Made by a program: the position numbers and the translations under genes. Below the pieces are notes generated by a model that made no database searches, was not told the origin of the DNA, and saw only the letters and a list, made by a program, of their open reading frames with translations. From NCBI GenBank assembly GCA_017468935.1, contig JAFUHJ010000047.1:1-64000 (forward strand): 64,000 bases of DNA. Reading direction: 5' to 3'. Below, piece after piece: positions 1 through 64,000 of the stretch; positions within the stretch are counted from its first letter, which is position 1; every line of letters begins with the position of its first letter. Source of the DNA: Candidatus Methanomethylophilaceae archaeon. GTDB taxonomy: Archaea > Thermoplasmatota > Thermoplasmata > Methanomassiliicoccales > Methanomethylophilaceae.

Positions 1-1
1 G

Positions 2-457
2 GTCAAGTTCGATGACCGCGACGACCGCCCCGGTGCGAAGTACTACGAGTGGGAGATGAAGGGTGTGCCCCTCAGGCTCGAGCTCGGAGGGCGCGACATC
101 GAGAACAAGGTCGTATCCTTCTTCAGAAGGGACCCCGCGGAGAAGGGAACAATTGCAATCGAGAACCTGATCCCGGGAGTCCAGATGCTCCTCGACGACA
201 TCTCCGACACGATGTTCAACAGGGCGAACGAGATCCAGAAGCAGCGCACCGTGGACATCGATTCCATGGAAGGCATCCCGGAGGACAAGATCCTCAGGTT
301 CGGATGGTGCGGATGCGACGAGTGCGGTCACAAGTTCGAGGACACGACAGGATTCAAGATCCTCGGAAGGCCTTACCACAAAGAGGAGTTCAAAGGCAAA
401 TGCATCGTCTGCGGAAAGGATACTGACACCCCCGCATACGCAGCCCACACGATGTGA
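2..457 (+). CDS. proS: Prolyl-tRNA synthetase, C-terminal part (5'-truncated)
   Basis: The frame is open from the window edge and encodes the C-terminal end of an archaeal/eukaryotic-type class II prolyl-tRNA synthetase, which charges tRNA-Pro with proline in the cytoplasm. The segment GVPLRLELGGRDIENK is the anticodon-binding-domain stretch typical of this type. The last ~55 residues are the C-terminal zinc-binding domain, with CGCDECG and CIVCG cysteine pairs. The catalytic domain lies upstream of the window. The gene ends in TGA, 4 nt before trmI, so the two probably share a transcript. The family is clear; only the 5' end is missing. Confidence 0.93.
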   Translation, partial: VKFDDRDDRPGAKYYEWEMKGVPLRLELGGRDIENKVVSFFRRDPAEKGTIAIENLIPGVQMLLDDISDTMFNRANEIQKQRTVDIDSMEGIPEDKILRFGWCGCDECGHKFEDTTGFKILGRPYHKEEFKGKCIVCGKDTDTPAYAAHTM

Positions 458-461
458 TCCC

Positions 462-1232
462 ATGGCATTCCAGGAGAACGAGTTCATCTACCTCGAGGAT
501 ACCTCGGGAAAGAGGATCTGGCTCAAGGTCGTCTACGGCATGATGAAGGTCCAGTCGCTGGGTGCCATAGACGGCACCAGGTTCAAGGACCTGGACGAGG
601 GTGACAAGGTCACTATCGTCGGCCGTGACTACAGGGTGTTCAGACCCGGGGTGCTCGAACTCATGGAATCCCTCGACAGAGGGGCACAGATCATATCCGC
701 CAAGGATGCCGCAACCATCCTGATGCATTGCGACATCAAGGCAGGCGACAGGGTCATAGAGGTAGGTGCCGGTTCGGGAGGGCTCACCACGGCCCTCCTG
801 CACGCGGTCGCCCCCACCGGACAGGTCCTCACGCTGGAATTCAAGGAGGAGAACGCCCTCCGTGCGAAGAAGAATGTCTCCAGGGTCGGTCTAGACAAGT
901 ACTGGAGCTATCAGATCGGCGATGCAAGGGACATGTCGGTGGACGTGGACTGGCAGGCCGATGCCCTCACCATGGACATGCCCGACCCGTGGCTCGCCTT
1001 GGATAACCTGGAGAAGCACCTCCGTTCCGGTGGAAGGCTCTGTGCCTACGTCCCCAACATGAATCAGGCTGAGTCCATAGTCAACGCTCTTCGCGAGCAC
1101 GGCTATTCTTCCGTCTACGCCTTGGAGAACATGCAGCGCGGACTCGAGGTACACCCGGGCGGAGTCAGACCTTCATTCGAGATGCTGGGTCATACAGGAT
1201 ACCTCATCTTTGCAAGGAAGACCTCGCAGTGA
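462..1232 (+). CDS. trmI: tRNA (adenine-57/58-N1)-methyltransferase TrmI
   Basis: 256-residue class I SAM-dependent methyltransferase that N1-methylates adenine in the T-loop of tRNA; archaeal TrmI often modifies A57 as well as A58. An N-terminal beta-barrel-like region (~1-75) precedes the Rossmann domain, whose SAM motif is EVGAGSGGLTTAL (~residues 100-112). Later come the acidic loop LEFKEENA and the catalytic motif DMPDPW (~167-172). Length is normal. The ATG follows the proS stop after 4 nt. The C-terminus RPSFEMLGHTGYLIFARK is the usual TrmI ending. Confidence 0.93.
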   Translation: MAFQENEFIYLEDTSGKRIWLKVVYGMMKVQSLGAIDGTRFKDLDEGDKVTIVGRDYRVFRPGVLELMESLDRGAQIISAKDAATILMHCDIKAGDRVIEVGAGSGGLTTALLHAVAPTGQVLTLEFKEENALRAKKNVSRVGLDKYWSYQIGDARDMSVDVDWQADALTMDMPDPWLALDNLEKHLRSGGRLCAYVPNMNQAESIVNALREHGYSSVYALENMQRGLEVHPGGVRPSFEMLGHTGYLIFARKTSQ

Positions 1233-1254
1233 GTTCGAGCCTCACCAATTATCA

Positions 1255-1278
1255 TTATATAGGAGTTGATTAGTCAAC
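1255..1278 (+). promoter_or_regulatory. TATA box plus inverted repeat: promoter/operator of the MarR-ABC operon
   Basis: A TATA-like element (TTATATA, about 1255-1261) lies ~27 nt before the MarR ATG at 1285, so the mRNA is probably leaderless. Between them is the inverted repeat GTTGA-ttag-TCAAC (1265-1278), in the place where a bound dimer would block polymerase. Autorepression by the MarR protein is inferred from family behaviour and position. Confidence 0.55.
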
Positions 1279-1284
1279 CGCCCT

Positions 1285-1707
1285 ATGAAGAATGAGAACG
1301 AACGCTGCATCAGCCCCAGAGTCCTGAAGGCCTATCTTGAGAAGGTCACAGGACCCAGTTTCGAGGAGCTGGGCATAACATCTTCCAGCGCACCTTTTCT
1401 CGTTGAGATAAACAGCAACGAGGGCATATCGCTCAAAGGTCTGACGGAGCATCTGATGGTGGATAAGGCCCATACCACGCGTGTGGTCTCCAAACTGATA
1501 GATGCCGGTCTTGTCGAAAACAAGGCTAACGGTCATGAATACTCCCTGTACCTCACCGAAGAGGGAAGAAAGAAGGCCAAGGATGCCAACATAATATTCG
1601 GCGAGGCATGGAAGGGCATGCTCAGGGATCTCACCGATGAGGATAAGGAGACCCTGGAGACGATATTGAAGAAGATCTCCAAAGTGGTCAAGGAGGAGGT
1701 CCAATGA
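1285..1707 (+). CDS. MarR-family transcriptional regulator
   Basis: 140-residue winged-helix regulator of the MarR family, which usually represses an adjacent efflux or stress operon and is released by a small ligand. The HTH region is seen as ISLKGLTEHLMVDKAHTTRV (~residues 50-69), followed by a wing (ENKANGHEYSLYLTEEGRKK) and a C-terminal dimerisation helix. The stop overlaps the start of the ABC exporter gene (ATGA). That coupling, and the inverted repeat just upstream, imply that it controls its own operon of itself plus two exporter subunits. The ligand is unknown. Confidence 0.9.
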   Translation: MKNENERCISPRVLKAYLEKVTGPSFEELGITSSSAPFLVEINSNEGISLKGLTEHLMVDKAHTTRVVSKLIDAGLVENKANGHEYSLYLTEEGRKKAKDANIIFGEAWKGMLRDLTDEDKETLETILKKISKVVKEEVQ

Positions 1708-3452
1708 TATTGGATTACTTCAGGAAGATCGATGCGCTGTTACTCATCGTAACCATAGTTTTCGTGTTCATACAGGTATGGTTGGAGCTCGAGATCCCGG
1801 GATACATGTCCGCCATCACCAACATAATGACGGGTGCTGAAGAAGGAGAGGTATTGGACGAAGGCATCCCGATGCTGGGCTGTGCCTTCGGCAGCCTCGT
1901 GATATCCGTCTTTGTTGGTCTAATCATCGCATACATAGGTACCAACATGGGTAAGACCATGCGTGCGAGACAGTTCAACCAGGTCGAGAGGTACTCAGCA
2001 ACGGAGATCAACAAGTTCTCGATCTACAGTCTGATCACCCGTTCCACCAACGATGTCAACCAGGTCCAGATGGCATTCATCCTCGGACTGATGGTGATGA
2101 TCAGGGCGCCGATCATGGCAGTGATGGCCATCATGAAGATCTCCACCAAGAACATCGGTTGGGTGGAGATCACCATCTTCTGCGTATTGGTGATGATAGT
2201 CTGCATCGGTATGATCCTGTGGTTCACGTTCCCGCGCTTCAAGAGGATCCAGTGGATGAACGATGATGTCAACCGTATCACCAAGGAGAGTCTCGCCGGC
2301 ATACGTGTGGTCCATGCTTACAATGCAGAATCATACCAGGAAGCGAAGTTCCAGGCAGCCAACGCCGATCTGACAGGCACCCATATCTCGGTCACCCGTG
2401 CTATGGCATTCCTACAGCCTGTGATGACCACCATCATGAGCATGCTGGGTCTCGGAATCTATTGGATGGGTGCGATCATCATCTCGGAGGCCGGCAGCAT
2501 GGAGGAGAGGCTTGCGGATTTCTCAGACATGATCGTGTTCTCGTCCTACGCTATGCAGGTCATCGCCGCATTCATGATGCTGATCATAGTCTTCATGATC
2601 CTCCCGCGTGCCATGGTGGCTGCCAAACGTATCGACGAGGTCATCAAGACGGAACCTACGATCCTTGACGGAGAGATAACAGAGTCTCCCAAGGGTCAGA
2701 ACGGAAAGATATCGTTCCGCAATGTATCTTTCAGATACCCGGGGGCCTCCCAGGACGCCATCTCGGACATCTCGTTCGATGTGGACAAGGGGGAGACCGT
2801 GGCAATCATCGGTTCAACCGGTTCGGGAAAGAGCACATTGGTCAAGCTTATCCCCCGTTTCTACGATGTGGACAGCGGATCCGTCATTGTCGACGGCATC
2901 GATGTGAAGGATTACACACTGGAGGCCCTGCACAGGAAGATAGGATACGTTCCCCAGAAGGCCATCATGTTCAACGGAACGATATCCTCCAACGTCAACT
3001 ACGGCGATTCCGAGAAGGACCGCACCGAGGAGGACGTGAAGAAGGCCATCGAGATAGCCCAGGCCACCCAGTTCGTCGAGAGTACGGAAGGCCAATACCA
3101 GGGTAAGGTGGCCGAGGGAGGAACGAACCTCTCTGGAGGACAGAAACAGCGTATCTCTATCGCCCGTGCGATATGCAGGAGACCGGAGTTCTACATCTTC
3201 GACGATTCGTTCTCCGCCTTGGATTACAAGACGGACCGCGTGCTCAGGTCACAACTGAAGAAGGAGACCGCAGGGGTCACCACACTGATCGTGGCCCAGA
3301 GGCTAGGTACCATCAAGGATGCCGACAAGATCATCGTCCTCGACGAGGGAAGGATCGTCGGTATGGGTAAGCATCAGGAGCTGCTAAAGGATTGCGAGGT
3401 CTACTATCAGATCGCCAGATCCCAGCTCTCGGAGGAGGAGTTGGTAAGATGA
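1704..3452 (+). CDS. Heterodimeric ABC exporter subunit A (degenerate-site half)
   Basis: 582-residue fused transporter half: a six-helix ABC type-1 transmembrane domain (~1-320), then a nucleotide-binding domain with Walker A GSTGSGKST at ~370-378, signature LSGGQ at ~476 and Walker B ending FDDS. The catalytic glutamate position is Asp (~501) and the switch histidine is Gln (~532, VAQRL). This is the asymmetric pattern of heterodimeric exporters such as TM287/288 and BmrCD, where one ATP site is nearly inactive. It is translationally coupled to MarR upstream and subunit B downstream. The substrate is unknown; multidrug or lipid export is typical. Confidence 0.92.
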   Translation: MILDYFRKIDALLLIVTIVFVFIQVWLELEIPGYMSAITNIMTGAEEGEVLDEGIPMLGCAFGSLVISVFVGLIIAYIGTNMGKTMRARQFNQVERYSATEINKFSIYSLITRSTNDVNQVQMAFILGLMVMIRAPIMAVMAIMKISTKNIGWVEITIFCVLVMIVCIGMILWFTFPRFKRIQWMNDDVNRITKESLAGIRVVHAYNAESYQEAKFQAANADLTGTHISVTRAMAFLQPVMTTIMSMLGLGIYWMGAIIISEAGSMEERLADFSDMIVFSSYAMQVIAAFMMLIIVFMILPRAMVAAKRIDEVIKTEPTILDGEITESPKGQNGKISFRNVSFRYPGASQDAISDISFDVDKGETVAIIGSTGSGKSTLVKLIPRFYDVDSGSVIVDGIDVKDYTLEALHRKIGYVPQKAIMFNGTISSNVNYGDSEKDRTEEDVKKAIEIAQATQFVESTEGQYQGKVAEGGTNLSGGQKQRISIARAICRRPEFYIFDDSFSALDYKTDRVLRSQLKKETAGVTTLIVAQRLGTIKDADKIIVLDEGRIVGMGKHQELLKDCEVYYQIARSQLSEEELVR

Positions 3453-5266
3453 GCCAGACATCCGAGAGGAGAAGGGGACCGAGGCACGGTCCGGGAATGC
3501 CCGTGGAGAAGCCCAAGGACTTCAAGCAGGCATGGGGAAGGCTCTTCCAGTACATGGGCAGTTACAGGATACTGTTCATCATCGCATTGATCTTCGCAGT
3601 CGTCGGAACGGCGCTCACGCTGCTCGGTCCGAACATGCTCAGCGACATGACCAACATCATCAGGGATGGGCTGATCTCCGGAGATGTGGACATGGAGGGC
3701 ATAATGGCCATCGTAGTATGGCTGCTCGTCATCTACGGCATCAGTGCAGTCATCTCCCTTGCTCAGGGACTGATCATGGCCTCAATCTCCCAGAAGACCG
3801 CAGGTAACCTGCGTAACGACATCTCGAAGAAGATCGACCGTGTTCCCCTGAGATACTTCGACAGTGCGAAGTCCGGGGACCTGATGAGCCGTGTCACCAA
3901 CGATGCCGATTCGCTCGGACAGGACACCAACCGTGCGGTCAGCACGATGATAGTCGCCATCACCCAGTTCCTGGGCTCATTGGTCATGATGCTCTACACT
4001 GATCTCACGATGGCCGGTGTGGCAGTTGGTTCGATCATCTTAGGATTCGTGCTGATGATCGCCATCATGTCGAAGTCCCAGAAGTACTTCAATGCGCAGC
4101 AGAACCACCTGGGTGCGATGAACGGTCACATCACCGAGACGTATAACAACCACAGCATCGTCATATCCTATAATGGTGACAAGAGAGCCAAGGAGGAGTT
4201 CGACAAGATCAACGATGACCTCCAGCACAGCGGATTCATGGCCATGTTCATGGCCGGTACGATGATGCCCCTGATGAACTTCATCGGTAACCTCGGATAT
4301 GTCATGGTCTGCATAGTCGGAGCTATGATGGTCCTCGACGGGTCGATCACCATCGGTACCATAGTCGCATTCATGATCTACATCAGGCTGTTCACCAACC
4401 CTCTGCAGCAGATGTCGCAGGGACTCACCGTCATGCAGTCGGTCGCAGCGGCCGCGGAGAGGATCTTCGGGTTCCTCGACGAGGACGAATACGAGGACGA
4501 ATCCCATAAGACCCAGACCATCGAAGCTAAGGGTCATGTGGAGTTCAGGGACGTGCACTTCTCTTACATCGAGGGCAAGGAGGTCATCCACGGATTCTCT
4601 GCAGATGTCAAACCCGGACAGAAGGTAGCGATAGTCGGTCCCACGGGTGCCGGAAAGACCACGATGGTCAACCTACTCATGAGGTTCTACGAGGTCGATA
4701 GCGGTGACATCCTCATCGACGGCGTCTCCATCAAGGATCTGACGAGGGAGAACATCCACGAGCAGTTCTGCATGGTCCTCCAGGACGCATGGCTGTTCGA
4801 GGGTACCATCAGGGAGAACCTGGTGTTCAGCAGGGAAGGCATATCCGACGAGAAGCTCGAGGAGGTGTGCAAGGCGGTGGGCATTCACCACTTCATCATG
4901 ACCCTTCCAGATGGATATGATACGGTCCTGACGGACAACGATACCCTATCCGCCGGTCAGAGGCAGCAACTGACGATCGCCCGTGCGATGCTCGACACAT
5001 CCCCTATGTTAATACTGGATGAGGCGACGAGTTCAGTCGACACCAGGACGGAGATCATAATCCAGGACGCGATGGACCGTCTGGCGCACAACAGGACGTC
5101 CTTCGTCATTGCGCACAGGCTCTCGACAATCAAGAACTCTGACCTGATCCTCGTGATGAGGAACGGAAGCATCATCGAGCAGGGTACCCACGAGGAGCTT
5201 CTCGCGAAGGGCGGATTCTATCAGGATCTGTACGACAGTCAATTCGAGGAGACTGAGATGGACTGA
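3449..5266 (+). CDS. Heterodimeric ABC exporter subunit B (catalytic half)
   Basis: 605-residue partner of the preceding subunit. It starts at the ATG overlapping that gene's TGA (ATGA); an upstream in-frame extension inside subunit A is less likely. A basic, proline-rich tail (~1-25) precedes six transmembrane helices, then the NBD with Walker A GPTGAGKTT (~397), signature LSAGQ, canonical Walker B Glu (LDEATS, E~525) and switch His (IAHRL, H~556). The intact catalytic residues complement the degenerate ones in subunit A. The LSAGQ variant signature faces subunit A's ATP site, as expected for such pairs. Confidence 0.92.
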   Translation: MSQTSERRRGPRHGPGMPVEKPKDFKQAWGRLFQYMGSYRILFIIALIFAVVGTALTLLGPNMLSDMTNIIRDGLISGDVDMEGIMAIVVWLLVIYGISAVISLAQGLIMASISQKTAGNLRNDISKKIDRVPLRYFDSAKSGDLMSRVTNDADSLGQDTNRAVSTMIVAITQFLGSLVMMLYTDLTMAGVAVGSIILGFVLMIAIMSKSQKYFNAQQNHLGAMNGHITETYNNHSIVISYNGDKRAKEEFDKINDDLQHSGFMAMFMAGTMMPLMNFIGNLGYVMVCIVGAMMVLDGSITIGTIVAFMIYIRLFTNPLQQMSQGLTVMQSVAAAAERIFGFLDEDEYEDESHKTQTIEAKGHVEFRDVHFSYIEGKEVIHGFSADVKPGQKVAIVGPTGAGKTTMVNLLMRFYEVDSGDILIDGVSIKDLTRENIHEQFCMVLQDAWLFEGTIRENLVFSREGISDEKLEEVCKAVGIHHFIMTLPDGYDTVLTDNDTLSAGQRQQLTIARAMLDTSPMLILDEATSSVDTRTEIIIQDAMDRLAHNRTSFVIAHRLSTIKNSDLILVMRNGSIIEQGTHEELLAKGGFYQDLYDSQFEETEMD

Positions 5267-5397
5267 AAAACGGTGGTTTTATCACCATCTTACACTATAG
5301 CTCCCTTATAATAGTAAAGTCGCGTGTTATAGGGGAGCGAATCTTTTAATAATAGCACCTGTTGCACCCGAATTACAAGCTTGAACGCTATCCATTA

Positions 5398-5474
5398 GGG
5401 CCTGTAGCTCAGCTAGGTAGAGTACCTGACTTTTAATCAGGCTGTCAAGGGTTCGAATCCCTTCAGGCCCGCCA
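5398..5474 (+). tRNA. tRNA-Lys (anticodon UUU)
   Basis: Complete cloverleaf: acceptor GGGCCTG pairs with CAGGCCC, anticodon stem CCTGA/TCAGG encloses loop CTTTTAA (anticodon TTT), T-arm AAGGG/CCCTT with loop TTCGAAT, discriminator G, and an encoded CCA end. A TATA-like CTTTTAATAATA lies ~50 nt upstream. The gene sits between the exporter operon and the RNA polymerase operon. Confidence 0.96.
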
Positions 5475-5587
5475 ATGGACTTCATGAGAGATCGACGGCA
5501 GATCAAGTATGAGGAAAGGCACGCACTTTTTCTCAGTATCAAACGTCTTCCCCAGATGACCGGTCTGGAAAAAAAGTAGGTGAAAAC

Positions 5588-5854
5588 TTGGCAACAGAAA
5601 ACATCTCGTTCAATGTCCTCACGCACTGTCTAGTGCCTGAGCATCACCTCTTGTCGCAGGAAGAGGCACAAGCAGTCCTTGATAGAAAGGGGATCAAGCT
5701 CGAGCAGCTTCCCAAGATAAGAAAAAGCGACCCCGGAGTCAAAGTCCTGGAGAGTATCCACGGACCCATCGAGGAGGGTCGTGTCATCAAGATCGTAAGG
5801 AAGAGCAGGACCGCCCAGGAGTTCGTGGCGTACAGGCTCGTAACGAGGGGATGA
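5588..5854 (+). CDS. rpoH: DNA-directed RNA polymerase subunit H
   Basis: 88-residue archaeal RNA polymerase subunit H, the counterpart of the C-terminal domain of eukaryotic RPB5, which sits at the jaw of the polymerase near downstream DNA. It starts at TTG, supported by a Shine-Dalgarno-like AGGTGA a few bases upstream. Family signatures are NVLTHCLVPEHHLLS near the N-terminus and the C-terminal core KIVRKSRTAQEFVAYRLV. It opens the polymerase operon, and its TGA overlaps the rpoB ATG. Confidence 0.95.
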   Translation: MATENISFNVLTHCLVPEHHLLSQEEAQAVLDRKGIKLEQLPKIRKSDPGVKVLESIHGPIEEGRVIKIVRKSRTAQEFVAYRLVTRG

Positions 5855-8800
5855 AGATGAGGGACTTAGTACAGCTCTACTTCTCGGAACACAACATCGT
5901 GAACCACCACCTCTCATCCTTCAACGATTTCCTAGCATCCGACGAGAACCCGAACAGCAGGATGCAGAGGATTGTCGATGACATAAGGGTCCCCACCGAC
6001 GACGCAGTCCGCGGAGTCATCAAGCTCGATCCAGAGCGCACAGGTGGAAGGAATCTGGAGATCCGCATCGGAAGGAAGAGGGACGAGGACGGGCATATCG
6101 ATGTCAACGCAAGACCCACCATCCGTGTCGGCGAACCCTACGTCAAGGAGGCCAACGGATGCGAGCACTGGACCACCCCCATGGAGGCCAGGCTCAGAAA
6201 GTTCAATTACGCTTCACGTGTAGAGGTCTTCTTCGAGATATACGAGAACGGTGAGGAGATCGACTCGCCCGATGCATCCGGATGGCTGTGGGTCGGAGAT
6301 CTGCCCATTATGGTGAAGTCCAAGGGATGCAGTCTCAACAAGGAGAACCTCGAGCACCACCTCGAGCATGCCCTGAGCCCCGCCGAGTATGAGGAGGAAC
6401 TCATCAAGGAGAAGGAGGACCCCAGGGAGCCCGGAGGATACTTCATAGTCGGAGGTACCGAGAGGGTACTGATCACCCTTGAGGACCTCGCACCCAACAG
6501 TGTCATGGTAGAGTACAATGAGAAATACGGCGCGGCAGTCGAAGTTGCCAAGGTCTTCTCACAGAAGGACGGTTACCGCGCATTGACCCTCGTTGAGAAG
6601 AAGAAGGACGGAATGCTCTCCGTATCCGTCCCCGCAGTTTCAGGATCCATCCCCCTCGTCGCACTGATGAAGGCACTGGGAATGGAGTCCGATCAGGAGA
6701 TCTACGAGACCATCGTATCCGATGAGCTCATGGCCAACACCGTATACGCCAATATCGAAACGGCGTACGACAAGAAGACCTACGCGCCCAACGGATTTCA
6801 CACAACCGAGGATGCGATCCTGTTCCTTGAGAGGAACTTTGCTGCCGGTCAGGCGAAGGAATACAGGACGAAGAAGGTCGAGTCCATCCTGGACCGCTCG
6901 CTTCTGCCCCACCTCGGAGACACTGTCGCAGACAGGAAGAAGAAAGCCATCTTCCTCGGCCGTGTCGCACGTTCGGTCCTTGAGCTTTCCCTCGAGAAGA
7001 GGAAGGAGGACGATAAGGACCATTACGCTAACAAGAGGCTCAAGCTCTCCGGAGACCTCATGGAGGATCTCTTCAGGACAAGCTTCAGCAGCCTCATGAA
7101 GGACCTGAAGTACCAGCTCGAGAGGAGCTGGGGAAGGAAGAAGAACGAGAAGTTCGACATCAACACGATCCGTTCTTCCATCAGGACCGAGCTGCTCACG
7201 CATAAGCTCATCCACGCCCTCGCCACTGGTAACTGGGTCGGAGGACGCGCTGGTGTATCACAGCTTCTCGACAGGACATCCAATCTGTCCGCGATGTCGC
7301 ACCTCAGGAGGGTCACATCCTCTCTTACCAGGAGCCAGCCCCACTTCGAGGCCCGTGACCTTCACCCCACTCAGTGGGGAAGACTGTGCCCTTCGGAGAC
7401 ACCCGAAGGACAGAACTGCGGTCTGGTGAAGAACGCGGCTCTGATCATCGAGATCTCGGAGGGAATCCCCGAGATGGATATCAGGTGGATGCTCAGGGAG
7501 CTGGGAATAAAGACGGTCAAGACCTCGGACGAGACCCGTGTTTACGTCAACGGGGATCTTGTCGGAGTACACGAGGACGCCAAGAAGCTCGTCAACGAGA
7601 TCAGGGAGCGCAGGAGATGCGGACTGATCTCCGGTGAGATCAACGTCCGCTTCGACCAGGAGACCGACGAAGTCATCATCAACTGCGACGAGGGACGTCT
7701 CAGAAGGCCTCTCCTCATCGTTAAGAACGGTAGACTGGCACTTACAAGGAAGCACATCGAGGGAATCCGCGAGGAGAAGATAAAGTGGAACGACATGTTC
7801 CGCGAGGGAATCATCGAGTGGATCGATGCAGAGGAAGAGGAGGACGCACTCGTTCTCGTCTCTCCCTATGACGTACCCGCAAGGTGCCCCTGCTGCAACC
7901 ACGCACTCTCGCCCACCGACGCCGACTGGATGAATCCCGGCAAGGATGAGGACGCAGTGCTCAAGTGCAAGTGGTGCGGCGATGAGTTCACCGTACCCTC
8001 CAAGCTCGACCCCAAGTACACCCACATGGAGGTCGACCCGATGATCATCATCGGAGTCGGATGCGGTATCGTTCCCTACCCGGAGCATAACTCGGCACCC
8101 CGTATCACAATGGGTGCGGCAATGGGTAAGCAGGCTCTGGGAATCGCCTGCTCCAACTACAGGATAAGGCCCGACACAAGGGGACATCTGATGCACTACC
8201 CGCAGGTCCCCATGGTGCAGACCCAGACCATGAATTACATGCACTACGAGCACAGGCCTGCAGGACAGAATTTCTGTATCGCCGTCCTCTCCTACCACGG
8301 ATACAACATCGAGGATGCGCTCGTCATGAACAAGAGCTCCGTGCAGAGAGGTCTCGGAAGGTCCACCTTCCTCAGGTCCTACTCCGCAGAGGAGCACCGC
8401 TACCCCGGAGGAGCCGAGGATGCGTTCGAGATCCCCCAGCCCGATGTCACCGGTGCACGTGAGGAGGACAAGTACTCCATGCTCGGAGACGATGGTCTAA
8501 TCCTCCCCGGATCGGCCGTCGGAAGTTCCGACGTCCTCGTCGGAAAGACATCGCCTCCCAGGTTCACAGAGGAGGATACGGACTTCCTCACACCTCAGAA
8601 GAGAAGGGAGACATCCGTCACCGTCAGGCACGGAGAGAGCGGATATGTGGATTCAGTCATGATCACCGAGGACCTTGACGGACGCAGGCTCGTACGCGTG
8701 AAGGTCAGGGACCAAAGGATCCCCGAGCTCGGAGACAAGTTCTGTTCCAGGTTCGGACAGAAGGGAGTCGTCGGAAGGCTCGTCGACCAGTGCGACATGC

Positions 8801-9471
8801 CTTTCACCGCCGACGGAGTCACACCCGACCTAGTCGTCAACCCCCACGGTATCCCGTCCCGTATGACCATCGGACACGTCCTCGAGATGATCGCAGGTAA
8901 GGTCGGATCGATGGAGGGACGCACCATCGACGGTACAGCGTTCTCAGGAGAGAACGAGGAGTCCATCCGTGACGGTCTCGTCAGGAACGGATTCAAGAAC
9001 ACCGGAAAGGAGATCATGTATGACGGAAGGACCGGAAAGATGATCCAGGCAGAGGTCTACACTGGAGTCATCTTCTACGAGAAGCTGCACCACATGGTCA
9101 GCGGAAAGATGCACGTCAGGTCCAGAGGACCTGTCCAGATCCTCACCAGGCAGCCTACCGAGGGACGTTCCAGGCAGGGAGGTCTCAGGTTCGGAGAGAT
9201 GGAGCGTGACTGTCTGATCGGTCACGGAGTATCCATGGTCATCAAGGATCGTCTCCTGGACGAGTCGGACGGAACACAGCAGTGGATCTGCGGCAACCCG
9301 TCCTGCGGACACATCGCGATCATGGACAGGCACGGATCGCTGTACTGTCCTGTATGTAAGAACAACACAAACATCTACCAGGTTCAGACATCCTATGCTT
9401 TCAAGCTGCTGATGGATGAGCTCCTGTCCCTTGGTGTGGCCATGAGGCTTCAGCTGGAGGATTTGAAATGA
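5851..9471 (+). CDS. rpoB: DNA-directed RNA polymerase subunit B (unsplit)
   Basis: 1206-residue second-largest polymerase subunit in one piece; many methanogens have B'' and B' as separate genes, while Thermoplasmata keep them fused. Visible landmarks include the active-site region around RFGQKGV (~residues 968-974), a mid-protein CPCC...CKWC zinc cluster (~677-712), the C-terminal EMERDCLIGHG segment and a final four-cysteine zinc knuckle (CGNPSCG...CPVC). It overlaps rpoH by 4 nt, and its own TGA overlaps the rpoA1 ATG, so the operon is tightly coupled. Confidence 0.97.
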   Translation: MKMRDLVQLYFSEHNIVNHHLSSFNDFLASDENPNSRMQRIVDDIRVPTDDAVRGVIKLDPERTGGRNLEIRIGRKRDEDGHIDVNARPTIRVGEPYVKEANGCEHWTTPMEARLRKFNYASRVEVFFEIYENGEEIDSPDASGWLWVGDLPIMVKSKGCSLNKENLEHHLEHALSPAEYEEELIKEKEDPREPGGYFIVGGTERVLITLEDLAPNSVMVEYNEKYGAAVEVAKVFSQKDGYRALTLVEKKKDGMLSVSVPAVSGSIPLVALMKALGMESDQEIYETIVSDELMANTVYANIETAYDKKTYAPNGFHTTEDAILFLERNFAAGQAKEYRTKKVESILDRSLLPHLGDTVADRKKKAIFLGRVARSVLELSLEKRKEDDKDHYANKRLKLSGDLMEDLFRTSFSSLMKDLKYQLERSWGRKKNEKFDINTIRSSIRTELLTHKLIHALATGNWVGGRAGVSQLLDRTSNLSAMSHLRRVTSSLTRSQPHFEARDLHPTQWGRLCPSETPEGQNCGLVKNAALIIEISEGIPEMDIRWMLRELGIKTVKTSDETRVYVNGDLVGVHEDAKKLVNEIRERRRCGLISGEINVRFDQETDEVIINCDEGRLRRPLLIVKNGRLALTRKHIEGIREEKIKWNDMFREGIIEWIDAEEEEDALVLVSPYDVPARCPCCNHALSPTDADWMNPGKDEDAVLKCKWCGDEFTVPSKLDPKYTHMEVDPMIIIGVGCGIVPYPEHNSAPRITMGAAMGKQALGIACSNYRIRPDTRGHLMHYPQVPMVQTQTMNYMHYEHRPAGQNFCIAVLSYHGYNIEDALVMNKSSVQRGLGRSTFLRSYSAEEHRYPGGAEDAFEIPQPDVTGAREEDKYSMLGDDGLILPGSAVGSSDVLVGKTSPPRFTEEDTDFLTPQKRRETSVTVRHGESGYVDSVMITEDLDGRRLVRVKVRDQRIPELGDKFCSRFGQKGVVGRLVDQCDMPFTADGVTPDLVVNPHGIPSRMTIGHVLEMIAGKVGSMEGRTIDGTAFSGENEESIRDGLVRNGFKNTGKEIMYDGRTGKMIQAEVYTGVIFYEKLHHMVSGKMHVRSRGPVQILTRQPTEGRSRQGGLRFGEMERDCLIGHGVSMVIKDRLLDESDGTQQWICGNPSCGHIAIMDRHGSLYCPVCKNNTNIYQVQTSYAFKLLMDELLSLGVAMRLQLEDLK

Positions 9472-12284
9472 CATACGGAATCACTAAGAGAATCGGCTCG
9501 ATCAAGTTCTCCTGCCTCTCCCCCGAGGAGATCAGGAAGATGTCCGCGATCAAGGTCATCACACCCGATACCTACGACGATGAGGGATATCCCTACAGCG
9601 GAGGACTCATGGACCCCCATATGGGAGTCATCGAGCCCGGAATCCGCTGTAAGACATGCGGATGCAAGGTCGACGAGTGTCCCGGACACTTCGGACACAT
9701 CGAGCTCGCTCTGCCCGTCATCCACGTCGGATTCATCAAGGACATCAAGATGCTCCTGGAGTCCACATGCTGCAAGTGCGGAAGGCTCATGCTCTCCCCC
9801 GAGCAGATCAAGGACCGTATGGACAGCATGGAGAAGATGGAGGAGCTCGGAGGCGGAACCATCGAGAAGAAGCTCTTCACGAAGGACACCGCAAAGGACG
9901 CTTCCGGAAAGGCAGTATGTCCTTACTGTAACGAGACCCAGATCAAGATCAAGCTCGACAAGCCCACAACATTCAGGGAGGTCGAGGACAACCACAAGCT
10001 CACACCCAAGGAGGTCCGCGAGAGGCTCGAGAGGATCCCCGACGAGGACCTCAGGGCACTTGGAATCGATCCCGAGACCTGCAGGCCCGAGTGGATGGTC
10101 CTTACCGTCCTGGCCGTGCCCCCTGTATCCGTAAGGCCCTCGATCACGCTCGAGGCAGGAGACAAGTCTGAGGATGACCTGACCCACAAGCTGGTCGATG
10201 TCCTCAGGATCAACCAGAGGCTCAGAGAGAACCGTGATGCGGGAGCGCCCCAGCTGATCGTCGAGGATCTGTGGGAGCTGCTTCAGTACCACGTCACCAC
10301 ATATTTCGATAACCAGACATCCGGAATCCCTCCCGCAAGGCACAGGTCCGGACGTCCCCTCAAGACGCTCGAGCAGAGGCTGAAGGGTAAGGAGGGTCGT
10401 TTCAGATCCAACCTGTCCGGAAAGCGTGTCAACTTCTCCGCCCGTACCGTCATCTCGCCCGACCCGTTGCTATCCATCAACGATGTTGGAGTACCCACGT
10501 TCGCCGCCAGGGAGCTTACAGTACCCCTTCGTGTGAATCAGTACAACATCGAGAAGGTCAGGGAGATCGTGAGGCGCGGTCCGATGGCCGACAAGCTCGA
10601 CTTCCCCTATGTCCCCGGAGCCAACTATGTCATCCGTGCGGACGGAAGGAAGATCAGGATCACCGAGAGGAACGCAGAAGAGGTCGCAGAGGGTCTAGAC
10701 ATCGGTTACACGGTCGAGAGACAGCTCATCGACGGTGATGTCGTCCTGTTCAACAGGCAGCCTTCGCTGCACAGGATGTCCATGATGGCGCACCGCGTCA
10801 AGGTCATGGAAGGAAAGACTTTCAGGTTCAACCTGTGCGTCTGCCCCCCTTACAACGCCGACTTCGACGGTGACGAGATGAACCTGCACGTCCTGCAGTC
10901 CGATGAGGCCCGTGCCGAGGCACGCATCATCATGCAGGTCCAGGAGAACATCCTGTCGCCCAGGTACGGAGGACCCATCATAGGAGCTATCCACGACCAC
11001 ATCACGGGTGCATACTTCCTTACGCACAACAACCCCCGCTTCAACGCAGAGGAAGCGGCGAACATCATGTTCAAGCTGGACGACGTGCCCATGCCCGAAC
11101 CTTTCATCGACGAGACGACGGGAGAGAAGTACTGGACCGGAAGGCAGCTGTTCTCGACCATCCTTCCCAAAGGATTCAACACGAGCTTCAGGGCCAACAT
11201 CTGCCAGTGCACGAACCGTGCCGAGTGCAAGAAGGGCAACTGCCCCAACGACGGATACGTCATCATCCGCGACGGAGAGCTTAAGTGCGGAACAATCGAC
11301 GTCAAGGCGATCGGAAACAGCAAGGGAAAGATCCTAGACCGTATCGCACGTGACTACGGCTCCGAAAGGGCCGCACAGTTCATCAACCAGGTAACCAGGC
11401 TCGCCCTCGGTGCACTGATGAACCACGGATTCAGCACAGGTATCAGCGACGAGGATATCCCCCAGGAGGCCCTCCTCCAGATCGGCAACAACACCAACGA
11501 GCACATCGATAAGGTGACCGCACTGGTGGACTCGTACCGCTCCGGAACGCTCCAGCAGATGCCCGGACGTTCCCTGAGGGAGACCCTCGAGGTCAGCGTC
11601 ATGAAGGAGCTCGGAGAGGCCCGTGACGAGGCCGGAGACATCGCAGGAAAGTACCTGGGAATGGACAACCCCGCCGTCATCATGGCCAAGGCCGGAGCCC
11701 GTGGATCAATGCTCAACCTGTCCCAGATGGCAGGTTGCGTCGGTCAGCAGGCCGTCCGTGGAGAGAGGCTGTCCAGAGGATACTGGGACAGGACGCTCTC
11801 CCACTTCGAGAAGGGAGACCTGGGAGCATACGCCAGAGGCTTCTGCTCCAACTCATACAAGTCCGGATTGACCCCCACAGAGTTCTTCTTCCACGCAATG
11901 GGAGGAAGAGAGGGACTGGTCGATACCGCTGTCCGTACGTCCAGGTCAGGATACATGCAGAGAAGGCTCGTCTCCGCTCTGGAGGACCTCAAGCTGACAT
12001 CCGACGGAACCGTGAGGAACACTGTCGGAACCGTCGTCCAGTTCAAGTACGGAGAGGACGGAGTCGATCCCGCAAAGACAGTCAGGGGTAAGGCCATCGA
12101 TCTCGACGACCTGTTCTTCGAGGTCTTCGGCGACTCCGCAGAGGACTTCATCCAGGACAATGAGAAGGACGTCGGAGGAGACTACGGATCCCTCGAGAAG
12201 GACGAGATGGAATACATCGAGGAAGAGGGAGACGGAGAGGACATGGACGACCTGGACATCGATTACGATGGAGGAGGTGAGTGA
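9468..12284 (+). CDS. rpoA1: DNA-directed RNA polymerase subunit A'
   Basis: 938-residue N-terminal two thirds of the largest subunit. It carries the N-terminal zinc clusters ([22 protein letters not shown]), a CPYC pair, the clamp and the active-site motif [10 protein letters not shown] (~residues 462-471), whose aspartates bind the catalytic Mg2+. The last ~25 residues are an acidic, glycine-containing tail ([22 protein letters not shown]) at the archaeal A'/A'' split point. It lies directly upstream of rpoA2, with a strong GGAGGTGA ribosome-binding site at the junction. Confidence 0.97.
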
Positions 12285-12286
12285 TA

Positions 12287-13729
12287 ATGGCAAAGAAAGA
12301 CACCATGAACGCACTCCTTAAGAGGAGCATCAGCGAGGAAACCGCCACTCTCCTGCTGACGAAGTACAGCACCCTCAGCGACATCAGTGCCGCAGGCGAG
12401 TCCGAGCTCGTCGAGCTCGGAATGACCGAGGATGAGGCAAAGTCCGTTCTTTCCAAGGTCGGCAAGAGGGCCGCATCCACATCGACCAAGACCTCCAAGA
12501 AGAAGGTCGAGGAAGAAGTGCCGTCAGCACCCATGGAGGAGGTCACGGAGTTCTACACCTACAATGAGACCGAGCTCAGGCTCAAGGATATCATGAAGAA
12601 GGAGAACATCGAACTCCCCATGAAGATCATCGTCGATATCGCCGCCCGTATCGAGGGACACGACGTTCCCGATGACAAGTGCAGGGAACTCATCGTGAGA
12701 GCGAACGACATGTATCTGCGCCACAGGATGGACCAGAACGAGTCCGCCGGAGTGATGGCCGCCCACTCCATCGGAGAGCCGGGTACCCAGATGAACATGC
12801 GTACCTTCCACTACGCCGGAGTCGCGAACATCAACGTTACCCAGGGACTTCCCCGTCTGATCGAGATCGTGGATGCAAGGCGCATCCCCAGTACTCCTTC
12901 GATGGATATCCCTCTGTCCGGAATCGCAGCTCAGGACGAGAACGTAGCACGTCTTGTCGCATCGAACATCGAGATGACATCCATCTTGGATGTCGCCACC
13001 ATCGACACGGATATCACCAACATGACTCTCATAGTCAGGCCCAATATGCGCAAGATGGAGGAGAGGCATCTCGAGGTCGACGAACTCGTCGACAAACTGA
13101 ACAAGGTCAAGGCCGTCCGCGGAATGGTCAAGCTGTCGGGATATGACATCGTGATCCAGTCGGATGAGCCTTCGTACAAGAAGCTCCAGTCCATGTACGA
13201 CGCCGTCAAGACCGCCAAGATAAAAGGTATCGACGGTATCACCAGGGCAGTCCTTTCGAAGACGGAAGGCTACTGGAAGATCGTCACGGAAGGAAGCAAT
13301 CTGAAAGAGGTCCTCAACGTTGAGGGAGTGGATGCGCAGAACGTCATGACGAACAGCATCCTGGAGGTCGCGGACGTCCTCGGAATCGAGGCGGCCAGGA
13401 ACTCCATCATCCACGAAGCGATGGGAACTCTCGGAGAAGCAGGTCTTGATGTCGACATACGTCACATCATGCTTGTAGCCGATCTCATGACCAACGACGG
13501 TTATGTGAAGGCGATCGGAAGGCACGGAGTGTCCGGAAAGAAGTCCTCGGTATTGGCTAGGGCGGCTTTCGAGATCACCGCCGCGCACCTTCTGCACGCA
13601 GCTATGGTAGGAGAGGTCGACCACCTTGAGGGAGTGACCGAGAACATCATAGTTGGTCAGCCGGTTACATTGGGAACCGGTGCTGTAAACCTTATTTACA
13701 CACCCAAGAAAAAGGGGGATAAAGAATGA
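12287..13729 (+). CDS. rpoA2: DNA-directed RNA polymerase subunit A'' with N-terminal helix-hairpin-helix-like extension
   Basis: 480-residue C-terminal third of the largest subunit. The bridge-helix/trigger-loop core includes [18 protein letters not shown] (~residues 159-176), and the C-terminal half contains the [15 protein letters not shown] segment. ATG 12287 is preferred over GTG 12281 because GGAGGTGA (12273-12280) sits at the proper distance. Archaeal A'' is usually ~380-400 residues. The extra ~85 N-terminal residues contain a helix-hairpin-helix-like segment ([20 protein letters not shown]) and then a Lys/Ser/Thr-rich linker. Fourth gene of the polymerase operon. Confidence 0.95.
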
Positions 13730-14004
13730 GCGAAGTAGACATAAGCAGAGCTTTGAAATCCGCTATCACCACAGGAAAGGTGCAGTTCGGATTGGATCAG
13801 ACAATGAAAGCAGTTAAGGACGGAAAGGCCCAGATGATCATCCTGGCCAGGAACTGTCCCAGCAAGGACCTGAAGGACGCGAACGTCAAGGTTCACGTGT
13901 ACGAGGGTAACAACATGGAGCTCGGTGCTCTGTGCGGAAAGCCCTTCTCCGTTTCTGCCCTTGCGATAATCGACAAAGGTAGCTCCAACATCTTAACGCT
14001 GTGA
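13726..14004 (+). CDS. rpl30e: Large ribosomal subunit protein L30e
   Basis: 92-residue archaeal/eukaryotic ribosomal protein of the L7Ae/L30e RNA-binding fold. The segment [16 protein letters not shown] and the downstream [25 protein letters not shown] are the family core that binds kink-turn-like RNA. It overlaps the rpoA2 stop (ATGA), in the usual archaeal position after rpoA2 and before nusA. Confidence 0.95.
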
Positions 14005-14009
14005 GGAAC

Positions 14010-14438
14010 ATGTCCGCAGATATCGTACTTACCGAGGATACGCTCAGGTACATCGCTCTCTTCGAGCAGATCACCAAGGCAAACGCCATCGATTGTATGG
14101 ACACTGAGGACAAGCTCGTGTTCGTCGTCGAGAAGGGACAGGGAAACATCGCTGTCGGAAAGAAAGGAGAGCACGTGATCAAGCTCAAGGATAAGACCGG
14201 GAAGAACATCCAGGTCGTGGAGTATTCCGACGATCCGGAACAGTTCGTCAAGAATGTGTTCCACATATACGGTCCTCAGAAGGTCGTTATCGAGCAGCGC
14301 GGAAACATCACTCACGCAACAATCACAGTGGATCCCAAACTCAAGGGCCGCGCAATCGGCAAGGCCGGAAAGAATCTGCGCATCGCCAGGGATATCGTGA
14401 ACAGACACCACGAGATCCAGAGCATCAGCGTGGACTGA
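14010..14438 (+). CDS. nusA: Archaeal NusA-like KH-domain transcription factor
   Basis: 142-residue archaeal NusA homologue made of two KH domains, without the polymerase-binding and S1 domains of bacterial NusA. KH GXXG loops are seen at VGKKGEHVIKL and AIGKAGKNLRIAR. It is a proposed RNA-binding factor in elongation or antitermination. ATG 14010 is chosen because GTGAGG precedes it; GTG 14001, overlapping the L30e stop, would add three residues. In many archaea rps12, rps7 and elongation factors follow; here the operon stops and a convergent gene begins. Confidence 0.92.
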   Translation: MSADIVLTEDTLRYIALFEQITKANAIDCMDTEDKLVFVVEKGQGNIAVGKKGEHVIKLKDKTGKNIQVVEYSDDPEQFVKNVFHIYGPQKVVIEQRGNITHATITVDPKLKGRAIGKAGKNLRIARDIVNRHHEIQSISVD

Positions 14439-14517
14439 AGGTCCCCCTTACGATCTGTCAATCGTGCGGTTGGGAATCAATAAACCTCTTCCAAAAAACC
14501 CCTTAACCATCAATTCT

Positions 14518-15573
14518 TCAGCATCGGTTCAGAGGTGTCCTCTCGACTTCAAGACCGTCAGCGGTGGGGTATTGCTCCGATATATAGCACTTGAAACCCA
14601 GGTCGTCGGCTATGTCCTCGAGCACCCAAGGTGCCACCTCGACCTTGTTATCAAGAACAAAAAATAATTCGTCTGGGACATCTAATTCTCTCAGCCTCGA
14701 GACAATGGCGTCCAGGTCATCCGAGTATACGAATCCTCTGACCAGGGTGCCGTCGTCGGTGACCGCCTGATAGTCCGTACATATGTGCTCGGCACGGCGT
14801 ATGAGCCTCTTCCTGAGCTGAACCCCGTCCTTGAACGCGGATGAGCAGAAATGGATGTTGACCTTCTTGTTGCCCTTCATCACCGCCATCGCGGTCTCGT
14901 AGGAACCCTTCACTGCCGAGGAGATGTCATCTTTGACCTCGAAGCTGTTCTGCGACATCATGTCCCAGTTGCTTTCCGAGAATTCCAATTCGTTGAGATT
15001 GATGAATTTGACTCCTACGGAGTCAGCGTATCTGACGAGCTCGGAGAGTTCCTTCTCCTTGCCGGGTATGGCAGGAACCTCTATCCCGACATCCATGGAT
15101 GTCATTGAAACGATATCCTTCAGCGCCGTATCGTCCATGCGCGTCCACATGGGGATCATGGGGTGGAAGCGTATCTCGTCCAGCCCCGCTTCCTCCAGGA
15201 GTCCGACCTTCTCGGGATCGAAAGTCGCCGTGTAAAGATGAATGTGGTGCTCCTTTCCGAATCTCTCCTTGAGGAGTTTGATGAGATGGAGGGTCCTGTC
15301 AATGGACAGCAGAGGATCCCCGCCTGTGATGCCAGTCCCTGTCGCATCCATGGATTCGGCCTCGGCCAGTATCTCTTCGTCGGAACTCACCTTGGCCTCG
15401 TTGGCATAGATCACGTCGAGACCCTTCTTCTCCAGGGAGACGGGGCAGTAGTAGCAGTTCCATTTGCACTGGCCGGTGACCAGCAGGACCATCTTCGAAC
15501 CTTCTATGCAGTGTTCGCATCCTTTTGCAACATGCCCGTTGCAGGCAGAACCGCACTCCATCTTCCTGAGCAT
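14518..15573 (-). CDS. Radical SAM protein, COG2108-like (related to pyruvate-formate-lyase activating enzyme)
   Basis: 351-residue radical SAM enzyme with the [4Fe-4S]-binding triad C-x3-C-x2-C in GQCKWNCYYCPVS (~residues 36-48) and the glycine-rich SAM motif TGITGGDPL. Additional N-terminal cysteines (MECGSACNGH...CEHC) could hold a second metal site. The start MLRKMECG is taken because a TATA-like element centred ~25 nt upstream makes a leaderless mRNA; the longer open frame upstream runs into the pyrF promoter. The family is widespread in archaea but its reaction is unknown. It diverges from pyrF. Confidence 0.82.
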   Translation of the reverse strand: MLRKMECGSACNGHVAKGCEHCIEGSKMVLLVTGQCKWNCYYCPVSLEKKGLDVIYANEAKVSSDEEILAEAESMDATGTGITGGDPLLSIDRTLHLIKLLKERFGKEHHIHLYTATFDPEKVGLLEEAGLDEIRFHPMIPMWTRMDDTALKDIVSMTSMDVGIEVPAIPGKEKELSELVRYADSVGVKFINLNELEFSESNWDMMSQNSFEVKDDISSAVKGSYETAMAVMKGNKKVNIHFCSSAFKDGVQLRKRLIRRAEHICTDYQAVTDDGTLVRGFVYSDDLDAIVSRLRELDVPDELFFVLDNKVEVAPWVLEDIADDLGFKCYISEQYPTADGLEVERTPLNRC

Positions 15574-15593
15574 GACAGGGATTACGGCACGAT

Positions 15594-15605
15594 GGTTTAT
15601 AATCG
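15594..15605. promoter_or_regulatory. Shared, near-symmetric TATA element between divergent radical SAM gene and pyrF
   Basis: GGTTTATAATCG contains TTTATAAT, which reads ATTATAAA on the other strand. It is ~25 nt from the ATG of the radical SAM gene on the minus strand and ~28-36 nt from the pyrF start on the plus strand. No other TATA candidate lies in the 52-58 nt gap, so one element may serve both directions. Confidence 0.5.
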
Positions 15606-15631
15606 CTGGCGTGAATGGGGAGGTCATGAAG

Positions 15632-16270
15632 ATGGACAGCAGACTCGTCCTTGCACTGGATGAGACGGACGGCAACAAGGCACTCAAGGTCGCTGAATCG
15701 GTCAGCGATGTCGTCGACGCTATCAAGATCAACTGGCCTTTGGTACTGTCCGAGGGCCCTCAGATGATCACCAAGCTGTCCGAGTTCTCGGAGGTCATTT
15801 GTGACTTCAAGGTCGCGGATATACCCAATACCGTCAGGCTGATCGTAGAGAATGCCGTCTCAAGGGGGGCATCAGCGGTCATCGTCCATGCCTTCACCGG
15901 CGACGATTCTCTGAAGGCAGCGGTAGAGGCTGCAGGGGATGCCGAGATTTATGCTGTAACTGAGATGAGTCATCCCGGAGGGAAGATGTTCACCGCCAAG
16001 CATGCCGAGGAGATGGCAAGGCTCGGTGTCGAATGCGGAGTGAAGGGATTCATCGCACCTGCTACCCGTCCGGAGAGGATAGCCGACATCCGCAGCATCA
16101 TCGGAGACCTCAAGATCCTGTCTCCGGGAGTCGGTGCCCAGGGAGGGAAGGCATCGGATGCCATAAGGGCGGGAGCCACGTATGCCATAGTGGGTCGTGC
16201 CATCTACGGTTCCGAGGATCCGAGGGCATCCGCTCTTGTGTTCTCAGAGGACATAAGGGCCGTCCTTTGA
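15632..16270 (+). CDS. pyrF: Orotidine-5'-phosphate decarboxylase
   Basis: 212-residue OMP decarboxylase, a TIM barrel that converts OMP to UMP in the last step of pyrimidine synthesis. The catalytic D-x-K-x-x-D array is present as DFKVADI (~residues 57-63), with N-terminal LVLALDETD and the phosphate-binding end SPGVGAQGG. ATG 15632 is favoured because GGAGGT (15619-15624) is 7 nt away; ATG 15626 would add two residues. It diverges from the radical SAM gene, and the oligosaccharyltransferase-like gene follows independently. Confidence 0.95.
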   Translation: MDSRLVLALDETDGNKALKVAESVSDVVDAIKINWPLVLSEGPQMITKLSEFSEVICDFKVADIPNTVRLIVENAVSRGASAVIVHAFTGDDSLKAAVEAAGDAEIYAVTEMSHPGGKMFTAKHAEEMARLGVECGVKGFIAPATRPERIADIRSIIGDLKILSPGVGAQGGKASDAIRAGATYAIVGRAIYGSEDPRASALVFSEDIRAVL

Positions 16271-16373
16271 GTCGGACCTTGTATCTCCGCTTATATTTAT
16301 TATAATAATACGCGGTAAATGTTTTAATACGAAACCGAGTATCAACGCCATTCATAAGACGGAGACTTATAGA

Positions 16374-19300
16374 ATGCGCAAATTCGGAAAAGAGTCAACC
16401 GCCCCTGATGAAGGGGTAGGCCGCTCAGGCGGCGTTGGGTGGTTGCAGAACCACGGTGCTCTGGCCGTATGCCTCGTAGCTATTCTGGCATTATTGCTCA
16501 GGACAGTGTTCGCTTACGGCGTTTCCGCGAACGGGGATTATGCCCTGTCAGGCGGATCAGACGCACAATATCATCTGCACGTAGTCGAAAGCATACTTAG
16601 TGGAAGCTTCATCATCGGAAACGATGTGGCGATCAATTACCCTGTCGGGGGACTCAATATCAACCCGCCCCTGTACGATTTCATCGCAGCAGGTATCGGT
16701 TCATTCGGAGGCGCGTCGTTCGCCTTGGCCGTTTTGGCGCCCATCTTCGGAGCGCTCACGGTTTTCCCCGTCTATCTCATCGGAAAGGAACTCAAGGATG
16801 TTAAAACCGGAGTTCTTGCCGCACTGATCTACGCTCTTATGGCCCTGCCAATCAGCTCATCGGTGTTTTCCAACGGAACAGAGTTCGCTTTCACAGCATT
16901 CCTTTTCGCCTTCTTCATCCTGGCAATGATAAAGTTGTCCAGGAAGCTCAGCGACGATATGCCGGCGCTGAAAGAGGCAGTCATCGCAGGTATCATCCTT
17001 GGTCTCATTGCACTTTCGTGGAATGGATTCCGCTCGATCCTGGTCCTTCTGATCATCGTCATGGTCATACAGCTCCTCATCGACCGTTTCAACTCCAAGG
17101 ATTTCTCCGCAGCACTTTACTCCTACTCCATCGTAATGGTCATCGGAGTGGCACTTGCAGCGGTCTACTATATCCCTGCTGGACTTTGGGATGCGGTTTT
17201 CTCCGGACCTGTTCTCATCGCGCTCACAGCGGTCATCTTCGGTTTCATCTTCAAGGCCGTTCAGAACAAGCCTTGGATTTTCACCGTACCCGCACTCATC
17301 GTAGCATACGCCATTGTCGCAGTCGTCCTCTTCATCATCGATGGCGACCTCGGCAAGGCACTGCTCTTCGGGAACTCGGCATTCGTCAACCCCATCATGG
17401 AGAGTCTGGCAAATCTTACAGTGTCCATCTCTGCCATGTCGTCCTACTACGGATGGGTCCTCATGTGGATGCCCTTCGTACTGGGTCTTTACGAGTTCTA
17501 CGTCTACGCAAGGAAGGACCGCTCCAACACGCAGCTCTTCCTGACAATGTTCATGCTCATACCCTGGTTCTTCGCCTGGACGTCCTACGGGGCAGCCGCA
17601 GTCGCAGGACCCATCTTCGCAGTTTCATCTGCGATCGCCATCATATTCGTGCTGGCCAAGGCGGACCTCAGGTCCTACTGGTCCAGCATGAGGGCGGCAG
17701 GATTCCCTGGTCTCTTTAAGAAGATGATCAAGCCTCTGCCCTTCGTGTCCGTCCTTGTAGCGGCATTCATGATCATCCTCCCCGGATGCATCTATGCGGT
17801 CGACGCAGGAATCTCCAGCAACGAGACTTACGGATACTTCGCATACGGAAACACAACTTACACAGTCCAGACGGGTGACGCTTACCCGATGGAAATGGTC
17901 TACAAAGATCTCACAAAGACCGCGGACAGCGATCTCGGAGTCCTCACATGGATCAACTCCTCCACGGACCTCGCCGCACTCGGATTCAAGGCGGTTAACG
18001 ACAGTCGCGGAACCGGTGCTTCGGCAGCCGCGCAGATCTATCTCGCAGAAGGCAGTACAGGTGCTACCGCTGCTCAGGCGATCCGCGTCATGATGGCGAA
18101 CCCTGACATGTCCTTCAGCACGGCCTTCCCCGGACACACCGATGTCTACAACAAGATCGCTGGATACATCGCAGATCCCAAGACCGCGGTGAACGATGTC
18201 CTCGTGGACACCTCCGTCTATGGAGAGATCGATTCTGATGTAACATGCGAGAACGCAGTCTACTTCGTTTCAATCAAGGCAATGACCGACAACATGAGCA
18301 CGGTCGAGATCATGAAGGCATACGAATCCATCTGTTCCATCGCGGACGAGAAGATCGGATACTACATCGTCGACGGCTCAATGGTCCCCCTCGTCTACGG
18401 CGACGGAGACTCACTTGCCACCATGGCGTACTTCGGCGGATACTCCACCGACACCAACGGAGCAGCCTCTCAGTTCTTCTCCTATATCACGTACTATTCG
18501 AATTACTATCCCGCGATGGGAAGCGATGCCCTGTACGACACATTCATGTGGAAGGCACTCATCGGACCCTCGCCCGCTGACATGGGTTACTCCTCATCCT
18601 TCTCCTACCTGTACGATCTGACGACCAGCAATGGCGACGTCAAGACCATGCCCGGATACGGACTCGCAGGATACGAGATCTCCAGCTGGTACGTCAGATA
18701 CAACGCAGACGCAACTGCGACCACCAGCGATGACGGATGGGAGTACATGAAATACTCCGATGCAGTAGCAGCCCAGAGCAGGGACGGAGGAATAATCAAC
18801 TATCTGTCCTCCATAATCACATACCGCTATGTCGGACTCGAGTCCTCAACCGTGACATCCAAGGTCGTCAACGAGTTCGGAGAGCCTGTCCAGGGAATCA
18901 CAGTCCAGGTCACGAACTTCAACACGACGTACGATTCGACCACCGTGTACTCAGAGGCCAAGACCGACAAGGACGGAGTCTTCTCCATCCAGGTACCCCA
19001 GGGCGATTACATGTTCGTCCTGAAGAACGGAAGCGTGAAGCTGAACGATCACGGCATGCCCATCATCGATATCGACAACCCGATCGTAATCTCTTCCGCT
19101 CAGTTCGCGGAGCAGATCATGGTCGGAGACGTTCCTGATTACGCCGATTACAAGTACACGCTCACATCCGGTGACGTGAAGTACTTCATCGAGGCCACGG
19201 ACGGATACCTCTCGTCCGAGACAGCGACCGATATCGACAACAAACCGGCACACATCATCCCCGGAACATACACCTACCAGCTCATCGATGCTACCGCAAC

Positions 19301-21836
19301 GGCAGTAGCGAGCGGTACGGTCACGTTCTACGAGGGCATCAACACCGGTCTCATGGTATCGCCCAAGACATACACGATCACCGCCACTGTCACCGACTTC
19401 TACGGACAGAACGTCAGCGGCGCTACCGTCGTAGCCATCAACGACAGCTCATACCTGGCATACTCGGCAATTGTCGAGGATGGAACCGCAGTCATCACAG
19501 TGCCTTCCGGAAAGTACACAGTCAGGATGGCGGACGGATACGTTACCAACAATTCAACATCCCTCAACGTGACCAGCAACAGGTCTGTTAGCATCACGGC
19601 ATACGAAGAGATCGAGATCGAACTCGTCAACCAGCCCTCGGTCATGACCGTATACGGCGGAAACTTCAGTGCGCTCGTATATGAAGGCAGCAACGCATAC
19701 GTGCCCAGCACCCAGGGAGCGACCACATTCGCCTACACCTTCTACGGTGTGACAGCAACAGAGGTCTTCTGGGGTCAGTACACAGATGACAACTTCGTGA
19801 CGATCAATTCGTCCGCCGCATACAAGGTATCCGGAAGCATCGGATCCGCAGGAGTCGTCAACTTCATCAACGGAAGCATGGTCTTCTCTGCAAAGGCAGA
19901 CTCGGACGGAAAGTTCTCGATCATGCTCCCCAACCTCGGATTCACCGTCTGGGCATACACGGACAGCGACAATGTGTACCTCTCCAGTTTGAATGTCAGC
20001 AAGGACACCGACATGGGAGACCTGACGATGGAATCCGGAAGGAAGGTCAACGCAACATACGAGTACAAGAGCGGAACCAGCAAGTCCAAGGTCGGACTGC
20101 CCTACTCGCCTCTCGAGCTCAAGTTCACAGTCGGATCAGCCAACTGGACCATCCCTGCGGTCACTGACAGCAGCGGAAAGGCGACCTTCGTCATCCCCCA
20201 GAACGCGACCGGAGCAGTGCTCACCGCGAACGGCGGAAGCATCGACAACGGATCGTTCAAATCCGATGACCTGAAGTATACCATCGAGGACGGAACGGGA
20301 ACCGTTACCGCCACCATCACGATGGAGAAGGACAACCTCGTGAAGAACACGGTCTACGCCGATTACGAGATGACCCTCACCCCCTACGGAGAGTCGGATG
20401 AGATCAAGTACACCGGACCCATGGAACTCGCGCCTGGACAGTACGGAGCGAAGATCAATGCCAACACCGGCCATTACTTCGATGGTACTATCTACGTCTA
20501 CCCCGGACAGAGTGTGTTCTCGGGACTCAACGTGATCGATGTCTACGGTGTGGAGATAACCAAGTTCGCACTTGACGAGCTCGAGATCACCGGTGAGAAA
20601 TCTCACAACAACTACAATGATGACAACATCTACTACTTCGAGTACGACTGCGAGTACTTCCTGAGCACTCACAACCCGAGTACCGGATACATGAAGAACG
20701 GATACCTCTACGTAGAGTCCGGAGATACGCCTGTATCCACGATCGACATGTCCACCGATGGAAGGACCGTCGAGATCAAGGGATTCGTCGGCGCCATCGC
20801 TGACGGAGAGGTCACCATCACATACGGTGACGTCAAGATCGTAGAGGAAGTCAAGAGCGGATCCTTCTCGGTCCAGATCCCTGTCAACACAACTGATGTG
20901 ACATTCGAGGCAAAGGTCACCAAGACCATCAACTCACAGAAGTTCGGATTCTCAGGAACCGCATTCATTGGTGATACCAGCAGCACGATCGTCAACATCC
21001 CCATGGTTTCCGACGATTCCGCGGTGGACTACGAGACGGACGATATGGATGCACGCATCGATTCCGCCTACTTCCATGATGGGTCCGGAACGGTCACAGT
21101 GACTATCTTCAACAATACCGACACCGTCAAGGGATACGCCATCACAGCAGGAACCGCATGGGTGCTCGAGCATGTGATACAGGTCGAGATCCTGCCCAAC
21201 TCCTCTGAGACCGTCGAGGTCGAAGGTGTCTACGAACCCAACGGAACCGGAATCGGATCCACTGGAATGTCCGTCATAGTATCGGACTTCAATGGAACCA
21301 CCAGCAAGACGCTTAGGATCGTCGACGGAATAGATATGGGAGAATCCAAGATCACAATGAAGACCGCGACCAACAGCGACAACAAGGACAAGTTGTCCGG
21401 AGCGGAGTACCTCTACGCTCTGACCTTCTCCAACGCAGGTCAGGCAGGTCATGTCGAGATCGACGCTACCGTACCTACAGGATACAGCGCACTGCTCATG
21501 AGCGAGGACGGAGAGTTCATCAAGGCTCTCGGAGAATCGTTCGTAGTGCCCGCACAGTCCTATACCATAGTGTATGTGAAGATCATGAAGCTCGACGGAG
21601 ACATGGATCAGGCACCCTCGATAACGGTCACCACCGACGTCGCAGGATCCGCTACCCTCAACCCGTCGTCCATCGACATCCAGGTCGACTCCATGACCGT
21701 GTCCGGTGACTCGGCCGTGGATCAGAGGGCCGGAGTCCCCATGGGAGTCTGGTTCATCCTTGGTGTCAGCGTACTCCTGCTCATCCTCATTGTTTGGATG
21801 GGCTCCAAGAGAGGGGGTGTGTTCTCACGCAGATGA
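16374..21836 (+). CDS. Giant STT3/AglB-like membrane protein with long extracellular C-terminal region
   Basis: 1820-residue protein. Residues ~28-475 form an STT3/AglB-type polytopic membrane domain: the first-loop motif GSDAQYHLHVVE carries the metal-binding Asp, NYPVGGLNINPPLYDF follows, and ~12 hydrophobic segments are visible. KIGYYIVDGSMVP (~660) matches the RYFAVDSRLFP-type segment of archaeal AglB. The acceptor-binding WWDYG motif is not found; its expected place reads LTWINSSTD (~524-532). Residues ~825-1780 are extracellular, with carboxypeptidase-regulatory/Ig-like repeats (NEFGEPVQGITVQV, DFYGQNVSGATVVA), then a last transmembrane helix and basic tail. Typical AglB is 600-1000 residues. 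It overlaps the next gene (ATGA). N-glycosylation is the family role, but activity here is uncertain. Confidence 0.8.
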   Translation: MRKFGKESTAPDEGVGRSGGVGWLQNHGALAVCLVAILALLLRTVFAYGVSANGDYALSGGSDAQYHLHVVESILSGSFIIGNDVAINYPVGGLNINPPLYDFIAAGIGSFGGASFALAVLAPIFGALTVFPVYLIGKELKDVKTGVLAALIYALMALPISSSVFSNGTEFAFTAFLFAFFILAMIKLSRKLSDDMPALKEAVIAGIILGLIALSWNGFRSILVLLIIVMVIQLLIDRFNSKDFSAALYSYSIVMVIGVALAAVYYIPAGLWDAVFSGPVLIALTAVIFGFIFKAVQNKPWIFTVPALIVAYAIVAVVLFIIDGDLGKALLFGNSAFVNPIMESLANLTVSISAMSSYYGWVLMWMPFVLGLYEFYVYARKDRSNTQLFLTMFMLIPWFFAWTSYGAAAVAGPIFAVSSAIAIIFVLAKADLRSYWSSMRAAGFPGLFKKMIKPLPFVSVLVAAFMIILPGCIYAVDAGISSNETYGYFAYGNTTYTVQTGDAYPMEMVYKDLTKTADSDLGVLTWINSSTDLAALGFKAVNDSRGTGASAAAQIYLAEGSTGATAAQAIRVMMANPDMSFSTAFPGHTDVYNKIAGYIADPKTAVNDVLVDTSVYGEIDSDVTCENAVYFVSIKAMTDNMSTVEIMKAYESICSIADEKIGYYIVDGSMVPLVYGDGDSLATMAYFGGYSTDTNGAASQFFSYITYYSNYYPAMGSDALYDTFMWKALIGPSPADMGYSSSFSYLYDLTTSNGDVKTMPGYGLAGYEISSWYVRYNADATATTSDDGWEYMKYSDAVAAQSRDGGIINYLSSIITYRYVGLESSTVTSKVVNEFGEPVQGITVQVTNFNTTYDSTTVYSEAKTDKDGVFSIQVPQGDYMFVLKNGSVKLNDHGMPIIDIDNPIVISSAQFAEQIMVGDVPDYADYKYTLTSGDVKYFIEATDGYLSSETATDIDNKPAHIIPGTYTYQLIDATATAVASGTVTFYEGINTGLMVSPKTYTITATVTDFYGQNVSGATVVAINDSSYLAYSAIVEDGTAVITVPSGKYTVRMADGYVTNNSTSLNVTSNRSVSITAYEEIEIELVNQPSVMTVYGGNFSALVYEGSNAYVPSTQGATTFAYTFYGVTATEVFWGQYTDDNFVTINSSAAYKVSGSIGSAGVVNFINGSMVFSAKADSDGKFSIMLPNLGFTVWAYTDSDNVYLSSLNVSKDTDMGDLTMESGRKVNATYEYKSGTSKSKVGLPYSPLELKFTVGSANWTIPAVTDSSGKATFVIPQNATGAVLTANGGSIDNGSFKSDDLKYTIEDGTGTVTATITMEKDNLVKNTVYADYEMTLTPYGESDEIKYTGPMELAPGQYGAKINANTGHYFDGTIYVYPGQSVFSGLNVIDVYGVEITKFALDELEITGEKSHNNYNDDNIYYFEYDCEYFLSTHNPSTGYMKNGYLYVESGDTPVSTIDMSTDGRTVEIKGFVGAIADGEVTITYGDVKIVEEVKSGSFSVQIPVNTTDVTFEAKVTKTINSQKFGFSGTAFIGDTSSTIVNIPMVSDDSAVDYETDDMDARIDSAYFHDGSGTVTVTIFNNTDTVKGYAITAGTAWVLEHVIQVEILPNSSETVEVEGVYEPNGTGIGSTGMSVIVSDFNGTTSKTLRIVDGIDMGESKITMKTATNSDNKDKLSGAEYLYALTFSNAGQAGHVEIDATVPTGYSALLMSEDGEFIKALGESFVVPAQSYTIVYVKIMKLDGDMDQAPSITVTTDVAGSATLNPSSIDIQVDSMTVSGDSAVDQRAGVPMGVWFILGVSVLLLILIVWMGSKRGGVFSRR

Positions 21837-22597
21837 ATAAAGCAGCATTCGGAATCATGGCCCTGCTGGCCCTGGCAGCAATCTGCCTCGTGCCCGCGGG
21901 ACTGGACGCAGCAGGAGAGATCACCCACGACGGAACCAACGTCTACAAGGTCTCTACAACTGAAGACTTCAGCATAATGTACACCTACGAGACCGGCGAG
22001 ACCGGAGAGATCACATACTCTGCCAAGGTCGTCGACAAGTCCGGCAACACACAGTCCAACGCGGTTTCCCCCTCAACGGGATCCCTCGAAAGCGGTTTCG
22101 GAAAGACCGTTACCGTTAGTGTGCCCAGCAAGACCGGACAGTACAGCCTTGTTGTCGAGTACATGCTCGATGACGAGAAGGTGAGCGAGAGCGAGTACGT
22201 CTTCAAGGCAGTCAATCCCATCGTGCTGACCGTCAACCTCAAAGCAGAGGATGCGTCACTGAACCTCGAGGAGTTCGGAGTCTACTTCTATGTGGACGGC
22301 AACAGGCTCGACGACAGTTACAAGACGATCACACTCTCCGCCGACGGAACCGGATCGGTCTCCTACGACTGGATCGCGGACCCCGAGGGCAGTACCCACA
22401 CATTCTATGTGCAGGCTATCGGAGGATCGTCGATGATCAAGGGATTGGACGAGGTCCATACGTTCTACACGTCGGACAACGACTATACCATGGTCATCGC
22501 CCTTGCGTTCATCATCCTGATCGCTCTCATCATCTGGGCGGTCGTGATCTACCGCAGGCCTATCAAGAACTACGGTAAGCCCAAGGCAAGGCGCTGA
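21833..22597 (+). CDS. Secreted/membrane-anchored protein partner of the STT3-like protein
   Basis: 254 residues: N-terminal signal sequence (MNKAAFGIMALLALAAICLVPAG), an extracytoplasmic beta-rich region (~25-215) and a C-terminal transmembrane helix (MVIALAFIILIALIIWAVVIY) with a Lys/Arg tail. I recognise no enzyme family. The start overlaps the STT3-like stop (ATGA), so it is co-translated and shares the same topology (outside domain, helix, basic tail). It is probably a partner or accessory protein of that complex. A strong hairpin terminator follows. Confidence 0.75.
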   Translation: MNKAAFGIMALLALAAICLVPAGLDAAGEITHDGTNVYKVSTTEDFSIMYTYETGETGEITYSAKVVDKSGNTQSNAVSPSTGSLESGFGKTVTVSVPSKTGQYSLVVEYMLDDEKVSESEYVFKAVNPIVLTVNLKAEDASLNLEEFGVYFYVDGNRLDDSYKTITLSADGTGSVSYDWIADPEGSTHTFYVQAIGGSSMIKGLDEVHTFYTSDNDYTMVIALAFIILIALIIWAVVIYRRPIKNYGKPKARR

Positions 22598-22612
22598 AAA
22601 CCTTAACAATCA

Positions 22613-22657
22613 AGGGAGGGAGACCTCCCTCCTGCGGATCTATTCCGCAGGCTTTTA
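22613..22657 (+). terminator. Double-hairpin terminator
   Basis: Two stem-loops in series, GGGAGG-gaga-CCTCCC (22614-22629) and CTGCGGA-tctat-TCCGCAG (22632-22650), are followed by GCTTTTAATC. They close the STT3-like operon. Confidence 0.7.
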
Positions 22658-22732
22658 ATCATCTTTTGTACAGTTTTCCATACAATATCCGAGAATCACG
22701 GTATTGTAATCAAATATTATCAGGATTAATCC

Positions 22733-22766
22733 AATTATACTAAGCGGTATTAACCGCTGAGGAGGA
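22733..22766 (+). promoter_or_regulatory. Promoter, inverted repeat and strong RBS of the InlB-repeat protein gene
   Basis: A TATA-like ATTATACT (~22733-22740) is followed by the perfect inverted repeat AGCGGT-atta-ACCGCT (22743-22758), then GAGGAGG (22759-22765) and ATG at 22773. The repeat sits between TATA and start, where a repressor would act. Its binding protein is unknown. Confidence 0.45.
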
Positions 22767-22772
22767 ATTACA

Positions 22773-23435
22773 ATGGATAACAAGGTAATAGCAATCGGTG
22801 CTGTTGTCGTTGTAGCCATCCTAGCAGTCGCGGCCTTTGCCGTAATAGGCAACGGAGGATCCGACGACAGCAACTACGTCGTATATGACGGAAACGGAGG
22901 CAAGACCTCAGATGGGGAGACAACGATAAAGTCAACCGAGACTGTCGCTGCGTCATTGAATCTGTTCACGCGTGCAGGATATGAATGCACGGGATGGAAC
23001 ACCAAGGCCGATGGTACCGGGACATCCTATGGCCCCAATGCCAATGTGATGCATGGTGTCAAGCTGTATGCTCAGTGGAAACCGGTCGTTGTCGGGGGAG
23101 AGCTCGAAGTTCAGACCAAAAATCTGTACTCTAACAAATCCAACTTCACACTTGAGCCTTCAGGACAAACGATCGACAACTTTGGACAGTACACTCTGAG
23201 CGAAGGTTCGAAGATATGCATAACTCCTACTTCGACCGCAGTTATCGGTGTCACAGGAACAACCATCACTATAACATTCGCCGATGGTACGGTATATACC
23301 ATCGTTCCCAGTATGGGCAATGAAGGAACGATCAAGAATGTTTACACGGATGGAACAAGTGCATACATCGAATTCGAGTATTCGAAGAGTGTCAATCCGA
23401 CATTCAGCTATATCGTTAGCGAAACGAAGCCATGA
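22773..23435 (+). CDS. Membrane-anchored surface protein with one InlB B-repeat
   Basis: 220 residues. The N-terminal helix (~4-26) acts as an uncleaved signal or anchor, and a short Gly/Ser/Asp linker follows. Residues ~34-95 are a Listeria-Bacteroides (InlB B-type, Flg_new) repeat: VVYDGNGGKTSDG, a GYECTGWNTKADGTGTSY core and the closing VKLYAQWKP. The remaining ~120 residues are Thr/Val-rich and beta-like, with no family I recognise. Such modules are abundant in adhesin-like proteins of gut archaea and bacteria. It stands alone, with its own promoter and a convergent truA. Confidence 0.75.
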   Translation: MDNKVIAIGAVVVVAILAVAAFAVIGNGGSDDSNYVVYDGNGGKTSDGETTIKSTETVAASLNLFTRAGYECTGWNTKADGTGTSYGPNANVMHGVKLYAQWKPVVVGGELEVQTKNLYSNKSNFTLEPSGQTIDNFGQYTLSEGSKICITPTSTAVIGVTGTTITITFADGTVYTIVPSMGNEGTIKNVYTDGTSAYIEFEYSKSVNPTFSYIVSETKP

Positions 23436-23467
23436 TGAAACAAGGGGCCTATGGCCTCTCTCTTTCT

Positions 23468-24250
23468 TTACAACAGTGAGTTGTAGAATGATCCGCGGAG
23501 ACCGCGTCTGAACGAATCCTCTTTCTTTCTTTCTTCGAACTGCGACGGGTCCGCCCGTTCGAATGTCAGCCAATCGTAGTTCACGTCAAGCAGAGTCAAT
23601 GCATCTGGCCTAGCTACGCCGAAGTTAATCTCTTGGAGATCATCCAATGCTCTGTGTACGTCTTCGATCTCGTGTATGCCTTTAGCGACGGATTCTATCG
23701 CCGCTACCATCCTGCGGATCATGTTCCAAAGGAAGAAACGTGCCTCGAACTCGAAGATCATCATGTCTCCTCTGACATCGATGTCGATCCTTTCCACGTT
23801 CGCGATCGTAGGTTTGTTATCGGGTTTGCAGAACCTTGCGAAATCATGCTCGCCGATGAACACGTCGGCGCATTCCAATGCACGATCGATATCCAATCCC
23901 TCCGCAGGCAGGATGTACCTGTAGATGCGACTTGTAGCGTATCTCACGTTGAAATCATCAGGCACTTCGCAGATGGATCTGAAGAATATGTCCCCGCCCA
24001 CTGCGTTCAGTGCTCTGAGGAGGGTGGTGTTGTGTGTGAAGACTGAGTTGAAGCTTATTGCGTTCCCTAATGCGTTCACTCCCTTGTCGGTACGGCTGGA
24101 GAACTTGAGATCAAGTTCTTCCGGTGTTATCTTGGACACCAGCACGAGCTTGTCGAGCACCTCTGACTCCACGGTCCTTCCGACAGGCTGTATCTGGGAT
24201 CCGTTGAACCCCTCGCCGATATAGGCGATCTTCACTGCAACTCTTCTCAT
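23468..24250 (-). CDS. truA: tRNA pseudouridine synthase A
   Basis: 260-residue TruA/Pus3-type enzyme that isomerises uridines 38-40 of the tRNA anticodon stem. The catalytic Asp lies in SSRTDKGVNAL (~residues 52-62), and FLWNMIRRMV is the conserved C-terminal motif. The start MRRVAVKIAYIGEGF is chosen because its ATG overlaps the purD stop (ATGA); an in-frame extension farther upstream lies inside purD and is unlikely. It ends in TAA, one of only five intact genes here that do. Confidence 0.93.
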   Translation of the reverse strand: MRRVAVKIAYIGEGFNGSQIQPVGRTVESEVLDKLVLVSKITPEELDLKFSSRTDKGVNALGNAISFNSVFTHNTTLLRALNAVGGDIFFRSICEVPDDFNVRYATSRIYRYILPAEGLDIDRALECADVFIGEHDFARFCKPDNKPTIANVERIDIDVRGDMMIFEFEARFFLWNMIRRMVAAIESVAKGIHEIEDVHRALDDLQEINFGVARPDALTLLDVNYDWLTFERADPSQFEERKKEDSFRRGLRGSFYNSLL

Positions 24251-25569
24251 GCCGAGCGGAGTTCCTTCATGTGGTCGACCCTCTTCTGCACCAAGACCCT
24301 CGTACCGATGTCGTGGCGCATGAAGATGGCGTCGCATTTGATGTATTGAAGGGCCTTCTCGCAATTCTGCTCGGCCTCTTCGATATCCTTTCCTATTCCG
24401 ACGACACCGATGGATCTCGATGTACCGGTGACGAGCTTTCCGTCCTTCTGATCGACGTTCGCGTAGTAGAGGACAGCGCCGGACTTCTTCACGCCTTCCT
24501 CGTCGACGGTTATCTCGTGTCCGGATTCCGACTTCACTCCGTATCCTTTCGGCACGATATACTTACAGACGGTAGCTTTGTCAAAGAACTTCACATCGTC
24601 CGTCAGTGTTCCTGTTGCCATCTGCAGGCAGATGTCCTGGAAACTGGATTCCAATGCGGTGAGCACATTCATGGCTTCAGGGTCTCCGAACCTCGCATTG
24701 AACTCGATGATCTTGGGTCCGTTCACGGTGAGCATGAACTGTCCGTAGATGGGTCCGCGGTAGGGGCATCCTTCCTTCGCCATGGCATCGATCACGGATT
24801 GTATGATATCTATCGCCGCTTTCCTCTCAGAAGCCGTTATGAAGGGCAGGAGATGGTCGCTATCGCTGTAGGAACCCATTCCTCCGGTGTTCGGCCCTAC
24901 ATCGCCCTCGTAGGCCCTCTTATGGTCCTGCACGAGTGGCATGGGGACGATCTTCCTCCCGTCGACGAATGCCATCTGAGTGAATTCCTCTCCGACCGCC
25001 TTCTCTTCGAGGATGACGCCGGCACCGCCGATGTTCGCGTCGAAGATCTCGTTGATGTAGTCCATGGTGTCCTGGAAGCTGTGGAGGTGCTCTCCCTGGA
25101 CCTTGACTCCCTTTCCGCCTGTGAGTCCGACTGGTTTCACTACTATCTCGTGGTCGATGGTCTTGAGGTAAGCTTCTGCATCTTTGGCGTTGTCGAAGTG
25201 AGCGAATCCCAGGTTGCCTTTGATCCCGTACTTGTCCACGAGCTCCCTCATGAAGGTCTTAGAGGTCTCGATTCTCGCTGCGGCCTTGGTAGGTGCGGCG
25301 CATTTGACCCCGATCTTCTCGAGTTCGTCGACTATACCTACTTCCAACGGAGCCTCGGGTCCGATGTATGCAATCTCCACCCCGTTCTCCTTCGCGAAGG
25401 CGCATACCTTCTCCAGATCCTTCTCGCTGCATAGCAGGTGCTTCTTTGATCTGGCTATGATGCCGGGGTTGGCATTCTTCATGACGGAGTAGATCTCCGC
25501 TCCGGATCTGTACAACGCTTCCACTGCGGCATGTTCCCTTCCGCCTCCGCCAACTGCCAATACCTTCAT
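24247..25569 (-). CDS. purD: Phosphoribosylamine-glycine ligase (GAR synthetase)
   Basis: 440-residue ATP-grasp enzyme joining phosphoribosylamine and glycine in step 2 of purine synthesis. MKVLAVGGGGREHA is the PurD N-terminus. GLTGGKGVKV (~147-156) is the ATP-grasp loop, and NTGGMGSYSDSD plus EFNARFGDPEAMNVL are family signatures. ATG 25569 has GAGGG at good spacing; ATG 25581, overlapping the hypB stop, would add four residues. It is flanked by hypB and truA in a three-gene operon. Confidence 0.95.
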   Translation of the reverse strand: MKVLAVGGGGREHAAVEALYRSGAEIYSVMKNANPGIIARSKKHLLCSEKDLEKVCAFAKENGVEIAYIGPEAPLEVGIVDELEKIGVKCAAPTKAAARIETSKTFMRELVDKYGIKGNLGFAHFDNAKDAEAYLKTIDHEIVVKPVGLTGGKGVKVQGEHLHSFQDTMDYINEIFDANIGGAGVILEEKAVGEEFTQMAFVDGRKIVPMPLVQDHKRAYEGDVGPNTGGMGSYSDSDHLLPFITASERKAAIDIIQSVIDAMAKEGCPYRGPIYGQFMLTVNGPKIIEFNARFGDPEAMNVLTALESSFQDICLQMATGTLTDDVKFFDKATVCKYIVPKGYGVKSESGHEITVDEEGVKKSGAVLYYANVDQKDGKLVTGTSRSIGVVGIGKDIEEAEQNCEKALQYIKCDAIFMRHDIGTRVLVQKRVDHMKELRSA

Positions 25570-25577
25570 GTTATCCC

Positions 25578-26228
25578 TCATAGATTCAATGCGGCCAGGA
25601 TCTCGTCCAGGCCCTCGTCCATCCTGACGCTGCACTTGTAGATGTTCTTCAGTCCGCCCGTGAGCTTGTTGTAGTCCTGTGCGATGACCTCGGGGTCCAC
25701 TCCGACAGCATCGCAGATGTCCATCTTGTTCAGGATGGCGATATCCGAGTGGAGGAAGATGTCGTGATGCTTCCTGACCATGTCGTCGCCTTCTGTCGTG
25801 GAGATGACCACGACCCTGTAGTCCGTTCCCAGCGGGAAGTCCGCGGGACATACCAGGTTCCCGACGTTCTCTATGAAGATGACATCGAAGTCGTCCAGAT
25901 TGATCTCATCAAGGGAGTGCTTGACGAGGTGGGCGTCCAGATGGCATTCCTTCTTCGTGTTGCAGTTGAACGCTTTAAGGCCGGATTGCTCGAACCTGTT
26001 GTAATCGTCCACGCCGGTGACATCGCCCGCTATTGCGCATACACGGATGCCCTTCGCTCTGAGCTTCTCGGCTAGCTTGATGATGAGAGCCGTTTTACCA
26101 GCACCGATTGATCCCATGAAATCGATGGATCTGATGTTGTGCTCCTTGAGCATGCGGTAATTCTCGTGAGCTAGTTTGGCGTTCTCCTTCAGGACGTCTA
26201 TCTCCATTCCTGGCTGGACTATGTGCAT
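25578..26228 (-). CDS. hypB: Hydrogenase nickel-incorporation GTPase HypB
   Basis: 216-residue SIMIBI-class GTPase that delivers nickel to [NiFe]-hydrogenase during maturation. P-loop GSIGAGKT (~residues 39-46), the metal-site segment around NTKKECHLDAH, ENVGNLVCPADF and the G4-type NKMD are all present. It lacks the N-terminal Cys/His-rich extension of some bacterial HypBs, as is usual in archaea. It is first in the hypB-purD-truA operon. HypA and hydrogenase genes are not in the window. An AT-rich promoter region lies upstream. Confidence 0.93.
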   Translation of the reverse strand: MHIVQPGMEIDVLKENAKLAHENYRMLKEHNIRSIDFMGSIGAGKTALIIKLAEKLRAKGIRVCAIAGDVTGVDDYNRFEQSGLKAFNCNTKKECHLDAHLVKHSLDEINLDDFDVIFIENVGNLVCPADFPLGTDYRVVVISTTEGDDMVRKHHDIFLHSDIAILNKMDICDAVGVDPEVIAQDYNKLTGGLKNIYKCSVRMDEGLDEILAALNL

Positions 26229-26455
26229 GCCTGTGTGTAACGTGTGCGTGATAATAAGGAATTCGACTTTTTTATTATTATATAAGTTTTGCTAAAAATT
26301 TATATTAGAAAAAAATGAGCCCTATGTTCAAGATCCGACTGTGCCAGATATGTTCATAAATGAGTTCAAGGAAGACCTCTCAATAAGTGTTCGCGGGATG
26401 CCACACGCACGTGCAATAGTTTAAAGACGGACGCCGACATGATGCACCGAACAGC
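26229..26455. promoter_or_regulatory. Divergent intergenic region between hypB and gatD
   Basis: 227 bp without a convincing gene. Bases 26250-26315 are very AT-rich (TTTTTTATTATTATATAAG, AAATTTATATTAG) and offer TATA elements mainly for hypB. AATAGTTTAAAG (~26414-26425) is a TATA candidate ~35 nt before the gatD ATG. No RNA gene or strong hairpin is visible. Confidence 0.5.
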
Positions 26456-27751
26456 ATGTACTCAGATTCGCTTTCAAAGCAGCTGGAGTCTCTCGGCGCG
26501 GTCGAGGGCTCCAAGTTATCCGTCACCAAGGACGGCAGGAACTCCGTCGGCACTCTGATGCCCCACCATGAGTTCAGTGCCCCGGATGTGCTCATCATCA
26601 AGGTCAAGAGCGGATACAACGTCGGCATCAGGATAACCCCCGAGACCAAGATCGAGGTCCTTGAGAAACCAGTGGAGAGGGTCAGGAAGGACACTCCCGT
26701 CGAATTCCAGAAGGGGCTCCCGAAGCTCGTTCTCATCGGAACCGGTGGAACCATCGCATCCTATGTGGATTACAGGACCGGTGCCGTTCACCCTGCCCTA
26801 TCCACTTCTGATATGGTCAATGCGGTTCCCGAGATAAGGGACATCGCCAATGTGGATGCCACGGTACTGTTCTCCATATTCTCGGAGAACATGGATGTGG
26901 ATCACTGGCAACAGCTCGCCGAAGAGGTCAAGAGGCAGATCGACGGAGGTGCGGACGGTATCATAATCCCGCACGGAACGGATATCATGGGTTACACCGC
27001 AGCCGCTCTCTCATTCATGCTCGGAGATGTTCCGAAACCGGTCGTACTCGTCGGAGCACAGAGATCCTCGGACCGTCCCTCTTCAGACGCATCCAGTAAT
27101 CTGATGGCCTGTGCAAGGTTCTGCGTCAAGGGAAAGAAATCAGGCGTCTATGTCATCATGCACGACACTTCCGGCGACGATTCGTTCGCTGTACACATCG
27201 GAACAAGGGTCAGGAAGATGCATACTTCCAGGCGCGATGCGTTCCATTCCATCAACGTGCTGCCCGCCGCACACATAGACAAGGACGGGAAGATTGACAT
27301 GCACATCGAAGGCCATGACGTGACATCCGGTGAGGTCACAGTGAAGAACGCCATGGAGAAATCATGCATCCTTCTCCAGTACTATCCGGGAATGGATCCC
27401 TCGCTGTTCGAGGACATCATAATGAGGTCCAAAGGGGTCGTAATAGCCGGTTCCGGTCTGGGGCACGTCAATTCAAACATGGTTCCCCTCCTGAAGAAGG
27501 CATGCGACAACGGAACGGTCATCGTCATGACCTCCCAGTGCCTCAACGGAAGGACGAACCTGAATGTCTACAACACCGGAAGGGATATGCTGTCGGCCGG
27601 TGTCATAACCGTTTGGGATATGCTTCCCGAGACTGCGTACGTCAAGCTGATGTGGGCATTGGCCAACACGTCGTCCGTGGAGGAAGCGAAGAAGATCATG
27701 ATGACGCCTCTCGCAGGCGAGATGTCCGACAGGAGGACCATCGATGTCTGA
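26456..27751 (+). CDS. gatD: Glu-tRNA(Gln) amidotransferase subunit D
   Basis: 431-residue archaeal amidotransferase subunit that releases ammonia from asparagine or glutamine for GatE. An N-terminal beta-barrel region (~1-80) precedes the L-asparaginase-type core, with catalytic threonine motifs VLIGTGGTIAS (~94-104) and PHGTDIMGYTA (~177-187), and Asp/Lys nearby. GatDE is unique to archaea and makes Gln-tRNA(Gln). The stop overlaps the gatE start by 8 nt. Confidence 0.96.
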   Translation: MYSDSLSKQLESLGAVEGSKLSVTKDGRNSVGTLMPHHEFSAPDVLIIKVKSGYNVGIRITPETKIEVLEKPVERVRKDTPVEFQKGLPKLVLIGTGGTIASYVDYRTGAVHPALSTSDMVNAVPEIRDIANVDATVLFSIFSENMDVDHWQQLAEEVKRQIDGGADGIIIPHGTDIMGYTAAALSFMLGDVPKPVVLVGAQRSSDRPSSDASSNLMACARFCVKGKKSGVYVIMHDTSGDDSFAVHIGTRVRKMHTSRRDAFHSINVLPAAHIDKDGKIDMHIEGHDVTSGEVTVKNAMEKSCILLQYYPGMDPSLFEDIIMRSKGVVIAGSGLGHVNSNMVPLLKKACDNGTVIVMTSQCLNGRTNLNVYNTGRDMLSAGVITVWDMLPETAYVKLMWALANTSSVEEAKKIMMTPLAGEMSDRRTIDV

Positions 27752-29612
27752 AGATTACGAGATGATGTGCGGTATCGAGATCCACCAGCAACTCGATACC
27801 AAGAAGCTGTTCTGCTCATGCGACAGCATCCTCCACGAGGAGGGAACGGGAGCGATCTACAGGAGGCAGAGGCCCACAACATCCGAGATGGGTGAGATCG
27901 ACAGGGCAGCCCTCATGCAGTTCCAGAAGCACCTCGGTTACAGATACCAGTGCTGCGAAGGCTCTTCCTGTCTGGTCGAGCTGGATGAGGAGCCTCCCCA
28001 CGAGTGCAACCCCGATGCGATGGATATAGCGCTGACATTCTCCGAGATGCTCGGGGCCAACATCATAGACGAGATCCACTACATGAGGAAGATCGTCGTC
28101 GACGGGTCTGATACATCCGGATTCCAGAGGACCGCGCTCATAGCGACGGACGGTTTCGTGAATGTCGGTGACAGGAAGATATCTATCCTCTCGGTATGTC
28201 TGGAGGAGGACGCCAGCCGTAAGGTGGAGGCGAATACGAACGAGGTCCTTTGGAGGACCGACCGTCTCGGAATACCTCTGATAGAAGTTGCCACCGGCCC
28301 CGATATGAGGACTCCCGAGGAGGTCATGGAGGTCGCTTTCAGATTGGGTACCCTGCTCAGGGCGACCAGGAGGGTGAAGAGGGGACTCGGAACCATCCGC
28401 CAGGACCTGAACATCTCCATACCCGGAGGGGCCCGTATCGAACTCAAGGGCGTAGGGGATCTGAAGCTTATCCCCGATTATGTCAGGAACGAGGTCAACA
28501 GGCAGAAGATGCTCATACGCGTCAGGGACATCCTGAACGGAAGGGGCACAAAGGCTGTACCGTTCGATCCCGTCGATGTCACCGAGATTTTCAGGACATG
28601 CGAGTCTAAGGTGATCAAGGGTGCACTGGATGACAAGGGAAAGGTCATCGCGGTCAGGCTCCCGGGATTCGCAGGGGTCATGAACGGTGACAACAAGACC
28701 CTCAGGCTCGGATCCGAGATGGCAGGATATGCAAGGACCAAGGGCGTCAAGGGAATATTCCATTCGGACGAGCTTCCCAACTACGGAATCGAGCAGAGCT
28801 ATGTGGACGAGCTCAGGAACTTCCTTGGAATGACCGGGGAGTTCGATGCGTTCGTGATCTGCGCTGCAAAGGAGAAGAGGGCAATGGAAGCTCTGGAGGT
28901 CGCAGTCGGAAGGGCCAACCAGGGATTGATAGGAGTTCCCGAGGAGACAAGGGATCCCTTGCCTGACGGTACCACGAAGTACTCCAGACCTTTGCCCGGA
29001 GCTGCCAGGATGTACCCCGAGACCGATGTCCCGCCTATCACCATCACGGATGATAGGCTGGACAGAATAAAGGCCAACATGCCCGAGTTCCCGGAGCAGA
29101 TCCAGGAGAGGCTCGTCAAGGAATACGGCATCAATCCGCAGCAGGCCAGGCAGCTCGTCAGGGAATCTTACGACGAGAGTTTCGAGAAGATCCTCAAGGA
29201 CAACAGGGAGTTCGCATCCGTCGCTGCTACCATGTTCCTCAATGTGTACAGCGAGATGGAGCACGACGGTATCGATACCACCGCACTGACCGACGAGGAC
29301 CTGATACAGGTCTTCGAAATGCTGAAGCAGAACCGCTTTGCCAAAGAGGCGCTGCCCAAGCTCCTGAGGGAGATGGCGGTCGGCACCGATGCTGAAGCTG
29401 CGATCAAGAAGCTCGGATTGGAAGCAGTCGATTCGGATGAGGCCAGGAAGATCATAGAGCAGATCGTCAACGAGCGTGCCGATTTTGTGAAGGAGAAGGG
29501 AATGGCCGCGATCGGCGGACTGATGGGTCCCGTGATGGGTGCCTTGAGGGGTAAGATCGACGGTAAGCAGGCCAACGAGCTCCTCACCGAAGCTATCAAG
29601 AAGATCCTTTGA
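27744..29612 (+). CDS. gatE: Glu-tRNA(Gln) amidotransferase subunit E
   Basis: 622-residue GatB-family kinase/amidase partner that phosphorylates and amidates Glu on tRNA(Gln). The N-terminal MCGIEIHQQLDTKKLFCSC and RRQRPTTSEMGEID are GatE signatures. A GAD-type insert (~260-400) and a C-terminal helical/YqeY-like tail (LGLEAVDS...ANELLTEAIKKIL) that grips tRNA follow. Translationally coupled to gatD; a terminator follows the stop. Confidence 0.96.
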   Translation: MSEDYEMMCGIEIHQQLDTKKLFCSCDSILHEEGTGAIYRRQRPTTSEMGEIDRAALMQFQKHLGYRYQCCEGSSCLVELDEEPPHECNPDAMDIALTFSEMLGANIIDEIHYMRKIVVDGSDTSGFQRTALIATDGFVNVGDRKISILSVCLEEDASRKVEANTNEVLWRTDRLGIPLIEVATGPDMRTPEEVMEVAFRLGTLLRATRRVKRGLGTIRQDLNISIPGGARIELKGVGDLKLIPDYVRNEVNRQKMLIRVRDILNGRGTKAVPFDPVDVTEIFRTCESKVIKGALDDKGKVIAVRLPGFAGVMNGDNKTLRLGSEMAGYARTKGVKGIFHSDELPNYGIEQSYVDELRNFLGMTGEFDAFVICAAKEKRAMEALEVAVGRANQGLIGVPEETRDPLPDGTTKYSRPLPGAARMYPETDVPPITITDDRLDRIKANMPEFPEQIQERLVKEYGINPQQARQLVRESYDESFEKILKDNREFASVAATMFLNVYSEMEHDGIDTTALTDEDLIQVFEMLKQNRFAKEALPKLLREMAVGTDAEAAIKKLGLEAVDSDEARKIIEQIVNERADFVKEKGMAAIGGLMGPVMGALRGKIDGKQANELLTEAIKKIL

Positions 29613-29621
29613 AACCCATTG

Positions 29622-29645
29622 CCCCGGCTCTGCCGGGGTTTCATT
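29622..29645. terminator. Hairpin between convergent gatE and DMT exporter
   Basis: CCCCGG-ctctg-CCGGGG (29622-29638) followed by TTTCATTT on the plus strand. It lies exactly in the 35-bp convergent gap and could end transcripts from both sides. Confidence 0.6.
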
Positions 29646-29647
29646 TC

Positions 29648-30547
29648 TCAGACCGATGAAGGTATCTCCTTACGGTTGACCACTACCAATGCGGCGAATA
29701 TCATCGCCATTCCGATCACCGAACCGACCGTGACCGCTTCTCCGTAGAGCATCAGCCCTATTATGGTCGCAGCAAGCGGTTCCGCATACGTCAGTATGGA
29801 TGCCTTTCCCGCTTCGATCTTCGTTAGGGAATAATTGAATAGAACGAATGGGAGCAGTGTCACGAATAGCCCCATACCGATCACGATGAGCAGCGCATCC
29901 ATGGATGTGCCCATGATACCAAACGTATCCGGGAGATCCGAGAAAGGTGCGAGGCCGACGCAGCATATCAGGGATGTGTAGAACAGCACCGTAGCGACAC
30001 TGTATCCGCTGCCACTGATCATCTTCGACCCCACTGTATAGACACTGAAGCATATTCCAGATATGGTTCCCAAAGCGATTCCCAGGATGTTCATCGTTCC
30101 GGCATCGGTCAGGACCCCTGTGCAGAGAACGCATCCAGCGAACGCAACAACTACAGCTACGGCCTTGGTCCTTGTGAGCTTCTCGTTCAGGATGGGGATA
30201 GAGATAAGGATCACAAAGAACGGTGCGACGTACTGGAGGACGGATGCGAGGGACAATGATATGAGGGTCATCGAATGCAGATACGTGACAGAATTCACGA
30301 TCGTACCGATTATTCCCATTATCAGCAAAATGATGGCTGTTCTGCGATCCACTCTGAACATGTTTCTGTCCTTGATCAGGATATACACGCCCACGATGGC
30401 TGTTATCATGATGTAGCGGAGGCATGTGAGTTGGAAGGGAATGATTCCGATATCGTTCGCAGCGCGGACGAAGAATCCGAGGAAACCCCAGATTATCCCG
30501 GCGGAAAGAGCCGCGATGACTCCAAGATGTGCGGAATAATCTGTCAT
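29648..30547 (-). CDS. EamA/DMT-family exporter
   Basis: 299-residue membrane protein with ten predicted transmembrane segments arranged as two EamA halves. Examples are AALSAGIIWGFLGFFVRA near the start and SVLQYVAPFFVILISIPILNEKLTRTKAVAV closing the first half. The second half ends ...LAATIIGLMLYGEAVTVGSVIGMAMIFAALVVV. This fold exports small metabolites or amino acids; substrate unknown. It follows a HemK-like gene on the same strand, 29 nt apart. Confidence 0.88.
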   Translation of the reverse strand: MTDYSAHLGVIAALSAGIIWGFLGFFVRAANDIGIIPFQLTCLRYIMITAIVGVYILIKDRNMFRVDRRTAIILLIMGIIGTIVNSVTYLHSMTLISLSLASVLQYVAPFFVILISIPILNEKLTRTKAVAVVVAFAGCVLCTGVLTDAGTMNILGIALGTISGICFSVYTVGSKMISGSGYSVATVLFYTSLICCVGLAPFSDLPDTFGIMGTSMDALLIVIGMGLFVTLLPFVLFNYSLTKIEAGKASILTYAEPLAATIIGLMLYGEAVTVGSVIGMAMIFAALVVVNRKEIPSSV

Positions 30548-30575
30548 GGGCCTTCGATGGACGGTATCTATTTGG

Positions 30576-31163
30576 TTATTGCGCCGGGGCTGGTTCTTTC
30601 AACCCGATCTCCAGCACCGCCAGTTTCTCGAAGAACAGCTTCAGCTCCCCTATTGTCCTGACATCGTAGTTGTCCAGAAGGTCCCAGAGGGCCTGGGTGT
30701 CCATCAGAGATGAGATGACGACGACTATCCTTCCGTCCTCGGTCAGATGTTCGGGTGCACCTTCCAGAAGATCCGGAAGGGGTCCGAGACCGTCAGGTCC
30801 GCCGGACCACGACCTAGCCAGGAGGCCGTCCTCGTCCACCGGCAGATAAGGAAGATTGAACAGGATGGTATCGAACCTTCCCGATATGTTCGAGTATACG
30901 TCGGTCTCATGGACATCGAGGGACACGCTGTTGATCCCGGCGTTCCTCTTTGTGAGCTCTACAGCCTTGGGATTGATATCCCCACAGGTGACCTTGCATC
31001 CGTTCTTGGCACAATGTATCGATACGACCCCGGAACCGCACCCGATCTCGAGCACCCTCTCCCCTCCCCTCACCTCAAGTGATTGGATGAACAGTATGCT
31101 GTCGTCCGACGGCGGGTAGACATCGGGGTCGCCTTCTATCCGTATATCGGGATCGTATTCCAT
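30576..31163 (-). CDS. HemK2/Mtq2-like class I methyltransferase
   Basis: 195-residue SAM-dependent methyltransferase resembling archaeal HemK2, which methylates the glutamine of the release-factor GGQ motif. It has DVYPPSDDSILFIQSL, the SAM motif VLEIGCGSGVVSIHCAK and GDINPKAVELTKRNA. The usual catalytic NPPY reads NLPY (NLPYLP), a departure in the key tetrapeptide. Start: ATG 31163; a GTG at 31178 would add five residues. It ends in TAA. The exact substrate is unproven. Confidence 0.78.
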   Translation of the reverse strand: MEYDPDIRIEGDPDVYPPSDDSILFIQSLEVRGGERVLEIGCGSGVVSIHCAKNGCKVTCGDINPKAVELTKRNAGINSVSLDVHETDVYSNISGRFDTILFNLPYLPVDEDGLLARSWSGGPDGLGPLPDLLEGAPEHLTEDGRIVVVISSLMDTQALWDLLDNYDVRTIGELKLFFEKLAVLEIGLKEPAPAQ

Positions 31164-31220
31164 GAGCAGAGGATGCACCGGGACTTATTGATAGTTGCTT
31201 CCTGTTGATATTGTCGGGAT

Positions 31221-31493
31221 TCAGAGTTTTGAGAACTGTCTGATGACTTCGGCGAATTCCTCGATGGTCTTGTCGGCATCTCCGTGCTCGATACCATCCT
31301 TCACGCAGTGCCTGATGTGTCCCTCCAGGACTATCTGGCCGACGCTGTGGACGGCGCTCTTTATAGCGTTGATCTGGATCATTATGTCCTCGCACGGGAC
31401 ATCCTCGTCGATCATACGGTCGACAGCGGCTACCTGTCCGCTGATCTTCTTAAGGCGTCTGTGAAGGTTCTCTGAGTCCATGCACTCGATCAT
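31221..31493 (-). CDS. csoR: CsoR/RcnR-family metal-sensing repressor
   Basis: 90-residue all-helical DUF156 repressor. It carries the full Cu(I)-type ligand pattern C-x24-H-x3-C (DVPC ... EGHIRHC), which marks copper-sensing CsoR. These proteins leave DNA when they bind metal. The start MIECMDSENLHRR is chosen because a TTTTATTT TATA box (31516-31523 on the complement) is ~27 nt upstream, giving a leaderless mRNA. It lies just downstream of the HMA chaperone gene, so the two form a small copper-response unit. Confidence 0.88.
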   Translation of the reverse strand: MIECMDSENLHRRLKKISGQVAAVDRMIDEDVPCEDIMIQINAIKSAVHSVGQIVLEGHIRHCVKDGIEHGDADKTIEEFAEVIRQFSKL

Positions 31494-31531
31494 GATTGAA
31501 TGAGGGCAGGATGGTAAATAAAAGGTGGCCT

Positions 31532-31753
31532 TCATTGGATGCGTTTCGCCGTGACCTGTCCCTGTGCCTTAGGGGCCGATACAAGGACCTCGTTGGCGAT
31601 CGCTTCGGCCATGTCCTCCTCGCATTCGATGATGAATTTGCCGTTAACCATCAGGGCAGCACCGATCACACCAGGCTGCCTCTGTATGTGCGATTCCAGT
31701 TTGTCCGCGCATTCCTGGCATGTCAGTCCCGATACGAAGAAGACCATTCTCAT
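31532..31753 (-). CDS. Heavy-metal-associated (HMA) domain copper chaperone, CopZ-like
   Basis: 73-residue ferredoxin-like metal chaperone with the soft-metal motif GLTCQECA (CxxC, residues ~12-15) near the N-terminus. It carries Cu(I) to transporters or regulators in the cytoplasm. It is 38 nt upstream of the CsoR-type repressor on the same strand. No copper ATPase is adjacent; the only P-type ATPase in the window (51.7 kb) is of Zn/Cd/Pb type, so the partner lies elsewhere. Confidence 0.82.
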   Translation of the reverse strand: MRMVFFVSGLTCQECADKLESHIQRQPGVIGAALMVNGKFIIECEEDMAEAIANEVLVSAPKAQGQVTAKRIQ

Positions 31754-31824
31754 ACGATCCGTATCGTACGGTCCGGTTATTTGAGTTTCCCTGGGTTCGG
31801 GTTAAATCCTGCTACACGATATCC

Positions 31825-32409
31825 ATGACCATGATCCAACTGGACATCCTGGCGGTCGGGGACCTTCTGCGCGACGAGGAGGGCAATATACTCAAGGCGG
31901 ACTCCACTTCCGTTCTGATACGTACTCCCAAGCATACGATAGTCGTAGACCCCAGCACCAAGTACATGAGGCCGTTCCTTAAGACCTCCTTCAAGCAGAT
32001 CGGGGTATTCGTGAAGGATGTGGACGTGGTCGTACTCACGCACACCCACAACGATCACATCGAGAATCTGGATATGTTCCCGAAGGCCAAGGTCTATGTG
32101 CACTCGGGAGCCAAGACTAAGATCCCGGGTGCCGTGGTGGTGGACGAGGAGGAATTCGAGCTCTGCGAAGGAGTCAGGCTGGTCCATACGCCGGGGCATT
32201 GCACCGAAGAGATGTCCGTATTCGTGGATGCCGACAGGCACTACGTGGTGGCCGGGGACGCGATCCCTCTGGAGGATAACTTCTTCAAGAACATCGCCCC
32301 CAAACTCAACACCGACAGGGTCCTTGCATTGCAAAGTATTAAGAAGATAAGGGACTACGCAGATGTGATCATACCGGGACACGGATTCCCGTTCATGACG
32401 GACCAGTGA
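31825..32409 (+). CDS. Metallo-beta-lactamase-fold hydrolase
   Basis: 194-residue MBL-fold enzyme with the metal motif HTHNDHIEN (H-x-H-x-D-H, ~residues 67-72), then GHCTEE, GDAIP and PGHGFP ligand loops. It is a compact cytoplasmic hydrolase of glyoxalase-II/RNase-Z-like fold; substrate unknown. ATG 31825 lies ~25 nt after GGGTTAAATCC, suggesting a leaderless start; ATG 31831 would remove two residues. The stop overlaps the extended frame of the next gene. Confidence 0.85.
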   Translation: MTMIQLDILAVGDLLRDEEGNILKADSTSVLIRTPKHTIVVDPSTKYMRPFLKTSFKQIGVFVKDVDVVVLTHTHNDHIENLDMFPKAKVYVHSGAKTKIPGAVVVDEEEFELCEGVRLVHTPGHCTEEMSVFVDADRHYVVAGDAIPLEDNFFKNIAPKLNTDRVLALQSIKKIRDYADVIIPGHGFPFMTDQ

Positions 32410-32414
32410 TAAAC

Positions 32415-33083
32415 ATGTTGAAGAGAGAGATGCCCGAGACGATCTATTTCGATTGTCCCGATTGCGATGACGAGACCGAGCACCAGATCCTCAAAGGAAG
32501 GATGGGCAAGGCCTCCATAGAGGGTACATTCAGATGCACCCAGTGCGGACGCGTCTCCTCCGAGACCATCAAGATCCCCGAGCTCATCGAGGTGCCTGTC
32601 GTATTCAGTGATGGGGATGTGTCCGAGACAACGAGGACCACCATCGAGAGCAACGATATCATCCAGGAGGAGGACGAGTTCTTCCTCGATGACGGAAGGA
32701 GGGTCTGCGTCACACACATCGATACCCTTGACGGTAAGCTGAAGAAGAAGACGCTGGCCACCAACGTGAGGAAGCTGTGGGTTAAGCAGTTCGATATACT
32801 GAGCATCAAGGTGTCGGTCAACGACGATGACAGGACCTACTCACTCAGGGTGGAGTCGGAGCCCGACGACGAGTTCGTTGTCGGTACGCAGCTGTCCTTC
32901 GAGGACTTCGATTGTCTTATCCATGCGATCAAGACCAAGCACAGTCTCGTGAAGAAAGGGGTCGCAGAGGCCAGGGACATCACGAGGATATACGGGAAGA
33001 TCAGGAAGAAGAGGTATGATGTCCTCGACCTCGAAGAGGACGATGAGGATTTCGACGATTTCGTTTTCGAGGACGATGAGTGA
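32415..33083 (+). CDS. Archaeal zinc-finger protein (HVO_0476 / COG1326-like)
   Basis: 222 residues. An N-terminal C4 zinc ribbon (FDCPDCDDETEH...FRCTQCGRVSS) is followed by a beta-rich region and a strongly acidic C-terminal tail (DLEEDDEDFDDFVFEDDE). The family is conserved in archaea and unassigned; a role in RNA or transcription is only suggested by the ribbon. ATG 32415 is used; GTG 32406 overlapping the MBL stop and ATG 32430 are alternatives. Co-transcribed with the MBL gene. Confidence 0.8.
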   Translation: MLKREMPETIYFDCPDCDDETEHQILKGRMGKASIEGTFRCTQCGRVSSETIKIPELIEVPVVFSDGDVSETTRTTIESNDIIQEEDEFFLDDGRRVCVTHIDTLDGKLKKKTLATNVRKLWVKQFDILSIKVSVNDDDRTYSLRVESEPDDEFVVGTQLSFEDFDCLIHAIKTKHSLVKKGVAEARDITRIYGKIRKKRYDVLDLEEDDEDFDDFVFEDDE

Positions 33084-33183
33084 GACCACGGTCCATAAAT
33101 ATGCGCGGGACACTCCTTATAACAGGAAAGACAGCGCTGGGACAGCACGTCTGTGCACTGTATGACCAGAGGGTTGTTGCCCA

Positions 33184-34857
33184 ATGATTACATCAGATCC
33201 TATAGACTTACCGGACCTCTCCGCATACGAAATTCTGAAGGAAACGGCAGGAAAGTATCCGAACAACATCGCTTACGAATACCTAGGATACAAGGTCAAC
33301 TATCGCAAATTCCTTTCACAGGTCGATGATCTGTCTCTCCGTCTGAGGAAGATGGGAGTGTATAGAGGTGATAGGGTCATCGTCTGTCTTCCGAACTGCC
33401 CCCAATCACTAGTATCATTCTATGCGCTGAGCAGACTCGGCGCAATAGCTGTCATGGTGCACCCGCTCTCGTCCAAGAACGAGATCGAATATTACATCAA
33501 GGATTCGCAATCGAAGATGGCCATAACATTGGGATTGTTCGCCGAGAATTTCCCCAAGATCGGTTCGTTCGAAGGATTCCAGACGCTAATCGTCACATCG
33601 CCGGTGGATATGATGCCATACATCAGTGCAAGGCTCGCCGAGTTGGTCAACAAGGATGCGAGGATGCCAAAGGGTCACCTCGGATTCGGTACCATACGCT
33701 GGACCAAGATGATGAAGGACGATATCAGCCACGTACCCAAGGACATGCCCCATGTCACTGCCGACGAGCCCGTATCCATCCTGTACACGGGAGGAACAAC
33801 GGGAGTGAACAAGGGTGCCGTCCATTCCAGCAGATCCTTCAATTCAACATCATGGGGTATGATCGAGCTCTCGGGGGTCCTCGGAGAGGGCACCACCATG
33901 CTGGCCGAGATGCCAATGTTCCACGGGTTCGGACTGTGCACATGCGTGTATCTGCCCGTATGCATCGGACTCAGGATCATACTGATGCCCACGTTCACCC
34001 TCGATTCCCTTTGCAAGATGATCGTCAAGAAGAAGATCAACTACATGGCCGGCGTTCCGACGATGTATGAGAAGATGATCGACAACAAGTACCTGGTGAA
34101 TGCCGACCTCTCATTCTTGAAAGGGATGTATTGCGGAGGCGACAGCATGTCGATCGAGTCCAAGGCACGTGTGGATGAATTCTTGGCGAAGCACGGAAGC
34201 GAGAGAAGGATCAAGATAGGCTTCGGATGCACCGAATGCCTTGCGGCAACGGCCATCACCCCTAAGTTCGATGAGAGGCCGGGGAGCATCGGAGTCCCGA
34301 TCCCGGGATTCTCGTACATGATCGCGAAGATAGGTACCACGGAGGAGGCACCCGACGGAGAGGACGGCGAGATATGCATCTGCGGACCCTCCGTTATGGA
34401 TGGCTATTACGGACGTCCCGAGGAGACCTCAGATGTCCTTATAAAGCATGAGGATGGAAAGATCTGGCTTCATACAGGGGATGCCGGATACATCGATGAC
34501 GGATTCATCTATTTCAAGAACAGGATCAAGCGCATGATCGTCACCTCCGGATACAATGTGTATCCTTCGCAGATCGAGGAGATCCTCAGCAGGCACCCTG
34601 CAGTGGACATCTCGTGCGTCGTGGGAGTTCCAGATCCGAAGAGGGGATCGAAGGTCAAGGCATACGTGGTCCTGAAGGAGGGTGTCCCCAAGGATGACGC
34701 CACACAGAATTCTATAAAGGCATTCGTCAAGGAGAATATCGCTGCCTACGCCAAACCGCGTGAGTACGTGTTCGTGGACTCCCTTCCGAGGACCAAGCTG
34801 AAGAAGATCGACTACCGCAAGCTGGAGAAAGGGATCCTGACCGAGGATGAGGAATGA
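33184..34857 (+). CDS. AMP-forming acyl-CoA synthetase
   Basis: 557-residue ANL-superfamily ligase activating a carboxylic acid through an acyl-adenylate. The AMP motif ILYTGGTTGVNKGAV (~residues 199-213), GFGCTECL (A5 region), HTGDAGYIDDGF, RMIVTSGYNVYPSQIE and the C-terminal catalytic lysine segment RTKLKKIDYRK are all intact. It resembles long-chain fatty acid-CoA ligases; archaea may use it for short or aromatic acids. A CTTATAA element ~70 nt upstream may be the promoter. Its TGA abuts the convergent phosphatase gene. Confidence 0.92.
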   Translation: MITSDPIDLPDLSAYEILKETAGKYPNNIAYEYLGYKVNYRKFLSQVDDLSLRLRKMGVYRGDRVIVCLPNCPQSLVSFYALSRLGAIAVMVHPLSSKNEIEYYIKDSQSKMAITLGLFAENFPKIGSFEGFQTLIVTSPVDMMPYISARLAELVNKDARMPKGHLGFGTIRWTKMMKDDISHVPKDMPHVTADEPVSILYTGGTTGVNKGAVHSSRSFNSTSWGMIELSGVLGEGTTMLAEMPMFHGFGLCTCVYLPVCIGLRIILMPTFTLDSLCKMIVKKKINYMAGVPTMYEKMIDNKYLVNADLSFLKGMYCGGDSMSIESKARVDEFLAKHGSERRIKIGFGCTECLAATAITPKFDERPGSIGVPIPGFSYMIAKIGTTEEAPDGEDGEICICGPSVMDGYYGRPEETSDVLIKHEDGKIWLHTGDAGYIDDGFIYFKNRIKRMIVTSGYNVYPSQIEEILSRHPAVDISCVVGVPDPKRGSKVKAYVVLKEGVPKDDATQNSIKAFVKENIAAYAKPREYVFVDSLPRTKLKKIDYRKLEKGILTEDEE

Positions 34858-35514
34858 TCATTCCTCTTCTTCGAGGATGTAATCCAGTACGTCGGCGATG
34901 TTATCAGATACCACCGTGTAGGTGGCGGCATCGCTGGTGTAATGGTCCGTCGGATTGAAAGCGATTGACATGCCGGTGTTCTTGAACATCGGTATATCCG
35001 TGTAGGAGTTCCCTATTGAGACGGTCCTCTCCGGAGTGGTGTTGTACTTCTCGATGAACTGACGTACGTTGATGCCCTTGTCCCTGAGATCCACTATGAG
35101 CTTCCCCTCTCCCGTAAGGGTGCCGTTGGGATTGGTGCAGATCTCATCGGCAGCGAAGTCATCGAATCCGAATTCATTCTTGATCAGGAGTGCCGCTTTG
35201 TCTATCCCGCCGCTGACGATGACCGATTTTATACCGTTGGCCTTCAGACATGCTATGGTCTCCTGGATACCTCCTATCAGAGGCATATCCTGGAAGAGCT
35301 TGGCTATCTCGTCGATGGTGACGTCGGGCTTCTTGGCGGTCCAGAGCCCGATATCCCTTCTCATGAACTCCGATTCGTCGATCTCACCGTTGCAATATGC
35401 CTGATAGGCGGGTTCGTTATCCACTTCAAAGCATTGATGCACCCAGCACCAGGAGCTTCTGAGCTTAGTCAGGACACCGTCCATATCGAAACAGACAAGA
35501 TCGTACTTCTGCAT
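34858..35514 (-). CDS. HAD-superfamily phosphatase, SerB-like
   Basis: 218-residue HAD phosphatase with motif I CFDMDGVLTKL (catalytic Asp pair ~9 and 11), motif II VSGGID, a lysine in GKLIVD and motif IV GNSYTDIPMF. The helical cap and length match phosphoserine phosphatase-type enzymes. The substrate cannot be fixed from sequence: a DGVLT rather than DxDST motif departs from classic SerB. Its end touches the end of the acyl-CoA synthetase gene with no gap. Confidence 0.8.
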   Translation of the reverse strand: MQKYDLVCFDMDGVLTKLRSSWCWVHQCFEVDNEPAYQAYCNGEIDESEFMRRDIGLWTAKKPDVTIDEIAKLFQDMPLIGGIQETIACLKANGIKSVIVSGGIDKAALLIKNEFGFDDFAADEICTNPNGTLTGEGKLIVDLRDKGINVRQFIEKYNTTPERTVSIGNSYTDIPMFKNTGMSIAFNPTDHYTSDAATYTVVSDNIADVLDYILEEEE

Positions 35515-35564
35515 TGTTAGGCCTCAATCCACGAACGTCGGCCGTAATAAAAAAGGATGTGCGA

Positions 35565-35873
35565 TCATTCCTTAGGCTCATCGCCTTCGGAAGAGGGCGA
35601 TTCCTGTTCCTCTTTTCTGATCCCGTCGCGCTTCTCCTTGTATTCCAGGATCTTCGGTCTCGCCCTGTGGCTGTAGATCAGGTATACGACAATTATGGCG
35701 AACATCAGGAGCGAGAGCAATGTGCTGACAATGAGCATGGTCTCCATGGAAACGGTCCCTGCCGCATTGAGTCCGACGAGGATCGCCATCGCGACCATAT
35801 CCAATGCCACCAGGGCGACCGCAGCATATGTGACGATCTTGTCCTTCTTGATCGGGTCCATCTCTTCGCTCAT
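35565..35873 (-). CDS. Small two-helix membrane protein
   Basis: 102 residues with two transmembrane helices (IVTYAAVALVALDMVAMAILVGL and METMLIVSTLLSLLMFAIIVVYLIY) and a charged cytoplasmic tail ending SPSSEGDEPKE. ATG 35873 is chosen; an upstream GTG at 35909 sits on the TATA-like CTATATTA and is probably not used. I recognise no family. Confidence 0.62.
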   Translation of the reverse strand: MSEEMDPIKKDKIVTYAAVALVALDMVAMAILVGLNAAGTVSMETMLIVSTLLSLLMFAIIVVYLIYSHRARPKILEYKEKRDGIRKEEQESPSSEGDEPKE

Positions 35874-35984
35874 GGATTTATGCTCCAATCCGATGATGAG
35901 CGAGGCCACTAATATAGATTCTCGGATAATTGCTCAGAACCTTCTGTCATCGCCCTTATATCTGTCATCACCATTGAGACAGAC

Positions 35985-36704
35985 ATGATCACGATCATCG
36001 GCACCGGACATGTTTTCAATCTGGCCGAACCGGTATCATTCATAGTGAAGAATACCTGGCCGGATGCTGTCCTCATAGAGCTGGACAAGGCTCGCTACGA
36101 GTCGATGATGAACGATTTCAATGGTGTGAAACCGCAGGGCGAACAGAAGATGTCCACCATATATGCGAGCACCGCGAAGTATCAGCAGAAGATGTCCGAA
36201 CAGAGCGGAAGCAAGCTGGGAAGCGAGTTCCTGGCGGCTGTCAACACCGGAAAGCTGGTCAACGCCCAGATAATCCCGATCGACACCGATGCCATGCGTG
36301 TCATGAACGAGATGTGGGACGAGATGTCTGCAGGAGAGAGACTCCGCTACCGCATGTCGAGCTTCAAGGATTCCTTCGGAGGCATCAAAAAGGTCCGGAC
36401 CACCCATAAACGGTTCTCCGATAACGAGGAGGACTATGTGGAGAACATGAGGAAGAGGTACCCCACATTGGTCAGGAAGCTCATCGATGAGAGGAATGTC
36501 TACATGGCGGATCAGATCAATTCACTGACCGGTACGTACCACAACATGGTGGTCGTCGTAGGGGATGCCCATGTGGAGGGGCTGTGCAAGCTTATCAATG
36601 ACGAACACATTCGGAAGATAAGGTTGAACGACATCATGGATCGCGAGAGGTTCAGCAAGATACGTCAGATGATCTGGGACGGGAGGGAGTCACTTGAAGG
36701 TTGA
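35985..36704 (+). CDS. TraB-family protein
   Basis: 239-residue TraB/PrgY-type domain protein. It has the N-terminal IGTGHVF motif, WPDAVLIELDKARYESM, and the C-terminal VVVVGDAHVEGL loop whose acidic/His residues define this metal-dependent hydrolase-like fold. Many TraB proteins carry C-terminal membrane helices; this one stops after the domain. Function in archaea is unknown. The stop overlaps the thyX TTG start. Confidence 0.82.
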   Translation: MITIIGTGHVFNLAEPVSFIVKNTWPDAVLIELDKARYESMMNDFNGVKPQGEQKMSTIYASTAKYQQKMSEQSGSKLGSEFLAAVNTGKLVNAQIIPIDTDAMRVMNEMWDEMSAGERLRYRMSSFKDSFGGIKKVRTTHKRFSDNEEDYVENMRKRYPTLVRKLIDERNVYMADQINSLTGTYHNMVVVVGDAHVEGLCKLINDEHIRKIRLNDIMDRERFSKIRQMIWDGRESLEG

Positions 36705-37353
36705 GCTATTGGCATGTACACAGAATGCGGACAGGATCTGCGCGGCAGCAGGGAACTCATGCTATTCGGAGAGGTCCTCGGCGGAGATCGTAGATGACAT
36801 CGATCCTGAAAAGACATTGTCGAGGATCGTCGGGATGGGTCATCATTCAGTGATCGAGCATGCCGTGTTCACATTCTCCGTGGAAGGCGTCTCCCGTGCT
36901 CTCACCCATCAGCTCGTGAGGCACAGGATGGCCTCTTATTCCCAACAGAGCCAGAGGTACGTTTCCATGGACAAGGCATCGTTCGTGACCCCGCATACCG
37001 TCGAGGGGAACGAGGAGGCTCTGGAGACATTTGATTCCGTCATGGAGACCATATGGGATGCGTACAAGAAGCTCGAGGACCTTGGGATCCCGGCAGAGGA
37101 TGCGAGGTATCTGCTACCCAATGGATGCACAACGAACATCACAATCACCATGAACGCCCGTGAGTTGCTTCATTTCTTCTCTCTGAGGAGCTGCAACCGT
37201 GCCCAGTGGGAGATAAGGGAGATGTCCGATCAGATGCTGAGGATATGTAAGGAGGTCTCTCCGATCATATTCAAGAACGCCGGCCCGCCCTGCATCAGGG
37301 GCCCCTGTCCCGAAGGCAAGAAGACCTGTGGTCATCCGAGAACGGATCTATGA
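36694..37353 (+). CDS. thyX: Flavin-dependent thymidylate synthase ThyX
   Basis: 219-residue FAD-dependent enzyme making dTMP from dUMP. The ThyX motif RHRMASYSQQSQRY (~residues 73-86; consensus RHRxxSxNxxSxRY with Tyr at the N position) and NARELLHFFSLRSCNRAQWEIREM are present. The TTG start 36694 is supported by GGGAGGGAG about 5 nt upstream; the gene overlaps TraB and its stop overlaps the msrA ATG. The C-terminal ~20 residues carry four cysteines (PPCIRGPCPEGKKTC), which is unusual. Confidence 0.93.
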   Translation: MKVELLACTQNADRICAAAGNSCYSERSSAEIVDDIDPEKTLSRIVGMGHHSVIEHAVFTFSVEGVSRALTHQLVRHRMASYSQQSQRYVSMDKASFVTPHTVEGNEEALETFDSVMETIWDAYKKLEDLGIPAEDARYLLPNGCTTNITITMNARELLHFFSLRSCNRAQWEIREMSDQMLRICKEVSPIIFKNAGPPCIRGPCPEGKKTCGHPRTDL

Positions 37354-37847
37354 GCGAGATATATCTGGCCGGAGGTTGTTTCTGGGGTGTCGAGAAGGCG
37401 ATGTCCTTGCTGAGAGGCGTGACTGCTACGCAATGCGGTTATGCCAACGGCGATCCGCATTTCATCCCGGACTATCTGCTGGTATGTTCCGGCCGTTATG
37501 GCTATGCCGAGACCGTTAAAGTGGAGTACGATCCCAAGATTGTCGATCTGGACAGGATCCTTCTGGCATTCTTCATGATCATCGATCCGACACAGAAGGA
37601 TAGGCAAGGCAATGATCACGGTATACAGTATCGTACCGGGATCTACTGGACGGATGAAGGTTCAGGCCTTGTGGTTAAGGAGATTGTTTCCAGACTTGCA
37701 TCGATGTTCAGAGAGTTCTACACTGAGGCCCTTCCTTTGGAGAATTTCACACCCGCTGAGGAGAACCACCAGAAGTATCTGGATAAGAACCCCGGCGGGT
37801 ACTGTCATATCTCTCGTGCCGCGATGGAAGAGATATCGAAAATGTGA
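37350..37847 (+). CDS. msrA: Peptide-methionine (S)-S-oxide reductase MsrA
   Basis: 165-residue MsrA that repairs oxidised methionine. The catalytic GGCFWG is at residues 8-13, followed by the family segments GYANGD, YAETVKVEYDP and PTQKDRQGNDHGIQYR. It is a stand-alone enzyme without a fused MsrB domain. Co-translated with thyX (ATGA overlap); a hairpin terminator follows. Confidence 0.95.
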   Translation: MSEIYLAGGCFWGVEKAMSLLRGVTATQCGYANGDPHFIPDYLLVCSGRYGYAETVKVEYDPKIVDLDRILLAFFMIIDPTQKDRQGNDHGIQYRTGIYWTDEGSGLVVKEIVSRLASMFREFYTEALPLENFTPAEENHQKYLDKNPGGYCHISRAAMEEISKM

Positions 37848-37849
37848 AA

Positions 37850-37869
37850 AGGGCCGAAGCCCTGTTTTA
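37850..37869. terminator. Hairpin after msrA
   Basis: AGGGC-cgaa-GCCCT (37850-37863) followed by GTTTTAG, in the 33-bp gap between msrA and the convergent small membrane protein gene. Confidence 0.6.
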
Positions 37870-37880
37870 GATCTCTCCGA

Positions 37881-38060
37881 TCAGACAAAGAAGCCCGATA
37901 TCTTAGATGCGATCGCTCCGGAGAGATCATTGGATTTCAGTATGATCTCCTCCTCGTCACTCGCAGGTGCTCCGACCGTGTTGAACCAGACGATGAGCAG
38001 CACTGCGATGATTGCGATGCAAATGACGAACTTGAGTATCGCCTTCGAATCATTATCCAT
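37881..38060 (-). CDS. Small single-helix membrane protein
   Basis: 59 residues: a short charged N-terminus (MDNDSKAI), one helix (LKFVICIAIIAVLLIVWF) and a small outside tail. The ATG is preceded by AAGGTGG at proper distance, which supports translation. No family is recognised. It is preceded by ~75 bp of AT-rich sequence that may hold its promoter. Confidence 0.55.
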   Translation of the reverse strand: MDNDSKAILKFVICIAIIAVLLIVWFNTVGAPASDEEEIILKSNDLSGAIASKISGFFV

Positions 38061-38275
38061 TAAACCACCTTGGTCTGGACACCCGATATGTTTGGAGATA
38101 TTAATATTGTAGGTATTCCTAAATTTATTTAACAATACAAAAAATATGCATCATACGATGAAAAACAGTAGATTATTTGTAGTACTCTCGAATAGTGATC
38201 CTTGATTTCAAGCGTATTTTTGTCTAAATAATATTATATAGGGTATCGGCTTAATCGGGTTCATTCGGTGAGAAT

Positions 38276-38467
38276 ATGGGAAGAATCAGACCCACATACA
38301 TCAAGAGAGTTTCCATCGAGTTGCTCAACAAGTATCCTCAGGCATTCACCAAGGATTTCGAGGGCAACAAGGAGATGGTCGCAACCCTCACAGATGTCTC
38401 TTCGGTGACAATGAGGAACAGGATCGCCGGTTACATTACCCGCTACCTGTCGCACCCTGAGGCATGA
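38276..38467 (+). CDS. rps17e: Small ribosomal subunit protein S17e
   Basis: 63-residue archaeal S17e. MGRIRPTYIKRVSIELLNKYPQAF is a near-canonical family start, and DFEGNKEMVATLTDVSSVTMRNRIAGYITRYL completes the domain. Upstream AT-rich sequence includes ATAATATTATATAGGG (~38227-38242), a good TATA region. A tRNA-Arg gene begins 47 nt downstream. Confidence 0.95.
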   Translation: MGRIRPTYIKRVSIELLNKYPQAFTKDFEGNKEMVATLTDVSSVTMRNRIAGYITRYLSHPEA

Positions 38468-38514
38468 AAACGCCTTAACCTTTCTAAAGGTACCGCAGAA
38501 TTTTGCCCGCGTGG

Positions 38515-38581
38515 GGTAGCTTGGATATCCTGTGAGATTGCGGATCTTTTGACCCGGGTTCGAATCCCGGCGCGGGCACCA
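38515..38581 (+). tRNA. tRNA-Arg (anticodon GCG)
   Basis: Acceptor GCCCGCG pairs with CGCGGGC, T-arm CCGGG/CCCGG with loop TTCGAAT, discriminator A and an encoded CCA (38579-38581). The anticodon loop TTGCGGA gives GCG (Arg, CGC/CGU codons). The anticodon stem TGAGA/TCTTT is weak (a U-U and a G-U), so it relies on three Watson-Crick pairs. No intron. Confidence 0.85.
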
Positions 38582-38721
38582 TACCCTTCCGATCCCATTA
38601 ATTGATCCACTGGCATCGATAAAGTTGAGTTTTCTCATCCTCTGTCTATCCCGTGGTTGCTCTTATATAGTTAGAATTAGAGATACAACTAGTTTGCTTC
38701 AATCGGAGAGGGGGGCAAAGT

Positions 38722-39340
38722 ATGTTCAGATATTCAATTAACAACGGTGTAACACGGACCGTGTAAGTATCAGTAGGACAGCCAAAGTCCGTGCCTTCTC
38801 GGTAGTAGCCGTATTGGTCATGGTCCTTTCGGGGTTCGCAATGGCCGCAGCATCGGACGGGGCCTCTACTCCAATAAAGGAAGTGTATCACGAGGGGATC
38901 CTTGGCGGTGTGGATTTCATTGCAGCACGTTTTGATCCATCGGATCTATGGATCATGCCATCTAAGAATCCGGAACCGGGTTATGAACCTGGTCAGATGA
39001 AAGATGTCGATTATTCTTTCTGGAAGACCAAGGTGTTCTACGAGGGCTTTTTCGAGAGCCTCCATGTGGAAGAAGGTGTCCTCAACATCCCTAACGATGC
39101 GTTCTGGCATATGACTGGGGCCGGTTCTTACAGCATCTGCGGTCTGGGATTCATAGAACTCCCGTCTTCTTTGAAAACGATTGGAGACAACGCATTCTCC
39201 GAGTGCCGTATCAAGGAGATCATAATACCGGAGACGATGCGGACAGTGACAACATGGGATTCATCGGAAAGATGGTATCCAGTGCAAAGGCCCAGATAGG
39301 CGCTCTTGTCAAATGGTTCAGAGCGGTGTCCGTACACTAA
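38722..39340 (+). pseudogene. Decayed BspA-like leucine-rich-repeat surface protein
   Basis: Remains of a secreted LRR protein. The initial frame (ATG 38722, 14 codons) stops at TAA 38764. The continuing signal-peptide sequence (AKVRAFSVVAVLVMVLSGFAMAA) lies in another frame with no start of its own except a TTG at 38814, so a frameshift is likely. The body has one LRR_5-type repeat (IELPSSLKTIGDNAFSECRIKEIIIPE) where intact relatives have many, then ends at TAG 39297. A hydrophilic C-terminal tail (MGFIGKMVSSAKAQIGALVKWF) is readable in a third frame to TAA 39340. This suggests an internal deletion plus frameshifts. If the TTG is real, a 161-residue secreted protein is still possible. Confidence 0.6.
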
Positions 39341-39359
39341 ACTTGAGAAGAATTAAGTG

Positions 39360-39386
39360 CCGGAGGGTATTGCCCTCCGGCCATTT
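39360..39386. terminator. Strong hairpin between the LRR remnant and a convergent membrane-protein gene
   Basis: CCGGAGGG-tattg-CCCTCCGG, an 8-bp perfect stem at 39360-39380, followed by CCATTTC. It is symmetric and sits in a convergent gap, so it could act on either strand. Confidence 0.6.
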
Positions 39387-39399
39387 CAAATAAAGACTT

Positions 39400-39783
39400 T
39401 CACGGTTTCCTCTTGCTCATCCAATCGGATATGCTGAAGATCGTAAAGATTACGATTCCGGCGAAGGTGAGCCATATGCCCAAACCGACATCCATGAATG
39501 CCGAGGCCTCCGGAATCCGTTCCGCTATGTGGAGGTAGTTGAGGGATGCGACAACGATTCCCAAGATTCCAAGGAACGAATTCCAGATGGCATTCCTCAC
39601 AGGCGAATTCGGTCTGGCATTCATTATTCCCACGAAGGTCATCATTCCAAAGATTACCATATCTAGGAATCCCACGGCCTTGGGGAACTCCGCCCATGAC
39701 ATGATGGTACCGATAAATGCGATGCCTGCACCGATGGCTGCGATCGCGGCGACCAGATTGATTCTGTTTCTGATATCGTCCAT
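39400..39783 (-). CDS. Four-helix membrane protein
   Basis: 127 residues with four hydrophobic segments (VAAIAAIGAGIAFIGTIM, LDMVIFGMMTFVGIM, SFLGILGIVVASLNYL, VGLGIWLTFAGIVIFTIFSI) and a basic C-terminal tail (SKRKP). The pattern resembles SPW-repeat-like or small integral membrane families, but I cannot name it. TATATATGG ~22 nt upstream of the ATG indicates a leaderless mRNA. Confidence 0.65.
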   Translation of the reverse strand: MDDIRNRINLVAAIAAIGAGIAFIGTIMSWAEFPKAVGFLDMVIFGMMTFVGIMNARPNSPVRNAIWNSFLGILGIVVASLNYLHIAERIPEASAFMDVGLGIWLTFAGIVIFTIFSISDWMSKRKP

Positions 39784-39843
39784 GATTGCGAATTAGCACG
39801 CTGATATATATGGGATAATCTCGCCTTTTCTGAGGGTCCGACA

Positions 39844-41775
39844 TCATTCCTCGGCTTCTTCCTTAGGCCATACCTCTCTGACGATCTCGCTCTCTCCGGG
39901 CGGAAGGATCCTCGAGATCTCCTCTTCTGGCACTGCGAAACGCTTGGCCATTTCCCCTGAGATGCGGTTCTTGTTCTTAGCCGGGCGGATAACGAAGTAC
40001 CTCTCGCAATCCTTGAAGCAGGAAGCGGGACCGCACATGACCTTTCTGGTACCCTGGTATTCGATTTCTCCGACTATGAGCTCCAGCGGGAGGTGGTACT
40101 CGTAGTTCCTCTTACCGCGGATGATAAACGCTCCGCGTGGCACGAACTCTCCCGGATTGGGGGTCTTGCTGACCTGATCCGGATACACCCAGTATGCGCT
40201 TCCTTCGGATACCGCCCCAACCCATCCCTTGGATTGGGCGGTTGCGAACTGGCAGGCTTCCCTGAGCTCTTGATTGGAAGCGGATGCCCCGTCCTTGATG
40301 ATAGTGGAAGGCGCTCCGTGGATGTCGGTATGGCAATACAGGTCCTTCTCCTTGAGATGCTTCTTCACCACACCGTCGTTGGTGTGGGCGTCCCTTCCCG
40401 CGATGACCAGCTTCCCCTCCGATGTGAAGAACCATTTGAACCTCTCGAACCAGAACTGCTTGGTCGGCTGCGCCTTTCCTGCCATGGCGGCCTTTTGCTT
40501 GGCGATTCCCTTCTCCTTCTTAGCTAGTTCGGCACGGCTCTCGTTGAGGGCGTCCTCTGCGTGCTTTCCTTTCTCCCCGATGTCCTTGCTCTGCTGGTAG
40601 ATATCGGATGCGTTGGCGTCGAGACCTTTGGTGTAGTCCAATGTGACCGTCTCCTCGCCGAACACTCCGGTGACGAGGTTCTTGGAGGGGTCTATGTCCT
40701 TGACGTAGGGGATCTTCATCGCACCCTCCCTCAGCTTCTCCCATGTGAGCTTCTGGCTCTGTTCCTTCAGGACCTCCAGCAGCTGCGTGACGTTCTGATA
40801 ATCGGTGTACAGGGCCTCGGCCTTCCTCTTCAGCTCCTCGCACCTCTCCCTGTACTCCTGGACGGTCTCCTCCTGCTTGGCGATCCTCCTGTTGAGCTTC
40901 TCGACCTCAGGATCGACGTATGCTTCCTCCTCCTCGTCCTTCATCTGCTTTACTAAGGCGTCGATAGCCTCGGACATGCTCCCGAAGCCCTTGGACTCCA
41001 GGTCGTCATGGGATGTCATGCGGATAGGTGCGAAATCCTCGATCTTGCCGTCTTTGAGGTATGCGGTGGTCTCGGGGACGTCGATCACATGGTTGACGAT
41101 GTCCTTCACCTGGGCGTACATCTTGGACAGCATGTCATCGGGCACCTCTGGTGCCGGAAGGCTTTTGTCAACTCCGGTGCGCTTGCAGACCTCCTCGGCG
41201 TACTGTCCTCCGAGATTCACCGCTGTCGCCAGTGTCCTGACGCAGTCTGCCTCGGATTCCTTGAAGGCCTTGACGAAATCGTCCTCTGTGGATTCGATAG
41301 GGTTGAATCTGGGCTGAGGCCAGATGTAAGGTTCCTTAGGGCGGACCTTGCGGTCCCTCATGGTCTTCTGGATCAGACATGTATCTATTATCCCGTCCTT
41401 GACCAGAAGGACGTTACCGCCTCCGAATATCTCGAATATGAGCTTGTACTCGGAGTCCGCTTTAAGAAGTTCTATCTCTACCACCCTGTCGAAACCTATC
41501 TGCCTTACCTTCCCGATGCGGGCGTTGTCCAGATATTTCCTCAGATAGGTTGCGAATGATGTGGGCTGTATCGGTGTCTCCGGTTTGGCTGCCGGAGAGT
41601 AGAGCCATTTCTTGTCCTTGAAGAAGAGATCCTTCTTTCCCTCGCCCTGGACGTTGATGCGGAAGAGCACGTTCCCTGCTCCCCATTGGAATATCTTGTC
41701 CATGTGTGCGCCTTCCAGGGCCGACAGTTCCGTAGCTATGGAACGTACGTCGAAGGAACTCATCTCTTTTTTCAT
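39844..41775 (-). CDS. rqcH: RqcH / NEMF (Rqc2) homologue: ribosome-associated quality-control factor
   Basis: 643-residue NFACT protein. The N-terminal NFACT-N/FbpA domain (~1-230) includes SSFDVRSIATELSALEGAHMDKI and IFGGGNVLLV. A coiled-coil middle (~280-330 and 400-440) follows, then NFACT-R (~455-580) with FTSEGKLVIAGRDAHTNDGVVKKHL and DIHGAPSTII. Homologues bind stalled 50S subunits and recruit tRNA-Ala for C-terminal tailing. MSSFDVRS at 41763 is an alternative start. The gene stands alone. Confidence 0.93.
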   Translation of the reverse strand: MKKEMSSFDVRSIATELSALEGAHMDKIFQWGAGNVLFRINVQGEGKKDLFFKDKKWLYSPAAKPETPIQPTSFATYLRKYLDNARIGKVRQIGFDRVVEIELLKADSEYKLIFEIFGGGNVLLVKDGIIDTCLIQKTMRDRKVRPKEPYIWPQPRFNPIESTEDDFVKAFKESEADCVRTLATAVNLGGQYAEEVCKRTGVDKSLPAPEVPDDMLSKMYAQVKDIVNHVIDVPETTAYLKDGKIEDFAPIRMTSHDDLESKGFGSMSEAIDALVKQMKDEEEEAYVDPEVEKLNRRIAKQEETVQEYRERCEELKRKAEALYTDYQNVTQLLEVLKEQSQKLTWEKLREGAMKIPYVKDIDPSKNLVTGVFGEETVTLDYTKGLDANASDIYQQSKDIGEKGKHAEDALNESRAELAKKEKGIAKQKAAMAGKAQPTKQFWFERFKWFFTSEGKLVIAGRDAHTNDGVVKKHLKEKDLYCHTDIHGAPSTIIKDGASASNQELREACQFATAQSKGWVGAVSEGSAYWVYPDQVSKTPNPGEFVPRGAFIIRGKRNYEYHLPLELIVGEIEYQGTRKVMCGPASCFKDCERYFVIRPAKNKNRISGEMAKRFAVPEEEISRILPPGESEIVREVWPKEEAEE

Positions 41776-41855
41776 GATGAAGGGTTAGAGGTATGTATCA
41801 GATAAAAGGTCGCATCGTGAAATCGTTAAATCGTATGGAATAATAATCCATATCT

Positions 41856-42368
41856 ATGGACGAGTCGGAGATGTATGAGCTCACCATTGCAAAGAAACAG
41901 AAGAAATTGCTGCTATCTTTGGTGGAGGTCCTTTTGGCCATGGGAGTGGCGATATCCGGATGGCTCATAGTCATGGCAGTCCAGAATATGCAGGATCAGG
42001 ACCCGTTCATAATGGATAGGGAATATGACGTTACCGGTACGATGATCGTTGAAGACAGGGAAGTCCCTTACACCGGAATAATCACCACAAGATACTCTTC
42101 GGAGACTTCCGAGTTCTCTGTCAAGACATATCATGTGAAATATGGTTCAACGATATTCGATAGGACCTTCAAATATAGTCTAATGTTCGATGCCGACAGG
42201 GTGCCTACTTCTCGGTTCACCCACATCGGATCGGAAGGCGGATATGAACTGTGGAAAGGAACGGATGGAGGCGCGGATGTCGTCTATTACCTTGATGATA
42301 AGAGCATAGTCCATCATATGGAGATTGAATATGAGGGTTCCAAACTTTCAGCAGAGATGCGTGTGTGA
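41856..42368 (+). CDS. Membrane-anchored extracellular protein of unknown function
   Basis: 170 residues: a lysine-rich cytoplasmic N-terminus (AKKQKK), one helix (SLVEVLLAMGVAISGWLIVMAV, ~23-44) and a ~120-residue beta-rich outside domain beginning EYDVTGTMIVEDREVPYTG. I recognise no family. The layout resembles the protein at 45177, whose outer domain begins EFEVEGMVGGEHVTG; the two may be distant relatives. A TATA-like GGAATAATAATCC just upstream suggests a leaderless start. Confidence 0.65.
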   Translation: MDESEMYELTIAKKQKKLLLSLVEVLLAMGVAISGWLIVMAVQNMQDQDPFIMDREYDVTGTMIVEDREVPYTGIITTRYSSETSEFSVKTYHVKYGSTIFDRTFKYSLMFDADRVPTSRFTHIGSEGGYELWKGTDGGADVVYYLDDKSIVHHMEIEYEGSKLSAEMRV

Positions 42369-42390
42369 TCAGAGATCGTGCCAAGTCGTT

Positions 42391-42439
42391 CTTATTATAT
42401 CTCGGTAAAAGCGTTTGACGAATAATCCAAGTGACATCC
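42391..42439 (+). promoter_or_regulatory. Promoter and leader of the amber-containing methyltransferase gene
   Basis: TATTATATC (42391-42399) is a good TATA box, predicting a start near 42420 and a ~20-nt leader AATAATCCAAGTGACATCC before ATG 42440. AAGTGA is a weak Shine-Dalgarno match. The same TTATCCAAGTGATTAC leader precedes the binding-protein gene at 43721, which hints at common control. Confidence 0.45.
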
Positions 42440-43570
42440 ATGGTTTCAGATATCAGGAAGCAACTCGATCTTTATTGGTCCGACCGCGTTCCAGGATTGA
42501 TTGAGTATACGCGCTTCCTTTTGAGCAACGATTCCGATTTCAATCATACTCTGAGGGTTTTCCTGAAGGATATGCCGAAAGGTTCCAAGATCATCGATAT
42601 GGGCACAGGCGCCGGGCTAGTTGCGATCGAAGCGGCCAGGATGGGCTTCGAAGTCGATGCCATGGATTATAACATGAAGGTCATCGACGCAGCCATCGAT
42701 CTCTCAGAGGAGATGGGGTTGGATATAGATTTCATCGTAGGGGATGTCGAAGAACCCGAGTTACCTGAGAAGTCGTACGATGTGGTCATATCCAGGAACT
42801 GCGTGTGGGGCCTGGACGATCCGTTCAAAGCCTATTCCAGATGGAAACAGCTGCTGAAGCCCGGGGGATAGATGATAATCTTCGACGGGAACTACTACCT
42901 GTACTACAATGATGTGAACTATCTTCACCGTCGGGAACATATCGCCAAGTCGAATGGTCACAATAAAAGTATCGATGCGATCACCAATGTGAACAATGTC
43001 AATTTCGATAGGTGCGATAAGCTGGCAGAGGATCTTCCGCTCACCAAGGAGTATCGTCCCGCATGGGATGTCAGAGTATTGACCAAACTGGGCTTCAGGG
43101 ACATCAGGGCTTTGACTTTGGATACCGAAGATTATGTCTGTGAGACTGCATTCGGGCACATCCATACCCCCATGGCCTTTGGATTATGTGCCAGGCTTCC
43201 CTATTCGAACGTCATCATCAATCTGAGCGAGGATGTCGATGAGCTAGAACAGGTCCAGCATATCATCGATAAGGCGGTCGATGATGTGAGCGGTACATGG
43301 AAGATCCTTTCCAACAGGGATTGTGTTAGACTGTTGCTCACGCTGTATACTGTCAATATAACAGCATCTCAGGCTGCGGAGATCCTCGACTGTTCGTATT
43401 CTTTGGCAGCACACGACCTGAAACTGTTGACAATCTGCGGATTGGTGGTATCGGAGAAAATCGATGGAGAGAAGGTGTATAAGCTGAAGAACCGTAAGAT
43501 TGTGACCGATATAGTCGATCTCACGGCCCAGGTAAGAAATAGCCATGATTCCGGAAAAGAGAGAATGTAA
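42440..43570 (+). CDS. SAM methyltransferase / winged-helix fusion with in-frame TAG (candidate pyrrolysine at codon 144)
   Basis: Two open frames are joined in frame by one TAG (42869-42871): residues 1-143, then 145-376. The first part is a class I methyltransferase (SAM motif IIDMGTGAGLVAIEAA, ~50-65) ending WKQLLKPGG. The second begins MIIFDGNYY. LKPGG-x-hhhFDGNYY is the normal continuous beta-strand of this family, so the TAG replaces one variable residue inside a conserved stretch. The C-terminal ~292-351 is an ArsR-like winged helix (ITASQAAEILDCSYSLAAHDLKLL). TAG ends no intact gene nearby. Pyrrolysine insertion is the preferred reading. Reinitiation at the ATG directly after TAG, or a nonsense mutation, are alternatives. 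It precedes the corrinoid/iron importer. Confidence 0.7.
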
Positions 43571-43720
43571 ACATTTCTTAAACTTTTTATTACCCAGATA
43601 ATTTTTTTAAGAATTACAAATAAATAATAGATGATTCAAAAAATAATTTGAATACATTCCCACTCTATTATATATTTATAGAGCAACTCAACGCGTCGGA
43701 TATATTATCCAAGTGATTAC
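43571..43720 (+). promoter_or_regulatory. AT-rich promoter region of the binding-protein operon with inverted repeat
   Basis: 150 bp of very AT-rich sequence. The inverted repeat ATTCAAA-aaataa-TTTGAAT (43634-43653) lies just upstream of a TATA region TATTATATATTTATAG (~43667-43682), a place where an activator or repressor could bind. The leader repeats the TTATCCAAGTGATTAC seen before the methyltransferase gene. I see no cobalamin riboswitch. Confidence 0.5.
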
Positions 43721-45136
43721 ATGGATGAAAAGACAACCAAGATGGTCGTTATCATCGTTGCAGTCGTCGCAGTCGTTGCGATCGCCGCTTTCTTCATGAT
43801 GAACAATGGCGGAGGCTCCGGTGATGACAAGAAAGGAGAAATTCCTGACCTTACAGAATTCCCGGCAAGGCTTGCAGTTTTGGGAAATGCTAACTGTGAT
43901 GATTACCTCGATGACAAAGATGTTGCATATGTCGAGAAGCTCATCAAAGAATCCAACTTTGATTATGCGAAAGAGTTCATGTGCGACGCCAACTATGACG
44001 GATATATCGACGACAAGGATGTGGACGTCATCAAGAAGATGATCGATTACAAGCAGCCCACCGTCTACTACTTCGGTGTCGTCGACTACGATGTCAGGGA
44101 ATACCACACAGATGTCGCCAACCACTACGTCTGTCCTCTCATCGCACCCCCCTTCGACGCATGTCTGATCCTCGGAGCGGACCTGATCAAGGGAGCGGAC
44201 GACAGGATCGTTCCCGAGACCGGAAACGCACACGACCGTTACACCACCGCATTGGACCTTTCCAAGCTCGTTAACGTCGGAAGCTGTAACACCCCCAGCA
44301 AGGAGGCGATTGCAACCCTTCTCAAGCAGAATGACAACTGTATGACCCTTGTCTGCGGACAGCACGACTACTATGCAGACGGCTACGAGGACCTCTTTGG
44401 AAGCCAGGGTCTCCAGATTATCCGTATGGGATCTTGGGAAGGAGGAGTGGCAATCCACGGTCTTTTAACAACAGCATATCTCCTCGACAGGATGGATGAA
44501 GCATATGACTACCTTGAGTGGTATGATGGAGTTGAGGACATGGTTGCAAAGAAGATGAAGTCCGTTACAGAGAGGAAGAACGCTATCTGCTTCTACACAG
44601 ACCAGAGTGAAGCTGGAAAGATCTGCCTTCTTGGAAATACTGCTGCTGAGAACGCCATGTTGACAAAGGTTAACAGCTATGACATCGGAACAACCATCTT
44701 CAAGGCACGTGGAGGATCCTCTATTGTGACTGGAGACAAGATGCAGCTCACAAGTGAGCAGTTGGCTTCGGATGTTGCTACCTACAAGATCGACACCATA
44801 ATCGGATTGACCAATACACCTCTCCAGAGTAAGACTACTGCAGCTGTAATGGCTGAAAAGTATGCGGATTTCGCAGAAAGAATGGGTACGGCTGTTTACA
44901 GTCAGATTGATCTGTCAATTGGTGGTTATGTATTTGCTTCTGGACTTTCAGAGGTTATTGCTCAGGTCGTGATGGGATATGTCCTTTACGACGATGTTTT
45001 CACTAAAGCGGACATCGAGACAGTTTGTAACGAATACGTTGAAATGCTCGGTATTGATGAGAAGTGGAACTACGACACCATGAACCAGCTGTACTGCGGT
45101 GAGGGTGACGATAGGAACATCCTGAACATGGGATGA
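43721..45136 (+). CDS. Corrinoid/iron-complex ABC binding protein with N-terminal dockerin-like repeats
   Basis: 471 residues. One N-terminal helix (~8-27) anchors it outside the membrane. Residues ~54-76 and 88-109 are two dockerin-type calcium repeats (GNANCDDYLDDKDVAYVEKL and CDANYDGYIDDKDVDVIKKM, each D/N-x-N/D-x-D-x6-D). The rest (~115-460) is a TroA/BtuF-like substrate-binding domain. Permease and ATPase genes follow, so it is the receptor of an iron-siderophore or corrinoid importer. Codon use changes inside the gene: strongly GC-ending from ~44040 to 44465, then much richer in A/T-ending codons to ~45060, suggesting a mosaic history. Confidence 0.82.
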   Translation: MDEKTTKMVVIIVAVVAVVAIAAFFMMNNGGGSGDDKKGEIPDLTEFPARLAVLGNANCDDYLDDKDVAYVEKLIKESNFDYAKEFMCDANYDGYIDDKDVDVIKKMIDYKQPTVYYFGVVDYDVREYHTDVANHYVCPLIAPPFDACLILGADLIKGADDRIVPETGNAHDRYTTALDLSKLVNVGSCNTPSKEAIATLLKQNDNCMTLVCGQHDYYADGYEDLFGSQGLQIIRMGSWEGGVAIHGLLTTAYLLDRMDEAYDYLEWYDGVEDMVAKKMKSVTERKNAICFYTDQSEAGKICLLGNTAAENAMLTKVNSYDIGTTIFKARGGSSIVTGDKMQLTSEQLASDVATYKIDTIIGLTNTPLQSKTTAAVMAEKYADFAERMGTAVYSQIDLSIGGYVFASGLSEVIAQVVMGYVLYDDVFTKADIETVCNEYVEMLGIDEKWNYDTMNQLYCGEGDDRNILNMG

Positions 45137-45144
45137 AAACAAAC

Positions 45145-45172
45145 GTGGGGTATATCCCCACCCTTTTTCTTT
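45145..45172 (+). terminator. Rho-independent-like terminator with embedded TATA element
   Basis: GTGGGG-tatat-CCCCAC (45145-45161) followed by CCTTTTTCTTT, a textbook hairpin and T-run right after the binding-protein gene. The loop TATAT is centred ~24 nt before ATG 45177, the spacing for a TATA box of a leaderless transcript, so the element may end one mRNA and start the next. Confidence 0.65.
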
Positions 45173-45176
45173 GTAT

Positions 45177-45626
45177 ATGAACAAGCCTAATCTAACCATA
45201 GTCGCCGTGGGAGTCATCTTGTTGATGGTCATGTCGGTCATCAGTTTCATGGTATACGACGCCATGTCCCAGAAGAATCCGTATTACATCTCTCAGGAAT
45301 TCGAGGTGGAAGGGATGGTCGGAGGAGAGCATGTTACAGGTATCTGTGTTTCGGAATGGAACAATCATTCAGGTGCCGGAGATATAATTCGGTACCCTAT
45401 CGAGTTGAAAGGACTAGGGTCAGTTGATTTCGAATTCTACATCTATTTCGACGATTCGGGAAAGCCTTCGGACAGTCTTTACAAATATGATGAGTCAAAG
45501 GACAGATGGGTCGGAACCGAGTCTTCTAAAACAGTTTCTTTTCAGGTTATCGATTCGAAGAAGATCGATAATGCTGAGATAACAACAGAGGAAGCAACGT
45601 TATTCCTTAAGGAGGTAGTGAGTTGA
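45177..45626 (+). CDS. Membrane-anchored extracellular protein in the importer cluster
   Basis: 149 residues: one N-terminal helix (LTIVAVGVILLMVMSVISFMVY) and an outside domain with no family I recognise (EFEVEGMVGGEHVTGICVSEW...). ATG 45177 begins MNKPNLT; a TTG two codons earlier lies in the terminator T-run. It is placed between binding protein and permease, and the TTG start of the permease overlaps its stop, so it is probably an accessory of the importer. It shares layout with the protein at 41856. Confidence 0.65.
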   Translation: MNKPNLTIVAVGVILLMVMSVISFMVYDAMSQKNPYYISQEFEVEGMVGGEHVTGICVSEWNNHSGAGDIIRYPIELKGLGSVDFEFYIYFDDSGKPSDSLYKYDESKDRWVGTESSKTVSFQVIDSKKIDNAEITTEEATLFLKEVVS

Positions 45627-46777
45627 AGAAACTACATACAAGCGGAATACGTCGTAGTTTGGAGCAGACCAACATAAGGCTGCACGATATGAGGCATCAC
45701 GCACGTGAGAAGAATTACGAGGGGATGACCGAGGAAGAGGTCACAATCGCCCAGTATAAGGCTCACCGCTGGTCCAAGCTCATTTTCGTCTTCATCCTTC
45801 TCGCTGTCTTCATAATTCTTGCAGGAGCGGAGTTGGCGGTCGGAGACTACGACATAGACCTATGGAGCGTGTACTCTATCCTTATAGACCACATATTCCT
45901 GGGTAAACCCATCGAGACGTTAGAACAGACTGTGGTCTGGGAGTTCCGTACGCCCCGTGTTCTGACCGCGATAGCGGTCGGAATCGGACTGGCCATGGCG
46001 GGAGCAGGAATGCAGAGTATGATGAAGAACCCTCTTGCAGACCCCTATACTACCGGTATCTCATCCGGAGCCGCTCTGGGAGCAACCCTCGCGATGACTC
46101 TCGGATTCACGTTGATCAGCGGTACGTATGGAACGATCATCAATGCATTCGTGTTCGCATTGATCCCATCGCTCTTTATCATCGCCCTGTCCAAGTACAG
46201 GAAGCCCTCGCCTGCGATGATTATCCTGAGCGGTATCGCTCTGATGTACGTCTTCAACGCGGCACAGTCCTATCTGATGCTGGTCGCGGATCCGAACGCA
46301 ACATCGGCAGTCTACGCATGGACCGTCGGATCCATCGACGGAACCGACTGGGGAGACATGCCCTTCATGTGGGCCGTGGTCATCCTGGGAGCGATCATCA
46401 TGATGTATCTCTCCCGTATCCTGAATGCGATGAACTCCGGAGATTCGTACGCTAAGAGTCTCGGAATCAACACGGACCGTACCAGGGTCATCATCCTGCT
46501 CTCCGTATCGATTCTCGCAGCTGGTATCGTATCCTTCACCGGAATCATCGGTTTCGTCGGATTGGTGGCACCTCACATAGCACGTATCCTGATAGGTGCA
46601 GACAACAGGATCCTCATCCCGCTGTCCGCATTGGTCGGTGCCTGCTTGATGATGGTTGCGGACCTGTTCATACAGGCGGTCCTGAGCTTCTCCATGCCGG
46701 TCGGACTTATTACCTCATTGATCGGTGGTCCGATTTTCATGATCATGATTATCAGACAGAAGAACGAGGTGTGGTGA
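45623..46777 (+). CDS. FecCD/BtuC-family ABC importer permease
   Basis: 384-residue type II importer permease for iron-siderophores or cobalamin. An unusually long cytoplasmic N-terminal part (~60 residues, basic with acidic patches) precedes about ten helices. Family motifs include FRTPRVLTAIAVGIGLAMAGAGMQSMMKNPLADPYTTGISSGAALGA split across ~110-155, and GFVGLVAPHIARILIGADNR near the end. The TTG start 45623 is backed by GGAGGT 6 nt upstream and overlaps the previous stop. Confidence 0.92.
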   Translation: MKKLHTSGIRRSLEQTNIRLHDMRHHAREKNYEGMTEEEVTIAQYKAHRWSKLIFVFILLAVFIILAGAELAVGDYDIDLWSVYSILIDHIFLGKPIETLEQTVVWEFRTPRVLTAIAVGIGLAMAGAGMQSMMKNPLADPYTTGISSGAALGATLAMTLGFTLISGTYGTIINAFVFALIPSLFIIALSKYRKPSPAMIILSGIALMYVFNAAQSYLMLVADPNATSAVYAWTVGSIDGTDWGDMPFMWAVVILGAIIMMYLSRILNAMNSGDSYAKSLGINTDRTRVIILLSVSILAAGIVSFTGIIGFVGLVAPHIARILIGADNRILIPLSALVGACLMMVADLFIQAVLSFSMPVGLITSLIGGPIFMIMIIRQKNEVW

Positions 46778-46778
46778 C

Positions 46779-47567
46779 ATGGTAGTGGAAATAAAGGCAA
46801 CGGATCTCGGAGTCAGCTATGGAGAGTTCAGGGTCTGGCAGGGAATCAACCTAAAGTTCGACGAACCCGGTCTCATCAGTATCCTGGGACCCAACGGGGT
46901 CGGAAAATCGACCTTCATGTACTGTATCAACAAGATCCTGATCCCCACTGAGGGAAATGTCACCATCGACGGAACGGATGTCAACGACCTGTCGTTCAAG
47001 GACATCGCTCTGAAGGTGGCATATGTCCCCCAGGCTTCCAACGAGACGTTCGCGATGACCGTCATGGACACAGTCCTCATGGGAAGGTATCCCCACTCGG
47101 GATTCAACACGTCCGCGGAGGACCTGCAGATCGCAGCAGAGTGTCTGAAGATCATGAAGATATCCCATCTGGCGATGAGGAACTTCAACGAGCTGTCCGC
47201 AGGACAGCACCAGAAGGTCATGATCGCCCGCGGTCTCGCCCAGCAGCCGGACCTGCTGATGCTGGATGAGCCCACATCGAATCTGGATGTCTACAACCAG
47301 ATGCACGTGATGAGGATGCTCTCGAAGGTCGCCAAGGAGAGAGGAATCGTCATCCTCACAATCTGTCACGATCTGAACGTCGCTTCGAAGTATTCCGACC
47401 GTGTGGTCATCTTCTCCAAAGGAGAGGTCTACTGCGACGGAACGCCTCAGGAGGCGATCACAGCCGAGAACATCACCAAGGTCTACGGTGTGAAAGCCGG
47501 TATCACCGAAGTGGACGGACGTCCGTACGTCCTATTCTACGACGGTGGGGACGAGCAGTTCCAATGA
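46779..47567 (+). CDS. ABC importer ATPase, FecE/BtuD family
   Basis: 262-residue ATPase: Walker A GPNGVGKST (~38-46), signature LSAGQHQKVMIARGLAQ, Walker B LLMLDEPTSNLD and switch His in ICHDLNVA. YVPQASNETFAMTVMDTVLMGRYPH is typical of iron-siderophore/cobalamin ATPases. It starts 1 nt after the permease stop and completes the importer. A UUCG-capped hairpin terminator follows. Confidence 0.94.
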   Translation: MVVEIKATDLGVSYGEFRVWQGINLKFDEPGLISILGPNGVGKSTFMYCINKILIPTEGNVTIDGTDVNDLSFKDIALKVAYVPQASNETFAMTVMDTVLMGRYPHSGFNTSAEDLQIAAECLKIMKISHLAMRNFNELSAGQHQKVMIARGLAQQPDLLMLDEPTSNLDVYNQMHVMRMLSKVAKERGIVILTICHDLNVASKYSDRVVIFSKGEVYCDGTPQEAITAENITKVYGVKAGITEVDGRPYVLFYDGGDEQFQ

Positions 47568-47574
47568 TCAAAAC

Positions 47575-47603
47575 GCGGGTGCCTTCGGGCATCCGCATCT
47601 TTA
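47575..47603 (+). terminator. Hairpin terminator with TTCG tetraloop
   Basis: GCGGGTGCC-ttcg-GGCATCCGC (47575-47596), a 9-bp stem with one G-U pair, followed by ATCTTTATC. It closes the importer operon. Confidence 0.7.
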
Positions 47604-47638
47604 TCTGATCGCATCCAAGTGAATAACTTTTCAGCTTA

Positions 47639-47700
47639 GTTATGTCGTCATAACATACGTTTTTCCTGTTGTTATGCATTTTTTCAAAACAGAATAACAC
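47639..47700 (+). promoter_or_regulatory. Inverted repeats upstream of the first MATE exporter
   Basis: GTTATG-tcgt-CATAAC (47639-47654) is a perfect 6-bp-arm repeat. A wider GTTAT...ATAAC pair flanks GCATTTTTTCAAAACAGA (~47671-47698). TGTTTATCA (~47701) is a possible TATA element for the gene at 47734. A TTTTTCAAAA core recurs in the repeat before the second MATE gene at 53.7 kb. Confidence 0.4.
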
Positions 47701-47733
47701 TGTTTATCATTGTGTACAGATTCATCCTATTCG

Positions 47734-49134
47734 ATGCACCATATCCACCCGACATCATCATCTGAGAGTGTAGATGTCCTTCTAGGGAATCCGAAGAAGG
47801 CCATCCGCTACATGGTGATCCCGGTGTTCGTCGCATTGTTGGTCGCACAGCTGAACAACTTCGTCGATAACATATGGTGTTCGAGCCTGGGTGTGGAGGC
47901 CGTATCCGCCGTCTCGCTCGTATCCACTCTGTACTTCTTCTTCCCGAGCACCGGGGCGGGAATAGGGGTGGGACTGAACGTGACGATCTCCAATCTTCTA
48001 GGGGCGGGAGACAGGGAGAGCGCCGGCGACCGCGCCACCCAGGTATTCGCCTTGACGGCCCTGGTATCGGTAGCGATAATCCCACTGCTGTTCTTCAGCA
48101 TGGATGCCTTGATAGACCTCATCGGTGGGACGGAGATCAAGGACCTCTGCAGGGAGTATCTGATACCGCTGTATCTTCTGTGTCCTTTTCTGATCCTCAG
48201 CAATGTCCTGTCAGGCATGCTCAGGGGAGAGGGTGCAGCTCATAAGTCCACAGCGATCAACATCCTCACCGCCGTTACGAACATCATCCTCGACCCGATC
48301 TTCATTTTCGGATTCGATATGGGTGTGGCTGGGGCATCATGGGCCACTATGCTCTCATCGTTGGTGGCTGTGATCGTGGGATTGAGATACTATTACACCG
48401 GAAGGACATACGTCAACCTGAGGTTCAAGGGTATGAGGTTCAAGGGATCCAGTATCTGGGATGTCATGTACGTAGGGATTCCTCAGATACTCGAGAACAA
48501 TGTCCATTCCCTGGCGAACCTCCTTCTCATGTCCCTGATCATCGGCTGCGGAGGGGCGCTGGGACTGACACTTTACAACGTCCCCTGGAAGACGGTACAT
48601 CTCCTGATGGTCCCCGCCATGGCCGTCGCGATCGCGATGGTGCCTGTACTTTCAGCCGCCAGGGGTCAGAGGAACGCAGAGAAGCTGATGGAGGGGTATA
48701 TCTATGCTTTCAAGCTGTGTCTGGGGTTGGGCCTGGCCGCGATGCTTGTCACTTTCGTCTTCGGCGATCTGTGGATGCTGCTTTTCAGCTATACCGGGGA
48801 TATGGTACAGTACCATGACGAATTGGTCAGGATCCTTTGGATATACATACCGTTCATGGTCTTCTACGGATTGATCACGTTCGGTTCATCACTGCTTAGT
48901 GCTCTGAGGAAGAGTCAGATATCCGCTGCAACCATCATCCTCCGGCAGGCGATATTCATAGGCATCATCTGGATCTGTACCATGCACGATATGGAGTGGG
49001 TGTACTGGGGAGTCACAGTATCGGAGATAATCGGTGGCATACTGATGGTCATAATTTCCTATTCGGAGTTCAAGGTCGTATATCGTGCGCTGAAATGCCC
49101 TATTCATAACCCTGCATGTAACATGGATGAATAA
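47734..49134 (+). CDS. MATE-family multidrug exporter (copy 1)
   Basis: 466-residue cation-coupled MOP/MATE transporter with twelve helices in two similar halves. GNPKKAIRYMVIPVFVALLVAQLNNFVDNIW opens helix 1, and LSGMLRGEGAAHKSTAINILTAVTNIILDPIFIFGFDMGVAGASWAT is the family signature (~165-210). ATG 47734 is chosen; a GTG at 47710 would add eight residues. It is paralogous to the gene at 53746 (G-x-P-K-x-AIR...NxFVD start). It ends in TAA. Substrate unknown. Confidence 0.93.
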   Translation: MHHIHPTSSSESVDVLLGNPKKAIRYMVIPVFVALLVAQLNNFVDNIWCSSLGVEAVSAVSLVSTLYFFFPSTGAGIGVGLNVTISNLLGAGDRESAGDRATQVFALTALVSVAIIPLLFFSMDALIDLIGGTEIKDLCREYLIPLYLLCPFLILSNVLSGMLRGEGAAHKSTAINILTAVTNIILDPIFIFGFDMGVAGASWATMLSSLVAVIVGLRYYYTGRTYVNLRFKGMRFKGSSIWDVMYVGIPQILENNVHSLANLLLMSLIIGCGGALGLTLYNVPWKTVHLLMVPAMAVAIAMVPVLSAARGQRNAEKLMEGYIYAFKLCLGLGLAAMLVTFVFGDLWMLLFSYTGDMVQYHDELVRILWIYIPFMVFYGLITFGSSLLSALRKSQISAATIILRQAIFIGIIWICTMHDMEWVYWGVTVSEIIGGILMVIISYSEFKVVYRALKCPIHNPACNMDE

Positions 49135-49199
49135 TCCAAGGTTTTTATAGTGACCTTTTTTTAGCCGAATCCGCCATCCGTTTGATCAGAGGTATCACA

Positions 49200-50009
49200 A
49201 TGAGCAAGAAATGCAAATGCGATGAAGAATGCGATTGCGAATGCTGCAACGACAGCGGTTCCGACTGCTGTGACGGATGCACATGCGAATGCTGCAAGAA
49301 CAAGCCTCCGATGATCGGAGACGACGCACCCTCATTCGTTGCCAACACAACGCAGGGAGAGATCAACTTCCCCGGGGACTTCAAGGGAAAATGGATCATC
49401 CTGTTCTCACACCCTGCCGATTTCACACCCGTATGTACCACTGAGTTCATGACCTTCGGATATATGATGAAGGAGTTCGAGGACCTCAACGTCCAGCTCG
49501 TAGGATTATCAGTGGATTCCATCTACGCCCACATCGCCTGGCTCAGGAAGATCCAGGACATCGACTGGAACGGAATGAAGAACATCGAGGTAACATTCCC
49601 TCTGATCGAGGACATCAAGATGGATGTCGCCAAGAAGTACGGAATGATCCAGCCACACGTATCCACCACACAGGCCGTCAGGGCCGTGTTCTTCATCGAC
49701 CCTGCCGGAAAGATCAGGGCCATGATCTACTACCCCCAGTCCCTCGGAAGGAACTTCGATGAGATCAAGAGGGTCATCCTCGCGCTGCAGAAGGCGGATG
49801 CGGACAACGTCGCTACCCCCGCCAACTGGAGACCCGGCGATGATGTCATCCTGCCTGCGCCCGGTTCCTGCGGTACCGCAAAGGACAGGGTCGAGACCAA
49901 GGAGGCGGACAAGATCTGCTACGACTGGTTCCTCTGCTTCAAGAAGGATAAGCCCTCCAAGGCGAAGAAGGCTCCTGTCAAGAAGGCCCCTGTCAAGAAG
50001 AAGGCATGA
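49200..50009 (+). CDS. Peroxiredoxin with cysteine-rich N-terminal extension
   Basis: 269 residues. Residues 36-235 are a Prx6-type archaeal peroxiredoxin with peroxidatic Cys79 in PVCTTEF and the C-terminal WRPGDDVILP segment; extra cysteines follow (SCGT, ICYDWFLC). The first 33 residues hold 12 cysteines in CxC and CC pairs (C5, 7, 11, 13, 15, 16, 23, 24, 27, 29, 31, 32) with many acids, like a metallothionein. The tail is Lys/Ala/Pro (KKAPVKKAPVKKKA). ATG 49200 has AGAGGT 7 nt upstream. It reduces peroxides; the extension could bind metal. Confidence 0.92.
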   Translation: MSKKCKCDEECDCECCNDSGSDCCDGCTCECCKNKPPMIGDDAPSFVANTTQGEINFPGDFKGKWIILFSHPADFTPVCTTEFMTFGYMMKEFEDLNVQLVGLSVDSIYAHIAWLRKIQDIDWNGMKNIEVTFPLIEDIKMDVAKKYGMIQPHVSTTQAVRAVFFIDPAGKIRAMIYYPQSLGRNFDEIKRVILALQKADADNVATPANWRPGDDVILPAPGSCGTAKDRVETKEADKICYDWFLCFKKDKPSKAKKAPVKKAPVKKKA

Positions 50010-50016
50010 TCCAAAC

Positions 50017-50048
50017 CCGGGACGGGAACCCCGTCCCGGCTATTTTTT
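50017..50048 (+). terminator. Rho-independent-like terminator after the peroxiredoxin gene
   Basis: CCGGGACGG-gaacc-CCGTCCCGG (50017-50039), a perfect 9-bp stem, followed by CTATTTTTTCC. Confidence 0.8.
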
Positions 50049-50078
50049 CCCAGGTAACGCGTGAATGTTCCAGTTACC

Positions 50079-50130
50079 CTTATATCGGAGCCCGACGGTT
50101 ATCACATCGGATTCATTATCTAAGAATCCG
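50079..50130 (+). promoter_or_regulatory. TATA box and leader inverted repeat of the universal stress protein gene
   Basis: CTTATATC (50079-50086) predicts a start near 50110. The inverted repeat CGGATTC-attatctaa-GAATCCG (50108-50130) lies at that start and in the leader. It could be an operator, or a hairpin at the mRNA 5' end. GGTG lies ~6 nt before ATG 50142. Confidence 0.45.
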
Positions 50131-50141
50131 AAGGTGTTCCC

Positions 50142-50951
50142 ATGGGTTTTGAAAAGATTCTCGTTCCGGTCGATGGAAGTCCGCTCTCAGATGTTGCAAC
50201 AGAGGTAGCGATCAATTCAGCCAAGCTTTTCGGATCCAATCTCACCTTCCTGAATGTGGTGGATTTCTCATCGAACAGTAAGTTCGGCCACATCGAGAAC
50301 GTGGACGAGATACTGGAGCTCCAGACCGAGGGCCAGAAGGCTACGGACAGGGTGGGCGCCAAGGCCAAATCCGCAGGCATCCAGTACGAGACCAAGATCG
50401 TCCAGGGCATTCCCTGGGAGGTCATAACAAAACTCTCGAAGAGCTACGACCAGATCATCCTGGGGGTCACAGGCAAGGGAGGGATCGGAGGACGTATCGG
50501 GGAGACCGTGAAGAAGGTCCTGGATAACAGCAACTGTCCTGTTCTGACCATAAAATCCGGATCTAGGAGGATCGAGTACATCCTGTTCCCTGTAGCGAAC
50601 GTGAACGAGGCCGCGATCAGGGTGGCCGCAGAGACCGTGAAGCAGGTCGGCGGGAAGCTCACCATATTCGTCGTCAAGGCCGAGGGCATCGACGAGTACC
50701 CCCTCATGGAGGAGGTCGCAGCCAGATGCAGGGAGTACGGCATCGACGTGGAGACCAAGCTAGGAGAGGGCGTCCCAGCGGAGGCCATCGCCGCTCAGTC
50801 CGGCATGTACGACCTAGTCATCATGGGGACCATGAGCAAATGCGAGGGCAAGGTCCTTCACGACGGTGTGACGCAGAGCGTAATTCTGAATTCGGCATGC
50901 CCGGTGACGGTAGTCAGGGCCGAATGCAAGGACTGCTGGTGCTGGGACTGA
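50142..50951 (+). CDS. Tandem universal stress protein (UspA family)
   Basis: 269 residues with two Usp domains: FEKILVPVDGSPLSDVATEVAI starts the first, and RRIEYILFPVANVNEAAIRVA starts the second (~145). Nucleotide-binding loops GVTGKGGIGGRIGETVKKVL (domain 1) and MGTMSKCEGKVLHDGVTQSVI (domain 2) are visible; only the first keeps the full G-x2-G-x9-G pattern. The protein ends ECKDCWCWD, an unusual three-cysteine tail. It lies between the peroxiredoxin and the metal-efflux unit, in keeping with a stress role. Confidence 0.9.
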   Translation: MGFEKILVPVDGSPLSDVATEVAINSAKLFGSNLTFLNVVDFSSNSKFGHIENVDEILELQTEGQKATDRVGAKAKSAGIQYETKIVQGIPWEVITKLSKSYDQIILGVTGKGGIGGRIGETVKKVLDNSNCPVLTIKSGSRRIEYILFPVANVNEAAIRVAAETVKQVGGKLTIFVVKAEGIDEYPLMEEVAARCREYGIDVETKLGEGVPAEAIAAQSGMYDLVIMGTMSKCEGKVLHDGVTQSVILNSACPVTVVRAECKDCWCWD

Positions 50952-50958
50952 TTCCATT

Positions 50959-51327
50959 TCAGGCCTTGGGGCAGGTTATCTCCATCAGATCCTCAATCAT
51001 GTGATGGAGGTATCTGACCTCAGTGGAGTCCACAGCCTTGTAGTAGACCTCTTTGCCCTCGCGTCTGCTCTCTATAAGTCCGCTCTGTTTCAATGAACGG
51101 AGATGATGGGATACAGCAGGGCTGGACATGCCCATAATAGCGGAGATGTTGATCACACAGCCCTCGTAATGGCAAAGCAGCCAAAAGATGCGCATCCTGG
51201 TACCGTCGGCCATCTGCGCCAAAGCGCGTGAGACATTATCGAAGCCCTTTGTCGATGACAGCAGACGGTTGAATTCGTCCATATCCTTGATCGTCCCATG
51301 GTCGTGGGGCAGTGTGTTCTCCGTCAT
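50959..51327 (-). CDS. ArsR/SmtB-family metal-responsive repressor
   Basis: 122-residue winged-helix repressor. The recognition region ISAIMGMSSPAVSHHLRSLKQSGLIESRREGKEVYYKA (~65-102) is classical, and LLCHYEGCV provides cysteines in the helix used by CadC-type sensors. His and Asp near the N-terminus (LPHDHG) and C-terminal HH could add ligands. It diverges from the HMA/ATPase operon and probably represses it until Zn, Cd or Pb binds. Confidence 0.9.
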   Translation of the reverse strand: MTENTLPHDHGTIKDMDEFNRLLSSTKGFDNVSRALAQMADGTRMRIFWLLCHYEGCVINISAIMGMSSPAVSHHLRSLKQSGLIESRREGKEVYYKAVDSTEVRYLHHMIEDLMEITCPKA

Positions 51328-51363
51328 GGAAATCTATCTCTGATTCTCGAGGTATTGCCATTC

Positions 51364-51431
51364 TTATAATTAAGTATTCTTTTAATGGACATATGTTCCA
51401 ATACCTAGTATTATATATGTAGGCATACATA
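51364..51431. promoter_or_regulatory. Divergent promoter/operator of ArsR and the metal-efflux operon
   Basis: TTATAAT (~51366-51372) is a TATA candidate for the minus-strand arsR, and ATTATATATG (~51410-51419) for the plus strand. Overlapping the latter are two perfect inverted repeats, AATAC-cta-GTATT (51400-51412) and TATGTA-ggca-TACATA (51416-51431); GGACATATGTTCC (51387-51399) is a near-palindrome beside them. This is the expected place for ArsR-type dimers. Confidence 0.6.
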
Positions 51432-51474
51432 ACGATTAAACATACGCTTAATCGAAAGCGAAAAGGTGAATGAA

Positions 51475-51693
51475 ATGAAGAAGACTTACAAGATCGAAGT
51501 AGACTGTGCTAGCTGTGCAACCAAGATGGAAGATGCCGCGAAGAAGACCGAGGGCGTCAAGGATGCGACCATCAACTTCGTCATGCAGAAGATGTCCGTC
51601 GAGTTCGAGGACGGCGTCGATGTCAACGCTGTCATGAAGCAGGTGCTCAAGAACTGCAAGAAGGTCGAGAGCGACTGCGAGATCGAGATCTGA
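51475..51693 (+). CDS. Stand-alone HMA metal chaperone
   Basis: 72-residue heavy-metal-associated domain with the CxxC motif DCASCATK (residues ~12-15). ATG 51475 is used because GGTGA lies 6 nt upstream. It precedes by 33 nt a P-type ATPase that has no N-terminal HMA of its own, so this small protein probably supplies the missing domain in trans. Confidence 0.88.
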   Translation: MKKTYKIEVDCASCATKMEDAAKKTEGVKDATINFVMQKMSVEFEDGVDVNAVMKQVLKNCKKVESDCEIEI

Positions 51694-51726
51694 TTCCGTA
51701 CAAAAATACCCTGAAGGGGTGATACC

Positions 51727-53652
51727 TTGGTAAAACTCAAAAAGAAACAGAAGAAGATGCTGTACAGGATAATCATAGCAGCTGCGCTGACTATCTTCTT
51801 CGCCGTTAGCTCGGCAGTCGGACTCTTCAAGTTCGATGACCCAGATATGGAGAAGCTGTTCTATTTCATCTGCTATCTGGTCCCGTACATCATCATAGGA
51901 TACGACATATTGATAAAGGCCGCGAAAGGGATAGCCCACGGTCAGGCCATGGATGAGAACTTCCTCATGGCAATCGCGACCATCGGTGCTATGATCCTCG
52001 GTGTAACCTACACCGGAGATTACGACGAGGCTGTCGCTGTTATGATCTTCTATCAGATCGGTGAACTGTTCCAGTCCATCGCGGTCGACAGCAGCAGGCA
52101 GAGCATCCAAAAACTGATGGAGATCCGTCCCGATTCCGCTTTCATCGAGGAGAACGGAGAGCTCGTCGAGGTCGACCCGGAAGAGGTCCAGATCGGCACC
52201 GTCATCGTTGTCAGGCCCGGAGAGAGGATCCCGATCGACGGAACCATAGTAGACGGTACCTCGTCACTCAACACCTCAGCGCTCACCGGCGAGAGCATCC
52301 CTCGCGATGTCATAGTCGGCGATGAGGTCCTCAGCGGATCCATCAACCTCTCAGGAGTACTGAAAATCCAGACCTCCAAGGAGTTCGGCGAATCCACCGT
52401 ATCCAAGATCCTCGACATGGTCGAGAATGCAAGCAGCAGGAAATCCGAATCCGAGGCGTTCATCACCAGATTCGCCAAGGTATACACCCCGTTCGTCGTC
52501 GCTTCGGCACTTCTGCTATCTGTAGTCCCCACACTGCTCTTCTTCCTGGCGGACATCACTCTGCTGGATACCGAAGTGGAGGAGTGGATCTACCGTGCAC
52601 TGACCTTCCTGGTCATCAGCTGTCCCTGTGCCCTCGTCATTAGCATCCCCCTGGGATTCTTCGCAGGACTCGGAGGGGCCAGCAGAGAGGGGATCCTCGT
52701 CAAGGGATCCAACTATCTTGAGATGCTCTCCGATGTCGAGACCGTCGTCTTCGATAAGACCGGTACCCTTACCCAGGGAGTATTCGAGGTATCGGATGTC
52801 GTAACCAACCACATCCCCCGTGAAAGGCTCATCGAGCTTGCAGCGGCAGCGGAGTCGTCATCGCCCCATCCGATCGCGGCAAGCCTTGTACGTGCCCACG
52901 GAGCGGATATCGATCGTTCCAGAGTCACTGATATCGAGGATGTCGCCGGAAAGGGAGTGATCGCAAAGGTCGATGGTATCTCAGTGGCCGTAGGAAACAA
53001 GAGGCTAATGGAGATGCTCGATCTCCAGTTCGAGGAGGCTCCCGCCCATGGAACCACTGTCCATGTTGCAGTCGACGGCAAGTATGCAGGCTGCATAACC
53101 ATCTCGGATATCATCAAGCCAACGTCGCAACAGGCGATGAAGGACCTGAAGGCCGCTGGGATCAAGAAGACCGTCATGCTCACCGGTGACCAGGACTCCG
53201 TTGCCCAGAAGGTCGCCAAGGAGATCGGTCTGGACGAGGTCCACAGCCAGCTGCTTCCCGGAGACAAGCTGGAGCACCTTGAGAAGATAATCAAGGACAC
53301 CAACGGCAAGGTAGCATTCGTCGGAGACGGTATCAACGACGCACCCTCACTGGTCAGGTCCGATATCGGAATCACCATGGGTGCCATAGGGTCCGACGCT
53401 GCAATCGAAGCATCGGATGTCGTCATCATGGACGACGACCCGACCAAGGTCGCCACCGCGATGGGAATCTCACGCAAGTCGATGCTCATCATCCACGAGA
53501 ACATCGTGTTCACCCTGCTGATCAAGTTCCTGTTCCTGGGACTGTCCGCAGTCGGTATCGTCAACATGTGGCTGGCCATTATCGCGGATGTCGGTGTGAT
53601 GATCATAGCGGTCCTGAACTCGGCGCGTGCACTGAGGTACAGAAAGAAGTGA
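51727..53652 (+). CDS. zntA: P1B-type Zn2+/Cd2+/Pb2+-exporting ATPase
   Basis: 641 residues. TGES (~187-190), membrane CPC metal site (299-301), phosphorylated Asp343 in DKTGTLT, HP locus (SSPHPIAA) and GDGINDAP are intact. The last helices carry the ADVG segment (LAIIADVGVM) and an upstream Lys (LLIKFLFL), the Zn/Cd/Pb-class determinants as in ZntA; copper pumps differ here. There is no N-terminal HMA domain. The TTG start is supported by GGGGTGAT upstream. It effluxes divalent metals under the adjacent ArsR. Confidence 0.93.
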   Translation: MVKLKKKQKKMLYRIIIAAALTIFFAVSSAVGLFKFDDPDMEKLFYFICYLVPYIIIGYDILIKAAKGIAHGQAMDENFLMAIATIGAMILGVTYTGDYDEAVAVMIFYQIGELFQSIAVDSSRQSIQKLMEIRPDSAFIEENGELVEVDPEEVQIGTVIVVRPGERIPIDGTIVDGTSSLNTSALTGESIPRDVIVGDEVLSGSINLSGVLKIQTSKEFGESTVSKILDMVENASSRKSESEAFITRFAKVYTPFVVASALLLSVVPTLLFFLADITLLDTEVEEWIYRALTFLVISCPCALVISIPLGFFAGLGGASREGILVKGSNYLEMLSDVETVVFDKTGTLTQGVFEVSDVVTNHIPRERLIELAAAAESSSPHPIAASLVRAHGADIDRSRVTDIEDVAGKGVIAKVDGISVAVGNKRLMEMLDLQFEEAPAHGTTVHVAVDGKYAGCITISDIIKPTSQQAMKDLKAAGIKKTVMLTGDQDSVAQKVAKEIGLDEVHSQLLPGDKLEHLEKIIKDTNGKVAFVGDGINDAPSLVRSDIGITMGAIGSDAAIEASDVVIMDDDPTKVATAMGISRKSMLIIHENIVFTLLIKFLFLGLSAVGIVNMWLAIIADVGVMIIAVLNSARALRYRKK

Positions 53653-53660
53653 AACCAATT

Positions 53661-53678
53661 CCCCGGGTCCCCCCGGGG
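53661..53678 (+). terminator. GC-rich hairpin after the metal ATPase
   Basis: CCCCGGG-tccc-CCCGGGG (53661-53678), a perfect 7-bp stem, but the downstream sequence (TAATCATTAC) has no T-run, so termination strength is uncertain. Confidence 0.45.
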
Positions 53679-53690
53679 TAATCATTACTT

Positions 53691-53722
53691 AACACTTTTT
53701 CAAAATTAGTGTTACTATAAAT
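53691..53722 (+). promoter_or_regulatory. Inverted repeat and TATA box of the second MATE exporter
   Basis: AACACT-tttttcaaaatt-AGTGTT (53691-53713) is immediately followed by ACTATAAATAAG (TATA ~53714-53722), ~28 nt before ATG 53746, so the mRNA is probably leaderless. The repeat adjoins the TATA/BRE region, a position where binding would block initiation. Confidence 0.5.
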
Positions 53723-53745
53723 AAGGGCCGAGGTTACGGATTTTC

Positions 53746-55140
53746 ATGAGCAAGGAGGACGACCTGAAGAGGATGCTGGGCGAGCCCAAGGCTGCCATCA
53801 GGGCGATGATCCTCCCGTTTTTCATTGCTTTGGCCGTGGTCGAGGTCAATCAGTTCGTCGATACCTATTGGGTATCCGGATTGGGTGTCAATTCCGCTTC
53901 GGCGGTCTCAACCATCGTCCCTATCTATGGTCTGATGACCTGTGCAGGTATCGGTGTCGCGGCTGGTATAACCGCTACCGCCGCATCCCGTCTGGCACGC
54001 GGAGAGTATGAGATCGCGGGAAGGCTGGTATCCAATTCGATTATATTGGGTCTGATCTTCGCAGTGATATCATCGGTCCTGGTGGCGATATTCCTCAATC
54101 CCGTTATCGATCTCATGGGTGCGGATTCAGTGCGCGAGGAAGCGATCCAGTATATGATCCCTTACATCGTGCTCTCACCCACAATCACGATAATCGCCAT
54201 CTTGGGAGGTACCCTCAGGGCAGAGGGCGCAGCTACCAAATCTACCGTTATCCAATCGATCTCGGCGATCCTCAACATGGTCATCGATCCCATATTCATC
54301 TATGTCATGGATATGGGGGTGTTCGGAGCGGGGCTCTCCACCGTGATCTCATCCCTGATAGCCATCGTTATAGGCCTCTATTGGTATGTCAGCAACAGGA
54401 CCATCATACCCATGAACCGTTCCACATTCCGCATCGATAAGGAAGCGATGAGGGAGGTCCTGGGAGTAGGAGGTCCCAAATCGATCCAGATGGTCATCTC
54501 AAACCTTACCGACTTCCTTCAGAGGATCTTCCTGATCATCGCCGGCGGAACGACCGCGGTCATGCTGTACAACTACACTTGGAGGTACATCGGTATGGTC
54601 GGACTGCCCGGTAGGGCAGTAGACATGGCGATGCTGCCGGTCTGCTCCGCAGCCTACGGAGTAAAGGATGTGGAGAGGATGAAGGCCGGTTTCATCTATT
54701 CTTCCAAATTGGTCATCGGTGCCGGTATCATATTCGCCATCATCCTGTTCATCTTCGCGGAACCTTTCATGTCGATAATGACCCAAGAGGAATCCATGCA
54801 CGAGATCCTCGATATGTTCGTATGGACCCTTCGTGCATCCGTGCTTCTGATCCCGTTCAGTGCGATGATGGGCGTCGCATCATCCATGTTACAATCCATG
54901 AAGAAGGCGAAGATCCCCATGTACTACTACATGTTCTGGGGTTTCGTCAAGCTCGGACTGTATGCTCTCGCAGCGTACGGATTGTTCGGTATCGATCCGT
55001 TCGAGGGCATCATCTACTGCATGGTCGGAGTTCACATATTCGGAGCAGCATGTCTGATCTATCTCGCCTACAGGGAGTACGACAGGATCAAGAAGGAAGT
55101 GATGCTCCACAATATTGATGAAGAAGTCGAGATGATCTGA
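53746..55140 (+). CDS. MATE-family multidrug exporter (copy 2)
   Basis: 464-residue twelve-helix MOP/MATE transporter. GEPKAAIRAMILPFFIALAVVEVNQFVDTYW begins helix 1, and GGTLRAEGAATKSTVIQSISAILNMVIDPIFIYVMDMGVFGAGLST is the family signature. It is paralogous to copy 1 at 47.7 kb, which brackets the stress and metal genes on the other side. It has its own promoter. Substrate unknown. Confidence 0.93.
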   Translation: MSKEDDLKRMLGEPKAAIRAMILPFFIALAVVEVNQFVDTYWVSGLGVNSASAVSTIVPIYGLMTCAGIGVAAGITATAASRLARGEYEIAGRLVSNSIILGLIFAVISSVLVAIFLNPVIDLMGADSVREEAIQYMIPYIVLSPTITIIAILGGTLRAEGAATKSTVIQSISAILNMVIDPIFIYVMDMGVFGAGLSTVISSLIAIVIGLYWYVSNRTIIPMNRSTFRIDKEAMREVLGVGGPKSIQMVISNLTDFLQRIFLIIAGGTTAVMLYNYTWRYIGMVGLPGRAVDMAMLPVCSAAYGVKDVERMKAGFIYSSKLVIGAGIIFAIILFIFAEPFMSIMTQEESMHEILDMFVWTLRASVLLIPFSAMMGVASSMLQSMKKAKIPMYYYMFWGFVKLGLYALAAYGLFGIDPFEGIIYCMVGVHIFGAACLIYLAYREYDRIKKEVMLHNIDEEVEMI

Positions 55141-55184
55141 CCGGTGCTTGGCCCCTATTCTTCACTGATGCAGATCCATATAAG

Positions 55185-55931
55185 TCAACAGTCGCAGCAT
55201 CTTGACTTAGGCTGAGCAGATTCTCTCCATGAATTCTCCTTCAGGAACGAATGCGGGCTTGCCTCATCCAGTTGTTTGTAGAGCTTGTACGGCATGCTCA
55301 ACGTGAATTCTCCGTTCTCAAAGAAGCGTCTTGTGAAGAATTCGGTCGTTCCCAGGACCATGCGGGGGATCTCCCTCTCGCCTTCCTGTCTCGCCATAGC
55401 ATACATTTGCTCGCATCCGAACCCGAACGCGGACCTCACAACCGAATCATCCGTCCTTCTTGAGAAGCTTGCAAGGGTGACCATGGCGGAATACTCTATT
55501 GCATCCACGACCATCACGACGACTTCCGGTTCCGCTCCGACCTTCTCTGCCTCGGTGATGGGCTGGAAGACGACAAATTCGTCCCCGTTGCCGTATATTG
55601 GTACTTTGCTCAGGTAGTTATCCACAGCGATCTCTGGACTGCAGAAGAAGAATCTTCCCTTGCGTTCTTCCGTTCCGCTCGAGTAGTTCTTCGCCATACA
55701 AGCTCTCATCTCCGGATCCTCTCCTCCGAGACCAAGACCGTCCCAAGCGCCTTTGCATCCGATCTGCTCCTTCTTCGCGGCGACGGTCTTTCCCTCCAAG
55801 GCAGGCAGGAGCAGCAGCGGAATGAAGCATCCACCCTCTGCTGGATCCCCTGCGTAGTCTGGCTTATTCTCTGAATGATAGATGGCCACAGGCCTGTGCT
55901 TCGGTTTCAGGAGTTCGATGAGATTTCCCAT
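55185..55931 (-). CDS. DUF169-family protein
   Basis: 248 residues of the DUF169 family, found in archaea and anaerobic bacteria and functionally unassigned. RPVAIYHSENKP near the N-terminus, CKGAWDGLGLGG, and the FGCEQMYAMARQEGEREIPRMVLGTTEFFTRRFFENGEFTLSMPYK stretch (split over ~170-215) are characteristic. Conserved cysteines (GCF, GCKG, CMAKNY, FCSPE) may bind a cofactor. It stands alone. Confidence 0.82.
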   Translation of the reverse strand: MGNLIELLKPKHRPVAIYHSENKPDYAGDPAEGGCFIPLLLLPALEGKTVAAKKEQIGCKGAWDGLGLGGEDPEMRACMAKNYSSGTEERKGRFFFCSPEIAVDNYLSKVPIYGNGDEFVVFQPITEAEKVGAEPEVVVMVVDAIEYSAMVTLASFSRRTDDSVVRSAFGFGCEQMYAMARQEGEREIPRMVLGTTEFFTRRFFENGEFTLSMPYKLYKQLDEASPHSFLKENSWRESAQPKSRCCDC

Positions 55932-56039
55932 GATTCTGTAAGGGATTGTTCAGTAATAAAGCCGTTCGACCGATTGTTTGTTCTGACCTTGGCATCCATC
56001 ATCTTTATAATGTACTTGTGCTTAACCACGAGTACACAT

Positions 56040-56111
56040 GCCGTTGTGGCTAAGGGGTATAGCGACGCCTTGGTAAGGCGTAGGTCGAGGGTCCGATTCC
56101 CTCCAACGGCT
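56040..56111 (+). tRNA. tRNA-Thr (anticodon GGU)
   Basis: Acceptor GCCGTTG pairs with CAACGGC, D-stem GCTA/TAGC, anticodon stem ACGCC/GGCGT with loop TTGGTAA (anticodon GGT), T-arm GAGGG/CCCTC, discriminator T. CCA is not encoded, unlike the other two tRNAs here. A TATA box TTTATAAT lies ~30 nt upstream (56004-56011). Confidence 0.95.
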
Positions 56112-56146
56112 CTTCTTTTATCTATCTTCATTGCGTTGACCCTTCC

Positions 56147-56974
56147 ATGACTCCCTACTCCAGGAATTATATCCTTGCGACGGTCGGTGTGGTGATCGTT
56201 AGTATAGCCTTCCTGATCTTCACGTCGGATTCGATCCTGGAGAAGCTTTTGACAATCATATCCGTAGCAGTCCTGTACCCATGCGTCATGATGGGTATGT
56301 ATTTCTATCTCGAGGGTAGGGATTACAGATGGATCAACGGTATGGACTGGGTATCCATGACCGAAGGGGAGAGGACTAACACGGTCTCCGCCATGGGAAT
56401 ATACATGGCCGTTGGATGCTTCATGCTGAGCATCGCGGTACCGATGATAGTGAGCAGTTTCATCATCGGTGTGGTCCTGATCGTAGCGAGCATCGTGGTG
56501 ATGATCATCCCGTTCCTCAACAAGGATCGCATGAAGAGCAAGCAGTTCGTTCAGAGGACCGTTCCAAAGAAGATCGCTGTGTTCATAGCCGTATCGATCA
56601 TAACTATAGTCCCTACGGTCGCCATAGGCGAACTGGGTTTCACGACCGAGACTGTCATAGTGGAGTTTGAAGATAACGGATTGCATATCAAAGCGCCCAT
56701 GGTGAACGAGTATTTCGAGTATGATAAGATCCAGGATCTGGAGTTGGATCCCGATTTCGACAAGGGCACCCGTGTCGCGGGATACGGGACCCCGACCATC
56801 TGCAGCGGAACGTTCAATAACGGGCAGTTCGGAAACTATACATTGGCATCCTATACGAAGGTCGATCCCTGCATATTCTTCCAGTACGAAGGGCATTACT
56901 ACGCGTTCAATCAGGCATCTGATGAACAGACCCAGCAGACTTATGATATGCTGAAAGCAAAGCTTGCTTCTTGA
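56147..56974 (+). CDS. Four-helix membrane protein with C-terminal PH-like domain
   Basis: 275 residues. Four transmembrane segments lie in ~1-165: ILATVGVVIVSIAFLIFT, LLTIISVAVLYPCVMMGMYFYL, MAVGCFMLSIAVPMIVSSFIIGVVLIVASIVVMII, and IAVFIAVSIITIVPTVAI after a basic loop. Residues ~170-270 are a hydrophilic domain whose beginning (VIVEFEDNGLHIKAPMVNEYFEYDKIQDLEL) resembles bacterial PH-like domains attached to DUF3784-type membrane regions. Function unknown. It starts 36 nt after the tRNA-Thr. Confidence 0.68.
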   Translation: MTPYSRNYILATVGVVIVSIAFLIFTSDSILEKLLTIISVAVLYPCVMMGMYFYLEGRDYRWINGMDWVSMTEGERTNTVSAMGIYMAVGCFMLSIAVPMIVSSFIIGVVLIVASIVVMIIPFLNKDRMKSKQFVQRTVPKKIAVFIAVSIITIVPTVAIGELGFTTETVIVEFEDNGLHIKAPMVNEYFEYDKIQDLELDPDFDKGTRVAGYGTPTICSGTFNNGQFGNYTLASYTKVDPCIFFQYEGHYYAFNQASDEQTQQTYDMLKAKLAS

Positions 56975-57056
56975 CTATTTATGACTGGTTATAAACTAGC
57001 CAATAACTAGTTATTGATCAATCATTGACTAGTCAAAACTGGTTAATTCTATGGAG
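56971..57056. repeat. Cluster of overlapping palindromes with ~11-bp spacing (ACTAGT/ACTGGTT motifs)
   Basis: Convergent gap containing three abutting perfect palindromes, CAATAACTAGTTATTG (57001-57016), ATTGATCAAT (57013-57022) and TTGACTAGTCAA (57025-57036), flanked by ACTGGTTA at both sides (from 56983 and 57038). Related CTA/CTGG units recur about every 10-12 bp (ACTATTTA, ACTGGTTA, ACTAGCCA, ACTAGTTA, ACTAGTCA, ACTGGTTA), one per helical turn. Confidence 0.6.
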
Positions 57057-57130
57057 TTAAATGTAACGGTTCCCAAGCTGGTTTTCAACTAATTAGGGAG
57101 CAGAAGACAGAAGATAGGCCATCCTATGAA

Positions 57131-57153
57131 GAAGGGGGCATGCCCCCTTCGTT
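57131..57153. terminator. 20-bp perfect palindrome, bidirectional terminator
   Basis: GAAGGGGGCATGCCCCCTTC (57131-57150) then GTTT on the plus strand; it ends 4 bp before the DUF1015 stop codon on the other strand. It can form a very stable hairpin in either transcript. Confidence 0.65.
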
Positions 57154-58341
57154 TCATCTCATAAGGTAGAATACGAAACCGGACCAGATCTTCGGGAAGA
57201 AGAACGTGGTCTTCTTGGGCATCCTCTTCCCTATCATCGAGAGGTCCCATATGGTCTGGAGCTTGGGGTCGTTGAGTATGATCGCCGCGTCATGCTTCCT
57301 CTCCTCCATCTGCGCCTTCACGGAATCGTATTCCGCATCGTATGAGATGGTGGCCTTGCCCTCGTCCGATTTGTATACGCCCTTGAGGATCTTCTCTTGA
57401 GCGACATAGGTGTCGAGCTTCCACATGGGGTCGTCACCGCCGACGTAATCCGCCAGAAGGCACTTTCCGGACCTGAACATGATCCCCATCATGTGGTCCT
57501 TCAGCTGTGATTCCATCTCCTCCCTGGTGACCTCGACGGTCTTCAGCGCCGATGATATTCCCTTGACCGCATTCTTTTCGGAGATGTTCTCGGTGTCGAT
57601 GATCCTGTGCGTGGGCCAGATGACCAATCCCTCGTTGTCCGAAGATACAAGAGTGGCGAGAACGAAGGATTTCTTCTCGTCCCCGGGATTCTCCAGGGAA
57701 TAGTTCAGAGCCGTCTCGTACCTGTGATGACCGTCGGCGATGAGCATCTTCTGGTCCTTCAGCTGCTCCGATATCTCCTTGCAAATCTCTGAATCGGAGA
57801 GCTTGTAGTACTTGTGCTCCACGCCTGAATCGTCGTTGTGGATGTAGATCAGTCTTGCATTGTCGTTGATCTTCTTGTTGAGCTCGGGAGTGAGTCCCTC
57901 GTAGATTCCAAAAATGGACTCCAGGTGCGCTTCCATGTCCCTGAGGAGATTCAGACGGTCCGCCTTGACCTTGGAGAATGTCTCCTCGTGGGGGATGATG
58001 TTGCCTTCCTCATACTTCTCCGTTTTCAGGATACCGACGATACCGGTACGGACGCGCTTGGTCCCGTTGTCGTCGAATGTCTGCTCGTAGATGTAGAACG
58101 AATCCTCGTCATGCTTCAGCTCACCGCTCTCGATCCAGGAATCGAGCTCTTTCCTCGCGGAGTGGTATCTCTTGTCCGCGTCCTGCCTGAGCGTGAGGTT
58201 AGTGACGTTGTGGGGGTGCGACTGGAGTTTTTTGAGATAATCGTCGCTGATGACATCGTAGGGGGGCGAGATGCGGTCTGCCTCTTTCTCCCCTTTGCTG
58301 AGGTTGGGTCTGTATCCGGCGAATGGAAGGAATGTTACCAT
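57154..58341 (-). CDS. DUF1015-family protein
   Basis: 395 residues of the DUF1015 (COG4198) family, often encoded near amino-acid metabolism genes but unassigned biochemically. The N-terminal PFAGYRPNL and ISPPYDVIS, the central ADGHHRYETALNY (~residues 202-214) and ATLVSSDNEGLVIWPTHRII are strong family marks. It follows a CYTH gene on the same strand (28 nt gap). Confidence 0.88.
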   Translation of the reverse strand: MVTFLPFAGYRPNLSKGEKEADRISPPYDVISDDYLKKLQSHPHNVTNLTLRQDADKRYHSARKELDSWIESGELKHDEDSFYIYEQTFDDNGTKRVRTGIVGILKTEKYEEGNIIPHEETFSKVKADRLNLLRDMEAHLESIFGIYEGLTPELNKKINDNARLIYIHNDDSGVEHKYYKLSDSEICKEISEQLKDQKMLIADGHHRYETALNYSLENPGDEKKSFVLATLVSSDNEGLVIWPTHRIIDTENISEKNAVKGISSALKTVEVTREEMESQLKDHMMGIMFRSGKCLLADYVGGDDPMWKLDTYVAQEKILKGVYKSDEGKATISYDAEYDSVKAQMEERKHDAAIILNDPKLQTIWDLSMIGKRMPKKTTFFFPKIWSGFVFYLMR

Positions 58342-58369
58342 CTTTGCACCATCATACTTGATGGTGTGC

Positions 58370-59017
58370 TCATATTTGTACGTTCAGAGATTGGATCCAT
58401 TCGATCCCCCTCTGATATTTGCTCTTGGTCACGGGATAGAACGACAGTCCTTTCACGAAATCCCTCATTCCGATTTGGTCGAATCCCCTTTCTGTGCTCT
58501 TCCCCATGGATTCGATCTCGACCTCCAGGAAGTCCTTGTGCCTCTTCCCGGATATGTATCTGCATGTGTCGAATGTGAGCATCACATCTGCACCGTCTGT
58601 GTAATAGAATGCGGTACGTTCGGTGCGCATCTGCAGGACGGGGTCCTTCTCTATCGTGATGTCGGGGAAGCATCCCTTCCCGAAGGCCTTCAGTGTCATG
58701 AACCTCCCATCCGCGGGCATCTCTATCTCCTCCCTCGACATCATCTCCTCTTCGTTGGAGAGGGGTTTCTTGGCGGTGAGTTTCACCTTCCCCTTGAAGG
58801 TGTTCTTCTGTCTCAGTGAGCATCCTTTGCGGTACAGTTCCAGCGTGTTGGAATCATAGTACTTGTCCTGGGACTGTCTGACCTTTTTCTCGTACGGTAT
58901 CGAATGATCCTTGAGGAACGATTCCAAGCTGTTAATGACATCTGCAGGCTCAAGTTTCCTGTCCGTGGTGAATTTGAACTCGTTCTCAACTTCCATGGGC
59001 TTCCGACCTATGGACAT
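58370..59017 (-). CDS. CYTH-domain protein (class IV adenylate cyclase / triphosphatase fold)
   Basis: 215-residue CYTH protein. The defining ExExK motif is at the start (EVENEFK, ~residues 9-15), followed by basic and acidic residues lining the triphosphate tunnel (SLRQKN, KVKLTAKKP, LEVEIES). Enzymes of this fold hydrolyse triphosphates or cyclise ATP; archaeal substrates are mostly unknown. ATG 59017 is chosen (TATA-like TGTTTATC ~25 nt upstream); 59044 or 58996 are possible. In an operon with DUF1015. Confidence 0.8.
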   Translation of the reverse strand: MSIGRKPMEVENEFKFTTDRKLEPADVINSLESFLKDHSIPYEKKVRQSQDKYYDSNTLELYRKGCSLRQKNTFKGKVKLTAKKPLSNEEEMMSREEIEMPADGRFMTLKAFGKGCFPDITIEKDPVLQMRTERTAFYYTDGADVMLTFDTCRYISGKRHKDFLEVEIESMGKSTERGFDQIGMRDFVKGLSFYPVTKSKYQRGIEWIQSLNVQI

Positions 59018-59136
59018 CTTGATGATGCCCTCCGTGATAAACATGTCGAGAGCTGTCGGTACGAAATTCGGAGACCACCTAAATTTGGTTGTAGGTCAGC
59101 ACCTTTTTAAGCAGGACTCAGAGATGACGGACCATC

Positions 59137-59706
59137 ATGGTACATGTCATCCGTGTCGGCTATATGGGTATCCCATTCTCGAACAGCGAGGAGATGGCCA
59201 TGGTCTTCTCGAAGAAGTTCGACCTCAGGGATGTCGAGCTGGTACCGCTGATGTCCGCCAAGAACGTGATAGATGAATTAGTAGCCAGGAAGATCGATTA
59301 CGAGGTGCTCGCAGTGGAGAACAGATTCGCAGGCATCGTTGAGGAATCGAGGATAGCGAAGATGGGGGTCCGCAACCTGAAGGAGCTCGATCTGATGTGG
59401 TCCCCGATCCATCATTGTGTCTTCAAGAGGAACAGGGATGACAAGGTCACCTCGTTGGTATCCCATATCCAGGCATTGCTCCAATCACAGAACAACCTGA
59501 GGGCGTTATATCCCGGAGCCGAATTCGTCGAGTGCGAGGATACGGCCTATGCCGCCGAGATGCTGGCCAAGGGAGAGCTTCCGGAAGGTTCCGCCGCTGT
59601 ATGCAGGAGGGACGCTGGCGAGCATTACGGTCTGTATCTGGACAACGAGAACGTCGAGGACAACAAGGACAACATGACGAGGTTCTCACTGGTCAAACTG
59701 GATTGA
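59137..59706 (+). CDS. pheA: Prephenate dehydratase (catalytic domain only)
   Basis: 189 residues matching a periplasmic-binding-like prephenate dehydratase domain, which turns prephenate into phenylpyruvate for phenylalanine. The N-terminal GYMGIPFSNSEEMA replaces the usual GPxGTFSxxA; EVLAVENRFAGIVEESRI matches the P-x-E-N-S region, and the near-terminal catalytic TRF (NMTRFSLV) is intact. It lacks the C-terminal ACT domain, so Phe feedback control is probably absent. Its stop abuts the convergent HxlR gene; aroC and aroA lie 2.3 kb away. Confidence 0.85.
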   Translation: MVHVIRVGYMGIPFSNSEEMAMVFSKKFDLRDVELVPLMSAKNVIDELVARKIDYEVLAVENRFAGIVEESRIAKMGVRNLKELDLMWSPIHHCVFKRNRDDKVTSLVSHIQALLQSQNNLRALYPGAEFVECEDTAYAAEMLAKGELPEGSAAVCRRDAGEHYGLYLDNENVEDNKDNMTRFSLVKLD

Positions 59707-60063
59707 TCACAGCTTGCATTTGCAGCAGTCCAGTCTCTCGCAGGGTTTGTTATCTATCTTCCACTTGAGGGCCCACATCTTGATCTGATGGATTATCTCC
59801 GTCATCTCGAACCCTGCCTGCGTCAGTCTGTATTCGCTCCTGATCGGCATCTCCGATGTGTCCACACGGTGCTCTATCAATCCCTCGTTCTCAAGGTCCT
59901 TCAGTCTTTCCGTCAGGACCTTCGGTGTGACGTTGCCCAGTCTTGTATGGATCTCCGAGAATCTCATCCAATCATTCCCTCTTCTCATTTCGAAGAGTAT
60001 GATCATCGCCCATTTCTTCGACAGATAATCCATGGTCCGATAGACTGTGCAGGTCTCGTGCAT
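59707..60063 (-). CDS. HxlR-family regulator with cysteine-rich tail
   Basis: 118-residue HxlR winged helix. N-terminal Cys5 (HETCTVYRTMDYLSKKWAM) is the conserved redox-sensing position, and RFSEIHTRLGNVTPKVLTERLKDLENEGLIEHRV is the HTH core. The last 11 residues hold four cysteines (C108, C113, C114, C116 in CERLDCCKC), beyond the usual family length. A CTATAAATAG box ~25 nt upstream gives a leaderless mRNA. It diverges from hcp and is its likely regulator. Confidence 0.88.
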   Translation of the reverse strand: MHETCTVYRTMDYLSKKWAMIILFEMRRGNDWMRFSEIHTRLGNVTPKVLTERLKDLENEGLIEHRVDTSEMPIRSEYRLTQAGFEMTEIIHQIKMWALKWKIDNKPCERLDCCKCKL

Positions 60064-60086
60064 GCTTTCCGATTAGAAACTCGGAG

Positions 60087-60134
60087 CTATTTATAGTCTA
60101 GTATCTTTTAGATATCTGATATCAATTAGATATT
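60087..60134. promoter_or_regulatory. Divergent HxlR/hcp promoter with GATATC repeats
   Basis: CTATTTATAG (60088-60097) is the HxlR TATA box. GATATC-t-GATATC (60111-60123) and TAGATATTG (60127-60135) lie in front of hcp, with TTTTAGATATC as a possible hcp TATA/BRE. The paired GATATC sites are a fitting target for a dimeric regulator. Confidence 0.5.
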
Positions 60135-60145
60135 GAGGTAATCGA

Positions 60146-61702
60146 ATGAAGTGCATGCAATGCGAAGAGAGTCTGGCCGGAACCGGCTGTATCAAGAAAG
60201 GCGTATGCGGTAAATCCGCTGAATTGGCAGATGAGATGGATAAGCTCATAGCAACGCTCATAGAGCTGTCATCAGCGACCATCGAATGCAGGAACACTGA
60301 TTTTATCAGGGAATTGGATTCGCACATCGTGGATTCCCTCTTCATGACACTGTCGAACACGAACTTCGATATGCAGAGGATCAAGGATGCGGAAGCGGTG
60401 AGCGATTCGCTCATGCAGAGGGCAGGAAAGAGGTATTCGCTGTTCTCCGGGACCTACGGTGTCGACACCTACGATTCCGATGAGGATCTGAGATCGCTGA
60501 AGCAGCTCCTCCTGTTCGGACTCAAGGGGCTGGCAGCATACTACCATCACGCCTACGTCCTCGAAGCCGAGGATGCGACGATAACAGCATTCATGAGGAA
60601 GGCACTGTCATCGCTCATGAAGACGCTGTCCGCAGAGGAGCTCATAGCATTGAACATGGAATGCGGAGAGGTCGGGGCCAAGGCGATGGCCCTGCTCGAC
60701 GAGTACAATGTGAGGATGTACGGCAAACCAGAGATCACACAGGTGAGGACATCCGCAGGCACCAGACCCGGCATCCTCATCACCGGACATGACCTCAAGG
60801 ATCTGGAGCAGCTCTTGGAGCAGAGCAAAGGGTCGGGGGTCGACATCTATACCCACGGCGAGATGCTCCCCGCGCACGCTTATCCCGCTTTCAAGAAGTA
60901 CGATAACCTCGTCGGCAACTACGGGAACGCCTGGTATCTCCAGAAGGACGAGTTCGAGAAGTTCAACGGGCCGATAGTCGCAACGACCAACTGCGTGCTC
61001 ATCCCCAAGGACAGCTATAAGGACAGGCTCTTCACCACCGGTACCGCGGGTATACAGGGAGTTAAGAACATCGAGGCCAAGGATGGAAGGAAGGATTTCT
61101 CCGAGGTCATCGAGATGGCCAAGAACTGTCCCGCACCTGCGCCCATAGACGACAAGGTCCTGACCATCGGGTTCGCCCACGATCAGACATTGGCGCTCGC
61201 AGACAAGATCATCGAGGCTGTGAAGGCTGGAGCGATAAAGAGATTCGTGGTCATGGCAGGCTGCGACGGAAGGGAGAAGGTAAGGGAATATTACACGAGG
61301 TTCGCAGAGACCCTCCCCAAGGATACCGTCATCCTCACGGCAGGATGCGCCAAGTACAAGTACAACAAGCTGGACCTAGGGGACATCGGCGGGATTCCAA
61401 GGGTCATAGATGCCGGGCAGTGCAACGATTGTTATTCGCTCGTGGTCATCGCTAACGCACTTGCGGATGCATTCGGTACTGACATCAACGGGCTGCCCCT
61501 GTCGTTCAACATTGCCTGGTATGAGCAGAAGGCCGTTCTCGTCCTACTGGTCCTTCTCAATCTCGGTATCAAGAACATCATGCTCGGCCCCAGGCTTCCC
61601 GTATTCCTCAGTCCCGGAGTGGCTGATGTGCTCGTTGAGAACTTTGGCATCAAAGGGATATCCGAGCCTACGGCTGACAGGGTGATCCTGAACATCCAGT
61701 AA
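60146..61702 (+). CDS. hcp: Hybrid-cluster protein (hydroxylamine reductase / NO detoxification)
   Basis: 518-residue Hcp. The N-terminal cubane ligands are MKCMQCEESLAGTGCIKKGVCG (C3, C6, C15, C21, the short-spaced pattern of anaerobes). Hybrid-cluster ligands are in ITGHDLKD, HGEMLPAHAYP, ATTNCVLIP, AGCAKYKYNKL and QCNDCYS. It reduces NO or hydroxylamine in nitrosative stress. It diverges from the HxlR regulator, ends in TAA, and a double hairpin follows. Confidence 0.95.
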   Translation: MKCMQCEESLAGTGCIKKGVCGKSAELADEMDKLIATLIELSSATIECRNTDFIRELDSHIVDSLFMTLSNTNFDMQRIKDAEAVSDSLMQRAGKRYSLFSGTYGVDTYDSDEDLRSLKQLLLFGLKGLAAYYHHAYVLEAEDATITAFMRKALSSLMKTLSAEELIALNMECGEVGAKAMALLDEYNVRMYGKPEITQVRTSAGTRPGILITGHDLKDLEQLLEQSKGSGVDIYTHGEMLPAHAYPAFKKYDNLVGNYGNAWYLQKDEFEKFNGPIVATTNCVLIPKDSYKDRLFTTGTAGIQGVKNIEAKDGRKDFSEVIEMAKNCPAPAPIDDKVLTIGFAHDQTLALADKIIEAVKAGAIKRFVVMAGCDGREKVREYYTRFAETLPKDTVILTAGCAKYKYNKLDLGDIGGIPRVIDAGQCNDCYSLVVIANALADAFGTDINGLPLSFNIAWYEQKAVLVLLVLLNLGIKNIMLGPRLPVFLSPGVADVLVENFGIKGISEPTADRVILNIQ

Positions 61703-61712
61703 AACCGCAACG

Positions 61713-61776
61713 GCGGACCGCAAGGTCCGCTTCCAATATGATGATAAAAGGGGTGCCCCCGAAGGGGCAGTATTTT
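61713..61776 (+). terminator. Tandem hairpins after hcp
   Basis: GCGGACC-gcaa-GGTCCGC (61713-61730) and TGCCCC-cgaa-GGGGCA (61754-61769), the second followed by GTATTTTG. Together they terminate hcp. Confidence 0.65.
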
Positions 61777-61790
61777 GAAATCATCAGCAC

Positions 61791-62015
61791 TTGGTTCCTG
61801 CTGTGGGGCCGGCACTCTCGTTCTAGATCTCTGCGACATCGAATGTCCAGACTGCGAAACAGGGGAGGTTGGCCGCGGCCATTTTTGCTTCCATGTCCAT
61901 CGGACCCGCATTGGAGGCCCTGGCCCAATGGGGCGCCGAGAACGTCTTCCAGAACCGTGTCGTATTCGATATCCCCGATAACGACGGGGCCCCCCCAGTG
62001 ATCATCGGAATGTAA
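61791..62015 (+). CDS. Possible small protein with in-frame TAG (uncertain)
   Basis: The ~300 bp between hcp and aroC hold no gene I can name. The plus-strand frame from 61779 to TAA 62015 has host-like codons over its last ~60 codons and encodes AAAIFASMSIGPALEALAQW, then a tail ending VVFDIPDNDGAPPVIIGM. Its only interruption is TAG at 61824; candidate starts are TTG 61791 (74 residues if TAG is read) or ATG 61896 (39 residues). It overlaps the aroC stop by 14 nt, tail to tail. A minus-strand frame from 62005 also meets a TAG (61823-61825). It may be a decayed gene or a small amber-containing gene. Confidence 0.25.
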
Positions 62016-63063
62016 GCAGCTGATCCATCAGCGTGATCGCTGCCATCGCTTCTACAACAGCTACAGCACGCGGTACGATGCACGGGTCGTGCCTTCCGTT
62101 GATCTTCACGGTATCGTCGCACATCTTCTCCAGGTTGACGGTCCTCTGTTCCTTCGCTATCGAAGGCGTCGGTTTGAATGCGACATCGAACGTAACAGGC
62201 ATGCCGTCGCACATCCCTCCGCAGATCCCGCCCATGTTGTTGGAATAGGCGGATATCTCGCCATCCTTCATGCAGTACTGGTCGTTGCTCTCGGATCCCT
62301 TCATGTATGCGATCTCGAAGCCCTTTCCGAACTGCACTCCTTTCACGGCGGGGATGGAGAACATCGCCCTTGAGAGCGAGACATCCAGAGCATCGAACCA
62401 TATCCCCCCGAATCCCACGGGGAGTCCGGTTATCATGCATCCCACCACGCCCCCGACGCTGTCGCCCTCCTCCGCAGCTGCTGTGATGGCATCGAACATC
62501 AGGCGGTCGAACGTATCATCGATGGCACGGGTCCTGTAGTTCCTCGAACCGTAGATCGCACCGAAACCGTGCTCCGCGTCATCCTTCACTATGTGGATCT
62601 GCTTGGAGTAAGCTGCGATCCCGATGCCCTTGGATTTTAGTATCTGCTTGCAAATGGCACCGACCGCAACCAAGGGAGCGGTCATCCTGCCGGAGAACTG
62701 CGCTCCGCCGGCGACATCGAAGTCCTTGAACTTCATCAGAGCAGGATAATCCGCATGTCCGGGCCTCGGAGTGACGTTGAATCCGGAATACGAGGAGGAG
62801 TTCCTGTTGGTGTTCATTATCTTCAGCATCACGTACCTTGAGGACACCTTGCCGTCGGTGACCCCTTCTTCGAAGACGACCGCATCCGGTTCCTTCCTCG
62901 GGGTCCCGATCCCGTCCGATGGTTTCCTAAGAGCAAGCTCCTCCTGGACCCTGTCGAAATCGATCTCCATGCCTATCGGGAGGCCCTCCACTATGCATCC
63001 TATGCAGTCGTTATGGCTCTTGCCGAAGAGGCTGATCCTCAATCTGTTCCCAAGGGAGTACAT
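62002..63063 (-). CDS. aroC: Chorismate synthase
   Basis: 353-residue FMN-dependent enzyme making chorismate from EPSP. The N-terminal GNRLRISLFGKSHNDCIGCIVEGLPIG, then TPRPGHADYPALMKF, SGRMTAPLVAVGAICKQIL, and the C-terminal VNLEKMCDDTVKINGRHDPCIVPRAVAVVEAM carry the flavin and substrate contacts. The usual FGESHG reads FGKSHN, a local variation. It follows aroA by 4 nt in a shikimate operon on the minus strand. Confidence 0.95.
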   Translation of the reverse strand: MYSLGNRLRISLFGKSHNDCIGCIVEGLPIGMEIDFDRVQEELALRKPSDGIGTPRKEPDAVVFEEGVTDGKVSSRYVMLKIMNTNRNSSSYSGFNVTPRPGHADYPALMKFKDFDVAGGAQFSGRMTAPLVAVGAICKQILKSKGIGIAAYSKQIHIVKDDAEHGFGAIYGSRNYRTRAIDDTFDRLMFDAITAAAEEGDSVGGVVGCMITGLPVGFGGIWFDALDVSLSRAMFSIPAVKGVQFGKGFEIAYMKGSESNDQYCMKDGEISAYSNNMGGICGGMCDGMPVTFDVAFKPTPSIAKEQRTVNLEKMCDDTVKINGRHDPCIVPRAVAVVEAMAAITLMDQLLTFR

Positions 63064-63067
63064 GCTA

Positions 63068-64000
63068 TCATCTCATGCCGATGGAACGCATCTGCTCCAC
63101 GAAACCGGGATAGGAGACGTTCCAACAGCCGTCGTTGTCCATGGTAATGGGCCCGTCGGATATCAACGATGCTACGGCGGCGGCCATGAACAGCCTGTGA
63201 TCGCCGAGATGTTCTATCCTTCCGCCCTTCAGGCGGGGGACGCCGTGTATGATGCATCCCTGATCGGTCCCTTCTATGTCGGCACCCAGGGTGCTCAGCA
63301 TATTCACCACGGAAGCGATCCTGTCGCTCTCCTTGAACCTCAGCTGAGGTGCTCCGTACAGATGGCTGGTGCCCTCCGCTGTGCTCAGGAGGACCGCCAC
63401 GATGGGGAACAGATCAGGTATGTCGGAGAGGTCCACATCGCACACATACGGTCTTCCTTCGCCCGAGCATGAGATTGTACCGTCCCTCTCAGTGACCGAA
63501 CAGCCCGATTGCCTAAGGATTTCGATGATCTTCTTATCCCCCTGGGGATCGCTGATGTCCAACCCGTCCACGGAAACGTTCCCGCATAGGCCTCCTGCGA
63601 CCAACGGGAATGCCGACGATGAGAAGTCGGAAGGTACCCTGTAGTCGCGGGGGACATAAGATTGGGGCTCGATGTGGAATCCGCCATAGGTCTTCACGAC
63701 CGTGATCCCGAAGTCCCTCATCATGGATAGGGTGATCTCGATGTACGGTTTCGACACGAGTTTCCCTTCCACTATTATGTCTATGGGTCTGCCGACGAGA
63801 GGGGCCATCATCAGCATCGAGGATACGAACTGCGAACTCATGCCTCCGTCTATCTTTATCGTGTCACCTTTCACCGGTCCTTTGATCGTTATGGGGGCCT
63901 TTCCGTCCACGGAACTGCATCCCACCCCGCAACCTTTCAGTGCATCGAGGAGAGGTCCCATGGGCCTTTTCTGTATCGATTCGTCCCCTGTGATTGTGAC
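63068..64000 (-). CDS. aroA: 3-Phosphoshikimate 1-carboxyvinyltransferase (EPSP synthase), N-terminus outside window
   Basis: The C-terminal ~310 residues of EPSP synthase, which joins PEP and shikimate-3-phosphate. KRPMGPLLDAL at the window edge continues the frame. DGGMSSQFVSSMLMMAPL is the substrate loop, DIPDLFPIVAVL and LRFKESDRIASV are the second-domain motifs, and GDHRLFMAAAVAS closes the active site. Residues before VTITGDESIQ lie beyond base 64000. Immediately upstream of aroC. Confidence 0.95.
   Translation of the reverse strand, partial: VTITGDESIQKRPMGPLLDALKGCGVGCSSVDGKAPITIKGPVKGDTIKIDGGMSSQFVSSMLMMAPLVGRPIDIIVEGKLVSKPYIEITLSMMRDFGITVVKTYGGFHIEPQSYVPRDYRVPSDFSSSAFPLVAGGLCGNVSVDGLDISDPQGDKKIIEILRQSGCSVTERDGTISCSGEGRPYVCDVDLSDIPDLFPIVAVLLSTAEGTSHLYGAPQLRFKESDRIASVVNMLSTLGADIEGTDQGCIIHGVPRLKGGRIEHLGDHRLFMAAAVASLISDGPITMDNDGCWNVSYPGFVEQMRSIGMR

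Follow-up and report, generated by a model that had tools for sequence, protein, structure and literature searches.

An in-frame amber codon in a methyltransferase-ArsR gene beside a FecCD-type importer is probably read as an ordinary pyrrolysine codon

The window analysed here, a stretch of 64,000 nucleotides from a Candidatus Methanomethylophilaceae archaeon, contains a reading frame interrupted by an amber codon, which raises the question of whether this codon acts as a switch or is simply decoded. The earlier note on this DNA proposed a pyrrolysine-gated regulator, the full protein being made only when pyrrolysyl-tRNA is available, so that control of the neighbouring importer would be tied to pyrrolysine or methylamine status. 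If this were true, no DNA-binding half would be made without charged tRNA-Pyl, and importer expression would change with methylamine supply. Our analysis favours, with good confidence, a single 376-residue protein in which UAG codon 144 is read as an ordinary pyrrolysine sense codon, giving a tolerated residue and no switch. The gene and its parts are as follows.

42440 to 43570, + strand: methyltransferase-ArsR gene, a 376-codon open reading frame with one in-frame TAG (translation, domain matches, AlphaFold2 mean pLDDT 83)
Residues about 47 to 255: class I SAM methyltransferase part
42869 to 42871, + strand: in-frame TAG, residue 144, putative pyrrolysine codon in a predicted strand segment after the PGG turn; same codon in the ortholog (L010)
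Residues about 286 to 353: C-terminal ArsR/SmtB-like winged helix

With TAG read as a residue, translation of 42440-43570 gave 376 residues and a TAA end, and O144 was the sole stop in the frame, as the earlier note had stated. The surroundings of the codon in the window protein were LLKPGG-O-MIIFDGNYYL, and the Pfam model Methyltransf_11 (PF08241) matched residues 53-147 with 62.9 bits against a curated cut-off of 21.2; the TAG thus lies inside this match, within the LKPGG-x-MIIFDGNYY stretch where the note had placed it. The ArsR-like domain that the note saw in the second half was also recovered. In the window protein the winged-helix match was weak (E 6e-5, 22.7 bits against a curated cut-off of 55), and HTH_5 reached 21.9 bits in the ortholog and 37.8 bits in one paralog (cut-off 22). 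The methyltransferase-ArsR family profile matched SmtB at 1.6e-17, and profile comparison thereby points to an ArsR/SmtB-like winged helix that is clear at the family level. An AlphaFold2 prediction on 12 family members, with pyrrolysine represented as lysine, had a mean pLDDT of 83; residue 144 was predicted with high confidence to lie inside strand 139-150, and the closest solved structures by fold were ordinary SAM methyltransferases. No MtmB, MtbB or MttB family domain was found in the window protein, as the Pfam matches were solely to SAM-methyltransferase-type families and the best 25 of 47 NCBIfam matches were likewise, together with one ArsR model.

The genome carries the machinery for pyrrolysine. 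Contig C188 contains a tRNA-Pyl gene (anticodon CUA), pylS, and ORFs for pylB, pylC and pylD, with an mtmB-like ORF upstream that has its own in-frame TAG. The pylS match was well above the curated cut-off, while pylB, pylC and pylD were assigned from ORF position and sequence rather than by model search. The search for pyl genes that the earlier note had suggested was therefore successful, with pylT-S-B-C-D beside an amber-containing mtmB on one contig. Across the order, pylS was present in 92 of 147 genomes, including all four genomes with an amber family member.

TAG stops, which the note had expected to be infrequent if the codon is decoded, were rare: in a sample of 42% of the genome, scored with a simple codon-usage gene caller and including 16 kb from the genome of the ortholog, TAG terminated 13 of the 581 called genes (2.2%), several of them being in-frame cases, compared with 2606 of 12158 intergenic stop triplets (21%). 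The share of TAG stops was 4.4% in the ortholog genome sample and 0.7% in genome G073. The same 42% sample (737 kb) held ten amber-containing ORFs, showing that the codon is not restricted to the putative regulator but also occurs in unrelated genes. A domain match crossed the TAG in seven of them, namely a glycosyltransferase, an Na/Pi transporter with a PhoU domain, an HAD phosphatase, a PLP-dependent enzyme fragment, transposases of the IS605 and IS110 types, and the methyltransferase-ArsR gene; the other three were an SNF2 helicase, a protein with a weak TPR match, and mtmB. Because domain matches cross TAG in many unrelated genes, TAG is, judging from these sequences, a general sense codon here, including in genes without a methylamine or corrinoid link. 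This agrees with what has been published for related species: 16 additional amber proteins were predicted in Ca. M. alvus, where 1.6% of stops are TAG (PMC4153887), and 46 and 25 amber genes were predicted in ISO4-H5 (PMC5011839) and ISO4-G1 (PMC4824259), respectively. Separately, recognisable genes of this genome contained more TAG codons in frame, at L050:8939-, L074:3628+, L051:1265-, L108:13129-, L081:1206+, L103:1269- and L087:162+.

Among the 147 genomes of the order, we found one close ortholog (G081:C35, public record SUSW01000034.1, MAG isolate SIG4), which showed 47% identity and a TAG at the identical codon, so the TAG is conserved in a relative, as the note had proposed to check. 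At this level of identity, a TAG at exactly the same codon is more than chance. Amino-acid identity between the two genes was 0.49 before the TAG and 0.46 after it, and the corresponding pN/pS values were 0.41 and 0.52, rough ratios with a saturated synonymous rate; these values indicate purifying selection on both halves. A contig scan with the single window protein as query gave no matches, and one family alignment took in 4 sequences. In the family alignment, paralogs beside similar importers had E, H, S, F, T, A, Y or R in place of the TAG, another point raised by the note. About 31% of columns as variable as this one were also identical between the two orthologs, so that retention of the TAG is unremarkable and needs no special function. 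Conservation at residue 144 concerns only the two sequences that carry this TAG, a test that is blind to selection for pyrrolysine, and the conserved TAG could reflect such selection. Additionally, two paralogs that are 53% identical, L024 (G073) and L028 (G088), share a TAG at a second site, just after the GD motif, and the methyltransferase-ArsR family may therefore be enriched for TAG.

These observations bear on the possibility that pyrrolysine 144 has a chemical role of its own, for example in substrate or corrinoid binding, and is kept by selection. Retention of the TAG across 53% protein divergence, and the sister pair's TAG elsewhere in this fold, would fit such a role, but the range of residues that occupy column 144 in paralogs next to similar importers makes it very improbable.

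The neighbourhood of the gene contains the following features.

43721 to 45136, + strand: binding-protein-like gene carrying a weak repeat of dockerin type; its counterparts at other loci match Peripla_BP_2
45623 to 46777, + strand: FecCD/BtuC-type importer permease (PF01032, 2.1e-88)
46779 to 47567, + strand: importer ATPase (PF00005, 4.3e-29)

The binding-protein-like gene, a small ORF, the FecCD permease and the ATPase lie 3' of the methyltransferase-ArsR gene, and the importer that the note had seen next door is confirmed as FecCD-type by the permease and ATPase matches. The ortholog has the same kind of importer neighbourhood, and most family members with enough flank adjoin a cassette of this type, as a rule together with a further, shorter methyltransferase. 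Nearly all of these cassette-adjoining members are without TAG, including a paralog on contig C207 of the same genome, which lies next to another importer of this type; the association between protein and importer is thus independent of TAG. The methyltransferase-ArsR protein is a companion of corrinoid- or iron-type FecCD importer cassettes, and we infer that it probably senses or modifies something tied to import and regulates the cassette.

Two features agree with a pyrrolysine gate: the TAG lies inside the methyltransferase fold, ahead of the DNA-binding domain, and the ortholog keeps it beside an importer. However, with so many unrelated genes carrying TAG, loss of pyrrolysine would amount to a general translation failure, and this genome has another such cassette whose paralog contains no TAG. 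Across the family, the residue in the TAG column varies, and its retention matches that of similarly variable columns. The RNA context after the TAG is also not special, as no unusually stable structure of the PYLIS type was found there in either orthologous gene (z +0.97 and +0.45). A pyrrolysine-gated regulator is therefore not supported and appears very unlikely; nor does the idea that amber read-through ties the importer to pyrrolysine status find support, given the C207 paralog.

Translational coupling could yield two chains, a truncated methyltransferase and a 232-residue winged-helix protein started from the ATG after the TAG, for which TAGATG at 42869-42874 offers an immediate start. 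The codon after the TAG is ATG in the window gene but ATC in the ortholog, so this coupling is not conserved, and the first listed in-frame ORF downstream in the ortholog starts about 37 codons past the TAG. Moreover, TAG-free family members hold both parts in one chain, and the cut would split the core sheet of the modelled methyltransferase; we give this explanation very little credence. A pseudogene or sequencing error, conceivable in a MAG that is split into 212 contigs and has an estimated contamination of 4%, is extremely improbable and appears already largely refuted by the ortholog, since the same TAG occurs in an independent genome and pN/pS is below 1 on either side of it.

Plain decoding is thus the best explanation, and read-through as pyrrolysine is well supported by the sequence evidence. 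UAG 144 would be decoded by the pyrrolysine tRNA to give a single full-length chain, and from the above we infer actual incorporation of pyrrolysine. Because the genome hardly stops with TAG, the codon can presumably arise and persist in many genes. Following the PGG turn, at a position that varies in the family, pyrrolysine would most likely be a tolerated, inherited residue, neither catalytic nor a switch.

The earlier note had also pointed to a similar leader in the methyltransferase and importer genes. The likeness is real, since ATCCAAGTGA occurs exactly at 42425 and 43707, whereas the supposed link to pyrrolysine is not supported. The palindrome TTGGAT-N5-ATCCAA is found throughout the order, and its right half lies within this leader. 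Two copies precede the genes discussed here.

42414 to 42430, + strand: degenerate palindrome copy with 2 mismatches, in the leader of the methyltransferase gene
43696 to 43712, + strand: palindrome TCGGAT-ATATT-ATCCAA with 1 mismatch, 8 bp before the importer binding-protein gene

The exact palindrome was present in 128 of the 147 genomes, while a reversed control pattern gave one match in each of two genomes. In other genera, the genes just 3' of exact copies included cobyrinate diamide synthase/CfbB-like, precorrin-2 dehydrogenase-like, CfbA-like and CbiK-like chelatase, and CobT genes, as well as genes for a cobaltochelatase-like ATPase, a CfbC-like reductase, BtuF-like binding proteins, FecCD permeases and a B12-binding protein; others were unrelated or without assigned identity. 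The palindrome is therefore probably an operator-like element of a corrinoid/tetrapyrrole regulon, and it explains the shared leader better than a pyrrolysine tie does, providing a pyrrolysine-independent link to corrinoid genes. It was not found near the ortholog's own cassette and so does not belong to the conserved features of the amber gene. The methyltransferase-ArsR protein was considered as the palindrome binder and rejected, because the motif is also present where genomes and families match this protein only weakly. A zinc-ribbon protein, which had matches in 65 of the 147 genomes, is a candidate binder: of 30 leaders checked, 13 carried the palindrome, against a background of 0.0007 per 151 bp. 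It may regulate the regulon or be one of its targets. The zinc-ribbon loci encode small proteins (L140:1526-1924, L169:1523-1963, homologs L223-L252). One-mismatch copies of the palindrome were also observed in the pyl cluster, where one separates mtmB from pylT (L039:2080-2096), and at 49123-49139 of the window, with an AhpC-type peroxiredoxin gene (49182-50000) just after. As a testable transcriptional operator in methanogens reliant on corrinoid methyltransferases, the palindrome may be a more interesting result than the amber gene.

In comparison with known systems, the window gene is likely a pyrrolysine-decoded gene of a kind already predicted in the order, and unlikely to be a gate. It extends the pyrrolysine-dependent genes beyond methylamine metabolism by a regulator-like protein whose amber codon has been retained in divergent species; standard annotation would split such genes at the TAG. 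The non-methylamine pyrrolysine proteins predicted in Methanomassiliicoccales are likewise ordinary proteins with an in-frame TAG, encoded in genomes that have pyl genes and seldom use TAG as a stop (Borrel 2014, PMC4153887, including AGI85449.1, 'putative methyltransferase'; ISO4-H5, PMC5011839), whereas the present case is a methyltransferase-ArsR fusion by an importer, with its TAG common to an ortholog. The protein appears to share a winged-helix domain, SmtB-like by profile, with ArsR/SmtB regulators, but would carry it C-terminal to a SAM methyltransferase. MtmB, MtbB and MttB also contain a UAG-encoded pyrrolysine in a methyltransferase, but belong to an unrelated family, the window protein being SAM-dependent and Rossmann-type. 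In those enzymes pyrrolysine is catalytic, whereas in the window protein it would occupy a variable column.
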